A DNA stretch of 64,000 nt. Source: Nitrospirota bacterium (GTDB lineage Bacteria; Nitrospirota; Thermodesulfovibrionia; Thermodesulfovibrionales; Dissulfurispiraceae). The stretch is taken from positions 1 through 64,000 of the forward strand of contig JAJYXI010000046.1 in assembly GCA_021791055.1 (NCBI GenBank), read 5' to 3'. Under the pieces are notes generated by a model, which saw only the letters and a program-made list of their open reading frames with translations, had not been told where the DNA came from and made no database searches. Shown here one piece after another: positions 1 through 64,000 of this stretch. Numbering within the stretch: position 1 is the stretch's first letter; every line of letters begins with the position of its first letter. Both the position numbers and the translations under genes were made by a program.

Positions 1-111
1 CCCTGTGAATAGTCGCAGTGTTTGTATCGCGCCATCTATCCCCCTACTCAGCGGTGTGATTCCATCTTCAAACAAGATGAATGGTTCTATTATAAGCCTT
101 TCGGGACTTTT
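1..111 (-). pseudogene. Open frame fragment at window edge
   Basis: This minus-strand frame stays open from just after the TAG that ends the 113-367 ORF to the window edge, and reads residues such as RLIIEPFILFEDG. It has no start codon of its own and lies in a different frame from the 113-367 ORF. It may be the continuation of that gene after a frameshift, or part of a neighbouring gene cut by the window. I do not recognise the family, and the stretch is too short to prove that it is coding. Confidence 0.25.
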
Positions 112-112
112 T

Positions 113-367
113 CTACAGCCTCAACGCCTTAAATTGACCACACGTTATTCGTTCGCCGTGAGGTATTCCATTTATCATTTCGCCATTTTTTATCTTATAA
201 GGTATTCTATTAGGTCTATTAGCATAATATGCTAACTCATCTGCCGTTGAGGTAGACGCCAGATAAAGAAACTTAACCAGTTCTGCAACAGTTGCTTCCG
301 ATTTTCTTGAACTGAGAATAGCTACAATGTCACCATCGCATTCCCATGTTATTAACCATGCATTCAT
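113..367 (-). CDS. Small conserved hypothetical protein, possibly truncated
   Basis: This 84-residue ORF begins MNAWLITWE, followed by IVAILSSRKS and a segment with ELVKFLYLAS. From memory, this N-terminal pattern belongs to a family of uncharacterised bacterial proteins that are usually longer than this. No membrane segment or catalytic motif is visible, and the ATG has no clear Shine-Dalgarno sequence. Another frame stays open after the TAG, so the gene may be frameshifted. Function is unknown. Confidence 0.45.
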   Translation of the reverse strand: MNAWLITWECDGDIVAILSSRKSEATVAELVKFLYLASTSTADELAYYANRPNRIPYKIKNGEMINGIPHGERITCGQFKALRL

Positions 368-401
368 TACTTATTGTTATTTATTTCAAATAGTCCTTTA
401 T

Positions 402-893
402 TTATTTGTAGCCATATCGTTTCAGTTCCTGTTCTACTCGTTGAGCCGCAATAGCACCTATCTTCTTGCCCCATTCCTGCGCGATTGGGAACATATCCTG
501 CATCATGGGCTTCAGTACTGATGAATACTTTTTCCCGATTTGGCTATTAAAGAACTTTATTAGTTCCTTAATTTCTTCATGAGTATAGTATTTATCATAT
601 AGTGGCACTATCATACGATCAAGTTCCGATGCGTGTTCTAATACCACTTGATGAATTATATTGGAAATTGCATGTTCAATTTTCTTTGGCATATTGGGGT
701 AACTTTGTTTTTCCTGGGTAATTACAGTAGCCACAAGCACATCTGACATTTCCTGAACAATTGATGATGTGCCCATAATCTTCAATAGTTTTTGAATGTC
801 TCTCTCCTTTGACTCAGTTATAGCATAAGAAAGTGATGTAAAAGAAAAAAAAGTTATAAAAGAAGCCAAAATGATTAATCGGTAAGTGCTCAT
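402..893 (-). CDS. DUF2059-type exported protein
   Basis: The product is about 163 residues long with a clear signal peptide (hydrophobic ILASFITFFSFTS ending SYA near residue 24). After it comes an alpha-helical domain with the pattern MIVPLYDKYYTHEEIKELI followed by FFNSQIGKKY, typical of DUF2059 proteins. I chose the ATG at 893 because AGAAGGA lies 6-7 nt upstream; a further ATG nine codons earlier has no such site. The protein is probably periplasmic. The biochemical role of this family is not known, and the neighbouring small genes give no functional hint. Confidence 0.75.
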   Translation of the reverse strand: MSTYRLIILASFITFFSFTSLSYAITESKERDIQKLLKIMGTSSIVQEMSDVLVATVITQEKQSYPNMPKKIEHAISNIIHQVVLEHASELDRMIVPLYDKYYTHEEIKELIKFFNSQIGKKYSSVLKPMMQDMFPIAQEWGKKIGAIAAQRVEQELKRYGYK

Positions 894-932
894 GATAATG
901 TCCTTCTGTGTTTTAAACATAACATTGTTTTT

Positions 933-1472
933 TTATGTGTTCAACTTCATCAATAATAAAGGGAGGATGGTGTTTAAGTACCCCTCTCTACCCAGTTGCA
1001 GAACATCCTGTTTCGTCTTGGAGATTATTTGTTGCTGATCTTCTGGAAAATTGAACATGCTTTGATGGTTGGCAATATACCACCCTTGAAAGAGTTTAAA
1101 CAGTGGCGGAAACTCTCCGGATAACTTGTAATAGACAGAGCATGCTTCCAGAATGAGCATTTCGCTTAGATCTGGTTCGAAATCGAGTGTTTGCTCGTGA
1201 TCGCGTTCGGCATGCTTGAAGAAGTTCTCCGCTGCATTTATCTTATCTCGAACTTCCTTTTCATATCCCTCTTTCACATAATTAAGAATTTCTTGTTTTA
1301 TCAGTAATGGCGGTCCACCACGCCTTTTGTTTACATCTCGCACGATATTATATGCAGCGGCAGTGAGAGTATGTATCGATACCGGGTCTCCATTGCTGAA
1401 ATACAAACATATGGCCGTTTCGAGCTGCCGCTTAACAGCATCCAATTTGGATATAGTCAGTTTCTTGTTCAT
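933..1472 (-). CDS. Conserved hypothetical protein (179 aa)
   Basis: This soluble, helix-rich protein begins MNKKLTISKLDAVKRQLETA and contains SIHTLTAAAYNIVRD and AENFFKHAERD. I recognise the pattern as a widespread bacterial hypothetical protein found scattered in many genomes, with no known function. It has no signal peptide or membrane helix. The start is supported by GGAAAA just ahead of the ATG. The 1473-1615 gap separates it from moeB and shows nothing notable. Confidence 0.65.
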   Translation of the reverse strand: MNKKLTISKLDAVKRQLETAICLYFSNGDPVSIHTLTAAAYNIVRDVNKRRGGPPLLIKQEILNYVKEGYEKEVRDKINAAENFFKHAERDHEQTLDFEPDLSEMLILEACSVYYKLSGEFPPLFKLFQGWYIANHQSMFNFPEDQQQIISKTKQDVLQLGREGYLNTILPLLLMKLNT

Positions 1473-1615
1473 TTTTCCGTTTCACATTATTTACATATAA
1501 CATTGTCTTTTATATCTATTCTGCGGAATATTTATATCCTATAAATAAACCATTGTCCCGTCAAGAGGATGCAAGTATAAACAAGTATAAACTTATTGAA
1601 ATTTTATACGGATAT

Positions 1616-2416
1616 TTATATCCTGCAGTACCCTGCATCGTAATCCTGCAGTTCAGTGATAGTCGGATTTTCGCTGCATACAGGGCAGTCAGGATTCTTC
1701 GGCACTTTAACACGTCTGAAATTCACCTTCAAAGCATCGTATATCAAAAGCGTGTTCTTTAAGATATCTCCCTTACCGAGTATCAGCTTCAAAACCTCCG
1801 TAGCCTGAAGGGCTCCTACAACGCCTGTTATTGCACCTAAAACACCTGCTTCCTGACATGAGGGGACAAGACCCGGAGGAGGCATCTCTTCAAAGAGGCA
1901 CCTGTAACAATGCCCTTCGCCGGGAAGAATTGTGGTAACCTGTCCTTCAAATCTCAAAATTGCACCGCTTACGAGAGGCTTTTTAAGCATTACGCATGCA
2001 TCGTTTACAAGATACCTTGTGGGGAAATTATCGCTGCCATCCACTACAATATCATAGTCCTTTATCAAATCAATAATATTGTCCTTTGAAATCCTCTCCT
2101 TTATGCCTATCACCTTAACATCAGGATTTAATGACTCAAAGGTATCCTTTGCAGAATCAACCTTATGAACACCTATCTTCTTCGTGTTGTGTGCTATCTG
2201 CCTCTGGAGGTTGCTCAATTCAACGGTATCATTGTCTATCATTCCAATAGTTCCCACACCTGCAGCAGCGAGATAATATCCGACAGGACACCCAAGTCCT
2301 CCTGCGCCGACAACAAATACCTTTGCATTAAGTATCTTCTTCTGCCCTTTTCCACCAACCTCCGGCAGTATTATATGGCGGCTGTATCTCTGTAACTGGT
2401 CTTCTGTAAATTCCAT
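1616..2416 (-). CDS. moeB: MoeB/ThiF-family E1-like adenylyltransferase
   Basis: This 266-residue ThiF/MoeB-superfamily enzyme adenylates the C-terminal glycine of a small sulfur-carrier protein (MoaD- or ThiS-like). It has the nucleotide-binding GAGGLG at residues 37-42 and zinc-ligand pairs C170/C173 (CYRC) and C244/C247 (CPVC). A candidate catalytic cysteine sits at 187 in PSCQEAGVLG. The C-terminal rhodanese domain of some relatives is absent. It is last in a minus-strand operon after tusA and hom, which suggests sulfur transfer to molybdopterin, thiamin or an amino acid. The exact carrier cannot be told from sequence. Confidence 0.88.
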   Translation of the reverse strand: MEFTEDQLQRYSRHIILPEVGGKGQKKILNAKVFVVGAGGLGCPVGYYLAAAGVGTIGMIDNDTVELSNLQRQIAHNTKKIGVHKVDSAKDTFESLNPDVKVIGIKERISKDNIIDLIKDYDIVVDGSDNFPTRYLVNDACVMLKKPLVSGAILRFEGQVTTILPGEGHCYRCLFEEMPPPGLVPSCQEAGVLGAITGVVGALQATEVLKLILGKGDILKNTLLIYDALKVNFRRVKVPKNPDCPVCSENPTITELQDYDAGYCRI

Positions 2417-2429
2417 AGTGACTTCCTCC

Positions 2430-2675
2430 CTATTCCTTTTCTTTCCTTACCACTATTGTCCAGTCTGTATCATTTATCTTCTCTACCTTCAATACCTTAT
2501 GCCCGTGGTCTTCCATGGACTTTGGTATGCTCCTCGATGCCTCCTCATAATCAAGAAGTATTTCGAGCACCTCTCCAACTTCCATATCTTCAATAGCGAT
2601 CTTTGACTTAACAAATGTATACGGGCATATCAGCCCCTTGATATTTATCTTTTTGTCGATCTTGACCTCTTCCAT
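2430..2675 (-). CDS. tusA: TusA-family sulfur carrier protein
   Basis: This 81-residue protein has the TusA/SirA fold pattern, with the Cys-Pro motif (GLICPYT, C17-P18) at the start of the first helix and a KSKIAIEDMEVGEVLEILLD segment after it. Family members carry persulfide sulfur on the cysteine and relay it to acceptors. The gene lies 13 nt upstream of moeB and 17 nt downstream of hom, so sulfur relay linked to moeB is likely. The acceptor is unknown. Confidence 0.85.
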   Translation of the reverse strand: MEEVKIDKKINIKGLICPYTFVKSKIAIEDMEVGEVLEILLDYEEASRSIPKSMEDHGHKVLKVEKINDTDWTIVVRKEKE

Positions 2676-2692
2676 AATTACCTCCCCTGCAT

Positions 2693-4036
2693 TTATTCCT
2701 CTTCCCCTTCTACTCTTATAAACAAAGTCTTGTCAGAAACAACTGGGAGGTTGTCTATCTCACTTATCGCATTCAAGACATCCCTCTCCTTTGCCTTGTG
2801 AGCAAGGACAACAAGGGGAACAGAGCCCCCAATCCTTCTGCCCTTCTGAATCACCGATGCAATGCTTATATTGTAATTGCCGAGTATCCCTGAAATCTTT
2901 GATAAAATGCCAGGTCTATCCAGCGCAGAAAATCTGAAATAGTACATGCTTTCGATGTCTTCAATCTTTTTAATTTTAAATTCAGAAACTTCCTTCTGAC
3001 TTCTGACTTCTTGCTTCTGGCTTCTGACTATTTTTCTTCCAATATCCACAATATCGGCTACAACAGCGCTTCCGGTAGGCATATCCCCTGCTCCCCTTCC
3101 GTAATAGAGTGTTGAGCCTACAGCGTCTCCCTCCACATAGACAGCATTGAATACACCGTCAACTTTTGAAATCAAATACTCATTCGGCACCATTGTTGGA
3201 TGCACCCTCATCTCTATCTCTACCCCCCCTGCCCCCCCCTTGGTAAGGGGGGGAGAAGGGGGGGTAGCCTTTGTTATTGCGAGAAGCTTTATCTTATAAC
3301 CAAGCTCTGATGCGAATTCAATATCCTGGGCAGTTATCTTTGTAATCCCTTCTTTATAAACCTCATTGTATGAAAGAGGGATACCGTATGCCAATGACGA
3401 AAGGATTGTGAGCTTGTGCGCAGAATCTATGCCTTCTATATCAAATGTGGGGTCAGCCTCTGCATAGCCGAGCCTCTGTGCCTCTTTCAATGCATCTGAA
3501 AATTCCACTTTTTCATTAGTCATTTTTGTGAGTATATAATTTGATGTGCCGTTTATGATTCCGTAAACAGCAATTATATTGTTAGCAACGAGCCCTTCTC
3601 TCAAGACCTTTATTATTGGTATTCCACCTGCAACAGACGCCTCAAACCCAATCTCGACACCGTTCTTCTCAGCCTCGGAAAAAATCTCATTCCCTTCTGT
3701 TGCAAGCAATGCCTTGTTTGCGGTAACAACATGCTTTTTGTTTCTTATTGCCTGAAGCATAAAATCCCTTGCAGGCCTTATTCCGCCGATAAGCTCGACA
3801 ACTATGTCTATATCAGGGTCGTTGATTAACGCATTGGCATCGGTTGTAAGAACACCTTCCGGCACTTTGATTCCTCTGTCCCTTTTAATATCAGGGTCTG
3901 CAATCCTTTTAAGGACAAAATCAATACCTGCCCTCTTTTTAATGAGCTTGCCGTTTTCGAGCAATATCTTCGCTGTGCCTGTGCCTACTGTTCCGAAGCC
4001 TATTATGCCTACAGAAACCTTATCTTTTGCCATCAT
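2693..4036 (-). CDS. hom: Homoserine dehydrogenase with two repeat insertions
   Basis: Homoserine dehydrogenase reduces aspartate semialdehyde to homoserine for threonine and methionine synthesis. The product (447 aa) has an N-terminal Rossmann domain with GFGTVGTG at 13-20, the central SVAGGIPIIKVLREGL and ADPTFDIEGIDSAHK patterns, and a C-terminal ACT domain (FSALDRPGILSKISG), which usually gives allosteric control. It is longer than typical because of a C/G palindrome insertion (peptide around PPSPPLTKGG) and a heptamer-repeat insertion (SQKQEVRSQKEV) just before the ACT domain. Its start overlaps the aminotransferase stop (TAATG); two ATGs three bases apart are both possible. Confidence 0.93.
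   Translation of the reverse strand: MMAKDKVSVGIIGFGTVGTGTAKILLENGKLIKKRAGIDFVLKRIADPDIKRDRGIKVPEGVLTTDANALINDPDIDIVVELIGGIRPARDFMLQAIRNKKHVVTANKALLATEGNEIFSEAEKNGVEIGFEASVAGGIPIIKVLREGLVANNIIAVYGIINGTSNYILTKMTNEKVEFSDALKEAQRLGYAEADPTFDIEGIDSAHKLTILSSLAYGIPLSYNEVYKEGITKITAQDIEFASELGYKIKLLAITKATPPSPPLTKGGAGGVEIEMRVHPTMVPNEYLISKVDGVFNAVYVEGDAVGSTLYYGRGAGDMPTGSAVVADIVDIGRKIVRSQKQEVRSQKEVSEFKIKKIEDIESMYYFRFSALDRPGILSKISGILGNYNISIASVIQKGRRIGGSVPLVVLAHKAKERDVLNAISEIDNLPVVSDKTLFIRVEGEEE
2991..3029. repeat. 7-nt-period repeat inside hom
   Basis: Degenerate copies of TTCTGAC/TTCTTGC follow each other at a 7-nt spacing. On the coding strand they encode SQKQEVRSQKE between the catalytic and ACT domains of hom. 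The frame is kept. The same word recurs in the P-type ATPase and aroA. Confidence 0.85.
3223..3264. repeat. C/G-rich palindromic element inside hom
   Basis: Runs of 7-8 C, a CTTGGTAAG core and matching runs of G form a nested palindrome. It is inserted in frame and encodes a peptide around PPSPPLTKGGAGG. Sister copies lie at 26678, 42281 and 56813. Confidence 0.9.
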
Positions 4037-5214
4037 TAACCTCTGTTGAGCACCTTTTTTATACCTGCAACAGCCTGTTTTATCCTGTGCTCGTTCTCCA
4101 CAAGGGCAAACCGCACATAATTGTCTCCGCCTTCGCCGAAACCTATTCCCGGTGATACCGCAACCTTTGCCTCTGTAATAAGATATTTGCAGAACTCAAG
4201 GGAGCCCATCTTCTTAAACGGCTCCGGTATCTCTGCCCAGACAAACATTGTTGCCTTCGGAGGCTCCACCTTCCATCCTGCATTGTTCAGGCCCTTTATC
4301 AGGACATTCCTGCGTGATTCATAGATCTTTCTGTATTCCTCGACACAGTCCTGCGGCCCCCTTAATGCAACAATACTCGCAATCTGAATCGGCTGAAACA
4401 TACCGTAGTCAAGGTAACTCTTTATCTTTATAAGTGCGCCGACAACATCCTTATTGCCGACACAGAAGCCGACCCTCCATCCTGCCATTGAGTAACTCTT
4501 TGTCAAAGAGAAGAATTCAACACCCACATCCTTTGCGCCCGGCACCTGAAGAAAGCTCGGAGCTTTATAATCATCGAAAACAAGGTCCGCATAGGCAAAA
4601 TCATGGATGACTATAATATTGTTCTCTTTTGCAAAGTCCACAACCTTTCTGAAAAAATCGAGACCTTCCACAACCTGCGTCGTAGGATTGTGCGGAAAGT
4701 TGATAATCAGCATCTTTGGCCTCGGCCATGTCTTTTTGAATGCCTTCTCCAGCTCCTCAAAAAAATCTATTCCCGGACCTATTGGAACGCTCGTAACCTC
4801 GCCTCCGGCAATTATCACACTGTAAGGATGTATGGGGTATGCAGGAGTTGGAGTCATGACAACATCGCCCGGCTGAACAGTGGCAAGGGCAAGATGCGAA
4901 AGTCCTTCCTTTGAGCCTATTGTAACTACTGCCTCTGTCTCGGGGTCTAAATCAACACCATATCTTCTTTTATACCATTCGGTAATCGCCACCCTTAACT
5001 GTGTAATTCCCTTTGACGCAGAATACCTGTGATTCTTCGGGTTTTGTGCAGCCTCGCAGAGCTTGTCTATGACATGCTTTGGCGCAGGCATGTCCGGATT
5101 GCCCATGCCGAGGTCTATAATATCCTCGCCCTTTCTCCTGTATTCCATCTTCAATGTATTGACAATAGCAAAGACATAAGGCGGCAGTCTCTTAATCCTG
5201 TTAAACTCAAACAT
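4036..5214 (-). CDS. Class I aminotransferase (AlaC/DapL-like)
   Basis: This 392-residue fold-type I PLP aminotransferase has the substrate-pocket pattern [11 protein letters not shown] near residue 35, NFPHNPTT near 172 and the PLP-binding lysine K239 in [12 protein letters not shown]. It most resembles the alanine transaminase AlaC group, which also looks like LL-diaminopimelate aminotransferase. Since lysA, dapA and dapF are in this window, either role is plausible. The start at 5214 is chosen for its perfect GGAGG site; it overlaps the end of lipA by 8 nt. The gene is followed directly by hom. Confidence 0.85.
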
Positions 5215-6064
5215 TATTCCTCCTATACATATCCTCTGCATTCATCGAGCTTCTCACCAATGGCCCGGAGGCAACAAATTCAAATCCCACTTTAAGGGCT
5301 GTCTTTTTAAGTTCTTCAAAAATTTCAGGTCTTATGTATTCTACAACAGGCAGATTCTTTTTTGAAGGTCTTAAATACTGTCCCACCGTCAAAAAATCAC
5401 ACTCTGCTTCCCTCAAATCTTTAAAAAGCCCTATAATCTCATCGATATTCTCGCCGAGTCCGAGCATCAAACCCGATTTTGTCTTGATATCAGGCGCTAT
5501 TTTTTTTGCATTTCTCAAGACATTGAGGGAACGCTCATAATCAGCCTGAGGCCTCACTACACCATAAAGCCTCTTTACTGTTTCCATATTATGGTTAAAT
5601 ACATCAGGCCTTGCATCCAACACAGTCTTTAAAGAGTTCACATTCCCCTTAAAATCAGGAGTAAGCACCTCTACCCTTGCATCAGGAAGTCTGTTTTTTA
5701 CAGCCTTTACAGTCATTGCAAACTGCAGCGCCCCTCCATCATACAAATCATCACGGGTAACGGATGTGATAACCACATACCTCAATCCCATCTCATGTGC
5801 AGCCTCTGCAACTCTTTCGGGTTCTTCAGCATCCACAAATGATGGATTGCCTGATTTCACAGAACAAAAGCCGCAGTCCCTTGTGCAACTATTGCCCAGT
5901 ATCATGAAAGTGGCAGTTGGCTTTGAAAAACAATGTCCCTTGTTAGGACACCTTGCCTCTTCGCAAACCGTGGAAAGACCGTGATTTCTCAAAAAGGTCT
6001 TTGTTTCATGAAGCCCCGACGCCTTTGTTTTAATCCATTCCGGCAAACGCCCATGCATACTCAT
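5207..6064 (-). CDS. lipA: Lipoyl synthase
   Basis: LipA inserts two sulfurs into protein-bound octanoyl groups to make lipoyl cofactors. The 285-residue product has both iron-sulfur sites: the auxiliary cluster cysteines C34, C39 and C45 (CEEARC then GHC) and the radical-SAM motif C60, C64, C67 (CTRDCGFC). The conserved C-terminal serine motif is present as GPLVRSS. Length is normal. It is the first gene of the operon that runs on to the aminotransferase, hom, tusA and moeB. No lipB or lipoate-dependent enzyme is seen nearby. Confidence 0.96.
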
Positions 6065-6106
6065 AGACTATTTAAGATACAAGAAGAGGTAAGGAATATA
6101 CAAGAA

Positions 6107-6131
6107 TGGAGTATTGGAGTGTTGGAGTAAT
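6107..6131. repeat. 8-nt-period repeat between csp and lipA
   Basis: Copies of TGGAGT follow each other at a spacing of about 8 nt in the lipA-csp gap. Related TGGAGT/ACTCCA words occur near 15668, 48914 and 51264. Confidence 0.6.
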
Positions 6132-6181
6132 GGGAATTTCAAACAGCATTAATATTTTGGAATTTAATAGGATGTATTGAA

Positions 6182-6201
6182 AGGGCCCGATGACGGGCCC
6201 T
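6182..6201 (-). terminator. GC-rich hairpin after csp
   Basis: AGGGCCCG and CGGGCCCT pair around a 4-nt loop 7 nt after the csp stop codon. The following T-tract is short (CTTTCAATAC), so this is a moderate intrinsic terminator candidate for the cold-shock mRNA. Confidence 0.65.
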
Positions 6202-6207
6202 GATTGG

Positions 6208-6411
6208 TTAGATTTTTACTACGTTTGTAGCCTTTGGTCCGCGATCGCCTTCAACGACATCGAACTGAACCCTCTGACCTTCGGCTAATGTCTTGAAGCC
6301 ATTACCTCCGATTGAGGAGTAATGAACAAAGACATCCGCTCCATTATCCTGCTGGATAAAGCCAAAACCCTTAGATTCGTTGAACCACTTTACCTTTCCT
6401 TCAAAAGCCAT
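6208..6411 (-). CDS. Cold-shock domain protein (CspA family)
   Basis: This 67-residue single cold-shock domain protein has RNP1 (KGFGFIQ) and RNP2 (VFVHYSSI) motifs. It binds single-stranded RNA and DNA and acts as an RNA chaperone. The start at 6411 is set by a strong AAGGAGG about 10 nt upstream; the upstream extension of the open frame is the 5' leader. That leader holds a small palindrome (CCTGAATTAAATTCAGG near 6436-6452) that could form a stem. It is a single-gene unit ending at the hairpin at 6182-6201. Confidence 0.95.
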
Positions 6412-6526
6412 ACTGCTAAAACCTCCTTTTTTCCCCTGAATTAAATTCAGGGTTTGCTGAATCCCAAGACAAAGCATAGGATGCCAATTTTATAACATGC
6501 AATAAAACCAAATGTCAAAGGGGAAA

Positions 6527-7303
6527 TTACTTCTTTTTCGCTTCATCCCATAAAGCATCCATCTCTTCAAGTGTCATATCCGACAGCCTTTTTCCTGTAT
6601 CCCTTGCCTTCATCTCAATATAGCGGAAGCGGGAGATGAATTTGCTGATGGTCTTTCTCAAGGCATCCTCGGGATTAACGCCAACAAACCTTGAAACATT
6701 CACAAGGACAAAGAATACATCTCCGAGTTCGTCCTCTATCTCTTTTTGTTCTTTACTTTTGAGGGCATCCCTGAATTCCTTTATTTCCTCATCCAGTTTC
6801 TCCATCACATCTTCAACGCGCTTCCAATCAAACCCTACTTTTGCTGCCCGTGCCTGTAATCTCTGAGCCCTGAGAAGAGAAGGAAGCTCTTTAGGAATGC
6901 CTTCGAGTATTGACTCCCTGAGCTTTCCTTCTTCTTTTTTTCTTTCTTCCCATTGCTTCAATACTTCTTCAGAAGTCTCGAATTTCGGTTTATCAGAATC
7001 TTTGGCAAATACATGGGGATGTCTCGCTATCATCTTATCGCTGATTTTTTTAATCACAGCATCCATATCGAATTCGCCTTTTTCCTTTGCAAGCTGGCAG
7101 TGAAACACAATCTGGAATAACAAGTCTCCAAGCTCTTCTTTTATTTTCTGAGGGTCGCCTTCATCCAATGCCTCAAGCACTTCATAAGTCTCTTCAATAA
7201 GAAATGGTTTAAGCGACTCCTTCGTCTGCTCCTTATCCCACGGGCATCCGTTCTCAGAACGAAGGGCTGACATAATGTCGAGTAGTTTTTGGAAATTGTT
7301 CAT
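6527..7303 (-). CDS. mazG: Nucleoside triphosphate pyrophosphohydrolase MazG
   Basis: MazG hydrolyses (d)NTPs to monophosphates and acts as a house-cleaning enzyme. The product (258 aa) has two MazG domains: an N-terminal one with EETYEVLEALDEGD and EELGDLLFQIVFH (metal-binding EExxE and ExxD), and a C-terminal one with EIEDELGDVFFVLVN. This is the normal two-domain architecture and length. The gene begins 1 nt past the purC stop and is last in the operon led by the first Mn2+ riboswitch. Confidence 0.94.
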   Translation of the reverse strand: MNNFQKLLDIMSALRSENGCPWDKEQTKESLKPFLIEETYEVLEALDEGDPQKIKEELGDLLFQIVFHCQLAKEKGEFDMDAVIKKISDKMIARHPHVFAKDSDKPKFETSEEVLKQWEERKKEEGKLRESILEGIPKELPSLLRAQRLQARAAKVGFDWKRVEDVMEKLDEEIKEFRDALKSKEQKEIEDELGDVFFVLVNVSRFVGVNPEDALRKTISKFISRFRYIEMKARDTGKRLSDMTLEEMDALWDEAKKK

Positions 7304-7304
7304 C

Positions 7305-8183
7305 CTATCTCGTCAGTATCTCCAATATTTCCCTGTACCTCGCCGCTGTTTTCTGCACAATGTCATCTGGAAGAGTCGGCCCTGGATAAGTTTGATTCCA
7401 ATCAAGAGTAAGAAGATAATCACGGACTATCTGCTTGTCGAAGCTGTCCTGCCCTTTGCCGGGCTGATAATCCTTTATAGACCAGAACCTTGAAGAATCA
7501 GGCGTAAGCAGCTCATCGATCAAAATCAATTTATTTTCATATATTCCGAATTCCATCTTTGTATCGGCAATGATGATACCTTTTTTCTCTGCCAGTTCCC
7601 TTCCTTTTTTGTAAACCTTAAGGCTCGCGTCCCTCAGCCTTTCGGCAAGCTCGTCTCCAACTATCTTCTTCATTTCATCGAAACTTATATTAATGTCATG
7701 CCCTTCTTCAGCCTTTGTGCTCGGTGTGAATATAGGCTCATCGAGCCTTGAAGACTCAACAAGACCTTCAGGGAGTTTTATTCCGCATACAGTTCCTTTC
7801 TCTTTATACTCCTTCCATCCCGAGCCAGAAAGGTAACCTCTAACAATGCACTCAACAGGCATGGGCTTTGCCTTTTTCACAAGCATGCTTCTGCCTTCAA
7901 GCATGTCTTTATATTTATGCAATACTTCAGGATAATCCTTAACCTCCGTGGCAACTATGTGGTTTTCAATGATATCCTTCATCTGATTAAACCAGTAAAT
8001 TGATATTTGAGTCAGAATTCTTCCTTTGTCGGGAATTCCGTTGGGCAAAACCACATCAAAGGCAGAGACCCTGTCGGTGGCAATAATCAAAAGATAGTCA
8101 TCAAGCTCATAAACATCCCTCACCTTCCCGCGCCTGAGAAGTTTAATGTCAGAAAAATTGGTCTCCATTAAGACATCAGCCAT
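7305..8183 (-). CDS. purC: SAICAR synthase
   Basis: Phosphoribosylaminoimidazole-succinocarboxamide synthase joins CAIR and aspartate with ATP in purine synthesis. The 292-residue product shows the N-terminal ATP-binding GKVRDVYEL, the [13 protein letters not shown] segment, [12 protein letters not shown] and the [10 protein letters not shown] pattern; length fits the longer, eukaryote-like SAICAR synthases. Its first 16 nt overlap the end of the P-type ATPase gene, so the two are likely translationally coupled. It acts on the product of PurE, whose gene lies in the second riboswitch operon at 15171. Confidence 0.95.
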
Positions 8184-10849
8184 CTCTTCCTCCTGAATAA
8201 TTTCTCGATCTCCACTGCAAAGAATACCACAGATGACAGGCCGAGTGTAAATATCAATTCGTTGAAAGTCAGCGGCTCTGTCTTGAATATGGGATTTAAG
8301 AACGGCACGTATATAGTCGCCATCTGGAAGACAAAGCTCAATATAACCGCTGCCAAAAGCGGCTTGTTTGAAAACAATCCTATCTTAAATAAGGATTCCC
8401 TCTCAGACCTTATTGCAAGCACATGGCCGAGTTGTGTCAGGCAGAGAACTGTAAATACCATCGTCTGCCAATGAGCGTTTCCTGTTTTAATGCTCCACGC
8501 CTGAACAAATAAAACAATAGCCGCCATCAATAAACCGACCCATACGGCATGAAAACCCAAACCTCCGGCAAATATACTCTCCTTCGGATGCCTCGGAGGT
8601 CTTTTCATTACGTCGCCTTCGGCAGGTTCAACTGAAAGAGCAAGAGCGGGAAGACCGTCCGTCATGAGGTTTATCCATAATATATGAATCGGAAGCAATG
8701 GGATAGGCAGTCCTGCGAGGGGCGCAAGGAAGAGAGTCCATATTTCGCCTGAATTCGTTGTAAGAAGGTATTTCACAAACTTCCTTATGTTGTCGTATAT
8801 CTTTCTCCCCTCTTTTACCGCCTTTACGATCGTAGCGAACTTGTCATCGACTAAAATCATATGCGAAGCCTCTTTTGAGACATCCGTGCCTGTTATGCCC
8901 ATAGCTACGCCAATATCCGCCCTTTTCAATGCAGGCGCGTCATTAACGCCGTCTCCTGTCATGGCGACAAACTGTCCTTTATCCTGCAGTGCCTTCACTA
9001 TCTTTAATTTCTGCTCAGGGGCAACCCTTGCATAAACCCTTATGTGTTCAACCCTTTCTTCAAACTCTTCCAGAGATAATCTGTCAAGTTCCCTTCCTGT
9101 AATTACTGCCTTCGCATCATCCTTAATAATCTCAAGCCTCTTTGCTATTGCCTTTGCAGTAAGGGGATGATCGCCTGTTATCATTACAGGCTTTATGCCT
9201 GCTGTCCTACATAATCTTACAGCCTCCTTCGCCTCTTCCCTCGGAGGGTCCATCATTCCCACAAGACCTAAGATCGTAAGCCCCGTCTCAACATTTTCGG
9301 GAGACATATCTTCTGGAATCTTATCCCATCTTCTCATTGCGATACCCAACACCCTCAGTCCGTCAGCAGCCATCCTTTCGTTTATCCTGTAAATCTCCTC
9401 TTTGTCTATAGGCTTCAGCCCGTCAGATGTCAGGACATTAATTGATTTTTCGAGCATGACATCAATCGCACCCTTTGTGAAAGAAATGAACTCAAAATCA
9501 TTTTTTCCTTCTGACTTCTGACTTCTGACTTCTGACTTCTTGTGTATCGTTGTCATGCATTTCCTGTCAGAGTCAAATGGAATCTCGGCAACCCTCGGCA
9601 TGTGTTTTTCGAGTTCATTTTTATCAAAGCCCTTTTCCCTTGCGATGTTAAACAATGCAATTTCTGTTGGATCACCGATTACATTGCCTTCAGCATCTGT
9701 TTGTGCATCGTTGCTTAAAGCAAGGGCAGTCATAAATAAGTCAGAAGTCAGAAGTCTAAAGTCACGAGTTTTTTCTCCCTGACTCCTGACTCCTGACTCT
9801 TGACTCTTGACTATTTTCCCATCAACATAAACCTCTTCAACCGTCATCTTATTCAGCGTGAGTGTTCCTGTCTTATCCGAGCAGATATATGTGACAGAGC
9901 CCAGCGTTTCAACAGCAGGCAGCTTCCTTATGAGGGCGTTTTGTTTCACCATCTTTTTGGCGCCGAGGGCAAGAGAGATGGTCACTACAGCAGGAAGGGC
10001 TTCGGGAATTGCTGCAACAGCAAGAGAAATTGCGGTAAGCAGCATCAGCAAAGGCTCCTCACCCCTCATGACGCCGATGCCGAAGACAATGGCGCAAATG
10101 GCAAGGACAGCGATAGCCAGCTTTTTCCCAAACACTGCAAGCCTTTTCTGAAGAGGCGTTTTCACCTCTTCCTCCTCTTGAAGCATTGTAGCGATCTTGC
10201 CGAGTTCTGTATCCATGCCTGTAGCTGTAACAACTCCGGTCCCTCGGCCGTAGGTTGCAAATGTCCCCTTATACGCCATGTTTTTCCTGTCCCCTATCGG
10301 CAGATGCTCGTCATGCAATGGCTTTACATGCTTCTCAACAGGAATAGATTCCCCTGTTAATGCCGCTTCTTCGATCTTTAGTTGCACAGCCTCCGCAAGC
10401 CTCATATCAGCAGGCACAACCTTTCCAGCCTCAAGGATTACCACGTCACCCGGAACAAGCTGATATGCCGGGATGTTCGAAGGCACGCCGTCTCTTAAGA
10501 CGAGGGCAATGGGTGCGGCCATCTTTTTGAGGGCTGCCATAGCCTTCTCCGCCCTGTATTCCTGAATAAAGCCGATTACCGCATTAAGAACGACTATTAC
10601 AACAATCGCTATGGTATCCGAAGGCTCACCGATGATTCCCGATATAACTGCAGCAGCAATGAGGACGAGGATCATGAAATCCTTGAACTGGTCGAAGAAC
10701 ATCATGAATGGTGACTTTTTCTTTTTTTCCTTCAGTTCATTGGGGCCGTATTCCTCAAACCGCTTCTGTGCCTCTTCTGAAGATATTCCCTGAAGGAATG
10801 AGCCTAAATCTTTAATAACCTCGTTTATTTCTTTTTGGTGCCAGCGCAT
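8168..10849 (-). CDS. Cation-transporting P-type ATPase (Ca2+/Mn2+ type)
   Basis: This 893-residue P2A-type ATPase has the cation ATPase N-domain, TGES at about 165-168, the TM4 ion-binding IPEALP at 281-286, the phosphorylated aspartate D325 in DKTGTLT, and [11 protein letters not shown] in the P domain, followed by the C-terminal six-helix domain. IPEALP and the overall pattern suit Ca2+ or Mn2+ transport. Two heptamer-repeat insertions sit in the cytoplasmic nucleotide-binding region (about residues 346-372 and 438-449), and the catalytic motifs are intact. GAGG lies just ahead of the ATG. The Mn2+ riboswitch upstream makes manganese export a likely role. Confidence 0.92.
9508..9540. repeat. 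7-nt-period repeat in the P-type ATPase gene (1)
   Basis: Four to five near-perfect TTCTGAC units lie in tandem and encode a peptide such as [12 protein letters not shown] in the nucleotide-binding domain. The frame is preserved. Confidence 0.9.
9738..9812. repeat. 7-nt-period repeat in the P-type ATPase gene (2), inverted arms
   Basis: A left arm of GAAGTCA-type units faces a right arm of GACTCCT/GACTCTT units across a spacer, so the whole tract forms an inverted pair. It encodes about 27 extra residues shortly after the DKTGTLT motif, in frame. Confidence 0.88.
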
Positions 10850-10906
10850 GATACCTCTTTCACACAGAGTCAGCAGTTTAACTTGGATGACTCAATGGCT
10901 AATAAC

Positions 10907-11212
10907 TTATTTTTTGAACACACTGAACAATTTATCGAGCCCTGATTTTTCAAGCTTTGATACAGCTTCAAGCTCTCCGGCATCAAGCCATATGCCTTCG
11001 CATTCAGAGCATTTGTCAATCTTTATTTCCTTGTAATCAATTTCTATCAACTCCATGCCGCATTTTGGACACCTCATGTAATGGAGTCCTTTCAACCTTT
11101 TCTTTTCTTCTTCAGCAAGCTTCTTGTGTTTTTCCTCTTCAAGCTTCTTTCTTTTTTCATACTCCATTCTTGCCATGTACTCCTCTTCCAATTCGCTCGG
11201 TTTTCTTACCAT
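10907..11212 (-). CDS. Zinc-ribbon protein with TFIIB-type zinc finger
   Basis: This 101-residue protein has a charged, lysine/glutamate-rich helical N-terminal half and a C-terminal zinc ribbon with CPKC near residue 48 and CSECEGIWLDAGEL near 68. The WLDxGEL pattern is typical of zf-TFIIB (PF13453) proteins. Function is unknown; such proteins may bind nucleic acid or metals. AGGGA lies just upstream of the ATG. It is the first gene after the Mn2+ riboswitch and is followed 57 nt later by the P-type ATPase, which hints at a link to metal homeostasis. Confidence 0.82.
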   Translation of the reverse strand: MVRKPSELEEEYMARMEYEKRKKLEEEKHKKLAEEEKKRLKGLHYMRCPKCGMELIEIDYKEIKIDKCSECEGIWLDAGELEAVSKLEKSGLDKLFSVFKK

Positions 11213-11368
11213 AACTATTCCCTCCTTTTGCTTTTTGCAATTTAGTTTTTACCTTATTTAATAAATTCCTTGCCCATACAAATTCGGTGGCAAGGATTCC
11301 CATTAAACAATTTCCTCAAACATATCCCTTTGTGGATTATAGGAGCATATTCTTCTCCAATAAAAAAA

Positions 11369-11405
11369 GACCTTTACCACGAAATATGCTATCGTGGTAA
11401 AGGTC
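11369..11405 (-). terminator. Riboswitch expression-platform terminator 1
   Basis: A 14-bp perfect stem (GACCTTTACCACGA with its complement) around a 9-nt loop is followed on the minus strand by seven T. Its first arm includes CCTTTAC, which also forms the 3' side of the aptamer P1 helix. The terminator and aptamer therefore exclude each other. Confidence 0.92.
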
Positions 11406-11490
11406 TTGCTTGTTAGAATTATTTCTAACCGCGGTACCGGGCTTTGTTGCCGTGTTGACGATAGCCGCTGATTCAGCTACTCCCCTTTAC
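11397..11490 (-). ncRNA. yybP-ykoY (Mn2+) riboswitch aptamer 1
   Basis: Read on the minus strand, the RNA starts GTAAAGGGGAGTAGC (conserved loop GGGGAGTAGC at 11476-11485), has a CGTCAACACGG-type segment, a GCAAGACC joining region and closes P1 with CCTTTAC. These are hallmarks of the yybP-ykoY manganese riboswitch. P1 (GTAAAGG/CCTTTAC) competes with the terminator at 11369-11405, so Mn2+ binding should turn expression on. It leads the operon zinc-ribbon protein - P-type ATPase - purC - mazG. The leader between terminator and first gene holds a further CCTTGCC/GGCAAGG stem near 11270-11297. Confidence 0.9.
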
Positions 11491-11499
11491 TGTTAAAAT

Positions 11500-11529
11500 A
11501 GTCTAACCGAAATCGAAAATTCATGTCAA
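11500..11529 (-). promoter_or_regulatory. Promoter for riboswitch 1
   Basis: A consensus -35 TTGACA (minus strand, 11524-11529) is followed after 18 nt by TAGACT as a weak -10. The expected start site near 11493 is just ahead of the aptamer. The second riboswitch has TTGACA in the same relative place. Confidence 0.6.
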
Positions 11530-11544
11530 TACATTTATTCGAGA

Positions 11545-13599
11545 CTAATCGATCCTTCCTATTGGTTCCTGTTCCTTAATCTGCACCTTCTCAAGGACAA
11601 AGAGAAGCTGCCCTTCCTGCATAGTTTCATTAAGCTTGACGCACACCTCGGCAATTTGTCCGTCAAAAGGAGCTATGATGGCATTCTCCATCTTCATGGC
11701 CTCTAAGTTTGCAATCTCCTCGCCCTTGTGGACAATATCTCCAACCCTGAGGGCGCCTCTTTCAGGATTTCCGATCCTCCAGATGTTGCCGTTTATAGGT
11801 GCTCCTATATCGTTCGGACCCTTTGCCATCCTGATTTCCGCCTTCTTTGCCCTCGGCGTCTCTACCTTATAAACCCTCGTCTTGTTATTGACCCTCATCA
11901 CAACATGGACTATTCCTTCGTGCTCAGCGCCTATGGATACAAGCTCTATGGTGTAGGGCTTGCCCCAGAGTTCGAAATCCACCCTGTCGCCGGGTCTTTT
12001 GAGGCCTTCTCTCCAGACATCTGTTGGAAGCGCAAGAGGGGCTTCGCCATATTTTTCCTTAAATTCGATAAATTCAAGGGCATCCTTCGGGTGCATAAGG
12101 TACAGGATAAACTCTTCCTCTGATGCCTCCCTGCCGAGGCTGTCCGACAGCTCCCTTCTAATCTTTTCGCGGTCATCTTCAGACACTGAATCAAGGGGGG
12201 AGAGTTCTTTCCGTTCTTTGATCTTTGCCTCCCACTCGTCACCGAATGTACTTCTATACACCCATTCTGCAGGCCAGCCCACAGGGAGCTTCCCGTAATT
12301 TCCGAGGAGCAGGTTCTTGAAATCTCCAGGCGCATTCCTGAAAAGCGTAAGCAATTCCTCCTGCTCATCCTTTTCCATGGCATCAAAGTCCTGTGCCTTT
12401 TCTTCAATAAATTTTGTCATGAGCTCGATTATGTGCTTGACCCCTGCATCTCCACGCTCCTTTGCATACCTGTTTATTATCCCGCTGCTTGTAACCCATG
12501 TAATCTGTGAGCCCGGAGTGACATCAAAATATTTCACAATCCTGTTATAAAGGGACATCATTTTTAATACGGCGGGCATTAGATGAAGGAACTCAGCCTT
12601 CTGTGCCTGCTCAAATGAGCTTGGGAAAGCGCCGCCGGGCATTTTATGGAGTGTTACTGTGTGGTCAAGACCTTTAAATGGGGATTCAGCCCATTCATAA
12701 TGCCCTATCCATTCACGCACCTTCTGGACAGCGGATTCAGCCTCTTTCCTGTCGAGATGAACGGGGATTCCCGATTCTTCAAAGATTGCATGAATGCCTA
12801 ATATTGGAGAATGCCCATAAAAGCGGACTAAAGAATCCTCCTCTATATCGAATATCTTTGCGCCTGCCTTTGCAGCGGATAAAAATGCAGGTACGGCAAG
12901 CCCGTCTGTTATGTGTCTGTGATAATTGATAACAAGCTCCGGATATGCCTGTTTTATTGCATCTATGAGATTGCCGATCCTGCTGACATCACCAACGCCT
13001 GCCATATCCTTAATGCAAAGGACTATCTCATCAACGCCACCGCAGAGGTCAACAATATCACGCACCACGCTCAAATAATAGTCGTTCGTTGCCCAATCCG
13101 CTACAGTGAAAGATATTGTGGGCTCAAAGAGCCTTCCCCTTTTCATCACAACTTCTGCAACTGCACGCATATTCCTCACATCGTTAAGGAAGGAGAAACA
13201 TCTCCAGACATCTATATCAACCTTTGATACAACGTACTCGATAACATTTTTGGGATATGGCCTGTAGCCCCAGAGGTTGGTCTCCCTTATAAGCGTCTGC
13301 AATAATACATCTGGCATAAGCTCCCTGAGGATATTTATCTCCTCAAAGGGGCTTTCTCTTCTGTTCATTATGCCCACATGCCACCTTGCTCCACCGTGGC
13401 ACTCAGCGCTGAACAGCCCCATATTGTTATAGTAAGTTGCGAGTGTTTTCAGGTCATATATGCGGTGGCGGTTCTTAAAATCGGATTGCCCTGCATCCCT
13501 CATACCAACAGAAGTAAAACAAACCCCTTTAAGGCCTCTAACAGCCTTGACAATTTCTTTTGGAGGCATTCCATGTTTTGCAAAAATATTATTATTCAT
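11545..13599 (-). CDS. pycB: Pyruvate carboxylase subunit B (carboxyltransferase-biotin subunit)
   Basis: The product is about 684 residues. It carries an N-terminal HMGL-like carboxyltransferase domain (GMRDAGQS near residue 33, metal-binding HRHITDG region), a PYC/OADA central domain and a C-terminal biotinyl domain with the biotin lysine in EAMKMEN. With the PycA subunit it carboxylates pyruvate to oxaloacetate. A decarboxylating oxaloacetate enzyme has a similar subunit, but pycA next door favours carboxylation. The start at 13599 sits in TAGGATG, directly on the pycA stop, so the two are coupled. Confidence 0.9.
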   Translation of the reverse strand: MNNNIFAKHGMPPKEIVKAVRGLKGVCFTSVGMRDAGQSDFKNRHRIYDLKTLATYYNNMGLFSAECHGGARWHVGIMNRRESPFEEINILRELMPDVLLQTLIRETNLWGYRPYPKNVIEYVVSKVDIDVWRCFSFLNDVRNMRAVAEVVMKRGRLFEPTISFTVADWATNDYYLSVVRDIVDLCGGVDEIVLCIKDMAGVGDVSRIGNLIDAIKQAYPELVINYHRHITDGLAVPAFLSAAKAGAKIFDIEEDSLVRFYGHSPILGIHAIFEESGIPVHLDRKEAESAVQKVREWIGHYEWAESPFKGLDHTVTLHKMPGGAFPSSFEQAQKAEFLHLMPAVLKMMSLYNRIVKYFDVTPGSQITWVTSSGIINRYAKERGDAGVKHIIELMTKFIEEKAQDFDAMEKDEQEELLTLFRNAPGDFKNLLLGNYGKLPVGWPAEWVYRSTFGDEWEAKIKERKELSPLDSVSEDDREKIRRELSDSLGREASEEEFILYLMHPKDALEFIEFKEKYGEAPLALPTDVWREGLKRPGDRVDFELWGKPYTIELVSIGAEHEGIVHVVMRVNNKTRVYKVETPRAKKAEIRMAKGPNDIGAPINGNIWRIGNPERGALRVGDIVHKGEEIANLEAMKMENAIIAPFDGQIAEVCVKLNETMQEGQLLFVLEKVQIKEQEPIGRID

Positions 13600-13600
13600 C

Positions 13601-15064
13601 CTACATCCACTTCTGCGGGCCAAGAGCGGATATTTCAGCAACATAACGCGCTACTTTCAACGCCTCGTCCTCGCTCGTCTTTTCCTTAAACATGGATATA
13701 AGCTCATCCATATGCTCTTCGATGAAGCGGGTGGAAAACTCCCCTGCAATAAAGGCATGATGCCTGATAATGCTTAAAAGAAGAGGTGCAAGGGTCTTTA
13801 TCCCTTCAACCCTGAGGTTCCTGCTCAATGCCCTGTCCATTGTCCTTACGGCATCTTCCCTGTCGGCTCCTGCTGTCATCAGCAACATGAAAAGCGAGTC
13901 GTAATAAGGCGGGATATCCGCGCCTTCATAAACACCGGAGGCTATTCTTACACCAGGGCCGTGAGGTATCTCAAGGCGTGTAATGGTGCCGAATGATGGG
14001 CTGAATGTCTTTGGGTCTTCTGCATTCAAACGCACTTCAAGAGCCCATCTGTTTGGATGTATATCAGCCTGTTTAAATGGAAGCTTCTTGCCCGTTACCA
14101 CATCGAGCATTATACCCACAATATCAAGACCCGTTATGAGCTCTGTTACGCCGTGCTCCACCTGCAGCCTCGTATTAACCTCGAGGAAATAAAACTTTTT
14201 TGTGGATGAATCAAATATAAACTCCACAGTGCCTGCTGTGGTATACCCTATCTCCCTCATCAATCTCACAGCAGTAAAACATATCTCCTGACGGAGGTCT
14301 TCATCCAGCGTAGGAGACGGGGCTTCTTCGATAATCTTCTGGTTGCGCCTCTGGAGGGTGCATTCCCTCTCAAAGAGATGAACCACGTTGCCGTGCTCAT
14401 CCGCAACTATCTGGACTTCGATATGCCTTCCCCTCTCGATATATTTTTCGACCAGTATTTTTTCGTCTCCGAATGCCTTCTTTGCCTCGGAACGGGCCTG
14501 TGAAAAGGCATGGACAAGCTGGTCTTCATTCTCTACCTTCACCATCCCCTTTCCGCCACCGCCTGCAGCAGCCTTTATCATTATGGGGAAGGTTACCTTT
14601 TCACTCTTCATCCATTTCTTAATCTGATTTATATCTGTTACATCATTGAGTCCAGGGATCGTTGGGACATTCGCCTTTTGTGCAATAAGTTTTGCTTCTA
14701 TCTTGTCTCCCATCATCCTTATAACATTTGGCGAAGGCCCTACCCATATCAATCCGGCATCTATCACCTTCTGGGCAAACTCCTCATTCTCTGCAAGGAA
14801 TCCCCATCCAGGATGTATGGCATCCGACTTACTTCTCAGGGCAGCATCAATCATCTTATCCATGTTGAGATAAGATTCTATAGGAGGCGCCTCTCCGATA
14901 TACAAGGCGGTGTCGGCCATAAACACATGGTGTGAGAGCCGGTCCGGAGTACTGTAAACAGCAGTTGTGGGGATCTTCCTGTCCCTGCATGTATGCATTA
15001 TCCTGACAGCAGGAACTCCCCTGTTTGCAATCAATACCTTTTTTATCGTCCTCGTTCTGTCCAT
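13601..15064 (-). CDS. pycA: Pyruvate carboxylase subunit A (biotin carboxylase)
   Basis: This 487-residue ATP-grasp biotin carboxylase uses ATP and bicarbonate to carboxylate biotin. It shows the N-terminal PreATP domain (KKVLIANRGVPAVRIM), the glycine-rich ATP loop KAAAGGGGKGM near residue 168, EKYIERGRHIEVQI and EVNTRLQVEHGVTE. Length is slightly longer than AccC, as usual for the PycA type. It is directly followed by pycB. Acetyl-CoA carboxylase AccC is the alternative, but the partner gene makes the pyruvate carboxylase call firm. Confidence 0.92.
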   Translation of the reverse strand: MDRTRTIKKVLIANRGVPAVRIMHTCRDRKIPTTAVYSTPDRLSHHVFMADTALYIGEAPPIESYLNMDKMIDAALRSKSDAIHPGWGFLAENEEFAQKVIDAGLIWVGPSPNVIRMMGDKIEAKLIAQKANVPTIPGLNDVTDINQIKKWMKSEKVTFPIMIKAAAGGGGKGMVKVENEDQLVHAFSQARSEAKKAFGDEKILVEKYIERGRHIEVQIVADEHGNVVHLFERECTLQRRNQKIIEEAPSPTLDEDLRQEICFTAVRLMREIGYTTAGTVEFIFDSSTKKFYFLEVNTRLQVEHGVTELITGLDIVGIMLDVVTGKKLPFKQADIHPNRWALEVRLNAEDPKTFSPSFGTITRLEIPHGPGVRIASGVYEGADIPPYYDSLFMLLMTAGADREDAVRTMDRALSRNLRVEGIKTLAPLLLSIIRHHAFIAGEFSTRFIEEHMDELISMFKEKTSEDEALKVARYVAEISALGPQKWM

Positions 15065-15117
15065 AAAGATGCTCCTACCTGAAGATCAAAAATAAAAGTT
15101 TTTCATTATAACAAAAA

Positions 15118-15139
15118 CCCCTTACTATATAGTAAGGGG
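15118..15139 (-). terminator. Terminator after purE
   Basis: The perfect palindrome CCCCTTACTATATAGTAAGGGG lies about 31 nt after the purE stop and is followed on the minus strand by TTTTTGTT. It should end the htpX-purE transcript. Confidence 0.85.
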
Positions 15140-15170
15140 TTAATACAATTTTATTAAGAAAAAATTTAAT

Positions 15171-15665
15171 TTAGCCCGACTTTTTTAACTCCTTTGATTT
15201 CTCCAGCAATGACTTTCTTGTCTTTTCCCTGAATGCCTCCAGTTTTGCGGCAATCTCAGGATACTTTATAGAAAGGATGGAGCATGCAAGATATGCTGCG
15301 TTCTTTGCGCCGTCTATGGCAACAGTTGCTACCGGTATTCCCGGAGGCATCTGGACAGTCGAATAAAGTGCATCAACACCGTTCAATGCTCCTGATTTAA
15401 GCGGAACGCCTATAACAGGCAATGTCGTATGTGATGCAATAACCCCTGCGAGATGGGCTGCCATGCCTGCCCCTGCTATTATCACCTCAATACCTCGATC
15501 CCTTGCGCTCTTTGAGTACTCAGCTGTCTTTTCAGGAAGCCTGTGGGCAGAACTTATATCCATTTCATAAGAAACTCCCATCTCCTTTAAGACCTCCGCT
15601 GCCTTTCCCATAACAGGCAGGTCGCTGTCGCTTCCCATAAGGATCAATACCAATGGTCTATTCAT
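15171..15665 (-). CDS. purE: N5-CAIR mutase
   Basis: PurE class I converts N5-carboxyaminoimidazole ribonucleotide to CAIR in purine synthesis. The 164-residue protein has the N-terminal [10 protein letters not shown] phosphate-binding loop, the catalytic SAHR near residue 39 and [14 protein letters not shown]. Length is normal. It lies 27 nt after htpX with no terminator between, so it should share the second Mn2+ riboswitch. It ends at the hairpin terminator at 15118-15139. PurC, the next enzyme in the pathway, is in the other riboswitch operon. Confidence 0.95.
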
Positions 15666-15667
15666 CG

Positions 15668-15688
15668 CTCCAACACTCCGTTACTCCA
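15668..15688. repeat. 8-nt-period ACTCC repeat before purE
   Basis: CTCCAAC, ACTCCGTT and ACTCCATT units lie between the htpX stop and the purE start. This is one of several ACTCC tracts at gene borders. Confidence 0.6.
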
Positions 15689-15692
15689 TTTT

Positions 15693-16541
15693 TTAACTTC
15701 CCATTCTCATGGCCTCAAGCCTTGCTATTCTCTCCTCCATAGGCGGATGTGTGCTGAAGAGCTTTAAAAGCCCTCCACCTGAAAGAGGGTTCACTATAAA
15801 CATATGGGATGTTGCAGGGTTTGCATCCATGGGTATCCTCTGGGAAGCCATGTGAAGCTTTTTAAGGGCATTGGCGAGATACATGGGATTTCCTGCAATC
15901 CTTGCTCCTCCTGCATCCGCACCGTATTCCCTTGAGCGGGATATTGCCATCTGCACCATCATTGCAGCTATGGGGCCAACAATCATCATTACTATAGCTG
16001 CAATGGGATTGCTGCCTCCTTCTTCATCGTCATGCCTTCCTCCAAATATCATTGCCCACTGGGCCATCTGAGCAAGATAGCTTATAGCTCCTGCAATTGT
16101 GGCTGCAATTGTGCCTACAAGAATGTCCCTGTGTTTTATATGGGCAAGCTCATGAGCTATAACGCCTTCAAGTTCCTCCCTCGACAGAATCCTCATGATG
16201 CCGGTTGTTACTGCGACAGTGCCGTGGCTTGGATTCCTTCCTGTTGCAAAGGCATTGGGCTGGTCTTCATCCATTATGCAGACCTTCGGCATGGGAATAT
16301 CTGCCTTGTGTGCAAGCCTTCTGACCATGCCGTAAAGTTCCGGAGCCTCCGCCTCTGTCACCGGCTTGGCGCGGTACATCCTGAGCACTATCTTGTCGCT
16401 GAACCAGTATGTAATGAAGTTCATTCCAAAGGCCATGATAAGGGCAAAGGTCATACCTGACTTACCGCCTAACATACCCCCGATTGCTACGAGCATCAGG
16501 GTCATGGTTACCATCAAGACCATTGTCTTTAATCCGTTCAT
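15693..16541 (-). CDS. htpX: Zinc metalloprotease HtpX
   Basis: HtpX is a membrane-bound M48 protease that degrades damaged membrane proteins. The 282-residue product has two N-terminal membrane helices, the zinc motif HELAH at 130-134 with the conserved IKHRDIL after it, two further hydrophobic stretches, and [10 protein letters not shown], which supplies the third zinc ligand. Length and architecture are normal. GGAGG precedes the ATG. Its leader is the second Mn2+ riboswitch, so the gene should respond to manganese, which is unusual for htpX. purE follows in the same transcript. Confidence 0.95.
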
Positions 16542-16563
16542 TTTTACACCTCCAAATTAAAAA

Positions 16564-16630
16564 GACCTTTACCGCACAAATACTTATTAATAAATTAGTT
16601 TACCAATAAATACTCATTGCGGTAAAGGTC
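16564..16630 (-). terminator. Riboswitch expression-platform terminator 2
   Basis: GACCTTTACCGCA and TGCGGTAAAGGTC form a 13-bp stem with a 41-nt A/T-rich loop, followed on the minus strand by TTTTTAATTT directly ahead of the htpX ribosome-binding site. The first arm shares CCTTTAC with aptamer P1. The U-tract is shorter than in copy 1, and because the stem is close to the start codon, part of the control may be translational. Confidence 0.8.
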
Positions 16631-16720
16631 TTGCCTGTTAGTTTTTTTCTAACCAGTGCTACCGGCCTGCATAAAGCAGACGTGCTGACGATATACACTG
16701 CCTGAGCTACTCCCCTTTAC
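16622..16720 (-). ncRNA. yybP-ykoY (Mn2+) riboswitch aptamer 2
   Basis: This is the second copy of the same class. On the minus strand it begins GTAAAGGGGAGTAGC (conserved loop 16706-16715), continues with CGTCAGCACG, then GGCAAGACC, and closes with CCTTTAC at 16622-16628. It shares the conserved core with the copy at 11397-11490 but differs in the variable stems, as expected for an RNA kept by structure. It leads htpX and purE. Confidence 0.9.
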
Positions 16721-16730
16721 TAATTCTTAG

Positions 16731-16758
16731 ATTATCGGAAATAAGAAAATTATGTCAA
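16731..16758 (-). promoter_or_regulatory. Promoter for riboswitch 2
   Basis: TTGACA (minus strand, 16753-16758), a 16-nt spacer and GATAAT (16731-16736) would start transcription near 16724, just before the aptamer. Confidence 0.65.
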
Positions 16759-16845
16759 GACTCAGCCCTTTCCCCAATTCTCATGTCCCCTTTGTTGAAA
16801 TCATTTATTCCTACTCTTGCATTGAGCATATTGTTCGGCGCTAAA

Positions 16846-17133
16846 TCATTTTTCTCTTTTCAAGAGCCTCAAGGTCTCTTCATATATAGTCTTTCTGGGT
16901 CCGATGGCTACAATTTCAATAATACCCTTGTCCGTTGCAGTTTTATAAATCACCCTGAATTTGCCTGATTTAAAGCTTTGCAGCCCCCCAAGTTCATCCC
17001 TCAAACCCTTGCCTGTTTGAGGGTCATTTAAAATAGCCTGTAAAGCGGCTTTTATCTTTCGTTTTATATCCGGGTGGAGTGTGCGAACTAATTCCGCTGT
17101 CTCATCAGACATTTTCAGTCTGCGGATGTTCAT
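16846..17133 (-). CDS. RelE/ParE-family toxin
   Basis: This 95-residue protein has the RelE/ParE fold pattern: an N-terminal strand, two helices with LHPDIKRKIKAALQAI, then LRDELGGLQSFKSGKFRVIYK and EIVAIGPRKTIYEETLR at the end. Such toxins are usually mRNA endonucleases on the ribosome (RelE) or gyrase poisons (ParE); the basic C-terminal strand favours a RelE type. It follows the Phd-type antitoxin with no gap, as expected for a type II module. Confidence 0.86.
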   Translation of the reverse strand: MNIRRLKMSDETAELVRTLHPDIKRKIKAALQAILNDPQTGKGLRDELGGLQSFKSGKFRVIYKTATDKGIIEIVAIGPRKTIYEETLRLLKREK

Positions 17134-17394
17134 TTATCTGAACAGTTCCTCGAGAGTATAAAGCTTTGCCTTGCCTTTCTTCAAAGCCGTCAAGCCTTTT
17201 TTAATCTCATCCATAAATGCGTAGTCAGAGCGTATGGCAACCGTCTCCTTCCAGCCCTCAAACTCATCAGGGCTGACCAGTACGGCAGCAGGAGAGCCGT
17301 TTTTTGTAATAATGACCTCCTCATCTGTTCTGTAAACAGAATCCACAAGGCTGCTCAGCTTCATCTTCGCCTCAGAAAGTGATAATGTTTTCAT
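17134..17394 (-). CDS. Phd/YefM-family antitoxin
   Basis: This protein is about 86 residues long with an N-terminal Phd/YefM DNA-binding domain (LSLSEAKMKLSSLVDSV then EVIITKNGSPAAVLVSPDEFEGW) and a charged C-terminal tail that would wrap the toxin. I chose the start at 17394 because of AAGGAGG upstream and because the family begins with this MKT(L)SL pattern. It binds the toxin encoded directly downstream and probably represses its own promoter through the palindrome at 17411-17424. Confidence 0.86.
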   Translation of the reverse strand: MKTLSLSEAKMKLSSLVDSVYRTDEEVIITKNGSPAAVLVSPDEFEGWKETVAIRSDYAFMDEIKKGLTALKKGKAKLYTLEELFR

Positions 17395-17410
17395 TGAGTC
17401 AAACCTCCTT

Positions 17411-17424
17411 TCTGGTTGACCAGA
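17411..17424. promoter_or_regulatory. Candidate antitoxin operator palindrome
   Basis: TCTGGT-TG-ACCAGA lies just upstream of the antitoxin ribosome-binding site. A second palindrome, TTGATATATCAA, is at 17451-17462. Phd/YefM antitoxins bind such palindromes to repress their own operon; that this one does so is inference. Confidence 0.5.
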
Positions 17425-17544
17425 ATTAAGACTAATATAACAGAAATCTATTGATATATCAATATCCAGATCCGTAATCAATCATCACGAATATAGGTTG
17501 TTCTGAAAAAGGCTTTAAACTATTGCCACTGGAAATTTATCCGG

Positions 17545-18062
17545 CTATCTCAGCATATACAACAGCATCAGATTAATCACATACATCAGCAATATCCCTA
17601 TAGAATCCCATGCTAAAAGTAACGGTTTTTTCTCTGTGCGGTAGGTTAAACCGATAATTGCGATTGTTGTCATGGCAACGGCTGTCCTGGCCGGTACTTT
17701 TTCGTATTTCAATTCAATCGCTATTTCTTTTACAAATGCAGAAATCTGCCTTTTCTCGTAAAAATAGACTAATCTCATTGCAATAAAATAGATAACTACA
17801 AAAAACAGGGTATACGGCCCTATCCATATTTTAGGCCAGCCGGGTGGAAGGATGCGGTTGCCAAAAAACAGACCTATGGCAGCTATGCCCAGAAGCAGTA
17901 TTCCGAAGCCGGCAGAGATGTAACGGATGCCATGAGAACAACGCCTATCCATGTCCTTCCGAGGCCTGTCTTTTCGGCAATAATATCTCCGTACTTCGAA
18001 AGCCTTATGCCTGCATAGACAATAACCGATGTGCATACTATAAAAGCAATCCAGAGAAGCAT
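17545..18062 (-). pseudogene. Sodium/calcium exchanger (CaCA family) with two internal deletions
   Basis: From the ATG at 18062 (GGGAGG upstream) the frame reads [18 protein letters not shown] and [19 protein letters not shown], an alpha-1 repeat of a YrbG-like exchanger. It then shifts frame into [20 protein letters not shown], and later VPARTAV joins straight to AMTTIAIIGLTYR. Family members are about twice as long. Both alpha repeats have lost their middle parts: one deletion changes frame at a TCTGCCG sequence, the other is in frame. The ends are well preserved, so loss is recent, or reads were misassembled. The product cannot be a working exchanger. Confidence 0.82.
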
Positions 18063-18108
18063 CAGACCTCCCTATTTTTATTGAAAGATTCTCTGAAGTT
18101 AAGAAATT

Positions 18109-19512
18109 TTACTTGTAGCCACAAACAGATAGCCCTGGCGTAAGTTCAAGGGTCTCAAGATATGCCTTAGCCTTATCCAATGCCTCTTTAACTGCCCCCT
18201 TACCATAGAGTCCTATTGCAGCATAGTAAAAATCAAGTCTTATGAAATGTTTGAGAATATACTTCCAGGAATAGAATCTTTTCATTGCCTTGAGAGGTTC
18301 AATTTGGAGGGTCTCTGGATTCATCGTGGTGGGCTTAAAGACTACATGATGTGCATCGTATTTGCTCCAGTCTGTATGGAGGAGTCTGTCAGAATCCCTC
18401 ATCTCAAAAAATACTGGTGTTCCCGGCAGAGGTGTAAGGATCATAAACTGGATAGTGTCTATGTTGAGTTTGATTGCAAAATCAGTGGTTGCCTTTATTG
18501 TATCCACATTATCAGTGTCAGCACCGAGGACAAACATGCCATGAATTCTTATTCCATGATCTTTAACAGCTTTTATACAATTGACAATCTCGTCAACGTT
18601 TTGTTTTTTATTGTAAAGTTCAAGGGTCTTCGGATTTATGGACTCAAAACCCACATAGACTATGTCGCACTCTGCTTCAGCCATCAAACGGAGCAATTCG
18701 GAGTCCTTTGCAATATCCGTCCTTACCTGTGCAGAGGAGCCTACTTTTATTCCCTCATCGATCATGCCTTTAAGTATCGCCTTTGTCCGGTCTTTTTTAG
18801 CAGTAAAATTATCATCCACAAAAAAGACAGTAGACTTTGAGACAGATGCAACGTGTCTAAGTTCTTTAAGGGTGGCGTCAACTGATTTAAACCTGTATTT
18901 TCTGCCAAACATCTGGATGACAGAGCAGAATTTACAATCAAATGGACAGCCACGGGATGTGGATACGGGGTATACATTTGTAGGTTTCCACCCATGAACG
19001 AGGGAGAAGTCAGGCTCTGGCAAGATATCCATATCTTTAAGTAGTGGCCTTGAAGGATTATGTATGATATTACCTGATGCATCTTTATAAGAGATGCCAT
19101 GGATAGTCTCTACGGAATGCCTGGCGTTTTTTATATATTCAATTAGTTCGGGAAGGGTATAGTCGCCCTCACCCCTTACTACATAATCTGCATGTTCAAG
19201 GGCCTCTTCTGGCAGAAAGGATGGATGGGCACCTCCAATTATCACTGTGATGCCAGATTTCCTCAATCTATCTGCGAGCTCGTATGCCCTGATAGCGGTT
19301 GGTGTTATGGTGGATATGCAAACGATGTCAGAATTCTCTATAAATGACCAGTCAGGTTCCTTTATATCCTCTATAAATACCCTGACATTATAGCCCTCAT
19401 CTCTAAGGATTGTGGAGAGTAAAATAGAGCCAAGCCTTGGGATTGGGAATCTGCTGAATATATGTGCACCCGGGGATTTAACTTCTATAAATGAAATATT
19501 CTCAATCCGCAT
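18109..19512 (-). CDS. B12-binding-domain radical SAM protein
   Basis: The product is about 467 residues. The N-terminal part is a cobalamin-binding-like domain (RLGSILLSTILRDEGYNVRVF, VIIGGAHPSFLPEEAL); the middle is a radical SAM domain with the cluster motif CPFDCKFC and FVDDNFTAKKDR; the C-terminal part has PLPGTPVFFEM. Such BchE/HpnJ-like enzymes carry out methylations or ring rearrangements in lipid, pigment or cofactor synthesis. The substrate cannot be told from sequence. The start is not certain: an ATG 12 codons further upstream is open, and neither has a good Shine-Dalgarno sequence. Confidence 0.85.
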   Translation of the reverse strand: MRIENISFIEVKSPGAHIFSRFPIPRLGSILLSTILRDEGYNVRVFIEDIKEPDWSFIENSDIVCISTITPTAIRAYELADRLRKSGITVIIGGAHPSFLPEEALEHADYVVRGEGDYTLPELIEYIKNARHSVETIHGISYKDASGNIIHNPSRPLLKDMDILPEPDFSLVHGWKPTNVYPVSTSRGCPFDCKFCSVIQMFGRKYRFKSVDATLKELRHVASVSKSTVFFVDDNFTAKKDRTKAILKGMIDEGIKVGSSAQVRTDIAKDSELLRLMAEAECDIVYVGFESINPKTLELYNKKQNVDEIVNCIKAVKDHGIRIHGMFVLGADTDNVDTIKATTDFAIKLNIDTIQFMILTPLPGTPVFFEMRDSDRLLHTDWSKYDAHHVVFKPTTMNPETLQIEPLKAMKRFYSWKYILKHFIRLDFYYAAIGLYGKGAVKEALDKAKAYLETLELTPGLSVCGYK

Positions 19513-19570
19513 AATAAAAACTATAGACTGAAAAAAAGATTTATGCAATAGCCATGGACCTAAAATAGGA

Positions 19571-20487
19571 TTATCTATGATACTTGGTTACAAGAAATCT
19601 ATCCGATTCAAGATAATCTATGGCATTGTTAACATCTTTCCTCTTGCCTATTAACAAAAGCACATCGCCAGATTTTAATACAAAATCAGGTGACGGATTC
19701 TGATGAACTTCTTCTCCCCGCTGAACAGCGATAATGGTTGCGCCTGTCTCTGCCCTTAAGCGAGGGCAAGGGAAAGTCCGAGTTTGGAGGTGAGAAAAGC
19801 GGTGCCTATACAGAGCAATATTATGGTAATGACAAAGAGTTCGCGGCTTCTGGTCTTTACCACTTCGTGCAGCATATGGGGAACAGCCCACCTTGCGGCA
19901 AAAAGGACTATGCCTACAACCATGAAGGCCTTGAGCATCGTAAATGCAATCCTTTCCATTCCTCCGCTGTTGCCTGCGAGCACCGGGATAAGGAGCATGA
20001 AAGGCACTACGCATAAGTCCTGAAATATTAGTATCCCGACCGAAGATCGTCCGTGCGGCGCATTGATTTCAGCCCTGTCCATCAGCAGCTTGATGACTAT
20101 TGCCGTACTGCTCAAAGCCACCAGAAATCCATCAAAAACAGCCTCATTCAATCCTTGTTTGAGAAAGAAAAAGCTCAAAAGCACAATCAATCCTGTGGTA
20201 AATATCACCTGAAGCAGCCCTCCGACTAAAACCTGAGAACGGAGCATCATGAAATTTTTCAAGGAAAACTCAAGCCCGATGGTGAACATGAGCAGTATAA
20301 CGCCGATTTCTGCAAGGAGTTCGACATCGTGGACATCTTTGATGAACTGAAATCCGTGAGGCCCCAAGATTACTCCGGCGACAAGAAAACCGACAACAGA
20401 TGGAATCCTCAGCCTTCCCAATATAAACACCACAAAGGCTGAAAATCCGAAAATTATTACCAGTGCCTTTAAAAATTCTAATTCCAT
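19571..20487 (-). pseudogene. Kef-type potassium/proton antiporter with central deletion
   Basis: The N-terminal 240 residues are a normal CPA2 antiporter start (RIPSVVGFLVAGVILGPHG, GVILLMFTIGLEFSL, ALSSTAIVIKLLMDR) up to KLGLSLALA, where a stop follows. In another frame the sequence then resumes as LRAETGATIIAVQRGEE and SGDVLLLIGKRKDV, the end of a TrkA-C domain. Full-length relatives have about 650 residues, so the second half of the membrane domain and the whole TrkA-N domain are missing. The junction is near 19757. An intact, shorter CPA2 antiporter lies at 20660, which may make this copy dispensable. Confidence 0.82.
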
Positions 20488-20509
20488 ATTTTTTATGGTA
20501 GCATAGATT

Positions 20510-20656
20510 ATGTTTTACTACTGCCCGATTTTATTATCAATCTTCAGCTATTACAGGAAATGCCCGAAATGCAAAAAAGCCCAGCATTTCAAAAACAAGA
20601 AAAGGGGAGATACTGTACGCTGCAAAAAGTGCGGGCATGAATTTGTGCTGAAATAG
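20510..20656 (+). CDS. Small zinc-ribbon protein (48 aa)
   Basis: This short plus-strand ORF lies in the gap between two minus-strand antiporter genes. It encodes MFYYCPILLSIFSYYRK followed by CPKC (18-21) and CKKCGHEF (38-41), the four cysteines of a zinc ribbon, with a basic C-terminal half. A few C-terminal codons approach the end of the 20660 gene in convergent orientation. No clear Shine-Dalgarno sequence is visible. The spacing of the cysteine pairs argues that it is a real coding sequence. Function is unknown. Confidence 0.55.
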   Translation: MFYYCPILLSIFSYYRKCPKCKKAQHFKNKKRGDTVRCKKCGHEFVLK

Positions 20657-20659
20657 GTT

Positions 20660-21856
20660 TCATTCCTCTTTCTTCATTACAAACCTCAATAGAATAGGCG
20701 CAAATAATGTTGTAAGTGCAACCACAAAAACAATCACCGCATAAATCGTGTCGTCAAATATCTTGCTCCTCTTTCCAATATCCGCAAATATGAGCCCCAC
20801 CTCACCCCGTGGAACCATTGCAATTCCCGTGGAAAGCTTTGCCCTTATATCTCCTTTAACCCATACACCGCTCGCCATCTTTGCAATGACTGCTCCCGCA
20901 GTGAGGAGTCCTGCCATATGCCAGAAGGTCACGGATGTAAAGTCGATAACCTTGAGATTGATGGATGCCCCGACAATCACAAAGAATATGGGGACAAAAA
21001 GGTCGATGATGGGTTTCATATTCTCCTCTATCTTTTCTGCCAGACCGTGGCTGTAATGGTCTATGGTTGCACCGAGGGGAAGGAAAAATCTCCTTGCAAG
21101 GGCAATGCCTGCTGCAAAAGAGCCCAATATCTCAGGGGCGCCGACCTTGTGGGAGATGACTGCCAGTGTGAGAATGACGGAGATGATGATTGTGGGAATC
21201 ATACCCTTTGTCCTGCTGCTTGAGGAAAGCTTTGATATGAGCGGGACAAAGAGCTTTGTAATTACCGGAGCGATTAATAAAAAGATGGTAATGAATCCCA
21301 GCACCTTTACAGTATTGATTATATTAATCTCTCCTTTGATTGCAAAGTCGTACAATACTGCAAGTATAACAACTCCAACCACATCATCGAGGACAGCGGC
21401 GCCGAGGACTATCTTTGCCGTTTTTGTGCGGTGTTTTCTGAGGTCTACAAGAACCCGCACCGTTATACCGATGCTGGTTGCAACGAGGGTTCCCCCGATA
21501 AAGAGAGAGGCCACAAACGGCAAATGAAAAACATGATTGCTTATCCAGAAACCGGCCAGGGCAGGAAGCAATACTCCTGTAGCAGCAACGAGTGATGACT
21601 GTATCCCTACTTTAACAAGCTGCCCTACATCAGTTTCGAGTCCAACCTCAAAGAGAAGAAGCAGTATTCCTATCTCTGCAAGGAGATATAAGGTCGCATC
21701 GGGAACTATTATGCCTAAAAGGCTCGGCCCGATGATTATGCCTGCAATGACCTCCCCCAGCACAGAAGGAAGACGCAAAAATGCAAAGACCTCTGCAAAG
21801 AGCTTTGCAGTAATCAAAATCGTTAAAAGTTTTAAGAAGAACTCCGATACTTCCAT
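20660..21856 (-). CDS. CPA2-family cation/proton antiporter
   Basis: This 398-residue membrane protein has about 11-12 hydrophobic helices. It contains LRLPSVLGEVIAGIIIGP near the N-terminus, LYLLAEIGILLLLFEVGLETD, the discontinuous-helix region VLGAAVLDDVVGVVILAVL with a DD pair as in proton-coupled antiporters, and VPRGEVGLIF near the end. No TrkA-N domain is attached. It exchanges Na+ or K+ for H+. The start at 21856 is chosen for GAGG five bases upstream. It is last in the overlapping operon that begins at gpgS, so an osmotic role is likely. Confidence 0.9.
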   Translation of the reverse strand: MEVSEFFLKLLTILITAKLFAEVFAFLRLPSVLGEVIAGIIIGPSLLGIIVPDATLYLLAEIGILLLLFEVGLETDVGQLVKVGIQSSLVAATGVLLPALAGFWISNHVFHLPFVASLFIGGTLVATSIGITVRVLVDLRKHRTKTAKIVLGAAVLDDVVGVVILAVLYDFAIKGEINIINTVKVLGFITIFLLIAPVITKLFVPLISKLSSSSRTKGMIPTIIISVILTLAVISHKVGAPEILGSFAAGIALARRFFLPLGATIDHYSHGLAEKIEENMKPIIDLFVPIFFVIVGASINLKVIDFTSVTFWHMAGLLTAGAVIAKMASGVWVKGDIRAKLSTGIAMVPRGEVGLIFADIGKRSKIFDDTIYAVIVFVVALTTLFAPILLRFVMKKEE

Positions 21857-21871
21857 CGTCACCTCGATTGC

Positions 21872-22567
21872 TTATATGTGTTCAATCTCGTCTTTTTCTT
21901 CACCCTTCATCTTCTTCTCAAGGTAATCCTTTGCCATATCCCTTCCACCGAGACCAAAGGCTATGGAAAGGGCGAGAACGATTCCGCCGAATACTATTGC
22001 AAAGGCAATAATTATCGTCTCCCTTCCTATTCCAAGTTGCTCAAGCGCCATTGTGGCTGCAAGAAGGAATATGGTCAATTTTACAAATCTTCCCATCAAC
22101 CCTGATGCCTTTAATCCTGCATTTACCGAGGCTATAAGGGCGGCCCTTCCAAAGAAATTGCTCAACAGATAACCTATCAGGAGAATGATGATCGCAACAA
22201 ACAGATTGGGCAGATAAAGGAAAAACCTCTCAAGGAGCCTTTCTATTGCCGGCACATTCAGGCTGCTTAAGGATATTATGACGAAAATAAAAAATACCAG
22301 CCAGCCGGCAAATCGTCCAATAATAGAGGATAAACTTTCCTTCATACCTCCCTTTAAGAGAATATTATTGATGCCATGCCTTTCGGAAAATTCATCGACC
22401 TTCAAAATCCTGAGCAGCCGGCCGAGTACCTTTTTAGTCAGCCAGCCGGCAAATAATCCGGTTAGCAACAGCAATATTGCTGAAATTAAATTAGGGAGAA
22501 ATTGTATGAACCTCTCTAAAAACCCTTCTAAAGGCTCTGATATAAGCCTTTCAAATATATTCTTCAT
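21872..22567 (-). CDS. Mechanosensitive-channel-like membrane protein (conserved TM helix)
   Basis: This 231-residue protein has five hydrophobic helices and the repeated patterns LPNLISAILLLLTGLFAGWL and LPNLFVAIIILLIGYLLSNF, followed by FGGIVLALSIAFGLGGRD. These are the conserved TM-helix repeats (PF05552 type) seen in CmpX/MscS-related proteins, here without the full MscS beta domain. It may form or modulate an osmotic channel. Its start overlaps the end of the glycosyltransferase gene by 1-2 nt and has GGAGG, so it is translationally coupled to it. Confidence 0.8.
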   Translation of the reverse strand: MKNIFERLISEPLEGFLERFIQFLPNLISAILLLLTGLFAGWLTKKVLGRLLRILKVDEFSERHGINNILLKGGMKESLSSIIGRFAGWLVFFIFVIISLSSLNVPAIERLLERFFLYLPNLFVAIIILLIGYLLSNFFGRAALIASVNAGLKASGLMGRFVKLTIFLLAATMALEQLGIGRETIIIAFAIVFGGIVLALSIAFGLGGRDMAKDYLEKKMKGEEKDEIEHI

Positions 22568-22568
22568 T

Positions 22569-23837
22569 TCACACCTCCTGCTGCCATTTCTCGATAAGCA
22601 AGCTTTTTTTATTCTCAAAGGCGATGCATAGATTTTCTATCTTTTCCTCCACCTCCTCTGCATCGCTCTCCCATGTCTCCAGCACAAAAGACGCGGTTCT
22701 TCCTATATAAAGCGGCGTCAGCGACTTGAGCAGGTGCTCTTTGTTAATCAGCTTCTTGTGGGCTGCAATGGCAAAACTGTAAATAATCTCCACCCATATC
22801 TCATCGGGGATATGGAATTCCTCTTTTGGCAGCCCCTCTGCCTTATTTAAGAAATCTATAATGACTTCCGGCAGGAATTCCTTCCATATATCCATGAGTT
22901 CTTTTACACCAAGCCTGAATTTATCAATCATCCTGTCCACATTTACATTTACAGGCTCAAGCCCCACAGCGTATTGAAAGCCGCAGGTCAGTAGTGATTC
23001 CGAGCTTTTTATATTTTTCCAGACATCTGAATATGTCTCCATAAGGTCAAATGTCGCTCCGACCACCTGATAAAGCATTGCGCTTAAATCAGCGCCCGGG
23101 TCTTTAGGGTCGTGAATCTTGGCTCCCAGAAATGACTGGCATACCTTGAAATCATTGGCAATGGCAGTGGTTGTCATCCATATATCTATTCCATATTTTG
23201 CGACATCCGTCTCCCACACATCCTTGCTCAGATAAAACCTTGCCAGCTTGCCGGAGAAACCAAAGTCGCCGCCTATAGGCTGCCTTATCCTTTTGCCGTA
23301 CAATGCCCTCGTCAAAGGATACACTATGCTGTTCGTTATAGTGCCGTCGTATTTATGCCTGTGATAAAGGGGGGCAACATAATCAAGATTGCCTTCAACC
23401 ACAGGTTTAATGAGAAGCTCTATCCACTCAGGCGTAATACTCCTCAGATCGGAATCCACGACTGCGCACGCCTTCACATTCAAGGCATCCGCCATCTCGA
23501 ATATTGTCCTGAATGCGCTTCCCTTGCCGGGTATGCCATGATAGGGTGTTGTTATTTTAAAAGCCGGCCTTACCCTGTGATGAAGAAGGATCGATTGGAA
23601 ATCCTCAATGGTTGCACTCTGGACAGCATCCATCGTGCCGTCAGTAGAACCACCATCTGAATTTACAAGCACGCACCTTTTATCGGGGAAATACTTGGCA
23701 AACCCTGCCTGCACAGCCCTCACCACATGGCCTATTGTCCGGGCATTATTGTAGCTCGGAATGCCGACAAGGATGTCAGCAGTCCCTATCTCGCCTATCC
23801 TTTCCTTAATCTCTTTTCTGAGAATGATGCTATCCAT
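22569..23837 (-). CDS. GT-A glycosyltransferase (mannosylglycerate-synthase-like)
   Basis: This 422-residue cytoplasmic GT-A enzyme begins ILVGIPSYNNARTIG, with LVNSDGGSTDGT, a CAVVDSDLRSITPEW region carrying the DxD-type metal site, and GGDFGFSGKLARFYL. GIDIWMTTTAIA follows. The layout resembles GT78 mannosylglycerate synthase and the second enzyme of mannosylglucosylglycerate synthesis, by memory rather than by alignment. The sugar donor and acceptor are unknown. The ATG at 23837 is fused to the stop of the M23 gene (TAAAATG), and the gene belongs to the gpgS operon. Confidence 0.75.
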   Translation of the reverse strand: MDSIILRKEIKERIGEIGTADILVGIPSYNNARTIGHVVRAVQAGFAKYFPDKRCVLVNSDGGSTDGTMDAVQSATIEDFQSILLHHRVRPAFKITTPYHGIPGKGSAFRTIFEMADALNVKACAVVDSDLRSITPEWIELLIKPVVEGNLDYVAPLYHRHKYDGTITNSIVYPLTRALYGKRIRQPIGGDFGFSGKLARFYLSKDVWETDVAKYGIDIWMTTTAIANDFKVCQSFLGAKIHDPKDPGADLSAMLYQVVGATFDLMETYSDVWKNIKSSESLLTCGFQYAVGLEPVNVNVDRMIDKFRLGVKELMDIWKEFLPEVIIDFLNKAEGLPKEEFHIPDEIWVEIIYSFAIAAHKKLINKEHLLKSLTPLYIGRTASFVLETWESDAEEVEEKIENLCIAFENKKSLLIEKWQQEV

Positions 23838-23838
23838 T

Positions 23839-25044
23839 TTATTTTTTAGCAAGGACAACAGCCGTCGGCGTAATGGAAGCAAGCCTTCCATCCATCTGGT
23901 TTTTAAACCCCCTGAATTCAGCCATTAATTTCTTTGGAATCGAATTTCCCTTCAGCGATTTCACGGTTACGGGATTAACAGGCCTGTTACTAACCCTCAT
24001 CTCATAATGCAGGTGCGGCCCTGTTGCAAGCCCTGTTGAGCCTACATAACCTATAATCTGTCCCTGCCTAACCTTTGTTCCGCTTTTAATACCGCCGAAT
24101 CTGGATAAATGGCCGTAATATGTCTTGTAGCCGTTGGGATGTTTTATTATCACGAGATTTCCGTATTGCCCCTTTTTGCCTGCAAAGACAACCGTTCCAT
24201 CGCCTATTGCGGAAACAGGAGTTCCCACAGGCGCGGCATAATCAAGCCCGTGATGCGGCCTGTAAATCTTCAGTACCGGATGGAAACGGTTTATCGAAAA
24301 GCCTGAGCTAACCCGTCTGAAACTCAAAGGCGCTTTCAGGAATGCCCTTCTCAGGGATTTACCTTCATCATCGTAATAATCGACCTTTCCATCATGTTCG
24401 AATCTATAGGCACGGTATGCCTCGCCGTTATTTACAAACTCCGCAGAGAGTATATTGCCGTATTTTTTGAACTCTCCATTCAGATAAAATCCCTCCACTG
24501 CAATCTTGAATGCATCTCCGTTTCGAAGATCCGATGTGAAGTCTATATCCCACGCAAATATATCCGAAAGCTGAAGAGCCAGCATTATATTTTCGCTGCC
24601 GTTTCCCACAGAAGATATGAGATTGTCCTTTATCACACCGCCTAAATGCAGGGTTCTTTTTTCATACTCTACGTCCTTTTTCTCAGCGCAAAATCCGGAT
24701 TCGGTGCGATAGATGTTCAAAACAGAGTCGTCGTTTATCCAGTAAATAAAGGAGTTTATCCGGTTGTTATCATCTATTATTATTTTGTACGGCTGTCCGG
24801 GGTATAATTCCCTCAATTTATGGATGTTGGCTGACGCTTCCTTAATTCTAAAAAGCTCTGTTATATTCAGATTATATCTTTTAAAGATATTGAAGAGAGT
24901 CTCTCCTTTTCTGACCGTCCCGCTTATTTCTCTGTATTTTCCGTATTCCCCGGCATTTTCCTGTTTATTGAAGATGTCGAAGTCCCCTCGCATCATGAGA
25001 AATGCCGTTATCAGAAAGACCGCTGTTATGAGTATCCTTTTCAT
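23839..25044 (-). CDS. M23-family peptidoglycan endopeptidase
   Basis: This 401-residue envelope protein has an N-terminal signal anchor (ILITAVFLITAFLMM), an OapA/LysM-like domain (GTVRKGETLFNIFKRYNLN), a linker, and a C-terminal LytM/M23 domain with the zinc ligands in HHGLDYAAPVGTPV and GPHLHYEMR. It should cut peptide cross-links in peptidoglycan. The start at 25044 has GGGGAATA before it; a possible earlier ATG overlaps the gpgS stop. It sits between gpgS and a second glycosyltransferase, an unusual place for a cell-wall enzyme. Confidence 0.9.
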   Translation of the reverse strand: MKRILITAVFLITAFLMMRGDFDIFNKQENAGEYGKYREISGTVRKGETLFNIFKRYNLNITELFRIKEASANIHKLRELYPGQPYKIIIDDNNRINSFIYWINDDSVLNIYRTESGFCAEKKDVEYEKRTLHLGGVIKDNLISSVGNGSENIMLALQLSDIFAWDIDFTSDLRNGDAFKIAVEGFYLNGEFKKYGNILSAEFVNNGEAYRAYRFEHDGKVDYYDDEGKSLRRAFLKAPLSFRRVSSGFSINRFHPVLKIYRPHHGLDYAAPVGTPVSAIGDGTVVFAGKKGQYGNLVIIKHPNGYKTYYGHLSRFGGIKSGTKVRQGQIIGYVGSTGLATGPHLHYEMRVSNRPVNPVTVKSLKGNSIPKKLMAEFRGFKNQMDGRLASITPTAVVLAKK

Positions 25045-25067
25045 TATTCCCCTTTGACCTCCTTTCA

Positions 25068-26303
25068 TTACTGCCTCCTCTTTTTTGTGGTTTTTATTTT
25101 ATTATCATCTTCCACCGCCTCCCTTATCCTCACAAGAATATCCGGAATAGCCGATGTTACCCTGTCCCAGCTTGAGATTAAAGGCACACCGAGTGGGTCT
25201 TCGGTTATTATCTCCGCTGCCTTTTTGATCCCGTTTGTGAATGTCTCCACTGCAAGGCTTTCAGCATGTCTGTCGAATATAAGGCCGTTTATTGCAGCAT
25301 CATCCTCATATCTCTTGAGCATATCCTGTGCTGTCTTTGTATATGTTGCTACCAGTGTTTTAAAAAATCCGTCAGAAAAAACTATGCCCTCTGATGCCAG
25401 TGTCCTGAACAAAGACTTGCATATATCCACACACATCTTATGGAGCCCTTTTGTGGCATCCTCCGGAGACAGCTCCTGATGTTTATGCTCATAGTTTTCT
25501 GCAATATCGGCCTGACAGACCCTTCTTAATGATGTGTTCCTGTAGACCTCTGCAAGCACGCCGACCTCAAGCCCCCAATCGCCCGGTATCCTGTTTACCC
25601 TTGCAAGGTCAACGTCCATGGAAAACTCTCCTGCAAGGGGATACCTGAAGCTGTCAAAAAATATGAGTATCGGCAGATGCCCTAAAATCTTCTGGAGGGA
25701 CCTCATAAGCGGAGTTACGAGGAGTCTCGTCATTCTTCCGTGTAGCCTGTCGGTTACCCTGCTGTAGAAACCCTTGCAAAAATCATAATCGAGGCTCGGG
25801 CTCGTAACAGGATAGCACAGCCTCGCAAGCATATCCCTGCTGTATGTAAGGATGTCGCAGTCATGAAGCGCAATGGTCTGAAACCTCTGCTGCGAAAGGA
25901 CATAACCGTAAGCCATCCACGCAGACCTTCCCTTTCCATGCTCTCCGGTTGGCAGGTCAGCCCTCTCAATAGTTTTATATATTTCACTTATCCGCGGCCC
26001 TGTATTCCAGATAATGCTTACCTTCTGCGGAAGTGCCGAGAAAAATTCTTTTGCATTTCTGAATTCTTCTTCCGATGCAGGACCGAGGGTGACAACGATT
26101 TCGCTTATATATTTAACTTCCCTTAACTCCCTTGCTATTCCCTTTAATGCCTCTCCTTCAAGCTCGCTGTAAAGGGACGGCAATACAAGGGCAATCGGCC
26201 TTTCATTGGCATACCACGACAGTTCTGCCTCTATCTTTTCGAGATTAATCCTTCCAAGCCTGTGAAAGGTTGCAACAACGCCTGTCTGATAAAAGTCTGA
26301 CAT
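25068..26303 (-). CDS. gpgS: Glucosyl-3-phosphoglycerate synthase
   Basis: This 411-residue GT81-type retaining glycosyltransferase makes glucosyl-3-phosphoglycerate from an NDP-glucose and 3-phosphoglycerate. Seen motifs: PIALVLPSLYSELEGEAL, GKGRSAWMAYGY, ALHDCDILTYSRDMLARL (metal-binding DCD), FRYPLAGEFSMDVDLARV and GDWGLEVGVLAEVYRN. These match archaeal and Persephonella-like GpgS as I remember them. The product is the precursor of glucosylglycerate, a compatible solute. It is the first gene of a five-gene overlapping operon with a GGAGG site. A phosphatase candidate is at 28673 and ADP-glucose synthesis (glgC) at 29595. Confidence 0.9.
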   Translation of the reverse strand: MSDFYQTGVVATFHRLGRINLEKIEAELSWYANERPIALVLPSLYSELEGEALKGIARELREVKYISEIVVTLGPASEEEFRNAKEFFSALPQKVSIIWNTGPRISEIYKTIERADLPTGEHGKGRSAWMAYGYVLSQQRFQTIALHDCDILTYSRDMLARLCYPVTSPSLDYDFCKGFYSRVTDRLHGRMTRLLVTPLMRSLQKILGHLPILIFFDSFRYPLAGEFSMDVDLARVNRIPGDWGLEVGVLAEVYRNTSLRRVCQADIAENYEHKHQELSPEDATKGLHKMCVDICKSLFRTLASEGIVFSDGFFKTLVATYTKTAQDMLKRYEDDAAINGLIFDRHAESLAVETFTNGIKKAAEIITEDPLGVPLISSWDRVTSAIPDILVRIREAVEDDNKIKTTKKRRQ

Positions 26304-26400
26304 CTCATACCTCCGTGAAAAATAATCCGGACAGTTATTACGACTAAAAAATATACGACATTCCTTTACAAGGAAGTCATTTCGTAAAACCTATCACAAA

Positions 26401-26883
26401 TTAAATACGAGGCGGTGAAAGGCCGGAGAATGATGAATAAAAACCTTGTTGAGGGTCGGCATCTGTAAACCCGGCAAAAAAGGTTACAGATTCTATTCGC
26501 GGAAAATGGTCATTGAGAGGAGGCACCTCGGATTCCGATTGCGCTGCCTTTACGGTATTATTTGAGCTTAATACAGCCCTGGCCTTCTTTATGAAAAAAT
26601 GCACACCGGAACGGTTGTCTTCCGTGTCTTCTTTTTGGGAAAGTTTTGAGAGGATTAATTCCCATATAACGCGAACACCCCCCTTTAATTCCCCCCTTGA
26701 CAATGGGGGAATTAGGGGGGTATCGTATTTTGCTGCATCCGTAATTGTACTGTCTTCGCTTAATCCGTCTTCGGCATAACAGAATGGAGAGACAACATAA
26801 AGGAGGAAATAGAAGAGGAATAAGAATGTAATAATATGTCTTTTGCGGCGTTGCATATTTATTTTTACCATAAAAGAACACAT
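26401..26883 (-). CDS. Small exported protein with palindrome insertion
   Basis: This ORF of about 160 residues has a basic start (QRRKRH) and a hydrophobic signal segment ending SPFCYA, so the product is probably periplasmic. The mature part is polar and unlike any family I know. It contains a C/G palindromic element encoding a peptide near PLIPPLSRGELKGG. Three in-frame ATGs are possible starts, none with a good ribosome-binding site. The gene is isolated between gpgS and a coiled-coil protein. It could be a degraded or non-coding stretch, but the signal peptide argues for a gene. Confidence 0.45.
   Translation of the reverse strand: MCSFMVKINMQRRKRHIITFLFLFYFLLYVVSPFCYAEDGLSEDSTITDAAKYDTPLIPPLSRGELKGGVRVIWELILSKLSQKEDTEDNRSGVHFFIKKARAVLSSNNTVKAAQSESEVPPLNDHFPRIESVTFFAGFTDADPQQGFYSSFSGLSPPRI
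26678..26720. repeat. C/G-rich palindromic element (copy 2)
   Basis: CCCCCC blocks flank a CCTTGACAATGG core and are mirrored by GGGGG blocks, as in hom, dapF and aroA. Here too the frame of the exported protein is kept and a PPLSRG peptide is encoded. Confidence 0.85.
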
Positions 26884-26929
26884 AATGCAACCCTGAAAGA
26901 GTTAAAGATGGCTTAATTCCGCCTTTTTA

Positions 26930-27283
26930 TTACTTTCTTGATGTCCCTTTCTTTGTGGCTGTTTTTTTAGCCTGCGGTTTTGCTTTTCCTTCAAGCCTTG
27001 TTATCAGTGCCTCAAGTTTTTTTATCCGTGCGACAACAGCCTTAACCTTGCTGTCGAGCATCGGGTTTTTAACCTTTGCACTCAGATCATAGACCTTTCC
27101 GCCGAGCTCTGCTATCTCTTTTTGCACCTTTGTTTTTAAATCAAATGTTTTATACTGCCTTTTAGCTTCTTCGGTAAGCTCCTCTGCCTTCTCTTTCACA
27201 ACAGTAGCGCCCTCTTTTACGAATGTGATCCCTTCTTTAATCCCCTTCTGTAAATCCTTCTTCACCTTTTCCCAGAAATTCAT
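26930..27283 (-). CDS. Coiled-coil protein with basic tail
   Basis: The product is about 117 residues long. It is highly charged, with a helical segment (VKEKAEELTEEAKRQYKTFD), a putative coiled coil (VKAVVARIKKLEALITRLEG) and a lysine-rich tail ending TATKKGTSRK. It has no signal peptide. The tail resembles histone-like or phasin-associated proteins, but no family is certain. The start at 27283 has CAGGAGGG ahead of it. It diverges from glycerate kinase, with a 90-bp intergenic region shared by both. Confidence 0.65.
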   Translation of the reverse strand: MNFWEKVKKDLQKGIKEGITFVKEGATVVKEKAEELTEEAKRQYKTFDLKTKVQKEIAELGGKVYDLSAKVKNPMLDSKVKAVVARIKKLEALITRLEGKAKPQAKKTATKKGTSRK

Positions 27284-27337
27284 GACTTCCCTCCTGCAAA
27301 ATATTTTTCTCAAGTTTATCATATTGTACTTCAGGAG

Positions 27338-27365
27338 TTAAGAATTTTTTGAAAAACATTATAAT
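27338..27365 (+). promoter_or_regulatory. Promoter of glycerate kinase, probably leaderless
   Basis: A perfect TATAAT (27360-27365) lies 6 nt before the ATG at 27372, with TTAAGA at 27338 as a weak -35 (16-nt spacer). The transcript would start at or next to the ATG, and no Shine-Dalgarno sequence is present, so a leaderless mRNA is likely. Confidence 0.55.
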
Positions 27366-27371
27366 AGAATC

Positions 27372-28676
27372 ATGGAACAAACAACCCGAAAAGAATTGGC
27401 CACTGAAATATTTTATGCTGCATTGAAGGCTGTTGACCCTTATAATGCGGTAAAACTTTATACGGATAAAATCCGTTCCGTTTATCAAAACGGCAGCTTC
27501 AAAAGGCTCATCGTCACAGGCTTCGGCAAGGCAGCATGCAGTATGTCAAAGGCAGTGGAAGATAATTTGGGAGATTTGATCGATACCGGAATTTTGATTA
27601 CGAAATATGGGCACAGTATGAGTCAGGAGTCTATGATAAGGATTTATGAGGCCGGTCATCCGGTGCCAGATGAAAACGGATTAAGAGGCACGGAGGAGAT
27701 AATAAAAATCCTGAAAAATGCGGATAAAAATACCCTTGTAGTGTGCCTTGTTTCAGGCGGAGGTTCTGCACTCCTTGTCTCTCCATACGAAGGCATTTCT
27801 CTTGATGAGAAACAAAAAATCACTCAATTACTCCTTAAGGCAGGCGTTGATATATATGAACTCAATACAGTGAGGAAACATATATCGAAAGTAAAAGGAG
27901 GAAGGCTTGCAGAGATTGCATATCCTGCAAAGATGATCTCATTAGTCCTTTCCGATGTTATCGGAGACAGGCTGGATGTCATTGCATCGGGGCCGACAGC
28001 ACCTGATAAGACGACATACAACCATGCAATAGGTGTGCTTGAAAAGTACAAACTGACAGAAAAAGCACCTGAATCTGTAATCAATATGCTCGGTAATGGT
28101 GCAAAGGGTCTTATCCCCGAGACACCAAAAGATGACAACCCTGTATTTGAAAAGGTTGAGAACATTATCATAGGAAGCAATATAAAAGCATTGGAAGCTG
28201 CAAAGACAAAGGCAGAGTCTCTCGGATTCAAACCAGAAATTATATCTTCCGAGATTACAGGTGAGGCAAGAGATGTGGGAAAGTGGCTTGCAGATATTGC
28301 CCGCTCAAAGCGTTCAAACAGTTCAAACCGTTTAAACTGTTTAATTTCCGGAGGTGAGACAACGGTAACAGTGAAAGGCAATGGTATGGGCGGAAGGAAT
28401 ATGGAGCTTGCACTCGCATTTGCTATGGAAATAGAATGTGTTGAAGGGATTACACTGCTCTCAGCAGGAACAGATGGAACAGACGGGCCAACCGATGCAG
28501 CAGGGGCAATTGTGGACGGGCAGACGGTTAAGAAAGCAAAAACAACTGGACTTAATCCTGAAGAATACCTGAACAACAATGATTCCTATAATTTCTTTAA
28601 AAAAATCGATGAACTCCTCGTCACAGGCCCAACAGGAACGAATGTCATGGATATTCAGATAATGGTGATAGAATGA
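27372..28676 (+). CDS. Glycerate kinase (MOFRL family)
   Basis: This 434-residue glycerate kinase of the GckA/TtuD type phosphorylates glycerate, usually to 2-phosphoglycerate. Motifs: RLIVTGFGKAACSMSKAVED at the start, GHPVPDENG, CLVSGGGSALLVSP near 135, a central DVIGDRLDVIASGPTAPD and the C-terminal MOFRL region with LSAGTDGTDGPTDAAGAI. A degenerate repeat tract inserts residues around SKRSNSSNRLN. It overlaps the downstream HAD gene by ATGA. It may salvage glycerate or feed the solute pathway; the link to gpgS is inferred from closeness. Confidence 0.9.
   Translation: MEQTTRKELATEIFYAALKAVDPYNAVKLYTDKIRSVYQNGSFKRLIVTGFGKAACSMSKAVEDNLGDLIDTGILITKYGHSMSQESMIRIYEAGHPVPDENGLRGTEEIIKILKNADKNTLVVCLVSGGGSALLVSPYEGISLDEKQKITQLLLKAGVDIYELNTVRKHISKVKGGRLAEIAYPAKMISLVLSDVIGDRLDVIASGPTAPDKTTYNHAIGVLEKYKLTEKAPESVINMLGNGAKGLIPETPKDDNPVFEKVENIIIGSNIKALEAAKTKAESLGFKPEIISSEITGEARDVGKWLADIARSKRSNSSNRLNCLISGGETTVTVKGNGMGGRNMELALAFAMEIECVEGITLLSAGTDGTDGPTDAAGAIVDGQTVKKAKTTGLNPEEYLNNNDSYNFFKKIDELLVTGPTGTNVMDIQIMVIE
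28305..28343. repeat. GTTCAAAC-type repeat in glycerate kinase, inverted arms
   Basis: GTTCAAAC-like units (spacing near 9 nt) face GTTTAAACTGTTT units. They encode SKRSNSSNRLNCL in frame between two structural segments of the kinase. Confidence 0.75.
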
Positions 28677-29548
28677 AAAAACTCATTATCTTCACAGACC
28701 TTGATGGAACGCTCTTAGATCATTACACATACTCTTTTGACAGAGCACTATCCGCCCTGCAATTATTGAAGCAAAAAAACATTCCCCTCATCATCTGTTC
28801 AAGCAAGACAAGAAAAGAGATAGAGTATTACAGGAGAAAACTGGATAATCGCCACCCATTCATATCTGAAAACGGAGGGGGAATATATATACCCCAAAAA
28901 TATTTTGAGTTCGGAGTTATGAGCTCAGAGTTAAGAGTTATAGATGAAAGTGATTATCAGATAATCAGGCTCGGCGCAAAATATTCAGACCTGAGAAAAG
29001 CGGTCGAAGAATTACAAAAAGACGGTTTTGGCGTCAAAGGTTTCGGCGATATGACGGTTGAGGAGCTTGCAAATATTGCGAACATGAGCGTTGATGAGGC
29101 GGAAATGGCTAAGGAGCGGGATTTTGACGAACCATTTATTTTTGATGGCAGTAAAGCAGATGAACAAAGACTTTTAGAAACTATCATCGCAAAAGGATTC
29201 AACTTTACTCAGGGTAGGTTTTTCCACATCCTCGGCGACAGCAACAAGGGAAAGGCAGTGTCCATTTTAATCGATATATACAAAAGAAAATTTGGTGAAA
29301 TCATAACAATCGCCATCGGCGACAGTCCCAATGATATCCCGATGCTCGAAAAAGTCGATTATCCGGTCATTGTCCAAAAACCCGATGGAAGTTATGACCA
29401 GCGAATAAAGGTACCTAACATAATAAAGGCAGATGGCATCGGCCCGGATGGCTGGAATAAGGCAATTTCAAAAGTTATAGTCATTCCCCGACTTGATCGG
29501 GGAATCCAGAGCAAAGGAGCTGGATTCTCTGGTCAAGCCAGAGAATGA
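28673..29548 (+). CDS. Mannosyl-3-phosphoglycerate-phosphatase-like HAD protein
   Basis: This HAD-IIB phosphatase of 291 residues has the nucleophile motif FTDLDGTLLD at 8-17, ICSSKTRKEIEYYRRKL, SENGGGIYIP and the last catalytic motif GDSPNDIPML. The sequence fits mannosyl-3-phosphoglycerate phosphatase and YedP-like proteins, which also act on glucosyl-3-phosphoglycerate, so it is a good partner for GpgS. Its C-terminus (IPRLDRGIQ region) is built from a dispersed 30-nt repeat pair at 29480-29549, so the last 20 residues or so are probably not functional. It overlaps glycerate kinase by 4 nt. Confidence 0.85.
   Translation: MKKLIIFTDLDGTLLDHYTYSFDRALSALQLLKQKNIPLIICSSKTRKEIEYYRRKLDNRHPFISENGGGIYIPQKYFEFGVMSSELRVIDESDYQIIRLGAKYSDLRKAVEELQKDGFGVKGFGDMTVEELANIANMSVDEAEMAKERDFDEPFIFDGSKADEQRLLETIIAKGFNFTQGRFFHILGDSNKGKAVSILIDIYKRKFGEIITIAIGDSPNDIPMLEKVDYPVIVQKPDGSYDQRIKVPNIIKADGIGPDGWNKAISKVIVIPRLDRGIQSKGAGFSGQARE
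28907..28943. repeat. 7-nt-period GAGTT repeat in HAD phosphatase
   Basis: GAGTTCG, GAGTTAT, GAGCTCA, GAGTTAA and GAGTTAT units encode a peptide near EFGVMSSELRV between the C1 and C2 cap motifs, in frame. Confidence 0.8.
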
Positions 29549-29549
29549 C
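29480..29549. repeat. Inverted pair of 30-nt hairpin elements
   Basis: Two 30-nt copies (29480-29509 and 29520-29549) lie in opposite orientation around a 10-nt spacer. Each has GTCATTC at one end, GAATCCAG at the other and a central CTTGA loop. The inner stems differ (CCCCGA/TCGGGG against CTCTGG/CCAGAG), yet each stays paired. The second copy supplies the HAD stop codon. The element lies between the HAD gene and glgC, which end toward each other, and may act as a terminator-like structure. Confidence 0.85.
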
Positions 29550-29594
29550 ACATAGAAATCCTATAAAAAGCTACAGGGAATTATCAAGTTAAAA

Positions 29595-30821
29595 CTATTC
29601 CTTAGATTTTCTCATCAGCCTGCCGCCCCTCGGAATGATTGCTATTCCGGATGGATCTATATGACACCGAAAACGGTCTCTGTCAGGGTCAAAGCCAATT
29701 TGCTCCCCTTCATTTATTACATTTAACTTATCCACAATCACCCTTCTGAGACTGCATCCTTTTTTAAGAACCGTCTGGTCCATGATTATGCAATCTTCTA
29801 CGCTGACATTATCTTCGATTACAACCCCGCTCCTGATAACCGAATTGCGTATCTTAGCCTTACGGATAACAGTACCTTCGGCGATTATGCTGTTTCTTAT
29901 GTCTCCCCTCAATATCTTTGCAGAAGGCCCTTCATAACCTGACGGATGGATAGGCCACAATCTATTGCCAAGTTCAAACAATGGACGGTCGCCCAACATG
30001 TCCATATGGGCATCAAAATATGAGGATATAGCTCCAACATCCCTCCAGTATCCCCTCTCCTCATAATCCATGGTCCCCGGGATAGTGTTTGTTGCGAAGT
30101 CATAGGCAAAGACCTTCCTTGTATCCACGAGGTCTGGTATAACATGGGCGCCGAAATCGTGCTGTTTTCTTCTCTGTGCCTTTGCCAGTGCATCCAACAA
30201 CACATCCTTGTTAAATATGTAATTCCCCATAGAAACATAAGCACGTGTCGGATCATCAGGCATGGGGGTCGGTTTTTTCGGTTTTTCCTGAAAACCTATT
30301 ATCCGTTTTTCGCTGTCGGTCTGAATAACTCCGAAGGAAGATGCCTGCTTAACAGGGATGGGCCTTGCCGCAACAGTAACAAAGGCATCTTTCTCAATAT
30401 GAAAATCTATCATCTGGCGGATGTCCATTTTGTAAATGTGGTCTGCACCAAAGACTATAACAAGTTCGGGGTTATGCTGCTGGATAAGGTTAATATTCTG
30501 GAAAACCGCATCGGCAGTGCCCTGAAACCACTCCGGCCCCATGCGCATCTGTGGAGGCACAACCGTAACAAAATGATCCCTGATAACAGGAGATAAGACC
30601 CAGTTCTGCCGCACATGCTCTATTAGAGACTGGGATTTGTACTGCACTAAAAGATAAATAGAATAAATATGTGAATTAATAAAATTGCTCAGGACAAAAT
30701 CCGCTATTCTGTACCTTCCGCCAAATGGAACCGAAGGTTTAGAACGGAATGCCGTCAACGGGAAAAGCCTTTCCCCCTTGCCTCCGGCAAGCACAAATGC
30801 AAGAACCTTTGGGTGCGCCAT
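29595..30821 (-). CDS. glgC: ADP-glucose pyrophosphorylase
   Basis: This 408-residue glucose-1-phosphate adenylyltransferase makes ADP-glucose for glycogen, and possibly for GpgS. It begins VLAFVLAGGKGERLFPLT with the KPSVPFGGRYRIADF effector/substrate motif, then GTADAVFQN, GADHIYKMD and FQEKPKKP, and ends in a left-handed beta-helix domain. No Shine-Dalgarno stands out. It is the only glycogen gene seen here; glgA and glgB are not in the window. It lies downstream of the two HEAT-repeat genes on the same strand. Confidence 0.95.
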   Translation of the reverse strand: MAHPKVLAFVLAGGKGERLFPLTAFRSKPSVPFGGRYRIADFVLSNFINSHIYSIYLLVQYKSQSLIEHVRQNWVLSPVIRDHFVTVVPPQMRMGPEWFQGTADAVFQNINLIQQHNPELVIVFGADHIYKMDIRQMIDFHIEKDAFVTVAARPIPVKQASSFGVIQTDSEKRIIGFQEKPKKPTPMPDDPTRAYVSMGNYIFNKDVLLDALAKAQRRKQHDFGAHVIPDLVDTRKVFAYDFATNTIPGTMDYEERGYWRDVGAISSYFDAHMDMLGDRPLFELGNRLWPIHPSGYEGPSAKILRGDIRNSIIAEGTVIRKAKIRNSVIRSGVVIEDNVSVEDCIIMDQTVLKKGCSLRRVIVDKLNVINEGEQIGFDPDRDRFRCHIDPSGIAIIPRGGRLMRKSKE

Positions 30822-30845
30822 TTAAAACCTCCTTGCTACTAAATC

Positions 30846-31559
30846 TTAATTCTCATTTAATTTTCTCAATGCCTTTACAGCCTCATCCCTTATATGTGGA
30901 TCTGCATCATTATCCAAAACTCGTTTCACAAAAGGGATTGCTGACTCATCCCCGGTTTTTCCAAGCGCCTTTATTGCACTCATCCTGATTGCAAAGCTCT
31001 TATCGCTTAATGCAGAAATCAAATACGGTACAGCCTTTCTGTCGCCTATGTTGCCGAGAGACTGCATTGCCGCCTCCCGCACATACAATGTCTTATCTGT
31101 TAATGCATCTATCAATACATCCACCACCTTTGAATAGTTTTTGAAATTACCGAGGGCAAGGGCGGCATTCCATTTTAATGCAGGGCAGTCATAGGTAAAG
31201 AACGGGTCATCCAATACTTTTATTAATAAATCTACTGCCCTGGGATTTTTAATTTCAGCCAACAGCTTTACTACTCTAATCTGAATCTTCCAATCCTCAC
31301 CTTGATTTTCAATAACACTCATAAGCGCCCTGACCGATTCATCATCCCTGATTCTGCCCAATTCTTCAATTGCCAAAATACGAACTTTCAGGTCATTATG
31401 CTGGAGTTTCAGAATCAATTTATCGATATCGTCTGCATAGACGTTTCCTTTTGTGATTAAAAACATACCGCATAAGGAAACCACAAATGCAACGACAACC
31501 ATTGCTGACTTGAGCGAAACCGATATTTTTTGATAGCGTCGTGAGCGAAAATTAGTCAT
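30846..31559 (-). CDS. Exported HEAT-repeat protein (first of a pair)
   Basis: This 237-residue protein has an N-terminal hydrophobic signal (AMVVVAFVVSLCGMFLI, ending near VYADD) and five to six HEAT-type repeats. Each has the LGxIxDxxAVxxLIxxL pattern, for example LGNIGDRKAVPYLISAL and LGKTGDESAIPFV. It is the paralogue of the gene at 31591, sharing the distinctive DPFxxxDCPAxKW segment. Proteins of this kind act as scaffolds; the partner is unknown. It lies between the other HEAT gene and glgC. Confidence 0.8.
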   Translation of the reverse strand: MTNFRSRRYQKISVSLKSAMVVVAFVVSLCGMFLITKGNVYADDIDKLILKLQHNDLKVRILAIEELGRIRDDESVRALMSVIENQGEDWKIQIRVVKLLAEIKNPRAVDLLIKVLDDPFFTYDCPALKWNAALALGNFKNYSKVVDVLIDALTDKTLYVREAAMQSLGNIGDRKAVPYLISALSDKSFAIRMSAIKALGKTGDESAIPFVKRVLDNDADPHIRDEAVKALRKLNEN

Positions 31560-31590
31560 GCTTGTTGCTTGTATCTCGATTTTGTTTTTA

Positions 31591-32277
31591 TTACTGCGAA
31601 AACCTTTTCAGCGCTAAGAGTGCTTCGTTCTTTATAAGCGGATCCTTGTCATTTTCTGCAATATTCCTCAAATAGGGGAATGCCTGCGAGTCTCCGATCT
31701 CTTCAAGGGACTTTATTGCACCGAACTTAATTGCAAAACTCCTATCATCCAATACAGAAATCAAAAAAGGCACAGCCTTTGAACTGCCAACCCTTCCCAT
31801 GGTCTTTATGATAGCCTCCCTGACCACAGGATTGTCCTCAAACCTTGATGCATCGAGGAGTATATCGACTGCCTTCGGATCTTTTATGAAATTACCGAGG
31901 GCGGTGACAGTGCTCCACTTTATTGCAGGGCAGTCATGATTAAGAAACGGGTCGCTTAGTATGTTCTCCAGAAAACCCAGCGCCTTCTGCTTTCTGCTCT
32001 CACCGAGCAGCTGGATTGCCCTGATCCTGTATCTCCAGTTCAGCATTTTGTTTTCGACAAGGCTGATGAGCGCATCCGTAAGCCTGTCGTTCTTTATGCC
32101 CTCTGCACCGCCGTATAGCGGTAAACGATTCTGCCAGTCATTGGTCTGAATGTCTGATATTAATTTATCAACATCCAGTTCGTCGGCAAACGACTCACCG
32201 ACAGACACAACAAACAGAGAAACAAGAAACAAGAAAACAGTTATGTGAAAATTTTTTCTATAATCGGTTGAAAACAT
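31591..32277 (-). CDS. Exported HEAT-repeat protein (second of a pair)
   Basis: This protein of about 228 residues has a signal peptide (FLFLVSLFVVSVGESFADE) and HEAT repeats, with LLGESRKQKALGFL, MGRVGSSKAVPFLISVL and LEEIGDSQAFPYL. The start at 32277 has GAGGGAAGG in front of it. The protein is a tandem duplicate of the 30846 gene; the pair share a cysteine in DCPA. The segment before the first repeat differs, so the two have diverged in what they bind. Confidence 0.8.
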   Translation of the reverse strand: MFSTDYRKNFHITVFLFLVSLFVVSVGESFADELDVDKLISDIQTNDWQNRLPLYGGAEGIKNDRLTDALISLVENKMLNWRYRIRAIQLLGESRKQKALGFLENILSDPFLNHDCPAIKWSTVTALGNFIKDPKAVDILLDASRFEDNPVVREAIIKTMGRVGSSKAVPFLISVLDDRSFAIKFGAIKSLEEIGDSQAFPYLRNIAENDKDPLIKNEALLALKRFSQ

Positions 32278-32339
32278 CCCTTCCCTCCTCATTTAAAACT
32301 TTTTTATTCTAATACTCCGTTCATAATAATATCCACTGC

Positions 32340-32807
32340 TTAAAGCACGACTATCGAAATGGCAGCTCCTATGAGTACCACATAAAGAACATCAACCCTT
32401 TTAGCCAGTGCAATTAATGCACCCAGTCCGAACAATAGCCTGACAATATCCCAGGGATGCAAAACCGCCTCCGAAGGCAAAAAGGTCTATCCTGAGCATC
32501 ATGGCTGCCAATCTAAAGAGCTTTATATCTGCAACATAAAGTAACAAGAGTCCTGCCAGCAAGATTAAAAATAGCAGCGCAATTTGCTTAAACATCCATC
32601 GGTTCCTTTTCCTGCCATGAGCTGAGGGGCACCGGGTATGGATTGACAGAGGGCGATACCTTCCTTAAATGTCTCTTCATCCACCCATTTATTGCGTTTT
32701 ACAGAAAGCTCCTTTATATACTGGACCATCGCAGGCCCGCCGAAGGCTGTAAGTCCGAGCCTAAGAAATGAGAGGAACAACTGAATGATTGTAGGCCTTT
32801 TATCCAT
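32340..32807 (-). pseudogene. chrA: Chromate transporter ChrA remnant
   Basis: From the ATG at 32807, TAATG-coupled to the TauE gene, the frame encodes IIQLFLSFLRLGLTAFGGPAMVQ and IALCQSIPGAPQLMAG, an intact CHR-domain start. It then shifts frame to FKQIALLFLILLAGLLLLYVADIKLF and DLFAFGGGFASL, the second CHR domain, and shifts again to VRLLFGLGALIALAKRVDVLYV at the end. A full ChrA has about 390 residues; here the three pieces sum to about 150. Two central parts are missing. This is the third broken transporter in the region. Confidence 0.82.
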
Positions 32808-33775
32808 TAAAAATACTGAGCAATATATCTTATTGCAAGAAATACTATAACAACACCAAGCATTAATTTTATGAACTTCTGCGGCACAAACTTCTGAAAC
32901 CTCGCACCTAAATACATCCCTACAAAACCACCTATTCCGAACAGTATTCCCAGAGACCAATCAGGCATAGCTGAAACACCATGAGTTGCAGGGATGATGC
33001 TGAAAAACAATGCGCCTGCAACCGATGTTATAAAAGTCCCCATCAATGCAGCGCCTGCAATGGTATAGACAGGCAGATGGAAAACAGCCACACAGAATGG
33101 CGCAATTATCGAACCGCCGCCGATTCCATAAGCACCGCCGATAATGCCCACAACAAGGGCAAGGATAAACATGCCAATAGTATTGAAAGAAAACCTTTCT
33201 CCCCAGAATTCGTATTCTACCTTTCTCAATGATACGGATACTGTCTTTACCACTGCATCTTTAGGCAGACCTGATGCTATTTTTGCGCTCTGCAATTTCT
33301 TCGCCTCATCTATCCTTGCCTTGAACTTCTCTTCCAGAGTCTTTGCAGCAGAGGACTTCTTCGACTTTACTATGATCTCCTTTAAAAGCCTGATGCCTAT
33401 GTAAAACAGCACGCAGCCGACAAAGAATTTAAAGGCCTTCGGGTCGGAGAGATAAAATACCCTCACATAGTAGCCAATGAACACTCCCGGCAGAGTGCCT
33501 ATAATCACGACCCATGTCAGGGGCCATGCCATGCGTCCTTCTTTGATATAACGGTAAACACCACTCGGTATCGCCACAATATTAAAGACATGATTTGTGC
33601 CGCTCACGGACGGAGCAGTATAATTGAGAACGCTCATCTGATAAGGAAGAAGGAGAAATGCACCTGAAATTCCCCCCATTGATGTAAAAAAAGAGATAAA
33701 CATCGCTACCAATGGTGGGAGAAGGATATTGGTCTTAACGCCGGAAATGGGAAAGAGGATGTTTAAAAAATCCAT
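32807..33775 (-). CDS. TauE/SafE-family sulfite/sulfonate exporter
   Basis: This 322-residue protein has about eight membrane helices in two halves, each with a glycine-rich segment typical of TauE/SafE (FFTSMGGISGAFLLLP in the first, IIGGAYGIGGGSIIAP in the second). A long basic cytoplasmic insert (KSKKSSAAKTLEEK) separates the halves, as in several relatives from sulfate reducers. It probably moves an anion such as sulfite or sulfoacetate. It overlaps the chrA remnant start and diverges from the histidine kinase gene. Confidence 0.85.
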   Translation of the reverse strand: MDFLNILFPISGVKTNILLPPLVAMFISFFTSMGGISGAFLLLPYQMSVLNYTAPSVSGTNHVFNIVAIPSGVYRYIKEGRMAWPLTWVVIIGTLPGVFIGYYVRVFYLSDPKAFKFFVGCVLFYIGIRLLKEIIVKSKKSSAAKTLEEKFKARIDEAKKLQSAKIASGLPKDAVVKTVSVSLRKVEYEFWGERFSFNTIGMFILALVVGIIGGAYGIGGGSIIAPFCVAVFHLPVYTIAGAALMGTFITSVAGALFFSIIPATHGVSAMPDWSLGILFGIGGFVGMYLGARFQKFVPQKFIKLMLGVVIVFLAIRYIAQYF

Positions 33776-33836
33776 AAAGCTTCCACCTCATCAATTATTA
33801 GTCCTAATTATAGCAAAAATTATTTATACTAACCTT

Positions 33837-35285
33837 ATGTCCAGACTGAGCATATTCCACCGGCTGATTATAGGCTATTTGGCCGCGTTTGTCCCCATTA
33901 TTGCGGTAAGTATATATTCCATCTTCCAGTTGCAGCAATTCACCAGCATTACCAGCTCAATCATAAACATCGACAACCGCACCATAGACTATGAGAAGAA
34001 ACTTACCGATTCCCTGCTTTCACAGATACGATACGAAAGAAAATATATCCTTATAAAAGATGATTCGCTTTATGACCGATTTCTTCTGTCAAAAATTGAC
34101 TTCGCCAAATATCTTGATGAGGCCGTGTCGCTTTCGGGTAATCCTCAAAAAATGGGCCTATTAAAAACAATAAAAGAGCATCATAACCGCTATCAATCCA
34201 TCTTTGACAAAGAGGTGGAACACCTGAGGGCAAACAGGCATTATCCGCAAGCACAATATAAGCATGAAAAGGAAAAGGCCGTAGAAGAAATAATGGAAGG
34301 ACTGAAGGGACTTAGGGCACAAAGCCAGCAGGACACCTATGATAGGATAAAAAAGCTGAGAGATTCGGGTATCAGCTCCAGAAGGCTGGCTGCTGCAATG
34401 GCTGTAATAGCCGTTTTATGGGGAATCGGCACGGCATTCTTTATCACAAAAAGCATTGCAGAGCCGCTCTCTATGGTAATAAACAAGACAAGAGAGGCAT
34501 CCGGAGGAGTCTTAAAAGGAGACCTGAATGTAGCATCTCCTCCGGAGATTGTTGAATTGGCACGCTCATTTAATTACATGTGCGATAAACTCGGTGAACT
34601 GGATAAGATAAAGTCAGACTTTTTCTCATCCATGTCTCATGAACTGCGCACTCCGCTAACTTCAATAAAAGAAGGGACTAATCTGCTGCTTGAAGGGATA
34701 GGCGGAGAAACAACCGAAAAGCAGAAAAGGCTTTTGACAATAATCGCAGAAGAGAGCAACCGGCTTATTGAGCTTGTGAATTCCCTGCTCGACCTTTCAA
34801 GGATGGAGGCAGGGATGATGCCTTTTAACATTATTGACACAGGCATCGATCAATTGATAAATAAAGCTGTTATGGAGATGGAGCCTTTATCGATGGCTAA
34901 GGACATCAGCCTTAGATTAGAAATAGCTTCTAATTTGCCTGCTGTTAAAATAGACGGAGAGAGGATTCTTCAGGTGCTTAGAAACCTCATAGGAAATGCG
35001 ATAAAGTTTACCCCCAATGGAGGAGGAGTCATCGTGTCTTCAGGGCTTGTGAATGAAAATATAGAGCTCAGGGTATCGGATACAGGGCCCGGCATACCTG
35101 AGGAGAGCCTAACAACAATATTTGATAAGTTTCAGCAGGCATCAATTTCTGATTCTTCTAAGATTAAAGGAACCGGCTTAGGATTGGCTATTGTCAAACA
35201 CATAATCACAGCTCATGGAGGAAGGGTTTGGGCAGAGAGCGAATTGGGAAAAGGAAGCTCATTTGTCTTTTCATTGCCTATCTGA
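33837..35285 (+). CDS. Sensor histidine kinase (GlrK/QseE-like)
   Basis: This 482-residue membrane kinase has a first TM helix (LIIGYLAAFVPIIAVSIYSIF), a periplasmic helical sensor of about 140 residues, a second TM (AVIAVLWGIGTAFFI), a HAMP segment and an H box with SHELRTPLTS (phosphorylated His). The ATPase domain has RNLIGNAIKF, SDTGPGIP and GTGLGLAIV. Adjacency to a lipoprotein and a sigma-54 activator copies the GlrK-QseG-GlrR arrangement of enterobacteria. The start at 33837 is chosen because upstream codons read through the promoter region of the divergent gene. It overlaps the next gene. Confidence 0.9.
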   Translation: MSRLSIFHRLIIGYLAAFVPIIAVSIYSIFQLQQFTSITSSIINIDNRTIDYEKKLTDSLLSQIRYERKYILIKDDSLYDRFLLSKIDFAKYLDEAVSLSGNPQKMGLLKTIKEHHNRYQSIFDKEVEHLRANRHYPQAQYKHEKEKAVEEIMEGLKGLRAQSQQDTYDRIKKLRDSGISSRRLAAAMAVIAVLWGIGTAFFITKSIAEPLSMVINKTREASGGVLKGDLNVASPPEIVELARSFNYMCDKLGELDKIKSDFFSSMSHELRTPLTSIKEGTNLLLEGIGGETTEKQKRLLTIIAEESNRLIELVNSLLDLSRMEAGMMPFNIIDTGIDQLINKAVMEMEPLSMAKDISLRLEIASNLPAVKIDGERILQVLRNLIGNAIKFTPNGGGVIVSSGLVNENIELRVSDTGPGIPEESLTTIFDKFQQASISDSSKIKGTGLGLAIVKHIITAHGGRVWAESELGKGSSFVFSLPI

Positions 35286-35674
35286 TAGCCTTTACCCTTG
35301 TTGGCTGCAGTGCGCTGAAAGAAAGGGTAAGAGAAAAGGAGGCATCCGGGCATCTGCTGCGTGCAAAGGAGTTGCTTACACAAGGGGACTACGAAGGGTC
35401 GTTAAAGGAAACCCAGAAGGCATTAACCTTTTCAGGGGGAAATCCCCCTGGAGATGAGGCGCTCTTCAATATGGGGCTTTTATATGCCCATCCTAAGAAT
35501 CACAAAAAGGATTTCAAGAAGTCCCTTTCATTCTTCGGAAGACTCATTAAGGATTATCCGCAGAGCCCTTTAACCGAGCAGGCCAGAATATGGAAAGGTG
35601 TGCTGCAAATGATAGAAAAGTCAAAGCAGGTTGATGTAGAAATCGAAGAGATGGAAAAGGAGATGTCCCGATGA
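35228..35674 (+). CDS. QseG-like lipoprotein with TPR-type repeat
   Basis: This 148-residue protein begins with a basic stretch and a lipoprotein signal (LIAFTLVGCSALKE; the lipobox cysteine is the C in LVGCS). A helical TPR-like part follows (HLLRAKELLTQGDYEGSLKETQKAL, then FFGRLIKDYPQSPL). It occupies the position of QseG/YfhG between kinase and regulator, where the enterobacterial lipoprotein modulates the kinase. It overlaps both neighbours by several codons, so it is coupled to them. Its role is inferred from context. Confidence 0.82.
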   Translation: MGRERIGKRKLICLFIAYLIAFTLVGCSALKERVREKEASGHLLRAKELLTQGDYEGSLKETQKALTFSGGNPPGDEALFNMGLLYAHPKNHKKDFKKSLSFFGRLIKDYPQSPLTEQARIWKGVLQMIEKSKQVDVEIEEMEKEMSR

Positions 35675-37032
35675 TTACACCTCCAAGAATATTGGTGGTA
35701 GATGATGACAGGAATCTCCTCGAATTGCTGAAAATGAGGCTCGAATCGGCAAACTATGATGTGGTTACGGCCGCAGACGGGCAAGAAGCATTGGATGCTG
35801 TAAAAGAGCAGATATTCGATCTTGCCATCGTTGATCTCCAGCTCGTAAACCAAAGCGGCATATCGCTCATGAATGATTTGCACCTCATAAACCCTGAAAT
35901 GCCTGTTATTATCCTGACTGCATACGGGAGCATCGAAAGTGCAGTCGAGGCAGTGAAAAAAGGGGCATTCAATTATCTCACAAAGCCATTTAATCCTGCA
36001 GAATTGCTATCTCAGATAGAAAAGGCGCTGGAAGGCAGCAGGCTCGTATCCGAAATCAAACATCTTAAAGAACTTTTAGAAGAAAGCTTCGATTTCTCAA
36101 GCATTGTGGCCAGAAGCGAAAAAATGCAGAAGGTTTTGGAACAGGTATCCCGCATTGCCAAGACAGAATCCACGGTTTATATACACGGAGAAAGCGGCAC
36201 GGGAAAAGAGCTCATTGCGAGGGCAGTACACCTTGCAGGCGAAAGAAAGGACAGGCCATTCGTCGCCATAAACTGCGCCGCCATTCCAGAAAACCTGCTC
36301 GAAAGCGAATTGTTCGGCCATGAAAAGGGCGCATTCACAGGGGCAATAAAAAGCTCAAAGGGATTATTTGCGCAGGCGCATGAAGGCACAATCTTTCTGG
36401 ATGAGATTGGAGACATGCCCCTTTCACTTCAGGCAAAACTGTTGAGAGTTCTTCAGGAAAGGCAGTTTTATCCTGTCGGAAGCGAAAAGCCTGTTGAGGC
36501 AGATATTAGAATAATAGTAGCAACAAATAAGGATTTGGAGTCTGAAGTAAAGAGAGGCCTTTTCAGAGAAGACCTTTTTTACAGAATCCATGTCATTCCA
36601 ATTCATCTGCCGCCCTTGAGGGAGAGGAAAGAGGATATCCCTCACCTCTCAGAATATTTCATAAAGAAGTTCAGCAGGCAGATGAAGAAAAAGGTTAAAG
36701 GCATAACACCGGCAGCAATGCAAAAACTCATGCTGTATGACTGGCCGGGCAATGTGCGGGAACTCGAAAACACAATTGAATATGCAATGGCCATGTCGCA
36801 TCAGGAGTTCATCACCGAAGACTTCATTCTCCAGGCAAAAAACACTCAGGATAAACTGCATACACTCAAAGAGGCGAGGGATGCATTCGAAAAAGGCTAT
36901 CTTACTAATGTCCTCGAACTCACAAAAGGAAATGTGAGCAAGGCATCGGAACTGGCAGGAAAATACAGGGCCGACTTTTATAATCTTCTGAAAAAACACG
37001 ATTTAAAGCCGGAGGAATTCAAGAAGAATTGA
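35671..37032 (+). CDS. Sigma-54-dependent response regulator (GlrR-like)
   Basis: This 453-residue NtrC-family activator has a receiver domain with acidic pocket D11-D13 and phosphorylated D55 in LAIVDLQLV. The AAA+ domain has Walker A GESGTGKE, the sigma-54 contact GAFTGA and DEIGDMPLSLQAK. A short Fis-type helix-turn-helix lies at the end (GNVSKASELAGKYRADFYNLLKK). It is the cognate partner of the kinase at 33837. The palindromes at 37058 and 37138 are its likely binding sites, and the promoter at 37233 its likely target. Confidence 0.93.
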   Translation: MITPPRILVVDDDRNLLELLKMRLESANYDVVTAADGQEALDAVKEQIFDLAIVDLQLVNQSGISLMNDLHLINPEMPVIILTAYGSIESAVEAVKKGAFNYLTKPFNPAELLSQIEKALEGSRLVSEIKHLKELLEESFDFSSIVARSEKMQKVLEQVSRIAKTESTVYIHGESGTGKELIARAVHLAGERKDRPFVAINCAAIPENLLESELFGHEKGAFTGAIKSSKGLFAQAHEGTIFLDEIGDMPLSLQAKLLRVLQERQFYPVGSEKPVEADIRIIVATNKDLESEVKRGLFREDLFYRIHVIPIHLPPLRERKEDIPHLSEYFIKKFSRQMKKKVKGITPAAMQKLMLYDWPGNVRELENTIEYAMAMSHQEFITEDFILQAKNTQDKLHTLKEARDAFEKGYLTNVLELTKGNVSKASELAGKYRADFYNLLKKHDLKPEEFKKN

Positions 37033-37057
37033 TTGTTGTTATTTATCTTTCAGTCAA

Positions 37058-37075
37058 TGTATGAATTTTCATACA
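37058..37075. promoter_or_regulatory. Candidate enhancer site 1 for sigma-54 activator
   Basis: TGTATGAA-TT-TTCATACA is a perfect inverted repeat 26 bp after the regulator stop codon and about 160 bp upstream of the sigma-54 promoter. Confidence 0.75.
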
Positions 37076-37137
37076 CCTCAAAATGCTTATTTTTCGCCAA
37101 AAATAAATCGCCCTTATAAAAATTCCAGCGATGTCTG

Positions 37138-37155
37138 TGTATGAATATCCATACA
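37138..37155. promoter_or_regulatory. Candidate enhancer site 2 for sigma-54 activator
   Basis: TGTATGAA-TA-TCCATACA has one mismatch to site 1 and lies 80 bp from it on centre, about eight DNA turns, on the same helix face. Confidence 0.75.
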
Positions 37156-37232
37156 AAAGGCCTTTTATCTCATACCCGTCAAAAGAGAATATTTGCCTTT
37201 AATATCAGAAAGTTGCTATAAAGCTACTCTTT

Positions 37233-37247
37233 TGGCACATCCTTTGC
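37233..37247 (+). promoter_or_regulatory. Sigma-54 promoter
   Basis: TGGCAC-N5-TTGC with the GG-N10-GC spacing of the family, preceded by a T, lies 41 nt upstream of the exported protein start. This is a near-consensus sigma-54 promoter. Confidence 0.9.
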
Positions 37248-37287
37248 TCTAACAGCAGTTACCTCTACAAGAAAGGAAGGATAATAT

Positions 37288-37746
37288 ATGAAAAGAAAAA
37301 ATACAACTTTGATTTTCGGAGCTATCCTCTTCTGGTTGGTTGGCATTTTGTCTCCGGGGGAAACATCCGCAGAGGTGAGCGTCAACATCGGCATCGGTGT
37401 GCCATTACCCACCGTTGTGGTTTCGGCGCCGCCTGCAGTTGTCTTGATCCCTGGGACACCTGTTTATTATGCACCGGATGTAAGCATAGCCCTCTTCTTT
37501 TATTCAGGCCGCTGGTACCGCAAACACAACGAGCACTGGTATGTAGCAACTTATTACAACGGCCCGTGGGCGTATGTGTCGGCAACGAGGATACCCTCAG
37601 TACTTGTTCAGCTTCCGGGCGAATATTACGATATCCATCAGGGACACCAGAAAATACCATATGGCCAGCTTAAGAAGCATTGGAAGAGATGGGAAAAGGA
37701 ACATCCTAAGCACGGCAAACATCATCACGAAGATGATGATGACTGA
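37288..37746 (+). CDS. Small exported envelope protein, likely sigma-54 target
   Basis: The 152-residue product has a signal peptide (LIFGAILFWLVGILSPGETSAE), a valine/proline-rich part (PTVVVSAPPAVVLIPGTPVYY) and an aromatic region (FFYSGRWYRKHNEHWYVATYYNGPWAYV). It ends in a basic then acidic tail with histidines (HHHEDDDD). The YxxxxRWYR pattern recurs in unknown exported proteins that I cannot name. GAAAGGAAGG precedes the ATG. It is directly downstream of the sigma-54 promoter, so it should respond to the kinase at 33837. Confidence 0.75.
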   Translation: MKRKNTTLIFGAILFWLVGILSPGETSAEVSVNIGIGVPLPTVVVSAPPAVVLIPGTPVYYAPDVSIALFFYSGRWYRKHNEHWYVATYYNGPWAYVSATRIPSVLVQLPGEYYDIHQGHQKIPYGQLKKHWKRWEKEHPKHGKHHHEDDDD

Positions 37747-37818
37747 TAGCAGTATAAAGACTATTCAAAAAAATCCGATGATAATTTAGGGATAAATTGA
37801 TTTATGGTTGGAGGGGAA

Positions 37819-37914
37819 ATGGACAAGGCACATTCGCTATTCTACAGGGTATTCTTAGGCATGATGGCATGGCTTTTGTTCATAGTTTTGTTAGGGATCG
37901 CCCATTCGCAGTAA
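37819..37914 (+). CDS. Small single-helix membrane protein (31 aa)
   Basis: MDKAHSLFYRVFLGMM is followed by AWLLFIVLLGIAHSQ, giving one transmembrane helix, with GGAGGGG two bases before the ATG. The strong ribosome-binding site and the hydrophobic pattern make it a plausible small protein. It lies 73 nt after the exported protein gene and may be in the same transcript. Its 3' end forms the left side of the RNA-like fold at 37894. Confidence 0.45.
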   Translation: MDKAHSLFYRVFLGMMAWLLFIVLLGIAHSQ

Positions 37915-37967
37915 ACGATGCCTCCTGCTCGGAAAAGCCGAGACATCAGGATTCAAGAGGCGATCCC
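37894..37967 (+). ncRNA. Unassigned RNA-like fold
   Basis: GGGATCGCC pairs with GGCGATCCC (9 bp) across 56 nt, and the inside contains CCTG-CTCGG-AAAAG-CCGAG-ACAT-CAGG, a 9-bp stem with a 4-nt bulge. The left side covers the last codons of the 31-residue ORF. No U-tract follows, so it is not a terminator. I could not match it to a known riboswitch class. It could be an sRNA, a mRNA 3' element or chance. Confidence 0.45.
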
Positions 37968-38057
37968 GTGTATGTGCATGCAAGTCATCTTTAAGGGAAA
38001 GAGAAGGCTTTAAAAAGCAAGTTAAAATATCTGTCTCTAATGAATCACTTAGCAGGA

Positions 38058-38087
38058 AAAAAAGGGTTGCATTTCTGCAACCTTTTT
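38058..38087 (-). terminator. Terminator after tRNA-Glu
   Basis: GGTTGCAGAAATGCAACC with flanking A and T runs on both strands forms a bidirectional terminator hairpin. It ends the tRNA transcript and may also serve plus-strand transcripts. Confidence 0.85.
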
Positions 38088-38095
38088 GATTTTCA

Positions 38096-38173
38096 TGGCG
38101 TCCCCAGCGGGATTCGAACCCGCGTTACCGCCTTGAAAGGGCGATGTCCTAGGCCGGGCTAGACGATAGGGAC
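38096..38173 (-). tRNA. tRNA-Glu (TTC)
   Basis: The minus strand reads a complete cloverleaf: 7-bp acceptor GTCCCTA/TGGGGAC, anticodon loop CTTTCAA (anticodon TTC) and T-loop GGTTCGAATCC. CCA is encoded at the 3' end. Confidence 0.95.
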
Positions 38174-38174
38174 A

Positions 38175-38247
38175 TGAGCCGCGTTGGATTCGAACCAACG
38201 ACCCACGCCTTAAAAGGGCGTTGCTCTACCAACTGAGCTAGCGGCCC
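38175..38247 (-). tRNA. tRNA-Lys (TTT)
   Basis: The minus strand reads a cloverleaf: acceptor GGGCCGC/GCGGCTC, D-arm GCTCAGTTGGTAGAGC, anticodon loop CTTTTAA (anticodon TTT) and T-arm GTTGGTTCGAATCCAAC. CCA is not encoded. One base separates it from tRNA-Glu downstream. Confidence 0.95.
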
Positions 38248-38251
38248 GCAA

Positions 38252-38278
38252 CGCCAAAAAATCGAAGATTTTTTGGCG
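38252..38278. promoter_or_regulatory. Perfect hairpin in tRNA leader
   Basis: CGCCAAAAAATC and GATTTTTTGGCG form a 12-bp perfect stem with loop GAA, between the tRNA promoter and tRNA-Lys, 4 nt from the mature 5' end. It may guide tRNA processing or act as a weak terminator for acn. Confidence 0.6.
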
Positions 38279-38293
38279 GAAATAAGAATAAAT

Positions 38294-38323
38294 AATATAC
38301 AAATTACTCCTATTTTTTGTCAA
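38294..38323 (-). promoter_or_regulatory. Promoter for tRNA-Lys/tRNA-Glu
   Basis: A consensus TTGACA (minus strand, 38318-38323) and TATATT (38294-38299) are separated by 18 nt. Transcription would begin about 40 nt ahead of tRNA-Lys. Confidence 0.65.
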
Positions 38324-38343
38324 TTGTTCTAATTGGCCGCTGC

Positions 38344-40278
38344 TCAGCCTCTTACATACTGCAGAAGCCCGCCTTTTAAAATCAGTTCCTTTTCTCTATC
38401 ATTGAGGTTTGATGTAACCTCAAAAGTATAATGCTTTGTCAGGTTCTCGATCTTAAAGTCCTGGCCTCCCTTGATTGCATCGATTACGCCCCTGATTAAG
38501 AGCCTGTCTCCCTGCTCTATTTTCTCATAATCGCTCTCTGACTTGAATAAAAGCGGCAGAACTCCGAAGTTTATCAGATTTGCCCTGTGTATCCTTGCAA
38601 AGGACTTTGCAATAACAGCCTGAAGTCCGAGATACATTGGAGCAATGGCAGCATGCTCTCTTGAAGAACCCTGGCCGTAATTCTCTCCGCCGATGATTAT
38701 CCCGCCGCCACTTTCCTTTGCCTCCATTGCACGCTTGCTGAATGTCCTGTCGATATTTTCGAACACAAATTCAGAAATGGCAGGTATGTTTGACCTGTAT
38801 GGAAGCACTTTTGAGCCTGCAGGCATTATGTCATCGGTGGTGATGTTGTTGCCGAGCTTTAACAATACCTCTGCATCTATGATCTTCTTAAACGGCTCTT
38901 TAACAGGCACCTCTTTTATGTTCGGCCCTTTTATTATCTTCACATCCTTTGTATCGGCCTTCGGAGGGATAACGAGATTGTCATTTATCAAAAACTTCTC
39001 GGGCTCTTTTATTTCGTCTATATGAAGCCCTGCATCACGGGGATCGATAATCTCCCCCTTTACAGCCATCACAGCGCAGGCAATGGGGTTTGTGAGATAA
39101 ACAGAGGCATCCTTTGTGCCTGATCTTCCATGGAAGTTCCTGTTGTAAGACCTTATGGATATATGGCCTGTGCCGGGCGCTCCGCCCATGCCGATGCAAG
39201 GGCCGCATGATGCCTCAAGAATCCTTGCGCCTGCAGCAATCATATCTGCTATAAGTCCTTCCATCGAAAGCATTTCATAAACCTGCTTTGAGCCAGGATT
39301 TATCAATAGATTCACCCATTCGGGGATTGTATTTCCCCTCAATAAGGATGCAACTGCCTTCATGGCCTGATAGGATGAATTGGTACAGCTTCCTATGCAT
39401 ATCTGATTTACCTTTTTGCCTGCAATCTCCTTAATTGAAACAACATTGTCAGGGCTGTGGGGCTGCGCAATCATGGGCTCTACAGCGCTTAAATCAAGCT
39501 CTATAACCTCTGCGTACTCAGCGTCATCATCCGCTTTTAATTCAATCCAGTCCTTTCCCCTGCCCTGTGCCTTTAAAAAAGCGAGTGTCTTCTCATCGCT
39601 CGGGAATATTGATGTCGTTGCGCCTAATTCTGCTCCCATGTTTGTGATGGTAGCCCTTTCTGTTACATTGAGGTCTTTTACGCCCTCTCCGCCGTACTCG
39701 AGTATTTTCCCCACACCGCCTTTTACTGTGAGCATCTTCAAAAGCGTGAGGATAATATCCATTGCAGTAACCCAAGGCCTCTGGAGCTTGCCTTTGAGAT
39801 TGACCTTCACAACCTTTGGCATATTTGTCTCAAATGCCGCTCCTGCCATGACGGTTGCAGCCTCAAGCCCTCCGACTCCTATGGCTATCATGCCCATTCC
39901 TCCGCCTGTTGGAGTATGGCTGTCAGTGCCGAGGGCGATCTTGCATGGCGCTGCAAACCTTTCGAGATGGACCTGATGACAGATTCCGTTTCCGGGCTTT
40001 GAAAAGTATGCGCCGAATTTTGCTGCTGCGGTCTGCAAAAACAGATGGTCATCGGCATTCATGAAGTTTGACTGGAGCATGTTGTGGTCAACATAAGAGA
40101 CAGCAAGAGGAACCTTTACCCTGTCTATGCCTATTGCCTCAAACTCGAGCCACGCCATCGTTCCTGTGGCATCCTGTGTATAGACCTGATCGACCTTCAG
40201 CCCGATGAGATTTCCTTCCCCTGTCTCTCCTGAAACCATGTGAGCCTCAAATATCTTCTGTACAATGTTCTTTCCCAT
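38344..40278 (-). CDS. acn: Aconitate hydratase (AcnA/LeuC-like)
   Basis: This 644-residue enzyme converts citrate to isocitrate. It shows VDHNMLQSNFMN, GTDSHTPTGGGMGMIAIGVGG and an ICIGSCTNSS cysteine ligand of the 4Fe-4S cluster. A further pair, SCGPCIGMGG, supplies the other ligands, and the swivel domain holds GGENYGQGSSREHAA. This compact form (about 640-660 aa) is common in anaerobic bacteria and resembles homoaconitase; aconitase is the likeliest call. GAGGTAAAA precedes the ATG. It diverges from lysA across the 206-bp inverted-repeat element. Confidence 0.92.
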   Translation of the reverse strand: MGKNIVQKIFEAHMVSGETGEGNLIGLKVDQVYTQDATGTMAWLEFEAIGIDRVKVPLAVSYVDHNMLQSNFMNADDHLFLQTAAAKFGAYFSKPGNGICHQVHLERFAAPCKIALGTDSHTPTGGGMGMIAIGVGGLEAATVMAGAAFETNMPKVVKVNLKGKLQRPWVTAMDIILTLLKMLTVKGGVGKILEYGGEGVKDLNVTERATITNMGAELGATTSIFPSDEKTLAFLKAQGRGKDWIELKADDDAEYAEVIELDLSAVEPMIAQPHSPDNVVSIKEIAGKKVNQICIGSCTNSSYQAMKAVASLLRGNTIPEWVNLLINPGSKQVYEMLSMEGLIADMIAAGARILEASCGPCIGMGGAPGTGHISIRSYNRNFHGRSGTKDASVYLTNPIACAVMAVKGEIIDPRDAGLHIDEIKEPEKFLINDNLVIPPKADTKDVKIIKGPNIKEVPVKEPFKKIIDAEVLLKLGNNITTDDIMPAGSKVLPYRSNIPAISEFVFENIDRTFSKRAMEAKESGGGIIIGGENYGQGSSREHAAIAPMYLGLQAVIAKSFARIHRANLINFGVLPLLFKSESDYEKIEQGDRLLIRGVIDAIKGGQDFKIENLTKHYTFEVTSNLNDREKELILKGGLLQYVRG

Positions 40279-40339
40279 TTTTACCTCGTTTTTATTAGTT
40301 TTTATTAATCTTGAATTGCGCAAGTATTATATCTGCACT

Positions 40340-40545
40340 ATAATCCGTAGCAAAACATCTTGCAATGGATGTCGAGTGTGATGAAAAAGACTTTACACTC
40401 GGAATATTCAACTGCATTGTCTTGAATCCGTCATCTACTACATTGCCCTCTTATGAGTGATGCATTGGTTATCTCTGGCATAAATAAAAAACAACACTTT
40501 GTAAAGGCTTTTGAAGCATACTCGACATCCATCATTACGGATTAT
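40340..40545. repeat. 206-bp inverted-repeat element between acn and lysA
   Basis: Three left-hand blocks (ATAATCCGTA at 40340, ATGGATGTCGAGT at 40365, AAAAGACTTTACA at 40385) are matched in reverse order on the right (TGTAAAGGCTTTT at 40500, ACTCGACATCCAT at 40520, TACGGATTAT at 40536). Together they form a long imperfect cruciform with about 100 bp of unpaired middle. No transposase is present and no clear target duplication is seen. It occupies nearly the whole acn-lysA gap and may be a non-autonomous mobile element. Confidence 0.82.
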
Positions 40546-40621
40546 GTCCCTTAATTTTTGACTTTTTCCGCATATTATGGTAAAAAAACATAAAAAAAAT
40601 CAAACAAATAGGGGAGATTAT

Positions 40622-41875
40622 ATGCACCTTTTCCAGTACAAAAACGGAGAATTATACGCAGAAGATGTGCCTGTCAGAAGAATCGCCGAAGAATTCGGAA
40701 CACCTGTCTATATATACAGTTATAACACGCTTTTAAATCACTTCAAGGCATATGAAAATGCCTTTGACAGCTTTCCGCATGTTATCTGCTTTGCCTTAAA
40801 GGCAAACTCAAATGCAGCAATAATAAGACTGTTTGCAAAAAGCGGCGGCGGCGCTGATGTTGTTTCAGGCGGCGAGCTCTTCAGGGCATTGAAGGCAGGT
40901 ATTCCAGCTCAAAAGATAGTCTATGCAGGAGTTGGAAAGACAGAGGAAGAGATAAGATATGCATTAAAGAGCAGGATATTGATGTTCAATGTGGAGTCCG
41001 AGGATGAATTAAGGGAGATCGACAGGATTGCAGGAATAATGAAGACAAAAGCTCCCATTGCCCTTAGAATAAATCCTGACATAGACCCGGAAACACATCC
41101 TTACATCTCAACCGGATTAAAGAAGCACAAGTTCGGCATTCCCATCGAAGATGCACTGGAATATTACAAGCTCGCTAATAGTCTCAAGAACACCAAGATC
41201 GTAGGTATACACAAACACATAGGCTCTCAACTCACAAAGGTATCGCCTTTTGTGGACGCATTAAAAAGGATATTGATACTCGTGGATGAGCTGACGAGGC
41301 AAGGGATCAGCATTAATTATCTGGATATAGGCGGCGGTCTCGGGATCACATACAGGGACGAGACGCCTCCGAATCCTGCCCAGCTCGCAAAAAATATATT
41401 GCCATTACTGAAGGGTAGAAAGCTAACTGTTGTCCTTGAGCCCGGCAGGTCCCTTGTTGGAAATGCAGGAATACTTGTCACAAAGACACTTTATCTAAAG
41501 AAGGGACAGGGAAAAGAGTTTGTTATTGTTGATGCCGGGATGAACGATTTAATGAGGCCGACCCTCTACGGCGCATACCACCATATCCAGCCTGTGGTAA
41601 AAAATAAAAGGGATAAAATAATTGCCGATATTGTAGGCCCGATCTGCGAATCAGGGGATTTCCTTGCAAAGGACAGAGAGATGCAGAAGGTCAAAAAGGG
41701 TGAATACCTCGCCGTAATGAGTGCAGGCGCTTACGGTTTCACCATGTCTTCCAATTACAACAGCCGTCCGAAGGCAGCAGAGGTCATGGTTAAAGGCAAA
41801 AAATATGCATTAATAAGGAAAAGAGAGACATTTAATGATATTATTAGGGGAGAGGCAGCACCGGAGTTTATATGA
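40622..41875 (+). CDS. lysA: Diaminopimelate decarboxylase
   Basis: The 417-residue fold-type III PLP enzyme removes CO2 from meso-diaminopimelate to give lysine. It has the PLP lysine in ICFALKANSNAA near residue 56, HKHIGSQLTKVSPF, LDIGGGLGITY and the C-terminal GPICESGDFLAKDR. Length is normal. The start at 40622 is set by GGGGAG six bases upstream; the longer open frame before it is unlikely. It is the first gene of the plus-strand DAP cluster and ends in a TGATATG junction with dapF. Confidence 0.95.
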   Translation: MHLFQYKNGELYAEDVPVRRIAEEFGTPVYIYSYNTLLNHFKAYENAFDSFPHVICFALKANSNAAIIRLFAKSGGGADVVSGGELFRALKAGIPAQKIVYAGVGKTEEEIRYALKSRILMFNVESEDELREIDRIAGIMKTKAPIALRINPDIDPETHPYISTGLKKHKFGIPIEDALEYYKLANSLKNTKIVGIHKHIGSQLTKVSPFVDALKRILILVDELTRQGISINYLDIGGGLGITYRDETPPNPAQLAKNILPLLKGRKLTVVLEPGRSLVGNAGILVTKTLYLKKGQGKEFVIVDAGMNDLMRPTLYGAYHHIQPVVKNKRDKIIADIVGPICESGDFLAKDREMQKVKKGEYLAVMSAGAYGFTMSSNYNSRPKAAEVMVKGKKYALIRKRETFNDIIRGEAAPEFI

Positions 41876-41876
41876 T

Positions 41877-42737
41877 ATGGAAATAACATTCACCAAAATG
41901 CATGGGATCGGGAACGACTTTATCCTTATTGATTGCATAAAGCAGTCAGCGCTGCGAGACCTGCGCTTTGAAGACCTAAGCAAAAAGCTCTGCCACCGGA
42001 GATTCGGAATAGGCGCTGATCAGATATTGTTGCTTTACCCTTCTGATGCCGCTGATTTCAAGATGAAGATATTCAATGCCGACGGAGGAGAGGTAGAGAT
42101 GTGCGGAAACGGCATCAGGTGCCTTGCCAAATATATATGGGACAGAGGTCTCTCAAAAAAAAATGTGCTCGAAATTGAGACCCTTGCAGGAATAATAAAG
42201 CCCGAGCGTGCGGGCGATATGGTTAAAGTGGATATGGGAGAGCCTATTTTTGAGCCTGAGAAAATTCCTGTGAATTTACTCCCCCATCCCCCCCTTAGCA
42301 AGGGGGGGCAAGGGGGGGTGGTTGACTATCCGCTCAAAATTAAAGACAGGGAGTTCAAGATAACCTGTGTCTCTATGGGAAATCCCCATGCTGTGATTTT
42401 TTTGGAAGAAGATGTATCTAATTTTCCGGTGTCTGTATATGGCCCTGAGATAGAAAATCACCAAATCTTTCCGAAGAGAACAAATGTGGAATTTGTTAAT
42501 GTGAAAGGAAAGACCGAATTATCCATGAGGGTTTGGGAGAGGGGCTCGGGAGAGACAATGGCATGCGGGACAGGCGCATCGGCAATCGGTGTGGCTGCAA
42601 TGCTGAAGGGATTAACAGACAGAAAGGTTACAATCCACCTCCTTGGAGGCAACCTTGTCATTGAATGGCAGACAAACAAACCTGTGTACATGACAGGCCC
42701 TGCTGCGGAGGTCTTTGAGGGGAGGATATGCTTTTGA
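41877..42737 (+). CDS. dapF: Diaminopimelate epimerase
   Basis: This 286-residue epimerase interconverts LL- and meso-diaminopimelate. It shows FTKMHGIGNDFILID at the start and the two catalytic-cysteine motifs EMCGNGIRCLAKY and MACGTGASAIGVAAM. The C/G palindrome is inserted in frame between the two halves (peptide around PHPPLSKGGQGG), adding about 15 residues but leaving both motifs intact. It starts 1 nt after the lysA stop codon, with GGAG upstream. It continues into the PilZ gene, whose start overlaps its end. Confidence 0.95.
   Translation: MEITFTKMHGIGNDFILIDCIKQSALRDLRFEDLSKKLCHRRFGIGADQILLLYPSDAADFKMKIFNADGGEVEMCGNGIRCLAKYIWDRGLSKKNVLEIETLAGIIKPERAGDMVKVDMGEPIFEPEKIPVNLLPHPPLSKGGQGGVVDYPLKIKDREFKITCVSMGNPHAVIFLEEDVSNFPVSVYGPEIENHQIFPKRTNVEFVNVKGKTELSMRVWERGSGETMACGTGASAIGVAAMLKGLTDRKVTIHLLGGNLVIEWQTNKPVYMTGPAAEVFEGRICF
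42281..42319. repeat. C/G-rich palindromic element in dapF (copy 3)
   Basis: Blocks of C, the core CCTTAGCAAGG and blocks of G form the same nested palindrome as the copies in hom, aroA and the exported protein at 26401. It keeps the dapF frame. Confidence 0.9.
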
Positions 42738-43009
42738 CAGAAGACAAAAGAGAAAAAAGGCGATATGAAAGAAAGCCCCATGATGCCTCGCTGGAATACT
42801 TCAGAGCCGGAAGATCCGAATCCATGCTTCCTGCTGCCTCCATAGATATAAGCGAAGAAGGGATCGGTCTTGTCTCTGATTGCCCTTTGGAACCCGGACA
42901 GGTTATTATATTCAAGAGCAAAGAAAATCCATCAATCCTGAAACTCGCCATTGTTCAATGGAGCATGAAGGCTGGTGATAAATACAGGGCTGGCCTGATG
43001 TTTATTTAA
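42728..43009 (+). CDS. PilZ-domain protein
   Basis: This 93-residue protein has the c-di-GMP-binding motifs of PilZ: RRYERKP (RxxxR) and DISEEGIGLVS (D/NxSxxG), with the beta-barrel pattern ILKLAIVQW near the end. Bacterial PilZ proteins bind c-di-GMP and control motility, secretion or enzymes. It overlaps the dapF end by 10 nt and has dapA 12 nt after it, so it lies in the middle of a lysine operon. That places c-di-GMP sensing next to cell-wall precursor synthesis. Confidence 0.88.
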   Translation: MLLTEDKREKRRYERKPHDASLEYFRAGRSESMLPAASIDISEEGIGLVSDCPLEPGQVIIFKSKENPSILKLAIVQWSMKAGDKYRAGLMFI

Positions 43010-43021
43010 GGAGGAATAACA

Positions 43022-43897
43022 ATGTTTAAAGGCTCTATAGTTGCAATTGTAACACCGTTTAAAAACGGAAAGTTCGATGAAAAGGCCTACGGTGATCTGA
43101 TCGAGTGGCACATAAAGCAAGGCACTCACGGCATCGTGCCCTGCGGCACCACAGGCGAGGCATCAACCCTCGGCTTCGAAGAGCATTACAGGGTCATCGA
43201 TGTTGCTGTCAAGGCTGCAAACAAAAGGATTCCGGTCATTGCAGGCACTGGAGCAAATTCCACCGATGAGGCAATCGAGATAACCAAAAAGGCAAAGAAA
43301 TTGGGCGCTGACGGAGCTCTGCTCGTCACACCGTATTACAACAAGCCGACACAGGAAGGGCTTTACAGGCACTACAAGGCAGTTGCAGATGCGGTGAAGA
43401 TGCCCATTGTCCTTTACAATGTGCCTGGAAGGACGGCTGTGAATATGCTGCCGTCAACAGTAGCACGCCTCACGGAATGCAAAAACATTGTGGGAATAAA
43501 AGAGGCCACCGGCGACATGAAACAGGCAAGCGAGATAATCAGGCTCTGCGGAGACAGACTTACAGTGCTTTCAGGAGATGATTTTACCACTTTGCCGCTG
43601 CTTGCCCTCGGCGGACATGGGGCAATATCGGTTACAGCGAATGTCGCTCCAAAAGATTCTGCCGAGATGTATAATGCATGGGTAAATGGCGATATAGCAA
43701 AGGCCAGGGAACTGCATTATAAACTTGAACCCCTTAACTCAGCCATGTTCATAGAGACGAATCCGATACCGGTAAAAACAGCCCTTGTAATGATGGGCAA
43801 GATTAAGGAGGAGTTCAGGCTGCCGCTCTGTGAGATGTCAAAGACAAATAAGGAAAAACTAAAAGGTGTATTAAAAAGTGCGAAAATCATCAGATAG
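43022..43897 (+). CDS. dapA: 4-Hydroxy-tetrahydrodipicolinate synthase
   Basis: This 291-residue TIM-barrel aldolase condenses pyruvate and aspartate semialdehyde at the first committed step of DAP/lysine synthesis. It has GTTGEASTLGFEEH near residue 43, PYYNKPTQEGLYRHY, the catalytic Tyr in VLYNVPGRTAVN and the Schiff-base lysine in GIKEATGDM. GGAGG precedes the ATG. Its last codons overlap the start of the thioredoxin-like gene and run into a GAAAGGC-type repeat tract. Confidence 0.96.
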   Translation: MFKGSIVAIVTPFKNGKFDEKAYGDLIEWHIKQGTHGIVPCGTTGEASTLGFEEHYRVIDVAVKAANKRIPVIAGTGANSTDEAIEITKKAKKLGADGALLVTPYYNKPTQEGLYRHYKAVADAVKMPIVLYNVPGRTAVNMLPSTVARLTECKNIVGIKEATGDMKQASEIIRLCGDRLTVLSGDDFTTLPLLALGGHGAISVTANVAPKDSAEMYNAWVNGDIAKARELHYKLEPLNSAMFIETNPIPVKTALVMMGKIKEEFRLPLCEMSKTNKEKLKGVLKSAKIIR

Positions 43898-44456
43898 AAA
43901 AACGAAAGGCGAGAGGCGAAAGGCAAATGGATCTTTTAAAATTGTCTCTTGCCTTTTGCCCTTTGCCCTTTGCCTGCTGCTCTTCGCTGCCGAAGGCTTT
44001 GCCCAGCCTCCTTCTCCTTATGCAGTCGAAAGACTCTCAGGACAAAAGGCGCCTGATTTCACTCTAAAGGATATTAATGGGAATACGGTATCACTGTCTT
44101 CCTTTAAAGGCAAGGTTGTGCTGCTCAACTTCTGGGCAACATGGTGTCCGCCGTGCAGGGCAGAGATACCGTCAATGAATAAGCTCAATCAGTTGTTGAA
44201 AAACAAGGGGCTTGTAATCCTTGCTGTTTCAACAGACAGGGCAATTGTGGATGTAAAGGACTTCCTCAAGAATAATCCGGTCAACTTCGCTGTAGTTGTG
44301 GATTACAACCTGAGTGTCTCAAGGTCCCTCTATAAGGTCTTCATGGTTCCAACAACATTTCTCATAGACAAAAGGGGGATCGTAGTTGAAAAATATTTCG
44401 GCGAACAGGACTGGACGGAGCCTGAGATGATAAAAGAGATAGAGGCATTATTGTAA
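43878..44456 (+). CDS. TlpA/ResA-like thioredoxin-fold protein
   Basis: This 192-residue exported protein has a signal peptide whose hydrophobic core is built from a heptamer-repeat tract (SCLLPFALCLLLFAAEGFA). A thioredoxin-fold domain follows, with NFWATWCPPCRAEI and its CPPC redox pair. The C-terminal part shows VPTTFLIDKRG. Such proteins reduce disulfides or support c-type cytochrome maturation in the periplasm. The start overlaps the dapA end by 20 nt; another ATG in the region is in a different frame. It lies directly after the lysine genes. Confidence 0.9.
   Translation: MRKSSDRKTKGERRKANGSFKIVSCLLPFALCLLLFAAEGFAQPPSPYAVERLSGQKAPDFTLKDINGNTVSLSSFKGKVVLLNFWATWCPPCRAEIPSMNKLNQLLKNKGLVILAVSTDRAIVDVKDFLKNNPVNFAVVVDYNLSVSRSLYKVFMVPTTFLIDKRGIVVEKYFGEQDWTEPEMIKEIEALL
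43897..43978. repeat. 7-nt-period repeat with inverted arms, coding for a signal peptide
   Basis: GAAAGGC, GAGAGGC, GAAAGGC units on the left face TTTGCCC, CCTTTGC units on the right, across a spacer. The right arm encodes the hydrophobic core of the thioredoxin-like protein's signal peptide. Confidence 0.85.
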
Positions 44457-44482
44457 TTTCTTGATAAGGGCGTTCTGTACAG

Positions 44483-46033
44483 GTGAATAATCAAAACATA
44501 AAAGATGCTATCCTCTTCCGTTTGCAGAGAAACAGCGATTTCCCTGCGATGTCAAATACTGTAAATCTCCTCAATAGATTTAAGTCCTCTGAAGATACCT
44601 CTATATCTGAATTTGCAAATACCATCTTAAAAGACTATGCACTGACTACAAGGATACTGAAGCTGGTAAATAGCGTTAATTATGCTCAGTTCGGAGAAGT
44701 GACGACCATCTCGCGGGCGATCATACTTCTGGGTTTTGAAAACATAAAAAACCTCGCAGTCACCCTCGTTCTCTTCGACCACTTACAAAAATACAGCTCA
44801 AACAGCGACCTTATGGATACAATTGCAAGCTCTTTTTACAGCGCAATATTAGCACAGAGAATATCACAGGACATTAATTTCGGCGACAGAGAGGAGGCAT
44901 TTATATGCTCTCTTTTTCATACATTCGGCAGACTGATGGTAGCTTTCTCCTTGCCTGAAAAGATCGATGAAATAAAGCATTTCAGTCAGGACAAGGGAAT
45001 TTCTGAAGATCTCGCAGCTCATTCTGTTCTGGGGATATCTTATGAGGGCATTGGGATGTCCCTCGCAAAAGAATGGAATTTCCCTGCTAAGATCATACAG
45101 AGCATGCCAAACTTCAGCATATCCGAAATCATGCCCAAACCGTCGGAAATCGATAAGCTTCGCAGTCTATCAACATTTTCTCACAAGGTTGCAAATATAG
45201 CAGCAAACTGCCCTGATAAAAATGAGAGAAACGGGCGGATAGAAAAACTCATAAAGTCATTTAAAGACCATTTCGGAGCTATTAGTGACAAAATAGCCGA
45301 TATTATAGATTCCTCAACACAGGATTTGGTTGAGTTCTCAAATATCTTCAATCTCAAACTGGACAGCGTCCCATTCAGCAGGCAATTGCTGGGACTTACA
45401 ATGGACAAAGATATCCGCAGCGCTGAAGATTTAACGCAGCTTGATTTTACAACGGATTCTTTAAAGACGATCGACAGCATCCTCGAAGACGAAAAGATGG
45501 ATACCCCTGAAAGCATATTCACAAAGGGGATTCAGGATGTTAACAGCGCAATAATGAGCAACTTCTCCATGAACGATATAATCAGGATTGTTCTGGAAAC
45601 AATGTACAGAGGCATGCAGTTGTCAAGGCTCTCTAATGTATTGTTCTTTATAAAAGATACAAAGCTTCCTGTCATGAGCATAAGATTTGGATTCGGCAGC
45701 AATATAGAGGAGATAAAAAAATGGTTCAAAATTACCTTTGATGTCCCTAATAGTATATTTGATGCTGCTGTGTTAAAGCAGAAAGATCTGGTCATTAAGG
45801 ATATTAATGCTAATGATATAAAGGGATTGCTGCCTGAGTGGTATAAAAGCAAAGTAGCCCCTGATGTCTTTATAATACTTCTGCCCATTATTATTAACAA
45901 CAAGCCGATAGGAATGTTCTATATCGAGGGAGACAAAGGAAGTTTTCAGAAGATTTCTGGCGGACAGTTGAATTACCTGAAGATACTGCGCGACCAGACA
46001 GTTATGGCAATCAAACAGATACAGGGATACTAA
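44483..46033 (+). CDS. HDOD-domain signalling protein with GAF-like domain
   Basis: This 516-residue cytoplasmic protein has an N-terminal HDOD domain (FPAMSNTVNLLNRF, FANTILKDYALTTRILKLVNS, ISRAIILLGFENIKNLAVT). A central HD-like half follows (SLFHTFGRLMVAFSLPEKI), and the C-terminal half is GAF-like (NVLFFIKDTKLPVMSI, VAPDVFIILLPIIINN, YFIEGDKGS-type residues). HDOD proteins act in bacterial signalling and motility. A GTG start at 44483 is used, because the ATG-free 5' end aligns there. It is followed 12 nt later by a P-loop NTPase, so the two may work together. Confidence 0.82.
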   Translation: MNNQNIKDAILFRLQRNSDFPAMSNTVNLLNRFKSSEDTSISEFANTILKDYALTTRILKLVNSVNYAQFGEVTTISRAIILLGFENIKNLAVTLVLFDHLQKYSSNSDLMDTIASSFYSAILAQRISQDINFGDREEAFICSLFHTFGRLMVAFSLPEKIDEIKHFSQDKGISEDLAAHSVLGISYEGIGMSLAKEWNFPAKIIQSMPNFSISEIMPKPSEIDKLRSLSTFSHKVANIAANCPDKNERNGRIEKLIKSFKDHFGAISDKIADIIDSSTQDLVEFSNIFNLKLDSVPFSRQLLGLTMDKDIRSAEDLTQLDFTTDSLKTIDSILEDEKMDTPESIFTKGIQDVNSAIMSNFSMNDIIRIVLETMYRGMQLSRLSNVLFFIKDTKLPVMSIRFGFGSNIEEIKKWFKITFDVPNSIFDAAVLKQKDLVIKDINANDIKGLLPEWYKSKVAPDVFIILLPIIINNKPIGMFYIEGDKGSFQKISGGQLNYLKILRDQTVMAIKQIQGY

Positions 46034-46045
46034 CACATCCTTTAT

Positions 46046-46525
46046 ATGGACCAACAGATAGCATTCGCTGCAAAAGAAGAAATCCTGAGAAATACAATTA
46101 AAACCCACAATCACATCTTAGTGTCTGGATGGGAAGGCGCAGGGAAGACCGTCACAGCACTGAAGGCAGGCAAAGGATTTGGAGATGTGTATTACTACAG
46201 CGAATCAGGAATAGATATTCAGCCTTATATCAGCCGGTATAACGATACTGTAAGGGTCTTAAAGGATATGCACGATTTCAACGCAGCAAAATCCTCCGAT
46301 CAGCCTTTATTAATCGTGGATGATCTGGATAAAATCAGCGCTGACACGCTTAATATAATAATCAGCATGTTATCCGAGAAAACTCAGAACAGGAAGATAA
46401 TCTTGATAGCCCGGACATTAATGGATGTCGAAGGCCTTCTTTCCGGGATGGATGCAGTCGTAAGACTCAAGCATGATACTGCTGAAATCTTATTCAGCAC
46501 ATTGAAGGATATTAACAATATCTAA
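46046..46525 (+). CDS. Small P-loop NTPase
   Basis: This 159-residue ATPase has Walker A GWEGAGKT at about residue 28 and Walker B LLIVDDLDKI at about residue 88, then a sensor-like segment KIILIARTLM. It has no other domain. It resembles the core of a helix-lacking AAA protein but I cannot assign a family. It follows the HDOD gene on the same strand by 12 nt. Its last codons overlap the end of the convergent ABC transporter gene. Confidence 0.7.
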   Translation: MDQQIAFAAKEEILRNTIKTHNHILVSGWEGAGKTVTALKAGKGFGDVYYYSESGIDIQPYISRYNDTVRVLKDMHDFNAAKSSDQPLLIVDDLDKISADTLNIIISMLSEKTQNRKIILIARTLMDVEGLLSGMDAVVRLKHDTAEILFSTLKDINNI

Positions 46526-47529
46526 ACTCGGTACAGATGACATGATACAAGCCTGTCGCCTGTATCCTTTAACTCAGGCACAACCTTATCACAGGCATCG
46601 AATCTCTTCGGACACCTCGGATGAAACGGACAGCCTGATGGGATATTAATAGGGCTCGGCACATCATTAGAGTTTAGAGTTAGGAGTTTAGAGTTAGGAG
46701 TTTTCTGGCTCTCAACTCTTAACTCTTGACTCTTAACTCTTATTTTCGGCGCAGATGCGAGCAGCAATTCTGTATAAGGATGCTTTGGAGAACCGAATAA
46801 ATCTTCTGTCCTTGCCTTTTCCACAATCCTTCCTAAGTACATAACCGCCACCTCATCGCTCAGATAATGAACCACCTTAAGGTCATGACTAATAAAAATC
46901 AGTGATATGGCTGACTCTCTTTTTATGTCCTGCAGCAGATTAAGTATCTGTGCCTGAATTGATACATCTAAGGCTGATAGGGGCTCATCGGCTACTATCA
47001 GCTCAGGCGATACAGTCAATGCCCTTGCTATGCATATCCTCTGCCTCTGTCCTCCGCTGAATTCATGGGGATACCTGTTCAATGCGTCGGCACTGAGCCC
47101 AACCTTCTCAAGGAGATTCACAACCCTGTCCTTAATCTCGTTTTTAGGAATTATCTTATGAATCTTGAAAGGCTCGGAGAGTGTGTCAATAATCCTCAGC
47201 CTCGGATTCAATGACGCAAAGGGGTCCTGAAATACTATCTGCACAGAGCGTCTGAATTTTTTGAGGGCCTCGCCTGTGAGATGAGAAACATCTTCTCCCT
47301 TAAAATATATCTTCCCTTCTGTGAGCGGAAGCAGCTTCAGCACAAGCCTTGCAATCGTGGACTTGCCGCATCCGCTCTCTCCAACGATAGCAAAAACGCT
47401 GTCCTTTTTTAGTTCAAAATCGACGCCGTCAACGGCCTTCAGCCACTTATGCGGCTTCCCAAATCCCCCGCCTTTTAGAGGAAAAAATTTCTTTATAGAA
47501 TCAACTTTCAAGATAATATTGTTTTCCAT
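46522..47529 (-). CDS. dppF: Peptide ABC transporter ATPase (DppF/OppF type)
   Basis: This 335-residue ABC ATPase has Walker [10 protein letters not shown] at about 53, the signature motif SGGQRQRICIARAL, Walker B ELIVADEPLSALD and a C-terminal oligopeptide/dipeptide ABC domain (SGCPFHPRCPKRF) with cysteines. A heptamer-repeat insertion (KSQELRVESQKT) lies before that domain. It powers uptake of peptides or nickel with the neighbouring dppD. No permease or binding protein is in the window. It is convergent with the P-loop NTPase gene. Confidence 0.88.
   Translation of the reverse strand: MENNIILKVDSIKKFFPLKGGGFGKPHKWLKAVDGVDFELKKDSVFAIVGESGCGKSTIARLVLKLLPLTEGKIYFKGEDVSHLTGEALKKFRRSVQIVFQDPFASLNPRLRIIDTLSEPFKIHKIIPKNEIKDRVVNLLEKVGLSADALNRYPHEFSGGQRQRICIARALTVSPELIVADEPLSALDVSIQAQILNLLQDIKRESAISLIFISHDLKVVHYLSDEVAVMYLGRIVEKARTEDLFGSPKHPYTELLLASAPKIRVKSQELRVESQKTPNSKLLTLNSNDVPSPINIPSGCPFHPRCPKRFDACDKVVPELKDTGDRLVSCHLYRV
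46669..46744. repeat. 7-nt-period repeat in dppF, inverted arms
   Basis: GAGTTTA/GAGTTAG units face ACTCTTA/ACTCTTG units around TTCTGGC. About 25 residues are inserted in frame before the C-terminal OPP-type domain. Confidence 0.9.
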
Positions 47530-47541
47530 AATATCTATCGC

Positions 47542-48501
47542 CTATTGCCTGATTTTTATGCATCTCACAAAGTGATTTTTTGAAACCTCTATAAGCTCCG
47601 GCTCTTTCGCTTTGCACATATCCGATGATAAATAACACCTGTCCGAAAACTTACAGCCGATTGGAAATCTCTCAGGCGTAGGAACAAAACCGGCTATTGG
47701 TTTTAAAGCAATCCCTTTAGCAACAGGCAATGATTCCAATAGTCCGTGTGTATAGGGATGCAATGGTTTCTGAAAAAGCTCATATACATCGGCAAGCTCC
47801 ATAATCCTTCCTGCATACATTATGGCGACCCTGTCTGCCTGCTCCGAAATAATACTCAGGTCATGGGTTATGAGCAAAACAGCCATCTGTCTTTCTTTCC
47901 TCAATCCCTGAAGCAGTTCGAGTATCTGCGCCTGTATTGTGACATCGAGGGCGGTTGTAGGCTCATCGGCAATTAAAAGGGAGGGGTTGCATGCTATGGC
48001 CATGGCTATCATTACCCTCTGCCTCATGCCCCCTGACATCTGGTGCGGATAATCCTTTATCCTTACCTCAGGAGACGGTATTTTCACAGCCCGCAGCAGC
48101 TCCACTGTCCTGTCCATCGCCTCTTTCTTTGATATCTCGAAATGCGTAACCAATGCCTCTGCTATCTGGTAGCCAACAGTTAAAACAGGATTCAGGGATG
48201 TCATCGGCTCCTGAAAAATCATAGAAATGTCTTTGCCCCGCATCCGTCGCATCTCTTCATCATTCAGGGTTAGGAGGTTTTTATTGTTAAACAGGATTGC
48301 TCCCTCTGAAAATGCATTGTTTGGAAGGATGCGCAAAATTGACAAAGCAGTAAGGCTCTTGCCGCATCCGCTTTCGCCCACAAGACCGAATACCTCCGAC
48401 TTTTTAATGTCAAAAGACAGGTCAGACACAACCTTGATGGGGCCTTTGTCTGTATTAAATGATACAGAAAGGTTGTTTATATTAAGAAGCGAAACGGACA
48501 T
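47542..48501 (-). CDS. dppD: Peptide ABC transporter ATPase (DppD/OppD type)
   Basis: This 319-residue ABC ATPase has Walker [13 protein letters not shown], signature [13 protein letters not shown], Walker [15 protein letters not shown] and a C-terminal OPP domain ([17 protein letters not shown]). It lies 12 nt upstream of dppF, and the two form the ATPase pair of an oligopeptide or dipeptide transporter. The membrane subunits must be elsewhere. The gene is preceded by the petD-like gene in the same orientation, 40 nt away. Confidence 0.88.
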
Positions 48502-48540
48502 ACAGAGGATGATAAGGGTTTGTCAGAGTGGTTGTCAATA

Positions 48541-48918
48541 CTATAAAACACTGAGCAGCGTAAGAATCAAAAACATAAGCAAGAGAATGCTTCCCACTGC
48601 TATTGCCTTTAATCTGCCGTTTTTGCCCCTGTCAATATATGGAATCAGCAGAAGCAAAAGCACAGAGATGAGAGGAATCATTACAGTGCCCAAAAATGCG
48701 CTTTTGCCGGGAAAGTATCTCACAAACTGGTAGAGCCAGAGGAAATACCATTCGGGTCTTGGCTGAAATGGCCTTGTAAAGTCTATCTGCCTTCCGATAG
48801 ACGGATAATAAAGCAGCGCCAGAATCGTTAGAATCTCAATCGAGACGAGTATGGCGAAAATTATTTCCGACAAATAATCAGGATAAAATCTCTTTTCTTT
48901 TCTATCTTTTCCCATCAC
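48541..48918 (-). CDS. Cytochrome b subunit, C-terminal half (PetD-like)
   Basis: The 125-residue product carries about three hydrophobic helices and the pattern PEWYFLWLYQFVRYFP, typical of the C-terminal cytochrome b/subunit IV Qo region (PEWY motif). A further helix is KAIAVGSILLLMFLILTLLS. Together with the N-terminal cytochrome b at 48934 it makes a split cytochrome b as in b6f-type complexes. A repeat of ACTCC units lies directly before the start. Confidence 0.88.
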   Translation of the reverse strand: MMGKDRKEKRFYPDYLSEIIFAILVSIEILTILALLYYPSIGRQIDFTRPFQPRPEWYFLWLYQFVRYFPGKSAFLGTVMIPLISVLLLLLIPYIDRGKNGRLKAIAVGSILLLMFLILTLLSVL

Positions 48919-48933
48919 TCCAATACTCCGTTA
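48914..48933. repeat. 8-nt-period ACTCC repeat before petD-like gene
   Basis: CACTCCAATACTCCGTTATC lies between the two cytochrome b genes. It is one of the ACTCC tracts at gene borders. Confidence 0.55.
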
Positions 48934-49581
48934 TCAGAGACTTTTTGCTATCCCCTGTTTTTTAACCATATGAAAGTGCGCCCAGAGAACCACTGCCATA
49001 GAGACAGGCAGATAAAGGATATGTAGGCTGTAAAACCTTATGAGCGTTGTGCCGTTTATATCCAGCCCGCCTCTCACAGCATACATCAAGTAATCTCCTA
49101 TTAAAGGCACTGTCCCGAACATGGATGTGCCGACCTCTGTTGCCCAGTATGCCTTTTGATCCCAGGGCAGTAAGTAACCTGTAAAACCCGATGCCATTGC
49201 TGTTACAAAACCAAAGACACCTGCCATCCAGTTTAAATCCCTGGGAGGTCTGTACGCCTTGTACACAAAAACCCTTATGGTATGCAGGATTATGAATATG
49301 ATAAAAAGATTTGCAGACCACTTATGGAGGCTCCTTACAAGCCATCCGAGAGTCACCTCATTAGTAATCATAACTACACTCTTGAATGCCTCTTTTTCAG
49401 AAGGCACATAATAAATGGAAAGCAAGATGCCTGTAAATGCAAGCATCAGAAAATATGTGAATGCCATGCCCCCGAGACAGTAGGAGTAATTGATATTTTC
49501 AGGCACAGGTCTCTGAAGGAACCTCTTGTGAGGCTCCTTCACTCCAAAGCGGCTGTCTATCCAATCGAAGATTTTACCCAT
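48934..49581 (-). CDS. Cytochrome b, N-terminal heme subunit (PetB-like)
   Basis: This 215-residue protein has four transmembrane helices and the two heme-binding His pairs: HKWSANLFIIFIILH (13 residues between) and HILYLPVSMAVVLWAH (14 between, a b6-like spacing). GYLLPWDQKAYWA marks the Qo region. It transfers electrons from quinol to the Rieske protein. It is followed by the C-terminal subunit and preceded by the Rieske gene, whose stop overlaps its start. Confidence 0.92.
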   Translation of the reverse strand: MGKIFDWIDSRFGVKEPHKRFLQRPVPENINYSYCLGGMAFTYFLMLAFTGILLSIYYVPSEKEAFKSVVMITNEVTLGWLVRSLHKWSANLFIIFIILHTIRVFVYKAYRPPRDLNWMAGVFGFVTAMASGFTGYLLPWDQKAYWATEVGTSMFGTVPLIGDYLMYAVRGGLDINGTTLIRFYSLHILYLPVSMAVVLWAHFHMVKKQGIAKSL

Positions 49582-50024
49582 TACACCTTAATCCCCACAT
49601 ACACCTTTCCGTCTTTAATTTCGAGCGGCAGCCTCGTTAACGGCTTCGGAGGAGGCCCTGCAATCACATCTCCGTTCATATTATATTTACCGCCGTGACA
49701 TGGACAGAGAAATTCCTTTTTATTGTTATCCCAGTTCACCAGACATCCGAGATGAGTGCATACAGGTGAAAATGCAGTTAATTTATCGTTATTGGCAGCA
49801 ACAAAAACACGATTGGTAATTATCTTATCTTCAAGCTTATATACAAATTCTACCCTTCTGACGCCCTTCCTCGGCAGCTCATCCTCATCCATAAGGTAAA
49901 TGTAATGGAGCTTTCTATTTTTGATTTTTGAGGGGTATATATAAACAAGGGCGGAAAGGATAGCAATAGCAAGGATCGAGAAAAAAACCTTTATTGCCCT
50001 TTTTAGAAAATCCCTTCTCTTCAT
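49581..50024 (-). CDS. Rieske iron-sulfur protein
   Basis: This 147-residue protein has an N-terminal hydrophobic anchor (VFFSILAIAILSALVYIYPS) and the 2Fe-2S ligand motifs CTHLGC and CPCHGG, plus the following GGKYNMNGDVIAGPPP with the usual proline loop. It is the electron acceptor of the cytochrome b pair downstream. No cytochrome c1 or f gene is nearby, so the acceptor chain is unknown. Confidence 0.93.
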   Translation of the reverse strand: MKRRDFLKRAIKVFFSILAIAILSALVYIYPSKIKNRKLHYIYLMDEDELPRKGVRRVEFVYKLEDKIITNRVFVAANNDKLTAFSPVCTHLGCLVNWDNNKKEFLCPCHGGKYNMNGDVIAGPPPKPLTRLPLEIKDGKVYVGIKV

Positions 50025-50025
50025 T

Positions 50026-50119
50026 ATGAGTAAATGGGTGAATGAGTAAATGGGTGAATGAGTATAAAGAGCATTAAAAACTCCTTCCTCTCATTTACCC
50101 ATCTACTCATCTACTCATT
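50026..50119. repeat. 8-nt-period repeat with inverted arms, petC-ihf
   Basis: TGAGTAAATGGGTGAA is repeated in the left arm, and CATTTACCCATCTACTCAT-type units form the inverted right arm. The right arm supplies the last codons and stop of the IHF/HU gene. Confidence 0.85.
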
Positions 50120-50398
50120 AGCTGAATTGAGCGCATTATGAAACGGCTTGCCTACCTTGAAATGAAGCACCCTTTTAGGAGGCACCTGAACCTTCTCGCC
50201 TGTTCTCGGATTTCTTGCTGTTTTTGCATTCCTCTGTTTTAGCCTGAAATTTCCAAAGCCCCTTATCTCTATCTTCTCTCCGCGGGCAAGGGCATCTTTC
50301 ATCCCGTCAAAAATCGCATTGATAATGGTCTCCACCTGTCTCTTTGTCAGGCCTTCTACCCTTTCTGTCACCTTCTCTATTAAAACCGACCTTGTCAT
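50111..50398 (-). CDS. HU/IHF-family DNA-binding protein
   Basis: This 95-residue histone-like protein has the IHF/HU fold with VERVEGLTKRQVETIINAIF and the conserved GFGNFRLKQRNAKTARNPRT DNA-contact arm. The sequence resembles IHF beta (himD), an assignment supported by its place near rpsA and cmk, as in many genomes. It binds and bends DNA. The stop codon is formed by the adjacent repeat. No IHF alpha gene is seen. Confidence 0.93.
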   Translation of the reverse strand: MTRSVLIEKVTERVEGLTKRQVETIINAIFDGMKDALARGEKIEIRGFGNFRLKQRNAKTARNPRTGEKVQVPPKRVLHFKVGKPFHNALNSANE

Positions 50399-50408
50399 AA
50401 AATACCTC

Positions 50409-51263
50409 CTATGGCATATACATGTATTTCAATTCTATTTTAGGGATAATCTTTGAAACCCCATTTGGAATTTTTCCATTAAGCAGGTCTAATATGGGAG
50501 ACCTTTCTTTTTTGGTTATAACCTCTGGCTCGCCTTTTATCCCTGCCATTTTTGCCGCTACTTTAACTGCATATTCAAGGTCTCCAAGCTCATCCACAAG
50601 CCCTATCTTTAAGGCCTGGTTTCCGGAGAATATCCTTCCATCCGCTATCTTCCTGGCATCCTCGACAGGCATCCTCCTGCCGTCAGACACAGCCTTGATA
50701 AACTGCTCATGCACATCATCCATCACTCCTTGAATTATCTCCCTCTCTTCGCTCCCTATTCCCCTGAATACAGATGCTATATCCTTATGCTTTCCACTCT
50801 TTATAACCTCTGCCTTTACCCCAATCTTATCCATGAGTCCTTTTATATTAGGCACTTCCATTATCACTCCTATCGAGCCTGTTATAGTGCCGGGGTTTGC
50901 GATAATCCTGCTTGCAGGGGCGGCTATATAATAGCCTCCCGAAGCTGCAACAGAGCCCATAGAGACGATAACTTTTTTCTGGGCAGCCGCCTTTCTCACC
51001 TCTTCATATATCTCCTGAGAAGGCACAACGCCTCCGCCCGGGCTGTCAACCCTTAAAACTATTGCCTTTATGGATTTGTCCTTTATATAGCCCTTAATCT
51101 CATCTACAGTGTCCTTGGCCTGAATTATAGGGCCTTCAACATTGACCACTGCCACCTTTTCTTTTAACGGCACTTCTCCCCGGAAAAGTGTAACTATGGC
51201 GCTTATTACAATCAGGGCCACAAAAAATAGTGTTATGAAAATGCAGGTCTTCTTAATCTTCAT
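50409..51263 (-). CDS. sppA: Signal peptide peptidase SppA (short form)
   Basis: This 284-residue membrane peptidase has an N-terminal membrane helix (IFITLFFVALIVISAIVTL), an SVAASGGYYIAAP region with the nucleophile serine, and VLRVDSPGGGVVPSQ. It digests leftover signal peptides. The short (about 280 aa) form is typical of Gram-positive-like and Nitrospirota-type SppA and works as an oligomer. It lies in the cmk-rpsA-ihf cluster, right after rpsA, with an ACTCC repeat at its start. Confidence 0.9.
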   Translation of the reverse strand: MKIKKTCIFITLFFVALIVISAIVTLFRGEVPLKEKVAVVNVEGPIIQAKDTVDEIKGYIKDKSIKAIVLRVDSPGGGVVPSQEIYEEVRKAAAQKKVIVSMGSVAASGGYYIAAPASRIIANPGTITGSIGVIMEVPNIKGLMDKIGVKAEVIKSGKHKDIASVFRGIGSEEREIIQGVMDDVHEQFIKAVSDGRRMPVEDARKIADGRIFSGNQALKIGLVDELGDLEYAVKVAAKMAGIKGEPEVITKKERSPILDLLNGKIPNGVSKIIPKIELKYMYMP

Positions 51264-51291
51264 CCATTACTCCATCACTCCACTGCTCCAC
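51264..51291. repeat. 8-nt-period ACTCC repeat at rpsA end
   Basis: CATTACTCCATCACTCCAC and CTGCTCCAC units cover the rpsA stop and the sppA start region. The last residues of S1 (SGAVE) come from the repeat. Confidence 0.7.
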
Positions 51292-52888
51292 TTTTTAAAT
51301 TCTTCATGCTGAGTCCTATTTTCCTCTCTTCTACATTCACTTTTATAATTCTTACCCATATCTCATCGCCTTCTTTAACTTCCTTGGAGGAGTCGATCTC
51401 TGACGAATACACAAGCCCCTCAACACCGCCTTCAAGCTCCACAAAGATTCCGAAGTCTGTAATCCTCAGCACATGCCCCTTGAATTCATCGCCGAGCTTG
51501 AATTTCACAGGGATCTCATTCTGCCACGGGTCGGTAGTCATCTGTTTTATTCCGAGGGCCATCCTTTCCTTGTCAGGCTCAAGGCTGAGAATAACCGCAT
51601 CGACCTTTTGGCCCTTTTTCAATGCATCTGAAGGATGTTTTATGTGTTTTATCCATGACAGATCAGAAATATGGATAAGCCCGTCAACACCCTCAGGCAA
51701 TCTAACAAAGGCCCCAAAATCTGTGATGGTCTTCACCTTTCCTGTTATCTTCTGCCCAACCTTATAATGCTCGCCGACCATGTCCCACGGTTTGGGCATC
51801 ATCTGTTTAATGCTGAGGGACAGCTTCCTTTCATCCTTATTTACGCTTATAACCGCAGCCTCTATCTCATCGCCAACAGAGACATACTTTGAAGGATGCT
51901 TAGGTCTTAGAGCCCAGTCAAGCTCGGATACATGAACAAGCCCTTCAAGACCATCCTCGACTTCAACAAAGACTCCATAGTCTGCTATGCTGACAACCTT
52001 TCCCTTAAGCTTCATTCCTATCCTATATTTCTCATCAACAGAGAACCACGGGTCAGGCTTTCTCTGCTTATAGCCGAGGGTGACCTTTTCTGTTCCCTCA
52101 TCATACTTAATTACGATAAACTCTTTCTCGTCTCCAACAGAAAAGAATTCTGAAGGGTGATTAACCCTTCTCCATGATATATCCGATATGTGAAGGAGCC
52201 CGTCAATGCCGCCGAGGTCAACAAATACACCGTAGTCTGTAATATTTTTTACAATACCCTTCAGCACGCTTCCTTCTTTCAGTACCTTAAGGGTCTCTTC
52301 CTTCTTTATGTTCCTCTCCTCCTCGACAATAGCCCTTCTGGACACTATAATGGATGCCCCCTGATTGCCAAGGATACCGGAATAACCCTTTGGTGGAACT
52401 ATCTTAATTATCCTGAATTCCATTGCCTGCCCTATATAAGAGTCCATGTCCTTAACGACCTTGATGTCTATCTGGGAAGAGGGTAGAAATGCCTTCATTC
52501 CTTTTATATCTACAAACAATCCTCCCTTTGTCTTTCCAACGACCTTGCCTTCAACCCTGGAATTGCTGTTGTATGCAGAGGTCAGCGTCTCCCATGCCAT
52601 TATCTTTGAAGCCTTGTCTCTGGAAAGGATAACAATTCCTTCCCGATCATTTATTTTCTCCACGAATACTTCTACATAATCGCCCTCTTTGAATCCTGAA
52701 AGCTCTTCTTCTGTGAATTCGGATACAGGAATTATTCCTTCTGACTTATAGCCGACATCTACAACCACCACTTCACTCTTTACAGAGATAATCCTCCCTT
52801 TTGTAATACCTCCCCTCTCTACTTTATGCAGCGTCTCCGCATAAAGCTTTTCAAGGTCTTTTGTTTCTTCCTTTGTCTGCATATCCAT
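51275..52888 (-). CDS. rpsA: 30S ribosomal protein S1
   Basis: This 537-residue protein has five to six S1/OB-fold repeats, each with the signature GKVxxIxxYGVFVxxxGxxGLVHxSE (for example GVFVDLGGIDGLLHISD). S1 helps the 30S subunit bind mRNA. The length is within the bacterial range. It follows ispH by 3 nt and precedes sppA. Its C-terminal codons are formed by the ACTCC repeat. Confidence 0.94.
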   Translation of the reverse strand: MDMQTKEETKDLEKLYAETLHKVERGGITKGRIISVKSEVVVVDVGYKSEGIIPVSEFTEEELSGFKEGDYVEVFVEKINDREGIVILSRDKASKIMAWETLTSAYNSNSRVEGKVVGKTKGGLFVDIKGMKAFLPSSQIDIKVVKDMDSYIGQAMEFRIIKIVPPKGYSGILGNQGASIIVSRRAIVEEERNIKKEETLKVLKEGSVLKGIVKNITDYGVFVDLGGIDGLLHISDISWRRVNHPSEFFSVGDEKEFIVIKYDEGTEKVTLGYKQRKPDPWFSVDEKYRIGMKLKGKVVSIADYGVFVEVEDGLEGLVHVSELDWALRPKHPSKYVSVGDEIEAAVISVNKDERKLSLSIKQMMPKPWDMVGEHYKVGQKITGKVKTITDFGAFVRLPEGVDGLIHISDLSWIKHIKHPSDALKKGQKVDAVILSLEPDKERMALGIKQMTTDPWQNEIPVKFKLGDEFKGHVLRITDFGIFVELEGGVEGLVYSSEIDSSKEVKEGDEIWVRIIKVNVEERKIGLSMKNLKSGAVE

Positions 52889-52891
52889 TAA

Positions 52892-53752
52892 CTATCCCTC
52901 TCCTCCTATATCTCTAATTCTTTTCTCTACATCTTTTATAATCCAGTCAGGGGTTGATGCCCCGGCAGTTATCCCGACCTTGCCGGCATCTGGAAACCAT
53001 TCGTCCCTTATTTCATCAGCCGTCTCGATATGATAAGTAGGAATAGACATTGACATGCACAACCGGGCAAGCTGCGTTGTATTAGCGCTATTCTTACCCC
53101 CTACAACAATCATTACATCCGCTTCCTTTGCCATCTCTTTCGTCTCTTTTAGTCTCAGGGCTGTGGAGTTGCATATGGTATTGAATACCTTCAGCTCCTT
53201 CACCTGCTCCACTGCATCAGAGATAAATCTTTTAAGGACACTCAGGGGCTGTGTTGTCTGAATTACAATCCCAACCCTGCTTTTCAGGCCGGGCAGCGAA
53301 TCATCCTTATTGACCACTACAACATCCTCACCCGCATAGCTCATAAGACCTTTAACCTCCGGGTGATCTCTGTCGCCGATGATTATAACCTGGTATCCGT
53401 CGTCCTTCAGGAGTTTAGCATATTGTTGCGCCTTTTTTACAAAGGGACATGTTGCATCTACAACCTTGTATCCCTTATCATCCAGCTTCTCTGATATCTC
53501 CTGAGGAACGCCATGGGTCCTTATTATAATGGTTTTTATCTTAGGATTGTCTATATCCTCTGTAGGCAGCACACCTTCTGACTTCAGTTGCTCTATTACC
53601 TGAGGATTATGGATTATCGGGCCGAGTGTATACACATCACAGCAGTTTTTACCGTTTTTGTGGGCGGCATCAAAGGCCATGTCAACAGCCCTTTTTACCC
53701 CAAAACAAAAGCCTGCCCTTTTAGCGGTAACTATTTTAAGACTATGGCTCAT
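52892..53752 (-). CDS. ispH: 4-Hydroxy-3-methylbut-2-enyl diphosphate reductase
   Basis: IspH makes IPP and DMAPP in the last step of the MEP pathway. The 286-residue product has the three cluster cysteines in GFCFGVKRAVD, DATCPFVKKAQ and NTICNSTALRLKE, plus THGVP, and GDRDHPEVKG. It is normal in length. It lies between plsC and rpsA, an arrangement known in Nitrospirota and Deltaproteobacteria (from memory). Confidence 0.96.
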   Translation of the reverse strand: MSHSLKIVTAKRAGFCFGVKRAVDMAFDAAHKNGKNCCDVYTLGPIIHNPQVIEQLKSEGVLPTEDIDNPKIKTIIIRTHGVPQEISEKLDDKGYKVVDATCPFVKKAQQYAKLLKDDGYQVIIIGDRDHPEVKGLMSYAGEDVVVVNKDDSLPGLKSRVGIVIQTTQPLSVLKRFISDAVEQVKELKVFNTICNSTALRLKETKEMAKEADVMIVVGGKNSANTTQLARLCMSMSIPTYHIETADEIRDEWFPDAGKVGITAGASTPDWIIKDVEKRIRDIGGEG

Positions 53753-53789
53753 ACAATTTAGATATAGGATACAGGATTTGGGTTTAAAC

Positions 53790-53873
53790 AGGCAATAGGC
53801 TAAAGGCTTTAGGCTAACGGCAAAAGACTAAAGGTTCAATTTACCATTCGCCATTTGCCCTTCGCCTAATGCC
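53790..53873. repeat. 7-nt-period repeat with inverted arms, ispH-plsC
   Basis: GGCTAAA, GGCTTTA, GGCTAAC, GGCAAAA, GACTAAA units face TTCGCCA/TTTGCCC/TTCGCCT units around TTCAATTTACCA. The right arm supplies the plsC C-terminus (GEGQMANGKLNL). Confidence 0.88.
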
Positions 53874-54460
53874 TTTATTTTATCCATTATAACCATGCAA
53901 ACCCTTTCCTGAAAGTCTTTTTTATCCTCATTCTCTCCCAACTTTAAAGGCTGGCCGAGAGAAACCTCTATCCTTGCAGGTCGCAGAAATCTGGCGCCAA
54001 CAGGAAGCGCCCTCTGTGTTCCGTCAATAAAGGCAGGCACTATAGTGGCGCCGCTCATCGAAGCAATCAGCCCAATCCCCCTCTTTGCATCAATAAAGCT
54101 GCCGTCTAAGTTTATTCCGCCCTCGGGAAATATGACAATCAACTCCCCGCTCCTGAGCCTCCTTACAGCCTCTTTTATGGTTGAAGGCCGTGTCCTGCCT
54201 GCATCAACAGGAATAGAATAATGTTTCACCACAGGACCGATAATCGGCGTACTAAAAAGATACTGTTTTGCGATAAAGGTTGTCCTTCTCTTTAGAACCA
54301 CTCCAAGAAGCAGCGGGTCGAGGAAACTCACATGGTTGGCAGCGATTATAACCCCGCCCTTTTCAGGCACCCTCTCTGCACCATATACCTTAAGTCTAAA
54401 GAGTATTTTGAATATAAGATAGAGTATAGGCCTGATAAGAAAATGCACGATTGCCATCAT
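53828..54460 (-). CDS. plsC: 1-Acyl-sn-glycerol-3-phosphate acyltransferase
   Basis: PlsC makes phosphatidic acid. The 210-residue product has the catalytic NHVSFLDPLLL (HX4D) motif, FIAKQYLF and the FPEGGINLDGS motif. The C-terminus is formed by a heptamer repeat, so it probably adds nothing to function. Its start overlaps the cmk stop by 4 nt. It sits between cmk and ispH as in many bacteria. Confidence 0.92.
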   Translation of the reverse strand: MMAIVHFLIRPILYLIFKILFRLKVYGAERVPEKGGVIIAANHVSFLDPLLLGVVLKRRTTFIAKQYLFSTPIIGPVVKHYSIPVDAGRTRPSTIKEAVRRLRSGELIVIFPEGGINLDGSFIDAKRGIGLIASMSGATIVPAFIDGTQRALPVGARFLRPARIEVSLGQPLKLGENEDKKDFQERVCMVIMDKIKALGEGQMANGKLNL

Positions 54461-55146
54461 TTCAATGACTGCAGAACTCTTTCAAGAACCTCATCGAGAC
54501 TCAAATCTGTGGTATCTATATATATAGCGTCATCAGCCCTCTTCAATGGCGCAATATCCCTGCTGCTGTCCCTGATATCCCTCTCCCTCACATCCTTCAA
54601 TGCAGCTTCCATTGCTATATCTATTCCCTTGTCTTTCAACTGCTGATAGCGTCTTTTTGCCCTTCCTTCCTCTGATGCATCGAGGTAGAATTTCTTCCAT
54701 GCATTTGGAAATACAACGGTTGTCATGTCCCTGCCTTCTGCCACGATATCGTTTTCGATAGCAGCATCACGCTGAATCTGAAGGAGGAAGTCCCTGACCG
54801 CTTTCTTGGCCGAAAACACGGATGCATAATGCCCTGCCTCTGTTGTCCTTATCTCCTCTGATACATCCTCGCCAGAAAAAAGTTCGGAGTTTTGAGTTTT
54901 GAGTCTTGAGTTGTCTTTCAGGAATACACGACCATCTTTAAAAAATACACTGACTCCTTTTAATGCATCTCTGATCTCTTCATCGGTGTTGTCCGCATCA
55001 AGCCCTTTTCTGCGCAAATGCAGCGCCACTGCACGGTAAAGGGCGCCTGTATCAAGGAACTGAAAGCCCAATTTTTCGGCTATCAGCCTCGATACCGTGC
55101 TCTTGCCTGCCCCTGATGGCCCGTCTATAGCGATTACCTTACCCAT
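54457..55146 (-). CDS. cmk: Cytidylate kinase
   Basis: Cmk phosphorylates CMP and dCMP. The 229-residue product has the P-loop IDGPSGAGKSTVSR, LDTGALYRAVALHL, the GRDMTTVVFPNAWKKFYLDAS segment and RRYQQLKDKGI. A heptamer-repeat insertion around SRLKTQNSELF adds residues between the NMP-binding domain and the kinase core, in frame. Its end overlaps plsC by 4 nt. Confidence 0.94.
   Translation of the reverse strand: MGKVIAIDGPSGAGKSTVSRLIAEKLGFQFLDTGALYRAVALHLRRKGLDADNTDEEIRDALKGVSVFFKDGRVFLKDNSRLKTQNSELFSGEDVSEEIRTTEAGHYASVFSAKKAVRDFLLQIQRDAAIENDIVAEGRDMTTVVFPNAWKKFYLDASEEGRAKRRYQQLKDKGIDIAMEAALKDVRERDIRDSSRDIAPLKRADDAIYIDTTDLSLDEVLERVLQSLK
54880..54914. repeat. 7-nt-period repeat inside cmk
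   Basis: GAGTTTT, GAGTTTT, GAGTCTT, GAGTTGT units lie in tandem and encode LKTQNSELF in frame. Confidence 0.85.
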
Positions 55147-55221
55147 AAATAGATAAGTGATATTCTAACCTAAATTGAGCGATTTATGTAAGGCAGGCAT
55201 AGGGAACTGCAAAATTATAGA

Positions 55222-55563
55222 TCAGCATGTGAGATGAAGAGCTGCTATGACCTTTTTATCCTTTTGAAGACTGTTATAAAGCTCAACAGCCTTTTCTGTC
55301 CTTTCGACACGAACATCAATCCCTTTTGATATAAAGAACCCTAAAGTCTCTTTTGGCACTGCCATCACCCCTGAATAACCCGTACCTATCACAAGAACAT
55401 CCGGTTTTGCATTAATAACATCAGTCAGATCTGCAACCTGTAGATAATGCCCTTCCTTCCTCCACCATGAAGAATCCACACGGTCCGGGTAAATAATGAC
55501 ATCAGAGGTGTATATCTTGCCGTCGATAGTTATCCTGCCGAAGGAATAGTGATTTATCTCCAT
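55222..55563 (-). CDS. Mth938-like domain protein
   Basis: The product of about 113 residues has the Mth938 (DUF498, NDUFAF3-like) fold, with YSFGRITIDGKIYTSDVIIYP, KPDVLVIGTGYSGVMAVP and DVRVERTEKAVELYN. Its biochemical role is not established. I chose the ATG at 55563; the longer frame starts inside a palindromic element (MCPQL), so it is unlikely. Shine-Dalgarno is weak. It lies between aroA and cmk. Confidence 0.78.
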   Translation of the reverse strand: MEINHYSFGRITIDGKIYTSDVIIYPDRVDSSWWRKEGHYLQVADLTDVINAKPDVLVIGTGYSGVMAVPKETLGFFISKGIDVRVERTEKAVELYNSLQKDKKVIAALHLTC

Positions 55564-55577
55564 GTTCAAAATTAATT

Positions 55578-55645
55578 GGGGACACATCCCATATTTAGAT
55601 TTAGAATATTTCCGCCTTCCCCACTATTATATACAACATGTCCCC
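55578..55645. repeat. GGGGACA/TGTCCCC long hairpin
   Basis: GGGGACA at 55578 pairs with TGTCCCC at 55639 around 54 nt. It resembles the attenuated ends of REP-associated elements (AATTGGGGACAC words). It lies at the start of the Mth938 gene and is followed by polypurine tracts. Confidence 0.65.
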
Positions 55646-55721
55646 ATCCCGCCCATATTCAACAGTCATGTCCAAAAAAAACCACAAAATCCGGAATTGC
55701 AGAAATTCTATCTTTAAAAAT

Positions 55722-57068
55722 TCAGCGTGTTATCCTTTTTAATTCTTCAAAAAATCCCGGAAACGATATGTCAACACACGATGCATTATTTATTGTCGTT
55801 GTGCCTTCTGCTACAAGTGCAGCAATAGCAAGGGACATGGCTATTCTATGGTCATGATAGCTTTCCACTACATTGCCCCTCAGAGATGCCTTGCCTTTAA
55901 TTGCAATGCCGTCAGGATATTCCTCAAGCTCGACACCTAATTTTTTTAGCTCAGTTGCCATTGCCTTTATCCTGTCAGATTCCTTAACCCTTAGCTCCTC
56001 GGCTCCCCTTATCTCTGTAACCCCATCTGCCTGAGTCGCAAGGACGCAAAGGATCGGGAATTCATCTATAAGAGAGGGCATAAGCTCTTTCCCGATTTTT
56101 GCCGCTTTAAGATTCCTGGCAGTCTTGCAGTAAATATCTGCCACGGGCTCTCCGGAAACATCCCTTATATCCTGCAGTTCAACAGATGCGCCCATAGCCT
56201 TTATAATTTCCAACAGTCCTGTCCTTGTTGGATTTATGCAGGTATTTCTGATTAATACCTCTGAGTCAGGAACCATAAGGGCTGCTGCTATGAAAAATGC
56301 AGCGGATGAGAAATCAGATGGCACTGTTACATCAAAGGCTTCGAGTCTTGCCCCGTTGTTTACTTTAATTGTGAGTCCTTCCACCACAATATCAGCCCCC
56401 ATTGACTTAAGCATTCTCTCTGTATGGTCGCGGGATTTTTGCGGCTCTGTAATAATAGTTGTGCCGTCTGCATACAGTCCTGATAGAATCAGACAGGATT
56501 TAACCTGAGCAGATGCCTGAGGCATATTGTAATTTATTGCCCTGAGTTTCTTGCCTTTAATAGACATAGGCAGGTATTTATCGCCATTTCTCGCGGATAT
56601 CTCCGCTCCCATCTCTTTCAGGGGATTAATGACCCTTGCCATTGGCCTCTGCTTTAAAGAATCATCCCCGGTAAGAACAGAAAAAAACTTATTGCCGGAT
56701 AGTATCCCTGATAAAAGCCTTACGGTAGTGCCTGAATTCCCGCAGTCTATGACATCAAAGGGCTCTTTAAGCCCATGCAGTCCTTTACCCGTGATTATGA
56801 GTTCAGAGGATACCCCCCCTTGAATCCCCCCCTTGGCAAGGGGGGGCTGTGGGGGGGTCTGACTTCTGACTTCTGTTATTTCTATTCCAAGCCTTTTGAA
56901 TGAATTCATGGTGCTTATGGGGTCTTCTGCTTTGAGGAAATTTCTTATGAAGCTTCTTCCCTCTGCGAGGGATGCGAACATCACAGCCCTGTGGGAGATA
57001 GATTTGTCAGGTGGTGGGGTTATCTCGCCTTTTAAGGATTTTGCCTTTGTTAATTCTACATTTTTCAT
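55722..57068 (-). CDS. aroA: 3-Phosphoshikimate 1-carboxyvinyltransferase (EPSP synthase)
   Basis: AroA joins shikimate-3-phosphate and PEP to make EPSP. The 448-residue product has PDKSISHRAVMFASLAEG, DCGNSGTTVRLLSG and LRVKESDRIKAMA. A combined insertion (SQTPPQPPLAKGG plus GIQGGVSSELI) sits before the GKGLHGL segment and carries both element families next to each other; the rest of the enzyme is normal. It follows tyrA directly and leads into the Mth938 gene. Confidence 0.95.
   Translation of the reverse strand: MKNVELTKAKSLKGEITPPPDKSISHRAVMFASLAEGRSFIRNFLKAEDPISTMNSFKRLGIEITEVRSQTPPQPPLAKGGIQGGVSSELIITGKGLHGLKEPFDVIDCGNSGTTVRLLSGILSGNKFFSVLTGDDSLKQRPMARVINPLKEMGAEISARNGDKYLPMSIKGKKLRAINYNMPQASAQVKSCLILSGLYADGTTIITEPQKSRDHTERMLKSMGADIVVEGLTIKVNNGARLEAFDVTVPSDFSSAAFFIAAALMVPDSEVLIRNTCINPTRTGLLEIIKAMGASVELQDIRDVSGEPVADIYCKTARNLKAAKIGKELMPSLIDEFPILCVLATQADGVTEIRGAEELRVKESDRIKAMATELKKLGVELEEYPDGIAIKGKASLRGNVVESYHDHRIAMSLAIAALVAEGTTTINNASCVDISFPGFFEELKRITR
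56813..56875. repeat. C/G palindrome (copy 4) joined to 7-nt repeat in aroA
   Basis: CCCCCCC blocks, the core CTTGGCAAG and GGGGGG blocks (56813-56857) are followed at once by TCTGACT units (56858-56875). Both are inserted in frame at the same spot. Confidence 0.88.
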
Positions 57069-57087
57069 TTACTATTTCGGCCATCCA

Positions 57088-57954
57088 CTATTTCAGATTC
57101 TTTCTTAGTGTCTGTGCCTTTAAAAACTCTCCTTCAATACCAAAGGCATTATCTTCTTCGAGATATTTGGTTAGCTTATCTAGATTATCCTTAAAAACAT
57201 CCATCAGATTGATGAGATTTTCTTTGTTGAATATTGATATGTCTCTCCACATCTCAGGAGAGCTCAATGCAATCCTTGTTGTGTCTTTAAAGCCCTGCCC
57301 GGCATATCCTATATATTTTGAATCAATATCGCCTATTGTGTTTACAATGGCATAGGCAACAATGTGAGGAAAGTGGCTGACTGCCGCATATATCTCATCA
57401 TGCTTAAAGGGGTTCATAAACTCAACCCTTGCCCCAAAGGTCTCCCATATTGCTGCAACTTTATTCTTAGCCGATTCATCAGATTTATCGGTAGGGGTGA
57501 TTATGCATCGCGCATTGTTGAATAAATCAGCCCTTGCATCATCAATGCCTGACTTATCGCTGCCTGCTATAGGATGTGAGCCGATATAATACGCTCCATC
57601 CGGCATTGATGACTCCAATTCATATACCATTCTGCCCTTTACGCTTCCGGCATCGGTTACAAGAGCGCCTTTTTTCAAAACCCCCTTTATATTTTCAATA
57701 ATATCCTTGAATATGCCCACAGGCGTTGACAGGAAAATAAGGTCGGCATCTTCACACGCCTTCCTTACATCAAGGCTGAAGTCATCGATTATCCCCCGCT
57801 CCTTTGCCCTCTCTAAATTCTCCTTTCTCCTTCCATAACCATGCATGGCTTCACATAAACCATTCTCCCTTAAGGCAAGGGCAAAGGACGCACCGATAAG
57901 ACCGACTCCAACAATGGCTACTTTATTAAAAAATATATTTTTTCCACTGTTCAC
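57088..57954 (-). CDS. tyrA: Prephenate dehydrogenase
   Basis: TyrA oxidatively decarboxylates prephenate (or arogenate) on the way to tyrosine. The 288-residue product has the Rossmann motif VGLIGASFALALRENG, the LIFLSTPVGIFKDII segment, SHPIAGSDKSGIDDA and NPFKHDEIYAAVSHFPHIVAYA. It has no ACT domain. The start is within a heptamer repeat (ACTATTC) between it and aroF. It is third in the pheA-hisC-aroF-tyrA-aroA order, which is a known aromatic cluster. Confidence 0.93.
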   Translation of the reverse strand: MNSGKNIFFNKVAIVGVGLIGASFALALRENGLCEAMHGYGRRKENLERAKERGIIDDFSLDVRKACEDADLIFLSTPVGIFKDIIENIKGVLKKGALVTDAGSVKGRMVYELESSMPDGAYYIGSHPIAGSDKSGIDDARADLFNNARCIITPTDKSDESAKNKVAAIWETFGARVEFMNPFKHDEIYAAVSHFPHIVAYAIVNTIGDIDSKYIGYAGQGFKDTTRIALSSPEMWRDISIFNKENLINLMDVFKDNLDKLTKYLEEDNAFGIEGEFLKAQTLRKNLK

Positions 57955-57979
57955 TATTCGCTATCCACTATTCACTGTC
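57946..57979. repeat. 7-nt-period ACTATTC repeat, tyrA-aroF
   Basis: ACTGTTC, ACTATTC, GCTATCC, ACTATTC and ACTGTCT units lie between tyrA and aroF and cover the tyrA ribosome-binding region and first codons. Confidence 0.75.
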
Positions 57980-57980
57980 T

Positions 57981-59006
57981 TTATATTTCTCTTCCAACTG
58001 CCTGAGCTATCGGCCTTAGCTCTTTCATCAATTGTGCGAACATGTCTGGTTTCAAAGACTGCTCGCCGTCCGAAAGTGCCTCTTCAGGATTTGTGTGAAC
58101 CTCTATAATAAGCGCGTCAGCGCCTGCTGCAACAGAAGCCTTTGCCATTGGTGCAACCAAATCCCACTTGCCGACGCCATGGCTCGGATCAACGACTACC
58201 GGCAGATGGGTCAGCTTCTTGAGCACAGGCACTGCGCTCAGATCGAGGGTATTTCTTGTTGCTGTTTCGAATGTCCTTATGCCCCTCTCGCAGAGCATGA
58301 CATTCTGGTTTCCGCGGGACATTATATATTCAGCAGACATGAGCCACTCTTTTATTGTTGCGGAAAGTCCGCGCTTCAAAAGAACAGGCTTGTCAACAGA
58401 TCCCACCTCAAGGAGGAGTCTGAAATTCTGCATATTTCTCGCTCCTATCTGGATTATGTCCGCGTACTCAACGATTACATCCATATCGCGGGGGTCCATT
58501 ATCTCTGTGATTATCGGGAGGCCTGTCTTCTCCCTCGCTTCTGCAAGGTATCTGAGACCCTCTTCGCCGAGTCCCTGAAATGAATAGGGAGATGTCCTCG
58601 GTTTGTAAGCGCCGCCTCTGAGAAATGTTGCTCCTCCATCCTTCACCTTCTCTGCTATGGTCATCAGTATGGTCTTGTTCTCGACAGCACAGGGGCCTGC
58701 CATCACAAGAATCTTCTTGCCGCCGATGATATTGTCCCTCACATTTATCTCTGAATTTTCCTTCTTGAATTCACGGCTTGCGAGCTTGTAGGGCTTTAGT
58801 ATCCTCACCACATTCTCAACGCCTGCCATTGCACGAATGGCATCCTCTTCCTCTTCTGTAACCTTCGCTGTATCTCCAATTACGCCGATAATAGTCCTCT
58901 CTGTTCCCTGGGATACGGTTGCCTTCAGTCCTTTGCTCTCAAGCTTTTTAAGGACATGCTTTACATTCTCTTCCGGCGCATCCGGGCTCAGCACTATGAT
59001 ATCCAT
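57981..59006 (-). CDS. aroF: 3-Deoxy-7-phosphoheptulonate synthase
   Basis: DAHP synthase condenses PEP and erythrose-4-phosphate. The 341-residue product is of the AroA-beta/KDO8PS-like type: an N-terminal ferredoxin-like regulatory part ([19 protein letters not shown]), then [38 protein letters not shown], and [15 protein letters not shown]. It is normal in length. It lies between hisC and tyrA. Confidence 0.94.
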
Positions 59007-59032
59007 AATCTCCTCCTCTATTATTTAATTGC

Positions 59033-60139
59033 TCAATTACTCCAAGACTTAATCACTATTTTCAATGCCTCGATAAAGCGTTCATTTTCCTCCGGCAATC
59101 CTATGGTAACCCTTATCTCCCTCGGCCCCACAGTCCTTATAATCACACCCATTCTCAGAAGGGCCTCGTAAATATTTTTTGAGTCTGTGTTTAAAGGCAT
59201 ATATACGAAATTCGCTTCTGTAGGGACATATGTTATTCCCATGGAATCAAGCTCCCTATAAAGAAATTTCTTGCCCTGTTCATTAATCTCAATCGACTTC
59301 TTTAGGTGTTCGTCATCCGTTAATGCATGCATTGCTGCAAGCTGCGAAAGGGTGTTTGTATTAAACGGCCCTCTGATTTTATTCATCTCTGTTATTATAT
59401 CCTTCCTGGCTATACCATAGCCTATTCTCAGCCCTGCAAGTCCGTAAGCCTTTGAGAATGTCCTGAGAATAAGGATATCCCTGCCGCCAGCAAAATAGTT
59501 GAGAATATCAGGATACTCGGAATCCATTACATACTCGTAATATGCCTCGTCCACTATCACAAGCACGCCATCAGGAACTCTATTCATGAATCTCTCAAAT
59601 TCATCCCTATTATTAATAGTTCCTGTGGGATTATTTGGATTTGCAATAAAGATTATCTTTGTCCTATCGGTAGTGGTATCTGCTATCCCAGCCAAATCAT
59701 GCCTGTAATCCAGAAGCGGCACCTCTTTGATTATTCCTCCGACAGATTTTACTGCTATGGAATAAGCAACAAATGACGGTGTTGCCATTACAGCCTCATC
59801 ACCGGGCCCCACGAATGTCCTGACAGCAATATCTATCAGCTCATTCGAGCCATTGCCGAGGATAATCTCATCGCTATCTACATTCAGCCTTTCAGAGATA
59901 GCGCTCTTTAGATAGTAGCCGTTGCTATCCGGATAACGGCTCAGCTCATGCCCGTTTTGGAAGAATTTCCTTAATGCCTCCACTGCCTTTTTAGACGGGC
60001 CGAGCGGATTTTCATTGGATGCCAGTTTTATGCTCCCCTTTATGCCCAATTCCCGCTCAAGCTCCTTAACGGGCTTTCCGGGCACATACGGCTTTATCTT
60101 GGATACATACTCCAGAGGTATTATCTTATTTTTTGGCAC
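59033..60139 (-). CDS. hisC: Histidinol-phosphate aminotransferase-like enzyme
   Basis: The product is a fold-type I aminotransferase of about 368 residues: KLASNENPLGPSKKAVE, GNGSNELIDI, IANPNNPTGTINN, DEAYYEYV and the PLP lysine in RTFSKAYGLAGLRIGYG. In this cluster it probably makes phenylalanine or tyrosine from their keto acids, or acts in histidine synthesis, or both. I place the start at the GTG at 60139 with AAGGGAA nine bases upstream; ATGs further up (60166, 60184) would overlap pheA. Confidence 0.9.
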   Translation of the reverse strand: MPKNKIIPLEYVSKIKPYVPGKPVKELERELGIKGSIKLASNENPLGPSKKAVEALRKFFQNGHELSRYPDSNGYYLKSAISERLNVDSDEIILGNGSNELIDIAVRTFVGPGDEAVMATPSFVAYSIAVKSVGGIIKEVPLLDYRHDLAGIADTTTDRTKIIFIANPNNPTGTINNRDEFERFMNRVPDGVLVIVDEAYYEYVMDSEYPDILNYFAGGRDILILRTFSKAYGLAGLRIGYGIARKDIITEMNKIRGPFNTNTLSQLAAMHALTDDEHLKKSIEINEQGKKFLYRELDSMGITYVPTEANFVYMPLNTDSKNIYEALLRMGVIIRTVGPREIRVTIGLPEENERFIEALKIVIKSWSN

Positions 60140-60143
60140 AGCG

Positions 60144-61247
60144 CTATTCCCTTTCAGTTCTTTCATCGATAGGATATGAGCCAAGATGTTTTAAATAGAG
60201 GCATGTCTCTTTTATTCCTTCTACTGCCTTTCTAACCTTTTTGTCTTCTATATGACCTTCCATGTCAACAAAGAAGATATACTCCCACGCCCTCCTCTTT
60301 GATGGCCTCGATTCTATCTTCGTCAGATTTATCTTTGATTTTCTGAATGGAAGCAGTACATCATAAAGGGCTCCCGGCCTATCCTTCACAGAAAACAGTA
60401 TGGATGTCTTGTCTTTACCGGATTTTGACGGGTAATCCTTGGATATCACCAGAAACCTTGTATAGTTGTTTTTATTATCCTCTATATGCCTCTCCACAAA
60501 CTGCAGGTCATAGACCCTCGCAGCAAGCTCGCTGGCAATAGCAGCGGCTTCTTCGTCCTGCGAAGCAATCTCTGCTGCCCTCGCAGTGCTCGTGGATTCA
60601 AGTATCGGGATATTGGGCATATTTGCCTCAAGCCAAACCCTGCACTGGGCAGTAGCCTGTGGATGGGAATATATCTTTTTCACCTTTTCCCTTTCCCCGC
60701 TTTTTGACAGGAGGTTGTGCGAAACCTCTAAAAGCACTTCTGCTGATATCTTCAGGTCATAATCCATGAACATATCAAGGGTATAGCTGACAACGCCTTC
60801 ATTGGAGTTCTCGATGGGAACGACTCCATAATTCACCATCCCGCTCTCTGTCTCATCAAACACAGCCTTTATACTGTCAACAGGAATATACCTTGCGGAA
60901 AAACCAAAATGTCTCATGGCAGCAAGGTTGGTAAATGTCCCTTCAGGCCCGAGGTATGCCACTTTTAGGGGTTCTTCGAGGGAAAGGGATGCTGACATTA
61001 TTTCCCTGAAAATAACCCTCAATGCATCATTGGGGAAAGGCCCCTTATTTAATGCAGTGATGCGCTCAAGGATTGCCCTCTCACGTTCGGGCTGGTGAAA
61101 CTTTAGATTGGCCTTCCTCTTTATATTGGCTATTTCTATGGCTGTGTTCGCCCTTTTGTTTAAAAGCCCAAGCATCTCCGCATCGATTCCATCTATCTCT
61201 TCCCTGAGTTTTTCGAGGCCGGCGATTATCTCTTTGTTTTCGGACAT
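60144..61247 (-). CDS. pheA: Chorismate mutase / prephenate dehydratase
   Basis: This 367-residue bifunctional enzyme has an N-terminal AroQ chorismate mutase helix bundle (LREEIDGIDAEMLGLLNKRANTAIEIA), the prephenate dehydratase core with YLGPEGTFTNLAAMRHFG, IPIENSNEGVVSYTLDMF and the TRFLVIS catalytic motif (NNYTRFLVI). A C-terminal ACT domain (SVKDRPGALYDVLLPF, KIESRPSKRRAWEYIFFVD) gives phenylalanine feedback. It is the first of the aromatic cluster. Confidence 0.95.
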   Translation of the reverse strand: MSENKEIIAGLEKLREEIDGIDAEMLGLLNKRANTAIEIANIKRKANLKFHQPERERAILERITALNKGPFPNDALRVIFREIMSASLSLEEPLKVAYLGPEGTFTNLAAMRHFGFSARYIPVDSIKAVFDETESGMVNYGVVPIENSNEGVVSYTLDMFMDYDLKISAEVLLEVSHNLLSKSGEREKVKKIYSHPQATAQCRVWLEANMPNIPILESTSTARAAEIASQDEEAAAIASELAARVYDLQFVERHIEDNKNNYTRFLVISKDYPSKSGKDKTSILFSVKDRPGALYDVLLPFRKSKINLTKIESRPSKRRAWEYIFFVDMEGHIEDKKVRKAVEGIKETCLYLKHLGSYPIDERTERE

Positions 61248-61288
61248 AGTTTTTAATGATACAGCAATATTCCTTATTTTTTCAATGG

Positions 61289-62698
61289 TTAGAGCCTGTG
61301 GAGTCTTATGATATTAGGTTTTCCAAGAAACGGCGAGCTTGCAACAAAGACAATGCTGTCACCTTTTTCAGCCAGTCTTTCTTTAATCAGAGATTTTTCT
61401 ATCTCTGACATAAACTTAGCATCGAGGATTTCCATATCCCTGCGCCTTATCAATTTGGCAGAGGTCCCCCAATAAAGCGGAGTCCTCCTCAAGACATGCT
61501 CATCAGGGGTAAAGGCGATTACAGGCACATCAGGCCTGAGTTTAGACAAAAGCCCTGCTGTGAATCCAGAGCGGGTAAAGACCACAATGGCCTTTGCACC
61601 TATGTCGTGGGCAGCCTTGCATGCACCGTCAGCAACGGCCTCTGGAAATGTGTTTCCTATATGGTATGCGGATACAGTCCTTTGGGCGGAACTCGCCTCT
61701 GTATATTTTATTATCATGTCCATCATTTTCACAGACTCAACCGGATATTTGCCAACTGTTGTTTCCGCTGAAAGCATCAATGCATCTGTCCCGTCCAGCA
61801 CGGCATTTGCAACATCCGTAGCCTCAGCCCTTGTGGGCCTTGTATGCTGTGTCATGGACTCAAGCATCTGCGTGGCTGTTATCACAAGTTTACCTTTTTT
61901 GTTTGCAAGGTCAATGAGCATTTTTTGGATCACCGGCACCTTCTCTGTGGGCATTTCCACTCCAAGATCTCCCCTCGCAACCATAATCCCATCAACAATG
62001 TCCATAATCTCATCGATATTATCCAGCGCCTCCGGTTTTTCTATCTTGGCTATCAAAGGAGGCAGTTTTACCCTCTTTGTTTTTGCCCAATTCAATACAA
62101 GCTCGATATCCTCTGCCGTCCTCACAAATGATATGGCGACATAATCAACACCCATCTTAAGGCCGAATTCGAGGTCTTTCCTGTCTTTCTCTGTAAATGC
62201 AGGAAGAGAGGTCTTTGAAAAAGGCAGATTAACGCCCTTTTTTGATTTTAAAAGCCCGCCTTCAACGACCTTTGCCTTTAATGCCTTGCTTGTTTTGCCG
62301 ATTACATTAAATTTTACAAGACCATCATCAATGAGAATCTTTTCGCCTTCTCTGACATCCCTTAATAAGGCTGGATAAGATATGTACAGTGATTTGTTAT
62401 TACTTATATCGGTGCCGGGATAGAGAAAAATTTCATCCCCTGTCTTTAACATCACAGAATCCCCTTCAACATTCCCTATCCTTATCTTTATCCCCTGCAA
62501 GTCCTGAAGAATAGAGACCACTTTCTTCTGTCTTGAAGATTCTTCTCTGACAAGAGCTGCGACCTTTTGATGTGTCTCATAATCTCCGTGGGAAAAATTC
62601 AGGCGGGCAACATCCATCCCGCTTCTAATCAAAGCGCTGATTATCTTTCTGCTGTCAGACGCAGGGCCTATTGTGCAGACTATCTTTGCTTTACGCAT
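61289..62698 (-). CDS. pyk: Pyruvate kinase
   Basis: Pyruvate kinase makes pyruvate and ATP from PEP. The 469-residue product shows AKIVCTIGPASDSRK, MDVARLNFSHGD, SFVRTAEDIEL, KIEKPEALDNIDEI, VARGDLGVEMP and ATQMLESMTQHTRPTRAEATDVANAVLDGTDA (metal and substrate site). The C-terminal domain is complete. It lies between nadB and pheA, and its end is 41 nt from pheA. Confidence 0.96.
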   Translation of the reverse strand: MRKAKIVCTIGPASDSRKIISALIRSGMDVARLNFSHGDYETHQKVAALVREESSRQKKVVSILQDLQGIKIRIGNVEGDSVMLKTGDEIFLYPGTDISNNKSLYISYPALLRDVREGEKILIDDGLVKFNVIGKTSKALKAKVVEGGLLKSKKGVNLPFSKTSLPAFTEKDRKDLEFGLKMGVDYVAISFVRTAEDIELVLNWAKTKRVKLPPLIAKIEKPEALDNIDEIMDIVDGIMVARGDLGVEMPTEKVPVIQKMLIDLANKKGKLVITATQMLESMTQHTRPTRAEATDVANAVLDGTDALMLSAETTVGKYPVESVKMMDMIIKYTEASSAQRTVSAYHIGNTFPEAVADGACKAAHDIGAKAIVVFTRSGFTAGLLSKLRPDVPVIAFTPDEHVLRRTPLYWGTSAKLIRRRDMEILDAKFMSEIEKSLIKERLAEKGDSIVFVASSPFLGKPNIIRLHRL

Positions 62699-62699
62699 G

Positions 62700-64000
62700 T
62701 TATGTCACCTTCGTTCCTTCAGGCGTTCTTACTACAATTATATGCCTCTGCCAGTTTTCTCCTCTTTCCTTGTAATCCGACCGGTAGTGGGCGCCGACAC
62801 TCCCCTTCCTCTCCAATGCGGCCTCTGTAATCATGAATGCCACTGTAAGCATATTCTTTAACTCAAGTCCTCTCCTCGTATTAAAATCCATGTCTAATAT
62901 AGATCTCCACATTGAAAGATTTTCCATTGCCTCATTAAGAGAGACACCGCACCTTATTATTCCGACCTTTTCCCACATGAGCCTTCTGAGCGATGTCCTC
63001 ACTTCTTCCAGATCAAAATCAGGCGCGGATATATCAGAGGTTTTTCTTTCTTGACCCTTGACCTTTGACCCTTGACCCTCTTGCTGCGAAGCAGCAACTC
63101 CTGCCCGGTAGCCATACACAAGCCCTTCAAGGAGGCTGTTGCTTGCAAGCCTGTTGGCGCCGTGAACGCCTGTGCATGCAACCTCCCCTGCTGCATACAA
63201 TCCCTCTATGCTTGTAGCACCATTTATATCTGTTTTTACGCCTCCCATCATATAGTGCGCTGCAGGCGATACAGGTATTAAATCCCTTGTTATGTTCAAA
63301 TCGTACTGAAGGCATGTGGAATAAATCCTCGGAAATCTTTTCTTAACAAATTCCGAATCCCGATGCGTAAGATCAAGATAGACATGGCTGCTGTTTGTCC
63401 TCACCATCTCCGATATTATTGCCCTCGAGACCACATCCCTCGGTGCAAGCTCTGCATCAGGATGGTAATTTTTCATAAACGGTTCTTTAAAGATATTCTT
63501 TAAAATTGCGCCTTCTCCCCTCATAGCCTCGCTCAATAGAAATTGTGGGGCAGACGGAGCAAAAAGAACTGTGGGATGAAACTGCACAAACTCCATGTCC
63601 TCAAGAATAGCTCCTGCCCTGTATGCAATGGCCATGCCGTCTCCGGTCGCAACAGCAGGGTTTGTTGTTCTTGAAAATATCTGCCCTGCGCCTCCTGTTG
63701 CGAGCAGGGTTGCCTTTGCATGAATGGCAATCAACTCCGAACCCGGAACTCCAAACTCCGAACTTTTTAAAACATACGCTCCTTTGCATCTTTCATCTTC
63801 AACAATAAGGTCAACAACTGTATAGAATTGCATCCTCTGGATTGTTGTGAAAGACCTAACCTTATTCACTAAAACCCTTAATAATTCCCTGCCAGTAGAG
63901 TCGCCGTGAGCGTGCAGTATCCTCCGCTTTGTATGTGCTGCCTCCATTGTGAATGCTAATTTTGTGCCTTCCTTATCAAACTCTGCGCCCCACTCTATAA
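62700..64000 (-). CDS. nadB: L-Aspartate oxidase, partial
   Basis: NadB oxidises aspartate to iminoaspartate for NAD synthesis. The gene runs past the window end; the frame just before the visible ATG reads IEWGAEFDKEGTKLAF, so that ATG is internal. The visible 433 residues have LLATGGAGQIFSRTTNPAVATGDG, VQFHPTVL, ISPAAHYMMGGV-like SPAAHYMMGGVKTD and CTGVHGANRLASNSLLEGLV (flavin and substrate binding). Two heptamer-repeat insertions are present (GQGSKVKGQER near the linker, and EFGVPGSEL). The N-terminal FAD-binding GxGxxG lies outside. Confidence 0.92.
   Translation of the reverse strand, partial: IEWGAEFDKEGTKLAFTMEAAHTKRRILHAHGDSTGRELLRVLVNKVRSFTTIQRMQFYTVVDLIVEDERCKGAYVLKSSEFGVPGSELIAIHAKATLLATGGAGQIFSRTTNPAVATGDGMAIAYRAGAILEDMEFVQFHPTVLFAPSAPQFLLSEAMRGEGAILKNIFKEPFMKNYHPDAELAPRDVVSRAIISEMVRTNSSHVYLDLTHRDSEFVKKRFPRIYSTCLQYDLNITRDLIPVSPAAHYMMGGVKTDINGATSIEGLYAAGEVACTGVHGANRLASNSLLEGLVYGYRAGVAASQQEGQGSKVKGQERKTSDISAPDFDLEEVRTSLRRLMWEKVGIIRCGVSLNEAMENLSMWRSILDMDFNTRRGLELKNMLTVAFMITEAALERKGSVGAHYRSDYKERGENWQRHIIVVRTPEGTKVT
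63047..63082. repeat. 7-nt-period GACCCTT repeat in nadB
   Basis: GACCCTT, GACCTTT, GACCCTT, GACCCTC units encode GQGSKVKGQE in the helical domain, in frame. Confidence 0.88.
63733..63767. repeat. 7-nt-period AACTCCG repeat in nadB
   Basis: AACTCCG, AACCCGG, AACTCCA, AACTCCG, AACTTTT units encode SSEFGVPGSELI, in frame. Confidence 0.85.

Follow-up and report, generated by a model that had tools for sequence, protein, structure and literature searches.

The alx riboswitch of E. coli acts by translational control, and its target is an exporter of the TerC family. The homologous yoaB leader of L. lactis is an antitermination ON switch (PMC11087558) preceding a Mn-homeostasis gene; its crystallised aptamer (4Y1I) forms a four-way junction that includes a helix P2. 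In this class Mn2+ is contacted by an adenosine of loop L3, which is A41 in L. lactis and A48 in X. oryzae (PMC6754395, PMC9190785). In S. pneumoniae a Ca2+/Mn2+ P-type ATPase is under the mgtA riboswitch, whose aptamer is a three-way junction; the study describing it reports no link to htpX (PMC9495176). Membrane proteolysis as a guard against Mn2+ excess is known from B. subtilis, where MgtE, an importer of Mg and Mn, is degraded by YqgP and FtsH when Mn2+ is high, which protects the cells (PMC7231995). A 2013 RNA-regulon survey counted 232 yybP-ykoY sites, and htpX is not named in its text (PMC3766115). Searches of the open literature for htpX with yybP-ykoY, manganese or Geobacter riboswitches revealed no report of such a link; a study on TerC proteins was the only relevant paper (PMC10550928).

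We analysed a stretch of 64,000 nucleotides from a Nitrospirota bacterium, here called the window, in which the htpX gene is preceded by a structured leader. The following features make up its transcription unit; R1 denotes a covariance model described below.

16731–16758, minus strand: sigma-70-type promoter, near-consensus (TTGACA, 16 nt, GATAAT; 11/12 matches)
16621–16721, minus strand: predicted yybP-ykoY-class Mn2+ aptamer of the htpX leader (R1 95.9 bits, E 9e-25)
16686, minus strand: invariant adenosine of loop L3 (UCA), kept in 28/28 aligned aptamers
16559–16632, minus strand: intrinsic terminator of the htpX leader, from the predicted fold, competing with the aptamer
15693–16541, minus strand: htpX, M48 membrane zinc protease of 282 aa (PF01435, 1.2e-38)
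15171–15665, minus strand: purE-like gene, 27 nt downstream of htpX, named from sequence reading
15116–15141, minus strand: intrinsic terminator closing the htpX-purE unit, from the sequence

With a probability of roughly 0.8 we regard this leader as a Mn2+-sensing, yybP-ykoY-class transcriptional ON riboswitch, which would induce HtpX as part of a Mn-tolerance regulon that also includes a Ca2+/Mn2+-type P-type ATPase. The identity of the protease is supported by the NCBIfam equivalog NF002826 (418.5 bits, cut-off 369), by the M48 domain and by a HEXXH motif reading HELAH at residues 130–134. The htpX-purE-like arrangement is kept across the family, and the purE-like gene is probably co-transcribed with htpX. 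The promoter layout, TTGACA...GATAA(T/A)CT, was also found in two leaders of the same genus (L005 and L007). Upstream of the promoter, positions 16846–17481 (minus strand) read like genes for a RelE/ParE-type toxin and a Phd-type antitoxin.

The original prediction had an aptamer and its terminator abutting the ribosome-binding site of htpX, and these positions proved correct within a few bases. The terminator ends 5 nt before the Shine-Dalgarno sequence GGAGG (16553–16549, minus strand), which is followed by the htpX ATG at 16541. Its stem pairs 16632–16618 with 16576–16562, and a U-run extends from 16563 to 16559. The full leader folds with a predicted energy of −63.1 kcal/mol compared to −39.4 kcal/mol for shuffled sequences (z = −6.8). 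When the transcript was ended at the aptamer, the unconstrained fold contained P1.1 (7 bp), the L1 internal loop, a short P1.2, P3.1, L3, P3.2 and P4; with the downstream sequence added, a long terminator hairpin with a CUUUUU end displaced P1.1. Since the 5′ stem of the terminator (AAGACCUUUACC) and the 3′ strand of P1.1 have CCUUUAC in common, the two folds are mutually exclusive. According to the predicted energies of −38 kcal/mol for the terminator alone and −30 kcal/mol for the aptamer alone, the terminator is thermodynamically dominant, and therefore switching must be kinetic and decided during transcription. As modelled, the architecture of the leader is that of a transcriptional ON switch, in which the terminator excludes the helix that the ligand would stabilise.

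Assignment of the leader to its class could not be based on Rfam. RF00080 gave no match to either of the two aptamer copies of the window even at E ≤ 10, and Rfam searches at gathering and relaxed thresholds returned nothing sensible for the leader, only microRNA-like matches to the terminator. Two long inverted repeats of the window, a TACTCAT-rich hairpin (50023–50123) and a C-rich/G-rich hairpin (3219–3265), also gave false microRNA/snoRNA matches. The current RF00080 model, which comprises 177 positions, did not match the validated E. coli alx leader at E ≤ 5 either and scored the mntP leader at 41.6 bits, below its cut-off of 45 bits. Because these proven members also fall short, we attribute the silence on the window copies to a failure of the model. 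RF00080 thus overlooks members with a three-way junction, and genome surveys using it undercount Mn2+ switches and their regulons.

For this reason a covariance model was built from relatives. With a three-part motif, 29 loci were gathered from the order of the window, of which 28 were aligned to give R1. Its training sequences match R1 by construction, and the loop motifs were already part of the search pattern (which contained GGGGAGTAGC, CGTCA and CCGGT), so that independent support comes from alx and mntP. Although trained only on the window's order, R1 recovered two E. coli leaders, that of alx with 41.6 bits (E 2.3e-9) and that of mntP with 21.3 bits (E 1.4e-3), and only noise elsewhere. 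Within the window the best unrelated site reached 11.9 bits compared to 95.9 bits for the htpX aptamer.

In the 28-sequence alignment 92.6% of cells are paired and 13 pairs changed on both sides. Double-changed cells numbered 54, compared to 17.4 in shuffles and 8–15 with slid partners, and compensatory changes were found in 5/6 pairs of P3.1, 2/3 of P3.2 and 4/4 of P4. The switch helix P1.1 (AAAGG/CCUUU), which closes the aptamer, is paired in 98.0% of cells. Invariant are GGGGAGUAGC in L1, CGUCA...ACG and CCGG (CCGGU) in L3, and AGACC within GC(A/G)AGACC. The L1 loop typical of the class (GGGGAGUA / AAGA with extruded A10) is thus represented by GGGGAGUAGC and GC(A/G)AGACC, and the L3 loop with its Mn-contacting adenosine (UCA) and 3′ CCGG is likewise present in the sequence. 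By sequence mapping, A16686 is the equivalent of L. lactis A41 and X. oryzae A48. The L. lactis residues A3–A5, G6, G7, G9, U39, C40, A41, C96, C97 and U98–U100 (PMC9190785) map to AAAGGGGA, UCA and CCUUU, and the L. lactis loop UCA41AU43UC (PMC6754395) corresponds to the UCA of the window aptamer. Helix P2 of the crystallised form is replaced by a linker of 5–6 nt, which makes the aptamer (helices P1.1, P1.2, P3.1, P3.2 and P4) a three-way junction; a P2-like hairpin was seen by eye in the htpX leaders of L171 and L196.

The leader shares with alx the loops L1 (AAAGGGGAGUA) and L3 (AUCGUCA..ACG...CCGGU), P1.1, P3, the 3′ AGACC and the lack of a long P2. It differs by its transcription terminator overlapping P1.1, whereas alx carries a large hairpin before its 3′ strand, and by its target, a protease instead of an exporter. 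With yoaB it has in common P1.1 (AAAGG/CCUUU), the Mn-sensing adenosine, an overlapping terminator and, as predicted, ON polarity (PMC11087558, PMC9190785), but yoaB has P2 and its gene is not a protease gene. Recovery of alx and mntP by R1, covariation and invariant loops bear out the yybP-ykoY assignment made from the sequence at the outset. The missing Rfam match might also be taken to mean that the fold of the leader has decayed or arises by chance, and that the leader contains no more than a constitutive terminator. Covariation, invariant loops and recurrence in 60 of the 176 genomes of the order speak against this reading; it is already refuted by the comparative data and we give it practically no weight.

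A second aptamer in the window precedes an operon of its own.

11396–11491, minus strand: sister Mn2+ aptamer, predicted (R1 97.7 bits)
10907–11212, minus strand: Zn_ribbon_TFIIB protein, first gene after the sister aptamer (PF13453, 2.2e-15)
8168–10849, minus strand: P-type cation ATPase, nearest to PMR1-type Ca2+ (Mn2+) pumps (TIGR01522, 762 bits, just under the cut-off of 798)

The sister aptamer is likewise followed by its own competing terminator (about 11364–11410, minus strand); like the mgtA riboswitch of S. pneumoniae, it would control a P-type ATPase. Neither a third aptamer, searched for with the motif pattern, nor a TerC gene was found in the window's genome. Between 11212 and 11367 a carbonic anhydrase gene of relatives (L023, L025–L028) is missing, and a similar ribosome-binding stretch is left. 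The first genes behind sister aptamers encode P-type ATPases, GDT1/UPF0016, TerC, carbonic anhydrase, UPF0114, UPF0182, TFIIB-type zinc ribbon and Band_7/HflC-like proteins, and in two genomes a second M48 protease follows TerC.

Homology to alx and mntP together with the sister copies at Mn-exporter families strongly supports Mn2+ as the ligand. Nevertheless, an RNA of this class might respond in vivo mainly to Ca2+ or alkaline pH, with Mn2+ as one input, and HtpX induction would then belong to ionic or alkaline stress. The S. pneumoniae mgtA aptamer binds Ca2+ besides Mn2+ (PMC9495176), the full response of the alx and mntP leaders requires alkaline pH (PMC9603457), the pump of the sister operon is of the PMR1 type, and carbonic anhydrase is among the sister targets. 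However, L3 keeps its Mn-specific N7 adenosine without exception, and sister copies lie upstream of GDT1 and TerC, families tied to Mn export, so that we regard a Ca2+ or pH switch as unlikely.

The aptamer recurs in front of htpX far beyond the window. The R1 search of the order yielded 79 aptamers in the 60 genomes mentioned above, and HtpX is encoded in 143 of the 176 genomes. Of the 79 aptamers, 31 sit 49–170 nt upstream of htpX on the same strand (one with an incomplete HtpX frame, G141). A counterpart at htpX was also to be sought in close relatives, and it was present in all three other genomes of the genus (4/4 with the window), in 15 of the family's 28 genomes with HtpX and in unrelated orders. 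No faint aptamers were detected at htpX of G006, G007, G017, G018 and G157 by a search with filters off; as the HtpX genes of the first four are close relatives, control by the aptamer is not essential to HtpX in the family. A scan of named bacterial genomes, in which 80 HtpX loci were kept, revealed an aptamer directly upstream in five: two of the window's group, one of Clostridiales, one of a deltaproteobacterium (GWA2_54_12) and one of Geomonas azotofigens. The first two are read as Nitrospirota because a Thermodesulfovibrionia bacterium is their closest named match. Geomonas possesses three aptamers, of which two precede one htpX gene each; the third of G. azotofigens (L210) lies upstream of a small gene (MEQKQYITHVKRKTTRKKKE...). 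In Geobacterales 97 of 117 genomes contain aptamers, and among the 150 aptamers listed 77 are located 65–265 nt upstream of htpX, in 64 genomes.

Among 47 htpX leaders carrying the aptamer, a regex scan found 43 with a hairpin that competes for the P1.1 strand; this hairpin has no obvious U-run in a few from Geobacterales. On the HtpX tree the aptamer trait needs at least 15 changes, 8 of them forced by well-supported branches, and appears in about five separate places. The tree comes from a short search, and its label counts are slightly off, as the regex scan behind the labels missed at least one aptamer (L080, found by R1). Several genomes contain one HtpX with and one without an aptamer, pointing to a Mn-inducible paralogue alongside one that Mn does not induce. 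Competing terminator and recurrence thus uphold the original placement of htpX under a switch of the manganese class. Judged by sequence, aptamer, competing terminator, gene order and recurrence are well established, and HtpX is a recurrent target of this putative Mn2+ riboswitch in dozens of genomes of the Nitrospirota and Geobacter groups.

Individual leaders deviate. The htpX leader of L070 (G024:C79) has lost the aptamer and joins the promoter directly to the terminator (GATAATCTAACAAGCAAGACC...), which looks like a deletion between two CTAA repeats; htpX would then be permanently attenuated, unless this is an assembly fault. In the htpX leader of L075 (G124:C13) a stretch of ~110 nt, bounded by inverted ends (CCCCGTTAGAAT...ATTCTAACGGG) and resembling a small mobile element, sits in the P4 loop of the aptamer and is apparently tolerated there. 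In L103 (G012:C22) two foreign-looking reading frames (~2 kb) separate the riboswitch from a 90% identical htpX.

In five genomes one operon combines aptamer, htpX and a P-type ATPase gene.

L266: aptamer, htpX, P-type ATPase
L262: aptamer, htpX, small membrane protein, zinc ribbon, ATPase
L265: aptamer, htpX, carbonic anhydrase, small membrane protein, ATPase
L267: aptamer, htpX, aptamer, ATPase
L261: aptamer, htpX, zinc ribbon, four genes, ATPase

Such units could mean that the switch serves the cation pump and that htpX is regulated merely through the shared operon, without a Mn-specific role. The same could be argued from L020 and L121, where the aptamer is kept before what is apparently only an N-terminal htpX remnant (MNTLKTMILT stop in L020), followed by a P-type ATPase or carbonic anhydrase gene. 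But htpX is the first gene behind an aptamer of its own in the window, in the window's genus and in many Geobacterales, two htpX genes of Geomonas each have one, and the HtpX tree shows the link in about five separate parts. We consider a passive role of htpX rather improbable, if slightly less so than a Ca2+ or pH switch, and favour a Mn-specific one.

Mn2+ binding and ON polarity of the htpX leader are deduced from homology. At low Mn2+ the 3′ strand of P1.1 would pair downstream to form the intrinsic terminator, and transcription would end before htpX. At high Mn2+ an ion between L1 and L3 would dock L1 on L3 and stabilise P1.1, as in L. lactis (PMC11087558), and thus block the terminator; htpX, and probably purE, would then be transcribed. 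HtpX would most likely clear membrane proteins carrying the wrong metal, stuck in translocation or themselves importing Mn2+, a role that is plausible and that we infer from other systems. The B. subtilis TerC protein MeeF, of a Mn exporter family, co-purifies with HtpX and FtsH, and FtsH turns essential once Mn loading of secreted proteins fails (PMC10550928). In E. coli an over-expressed Mn exporter has a toxic effect of its own on the membrane (PMC11647493). The findings on MeeF, on YqgP-FtsH and on exporter toxicity would each make a Mn-induced HtpX useful, and none of them is proof. YqgP-FtsH differs in that Mn2+ is sensed by the protease's own domain instead of an RNA, and in being a rhomboid/AAA instead of an M48 protease.

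Besides manganese damage to membrane proteins, the original prediction had offered a link to the metal status of HtpX. HtpX is a metalloprotease, and Mn2+ might displace its Zn2+ or activate it, so that more enzyme is made at high Mn2+. This would leave the other quality-control genes of the regulon (Band_7/HflC-like, second M48 protease) unexplained, and we consider it very improbable. Operon context and literature together favour ideas of the membrane-damage kind.

The leader RNA belongs to a known class, and htpX as its recurrent target does not figure in the open literature searched. The interest lies less in the RNA than in a regulon-wide tie of Mn2+ to membrane proteolysis. Tentatively, and at somewhat less than even odds, bacteria of at least three phyla may possess a Mn2+-riboswitch regulon in which exporters of Mn (P-type ATPase, GDT1, TerC) are combined with quality control of membrane proteins (HtpX, the second M48 protease, HflC-like Band_7). 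HtpX would then be a dedicated Mn-inducible protease for membrane proteins that import Mn or are damaged by it, and a counterpart of YqgP-FtsH under RNA control. Few clear phenotypes and natural substrates of HtpX are known. A putative Mn2+ switch that recurs at htpX and was placed there independently provides a condition under which to seek both, in culturable organisms such as Geomonas and relatives of Geobacter. It may also mean that membrane proteostasis is one side of Mn toxicity, to which two recent B. subtilis studies point from other directions. HtpX looks like a part of the manganese-tolerance response, and its pairing with the aptamer often adjoins a metal-export pump.
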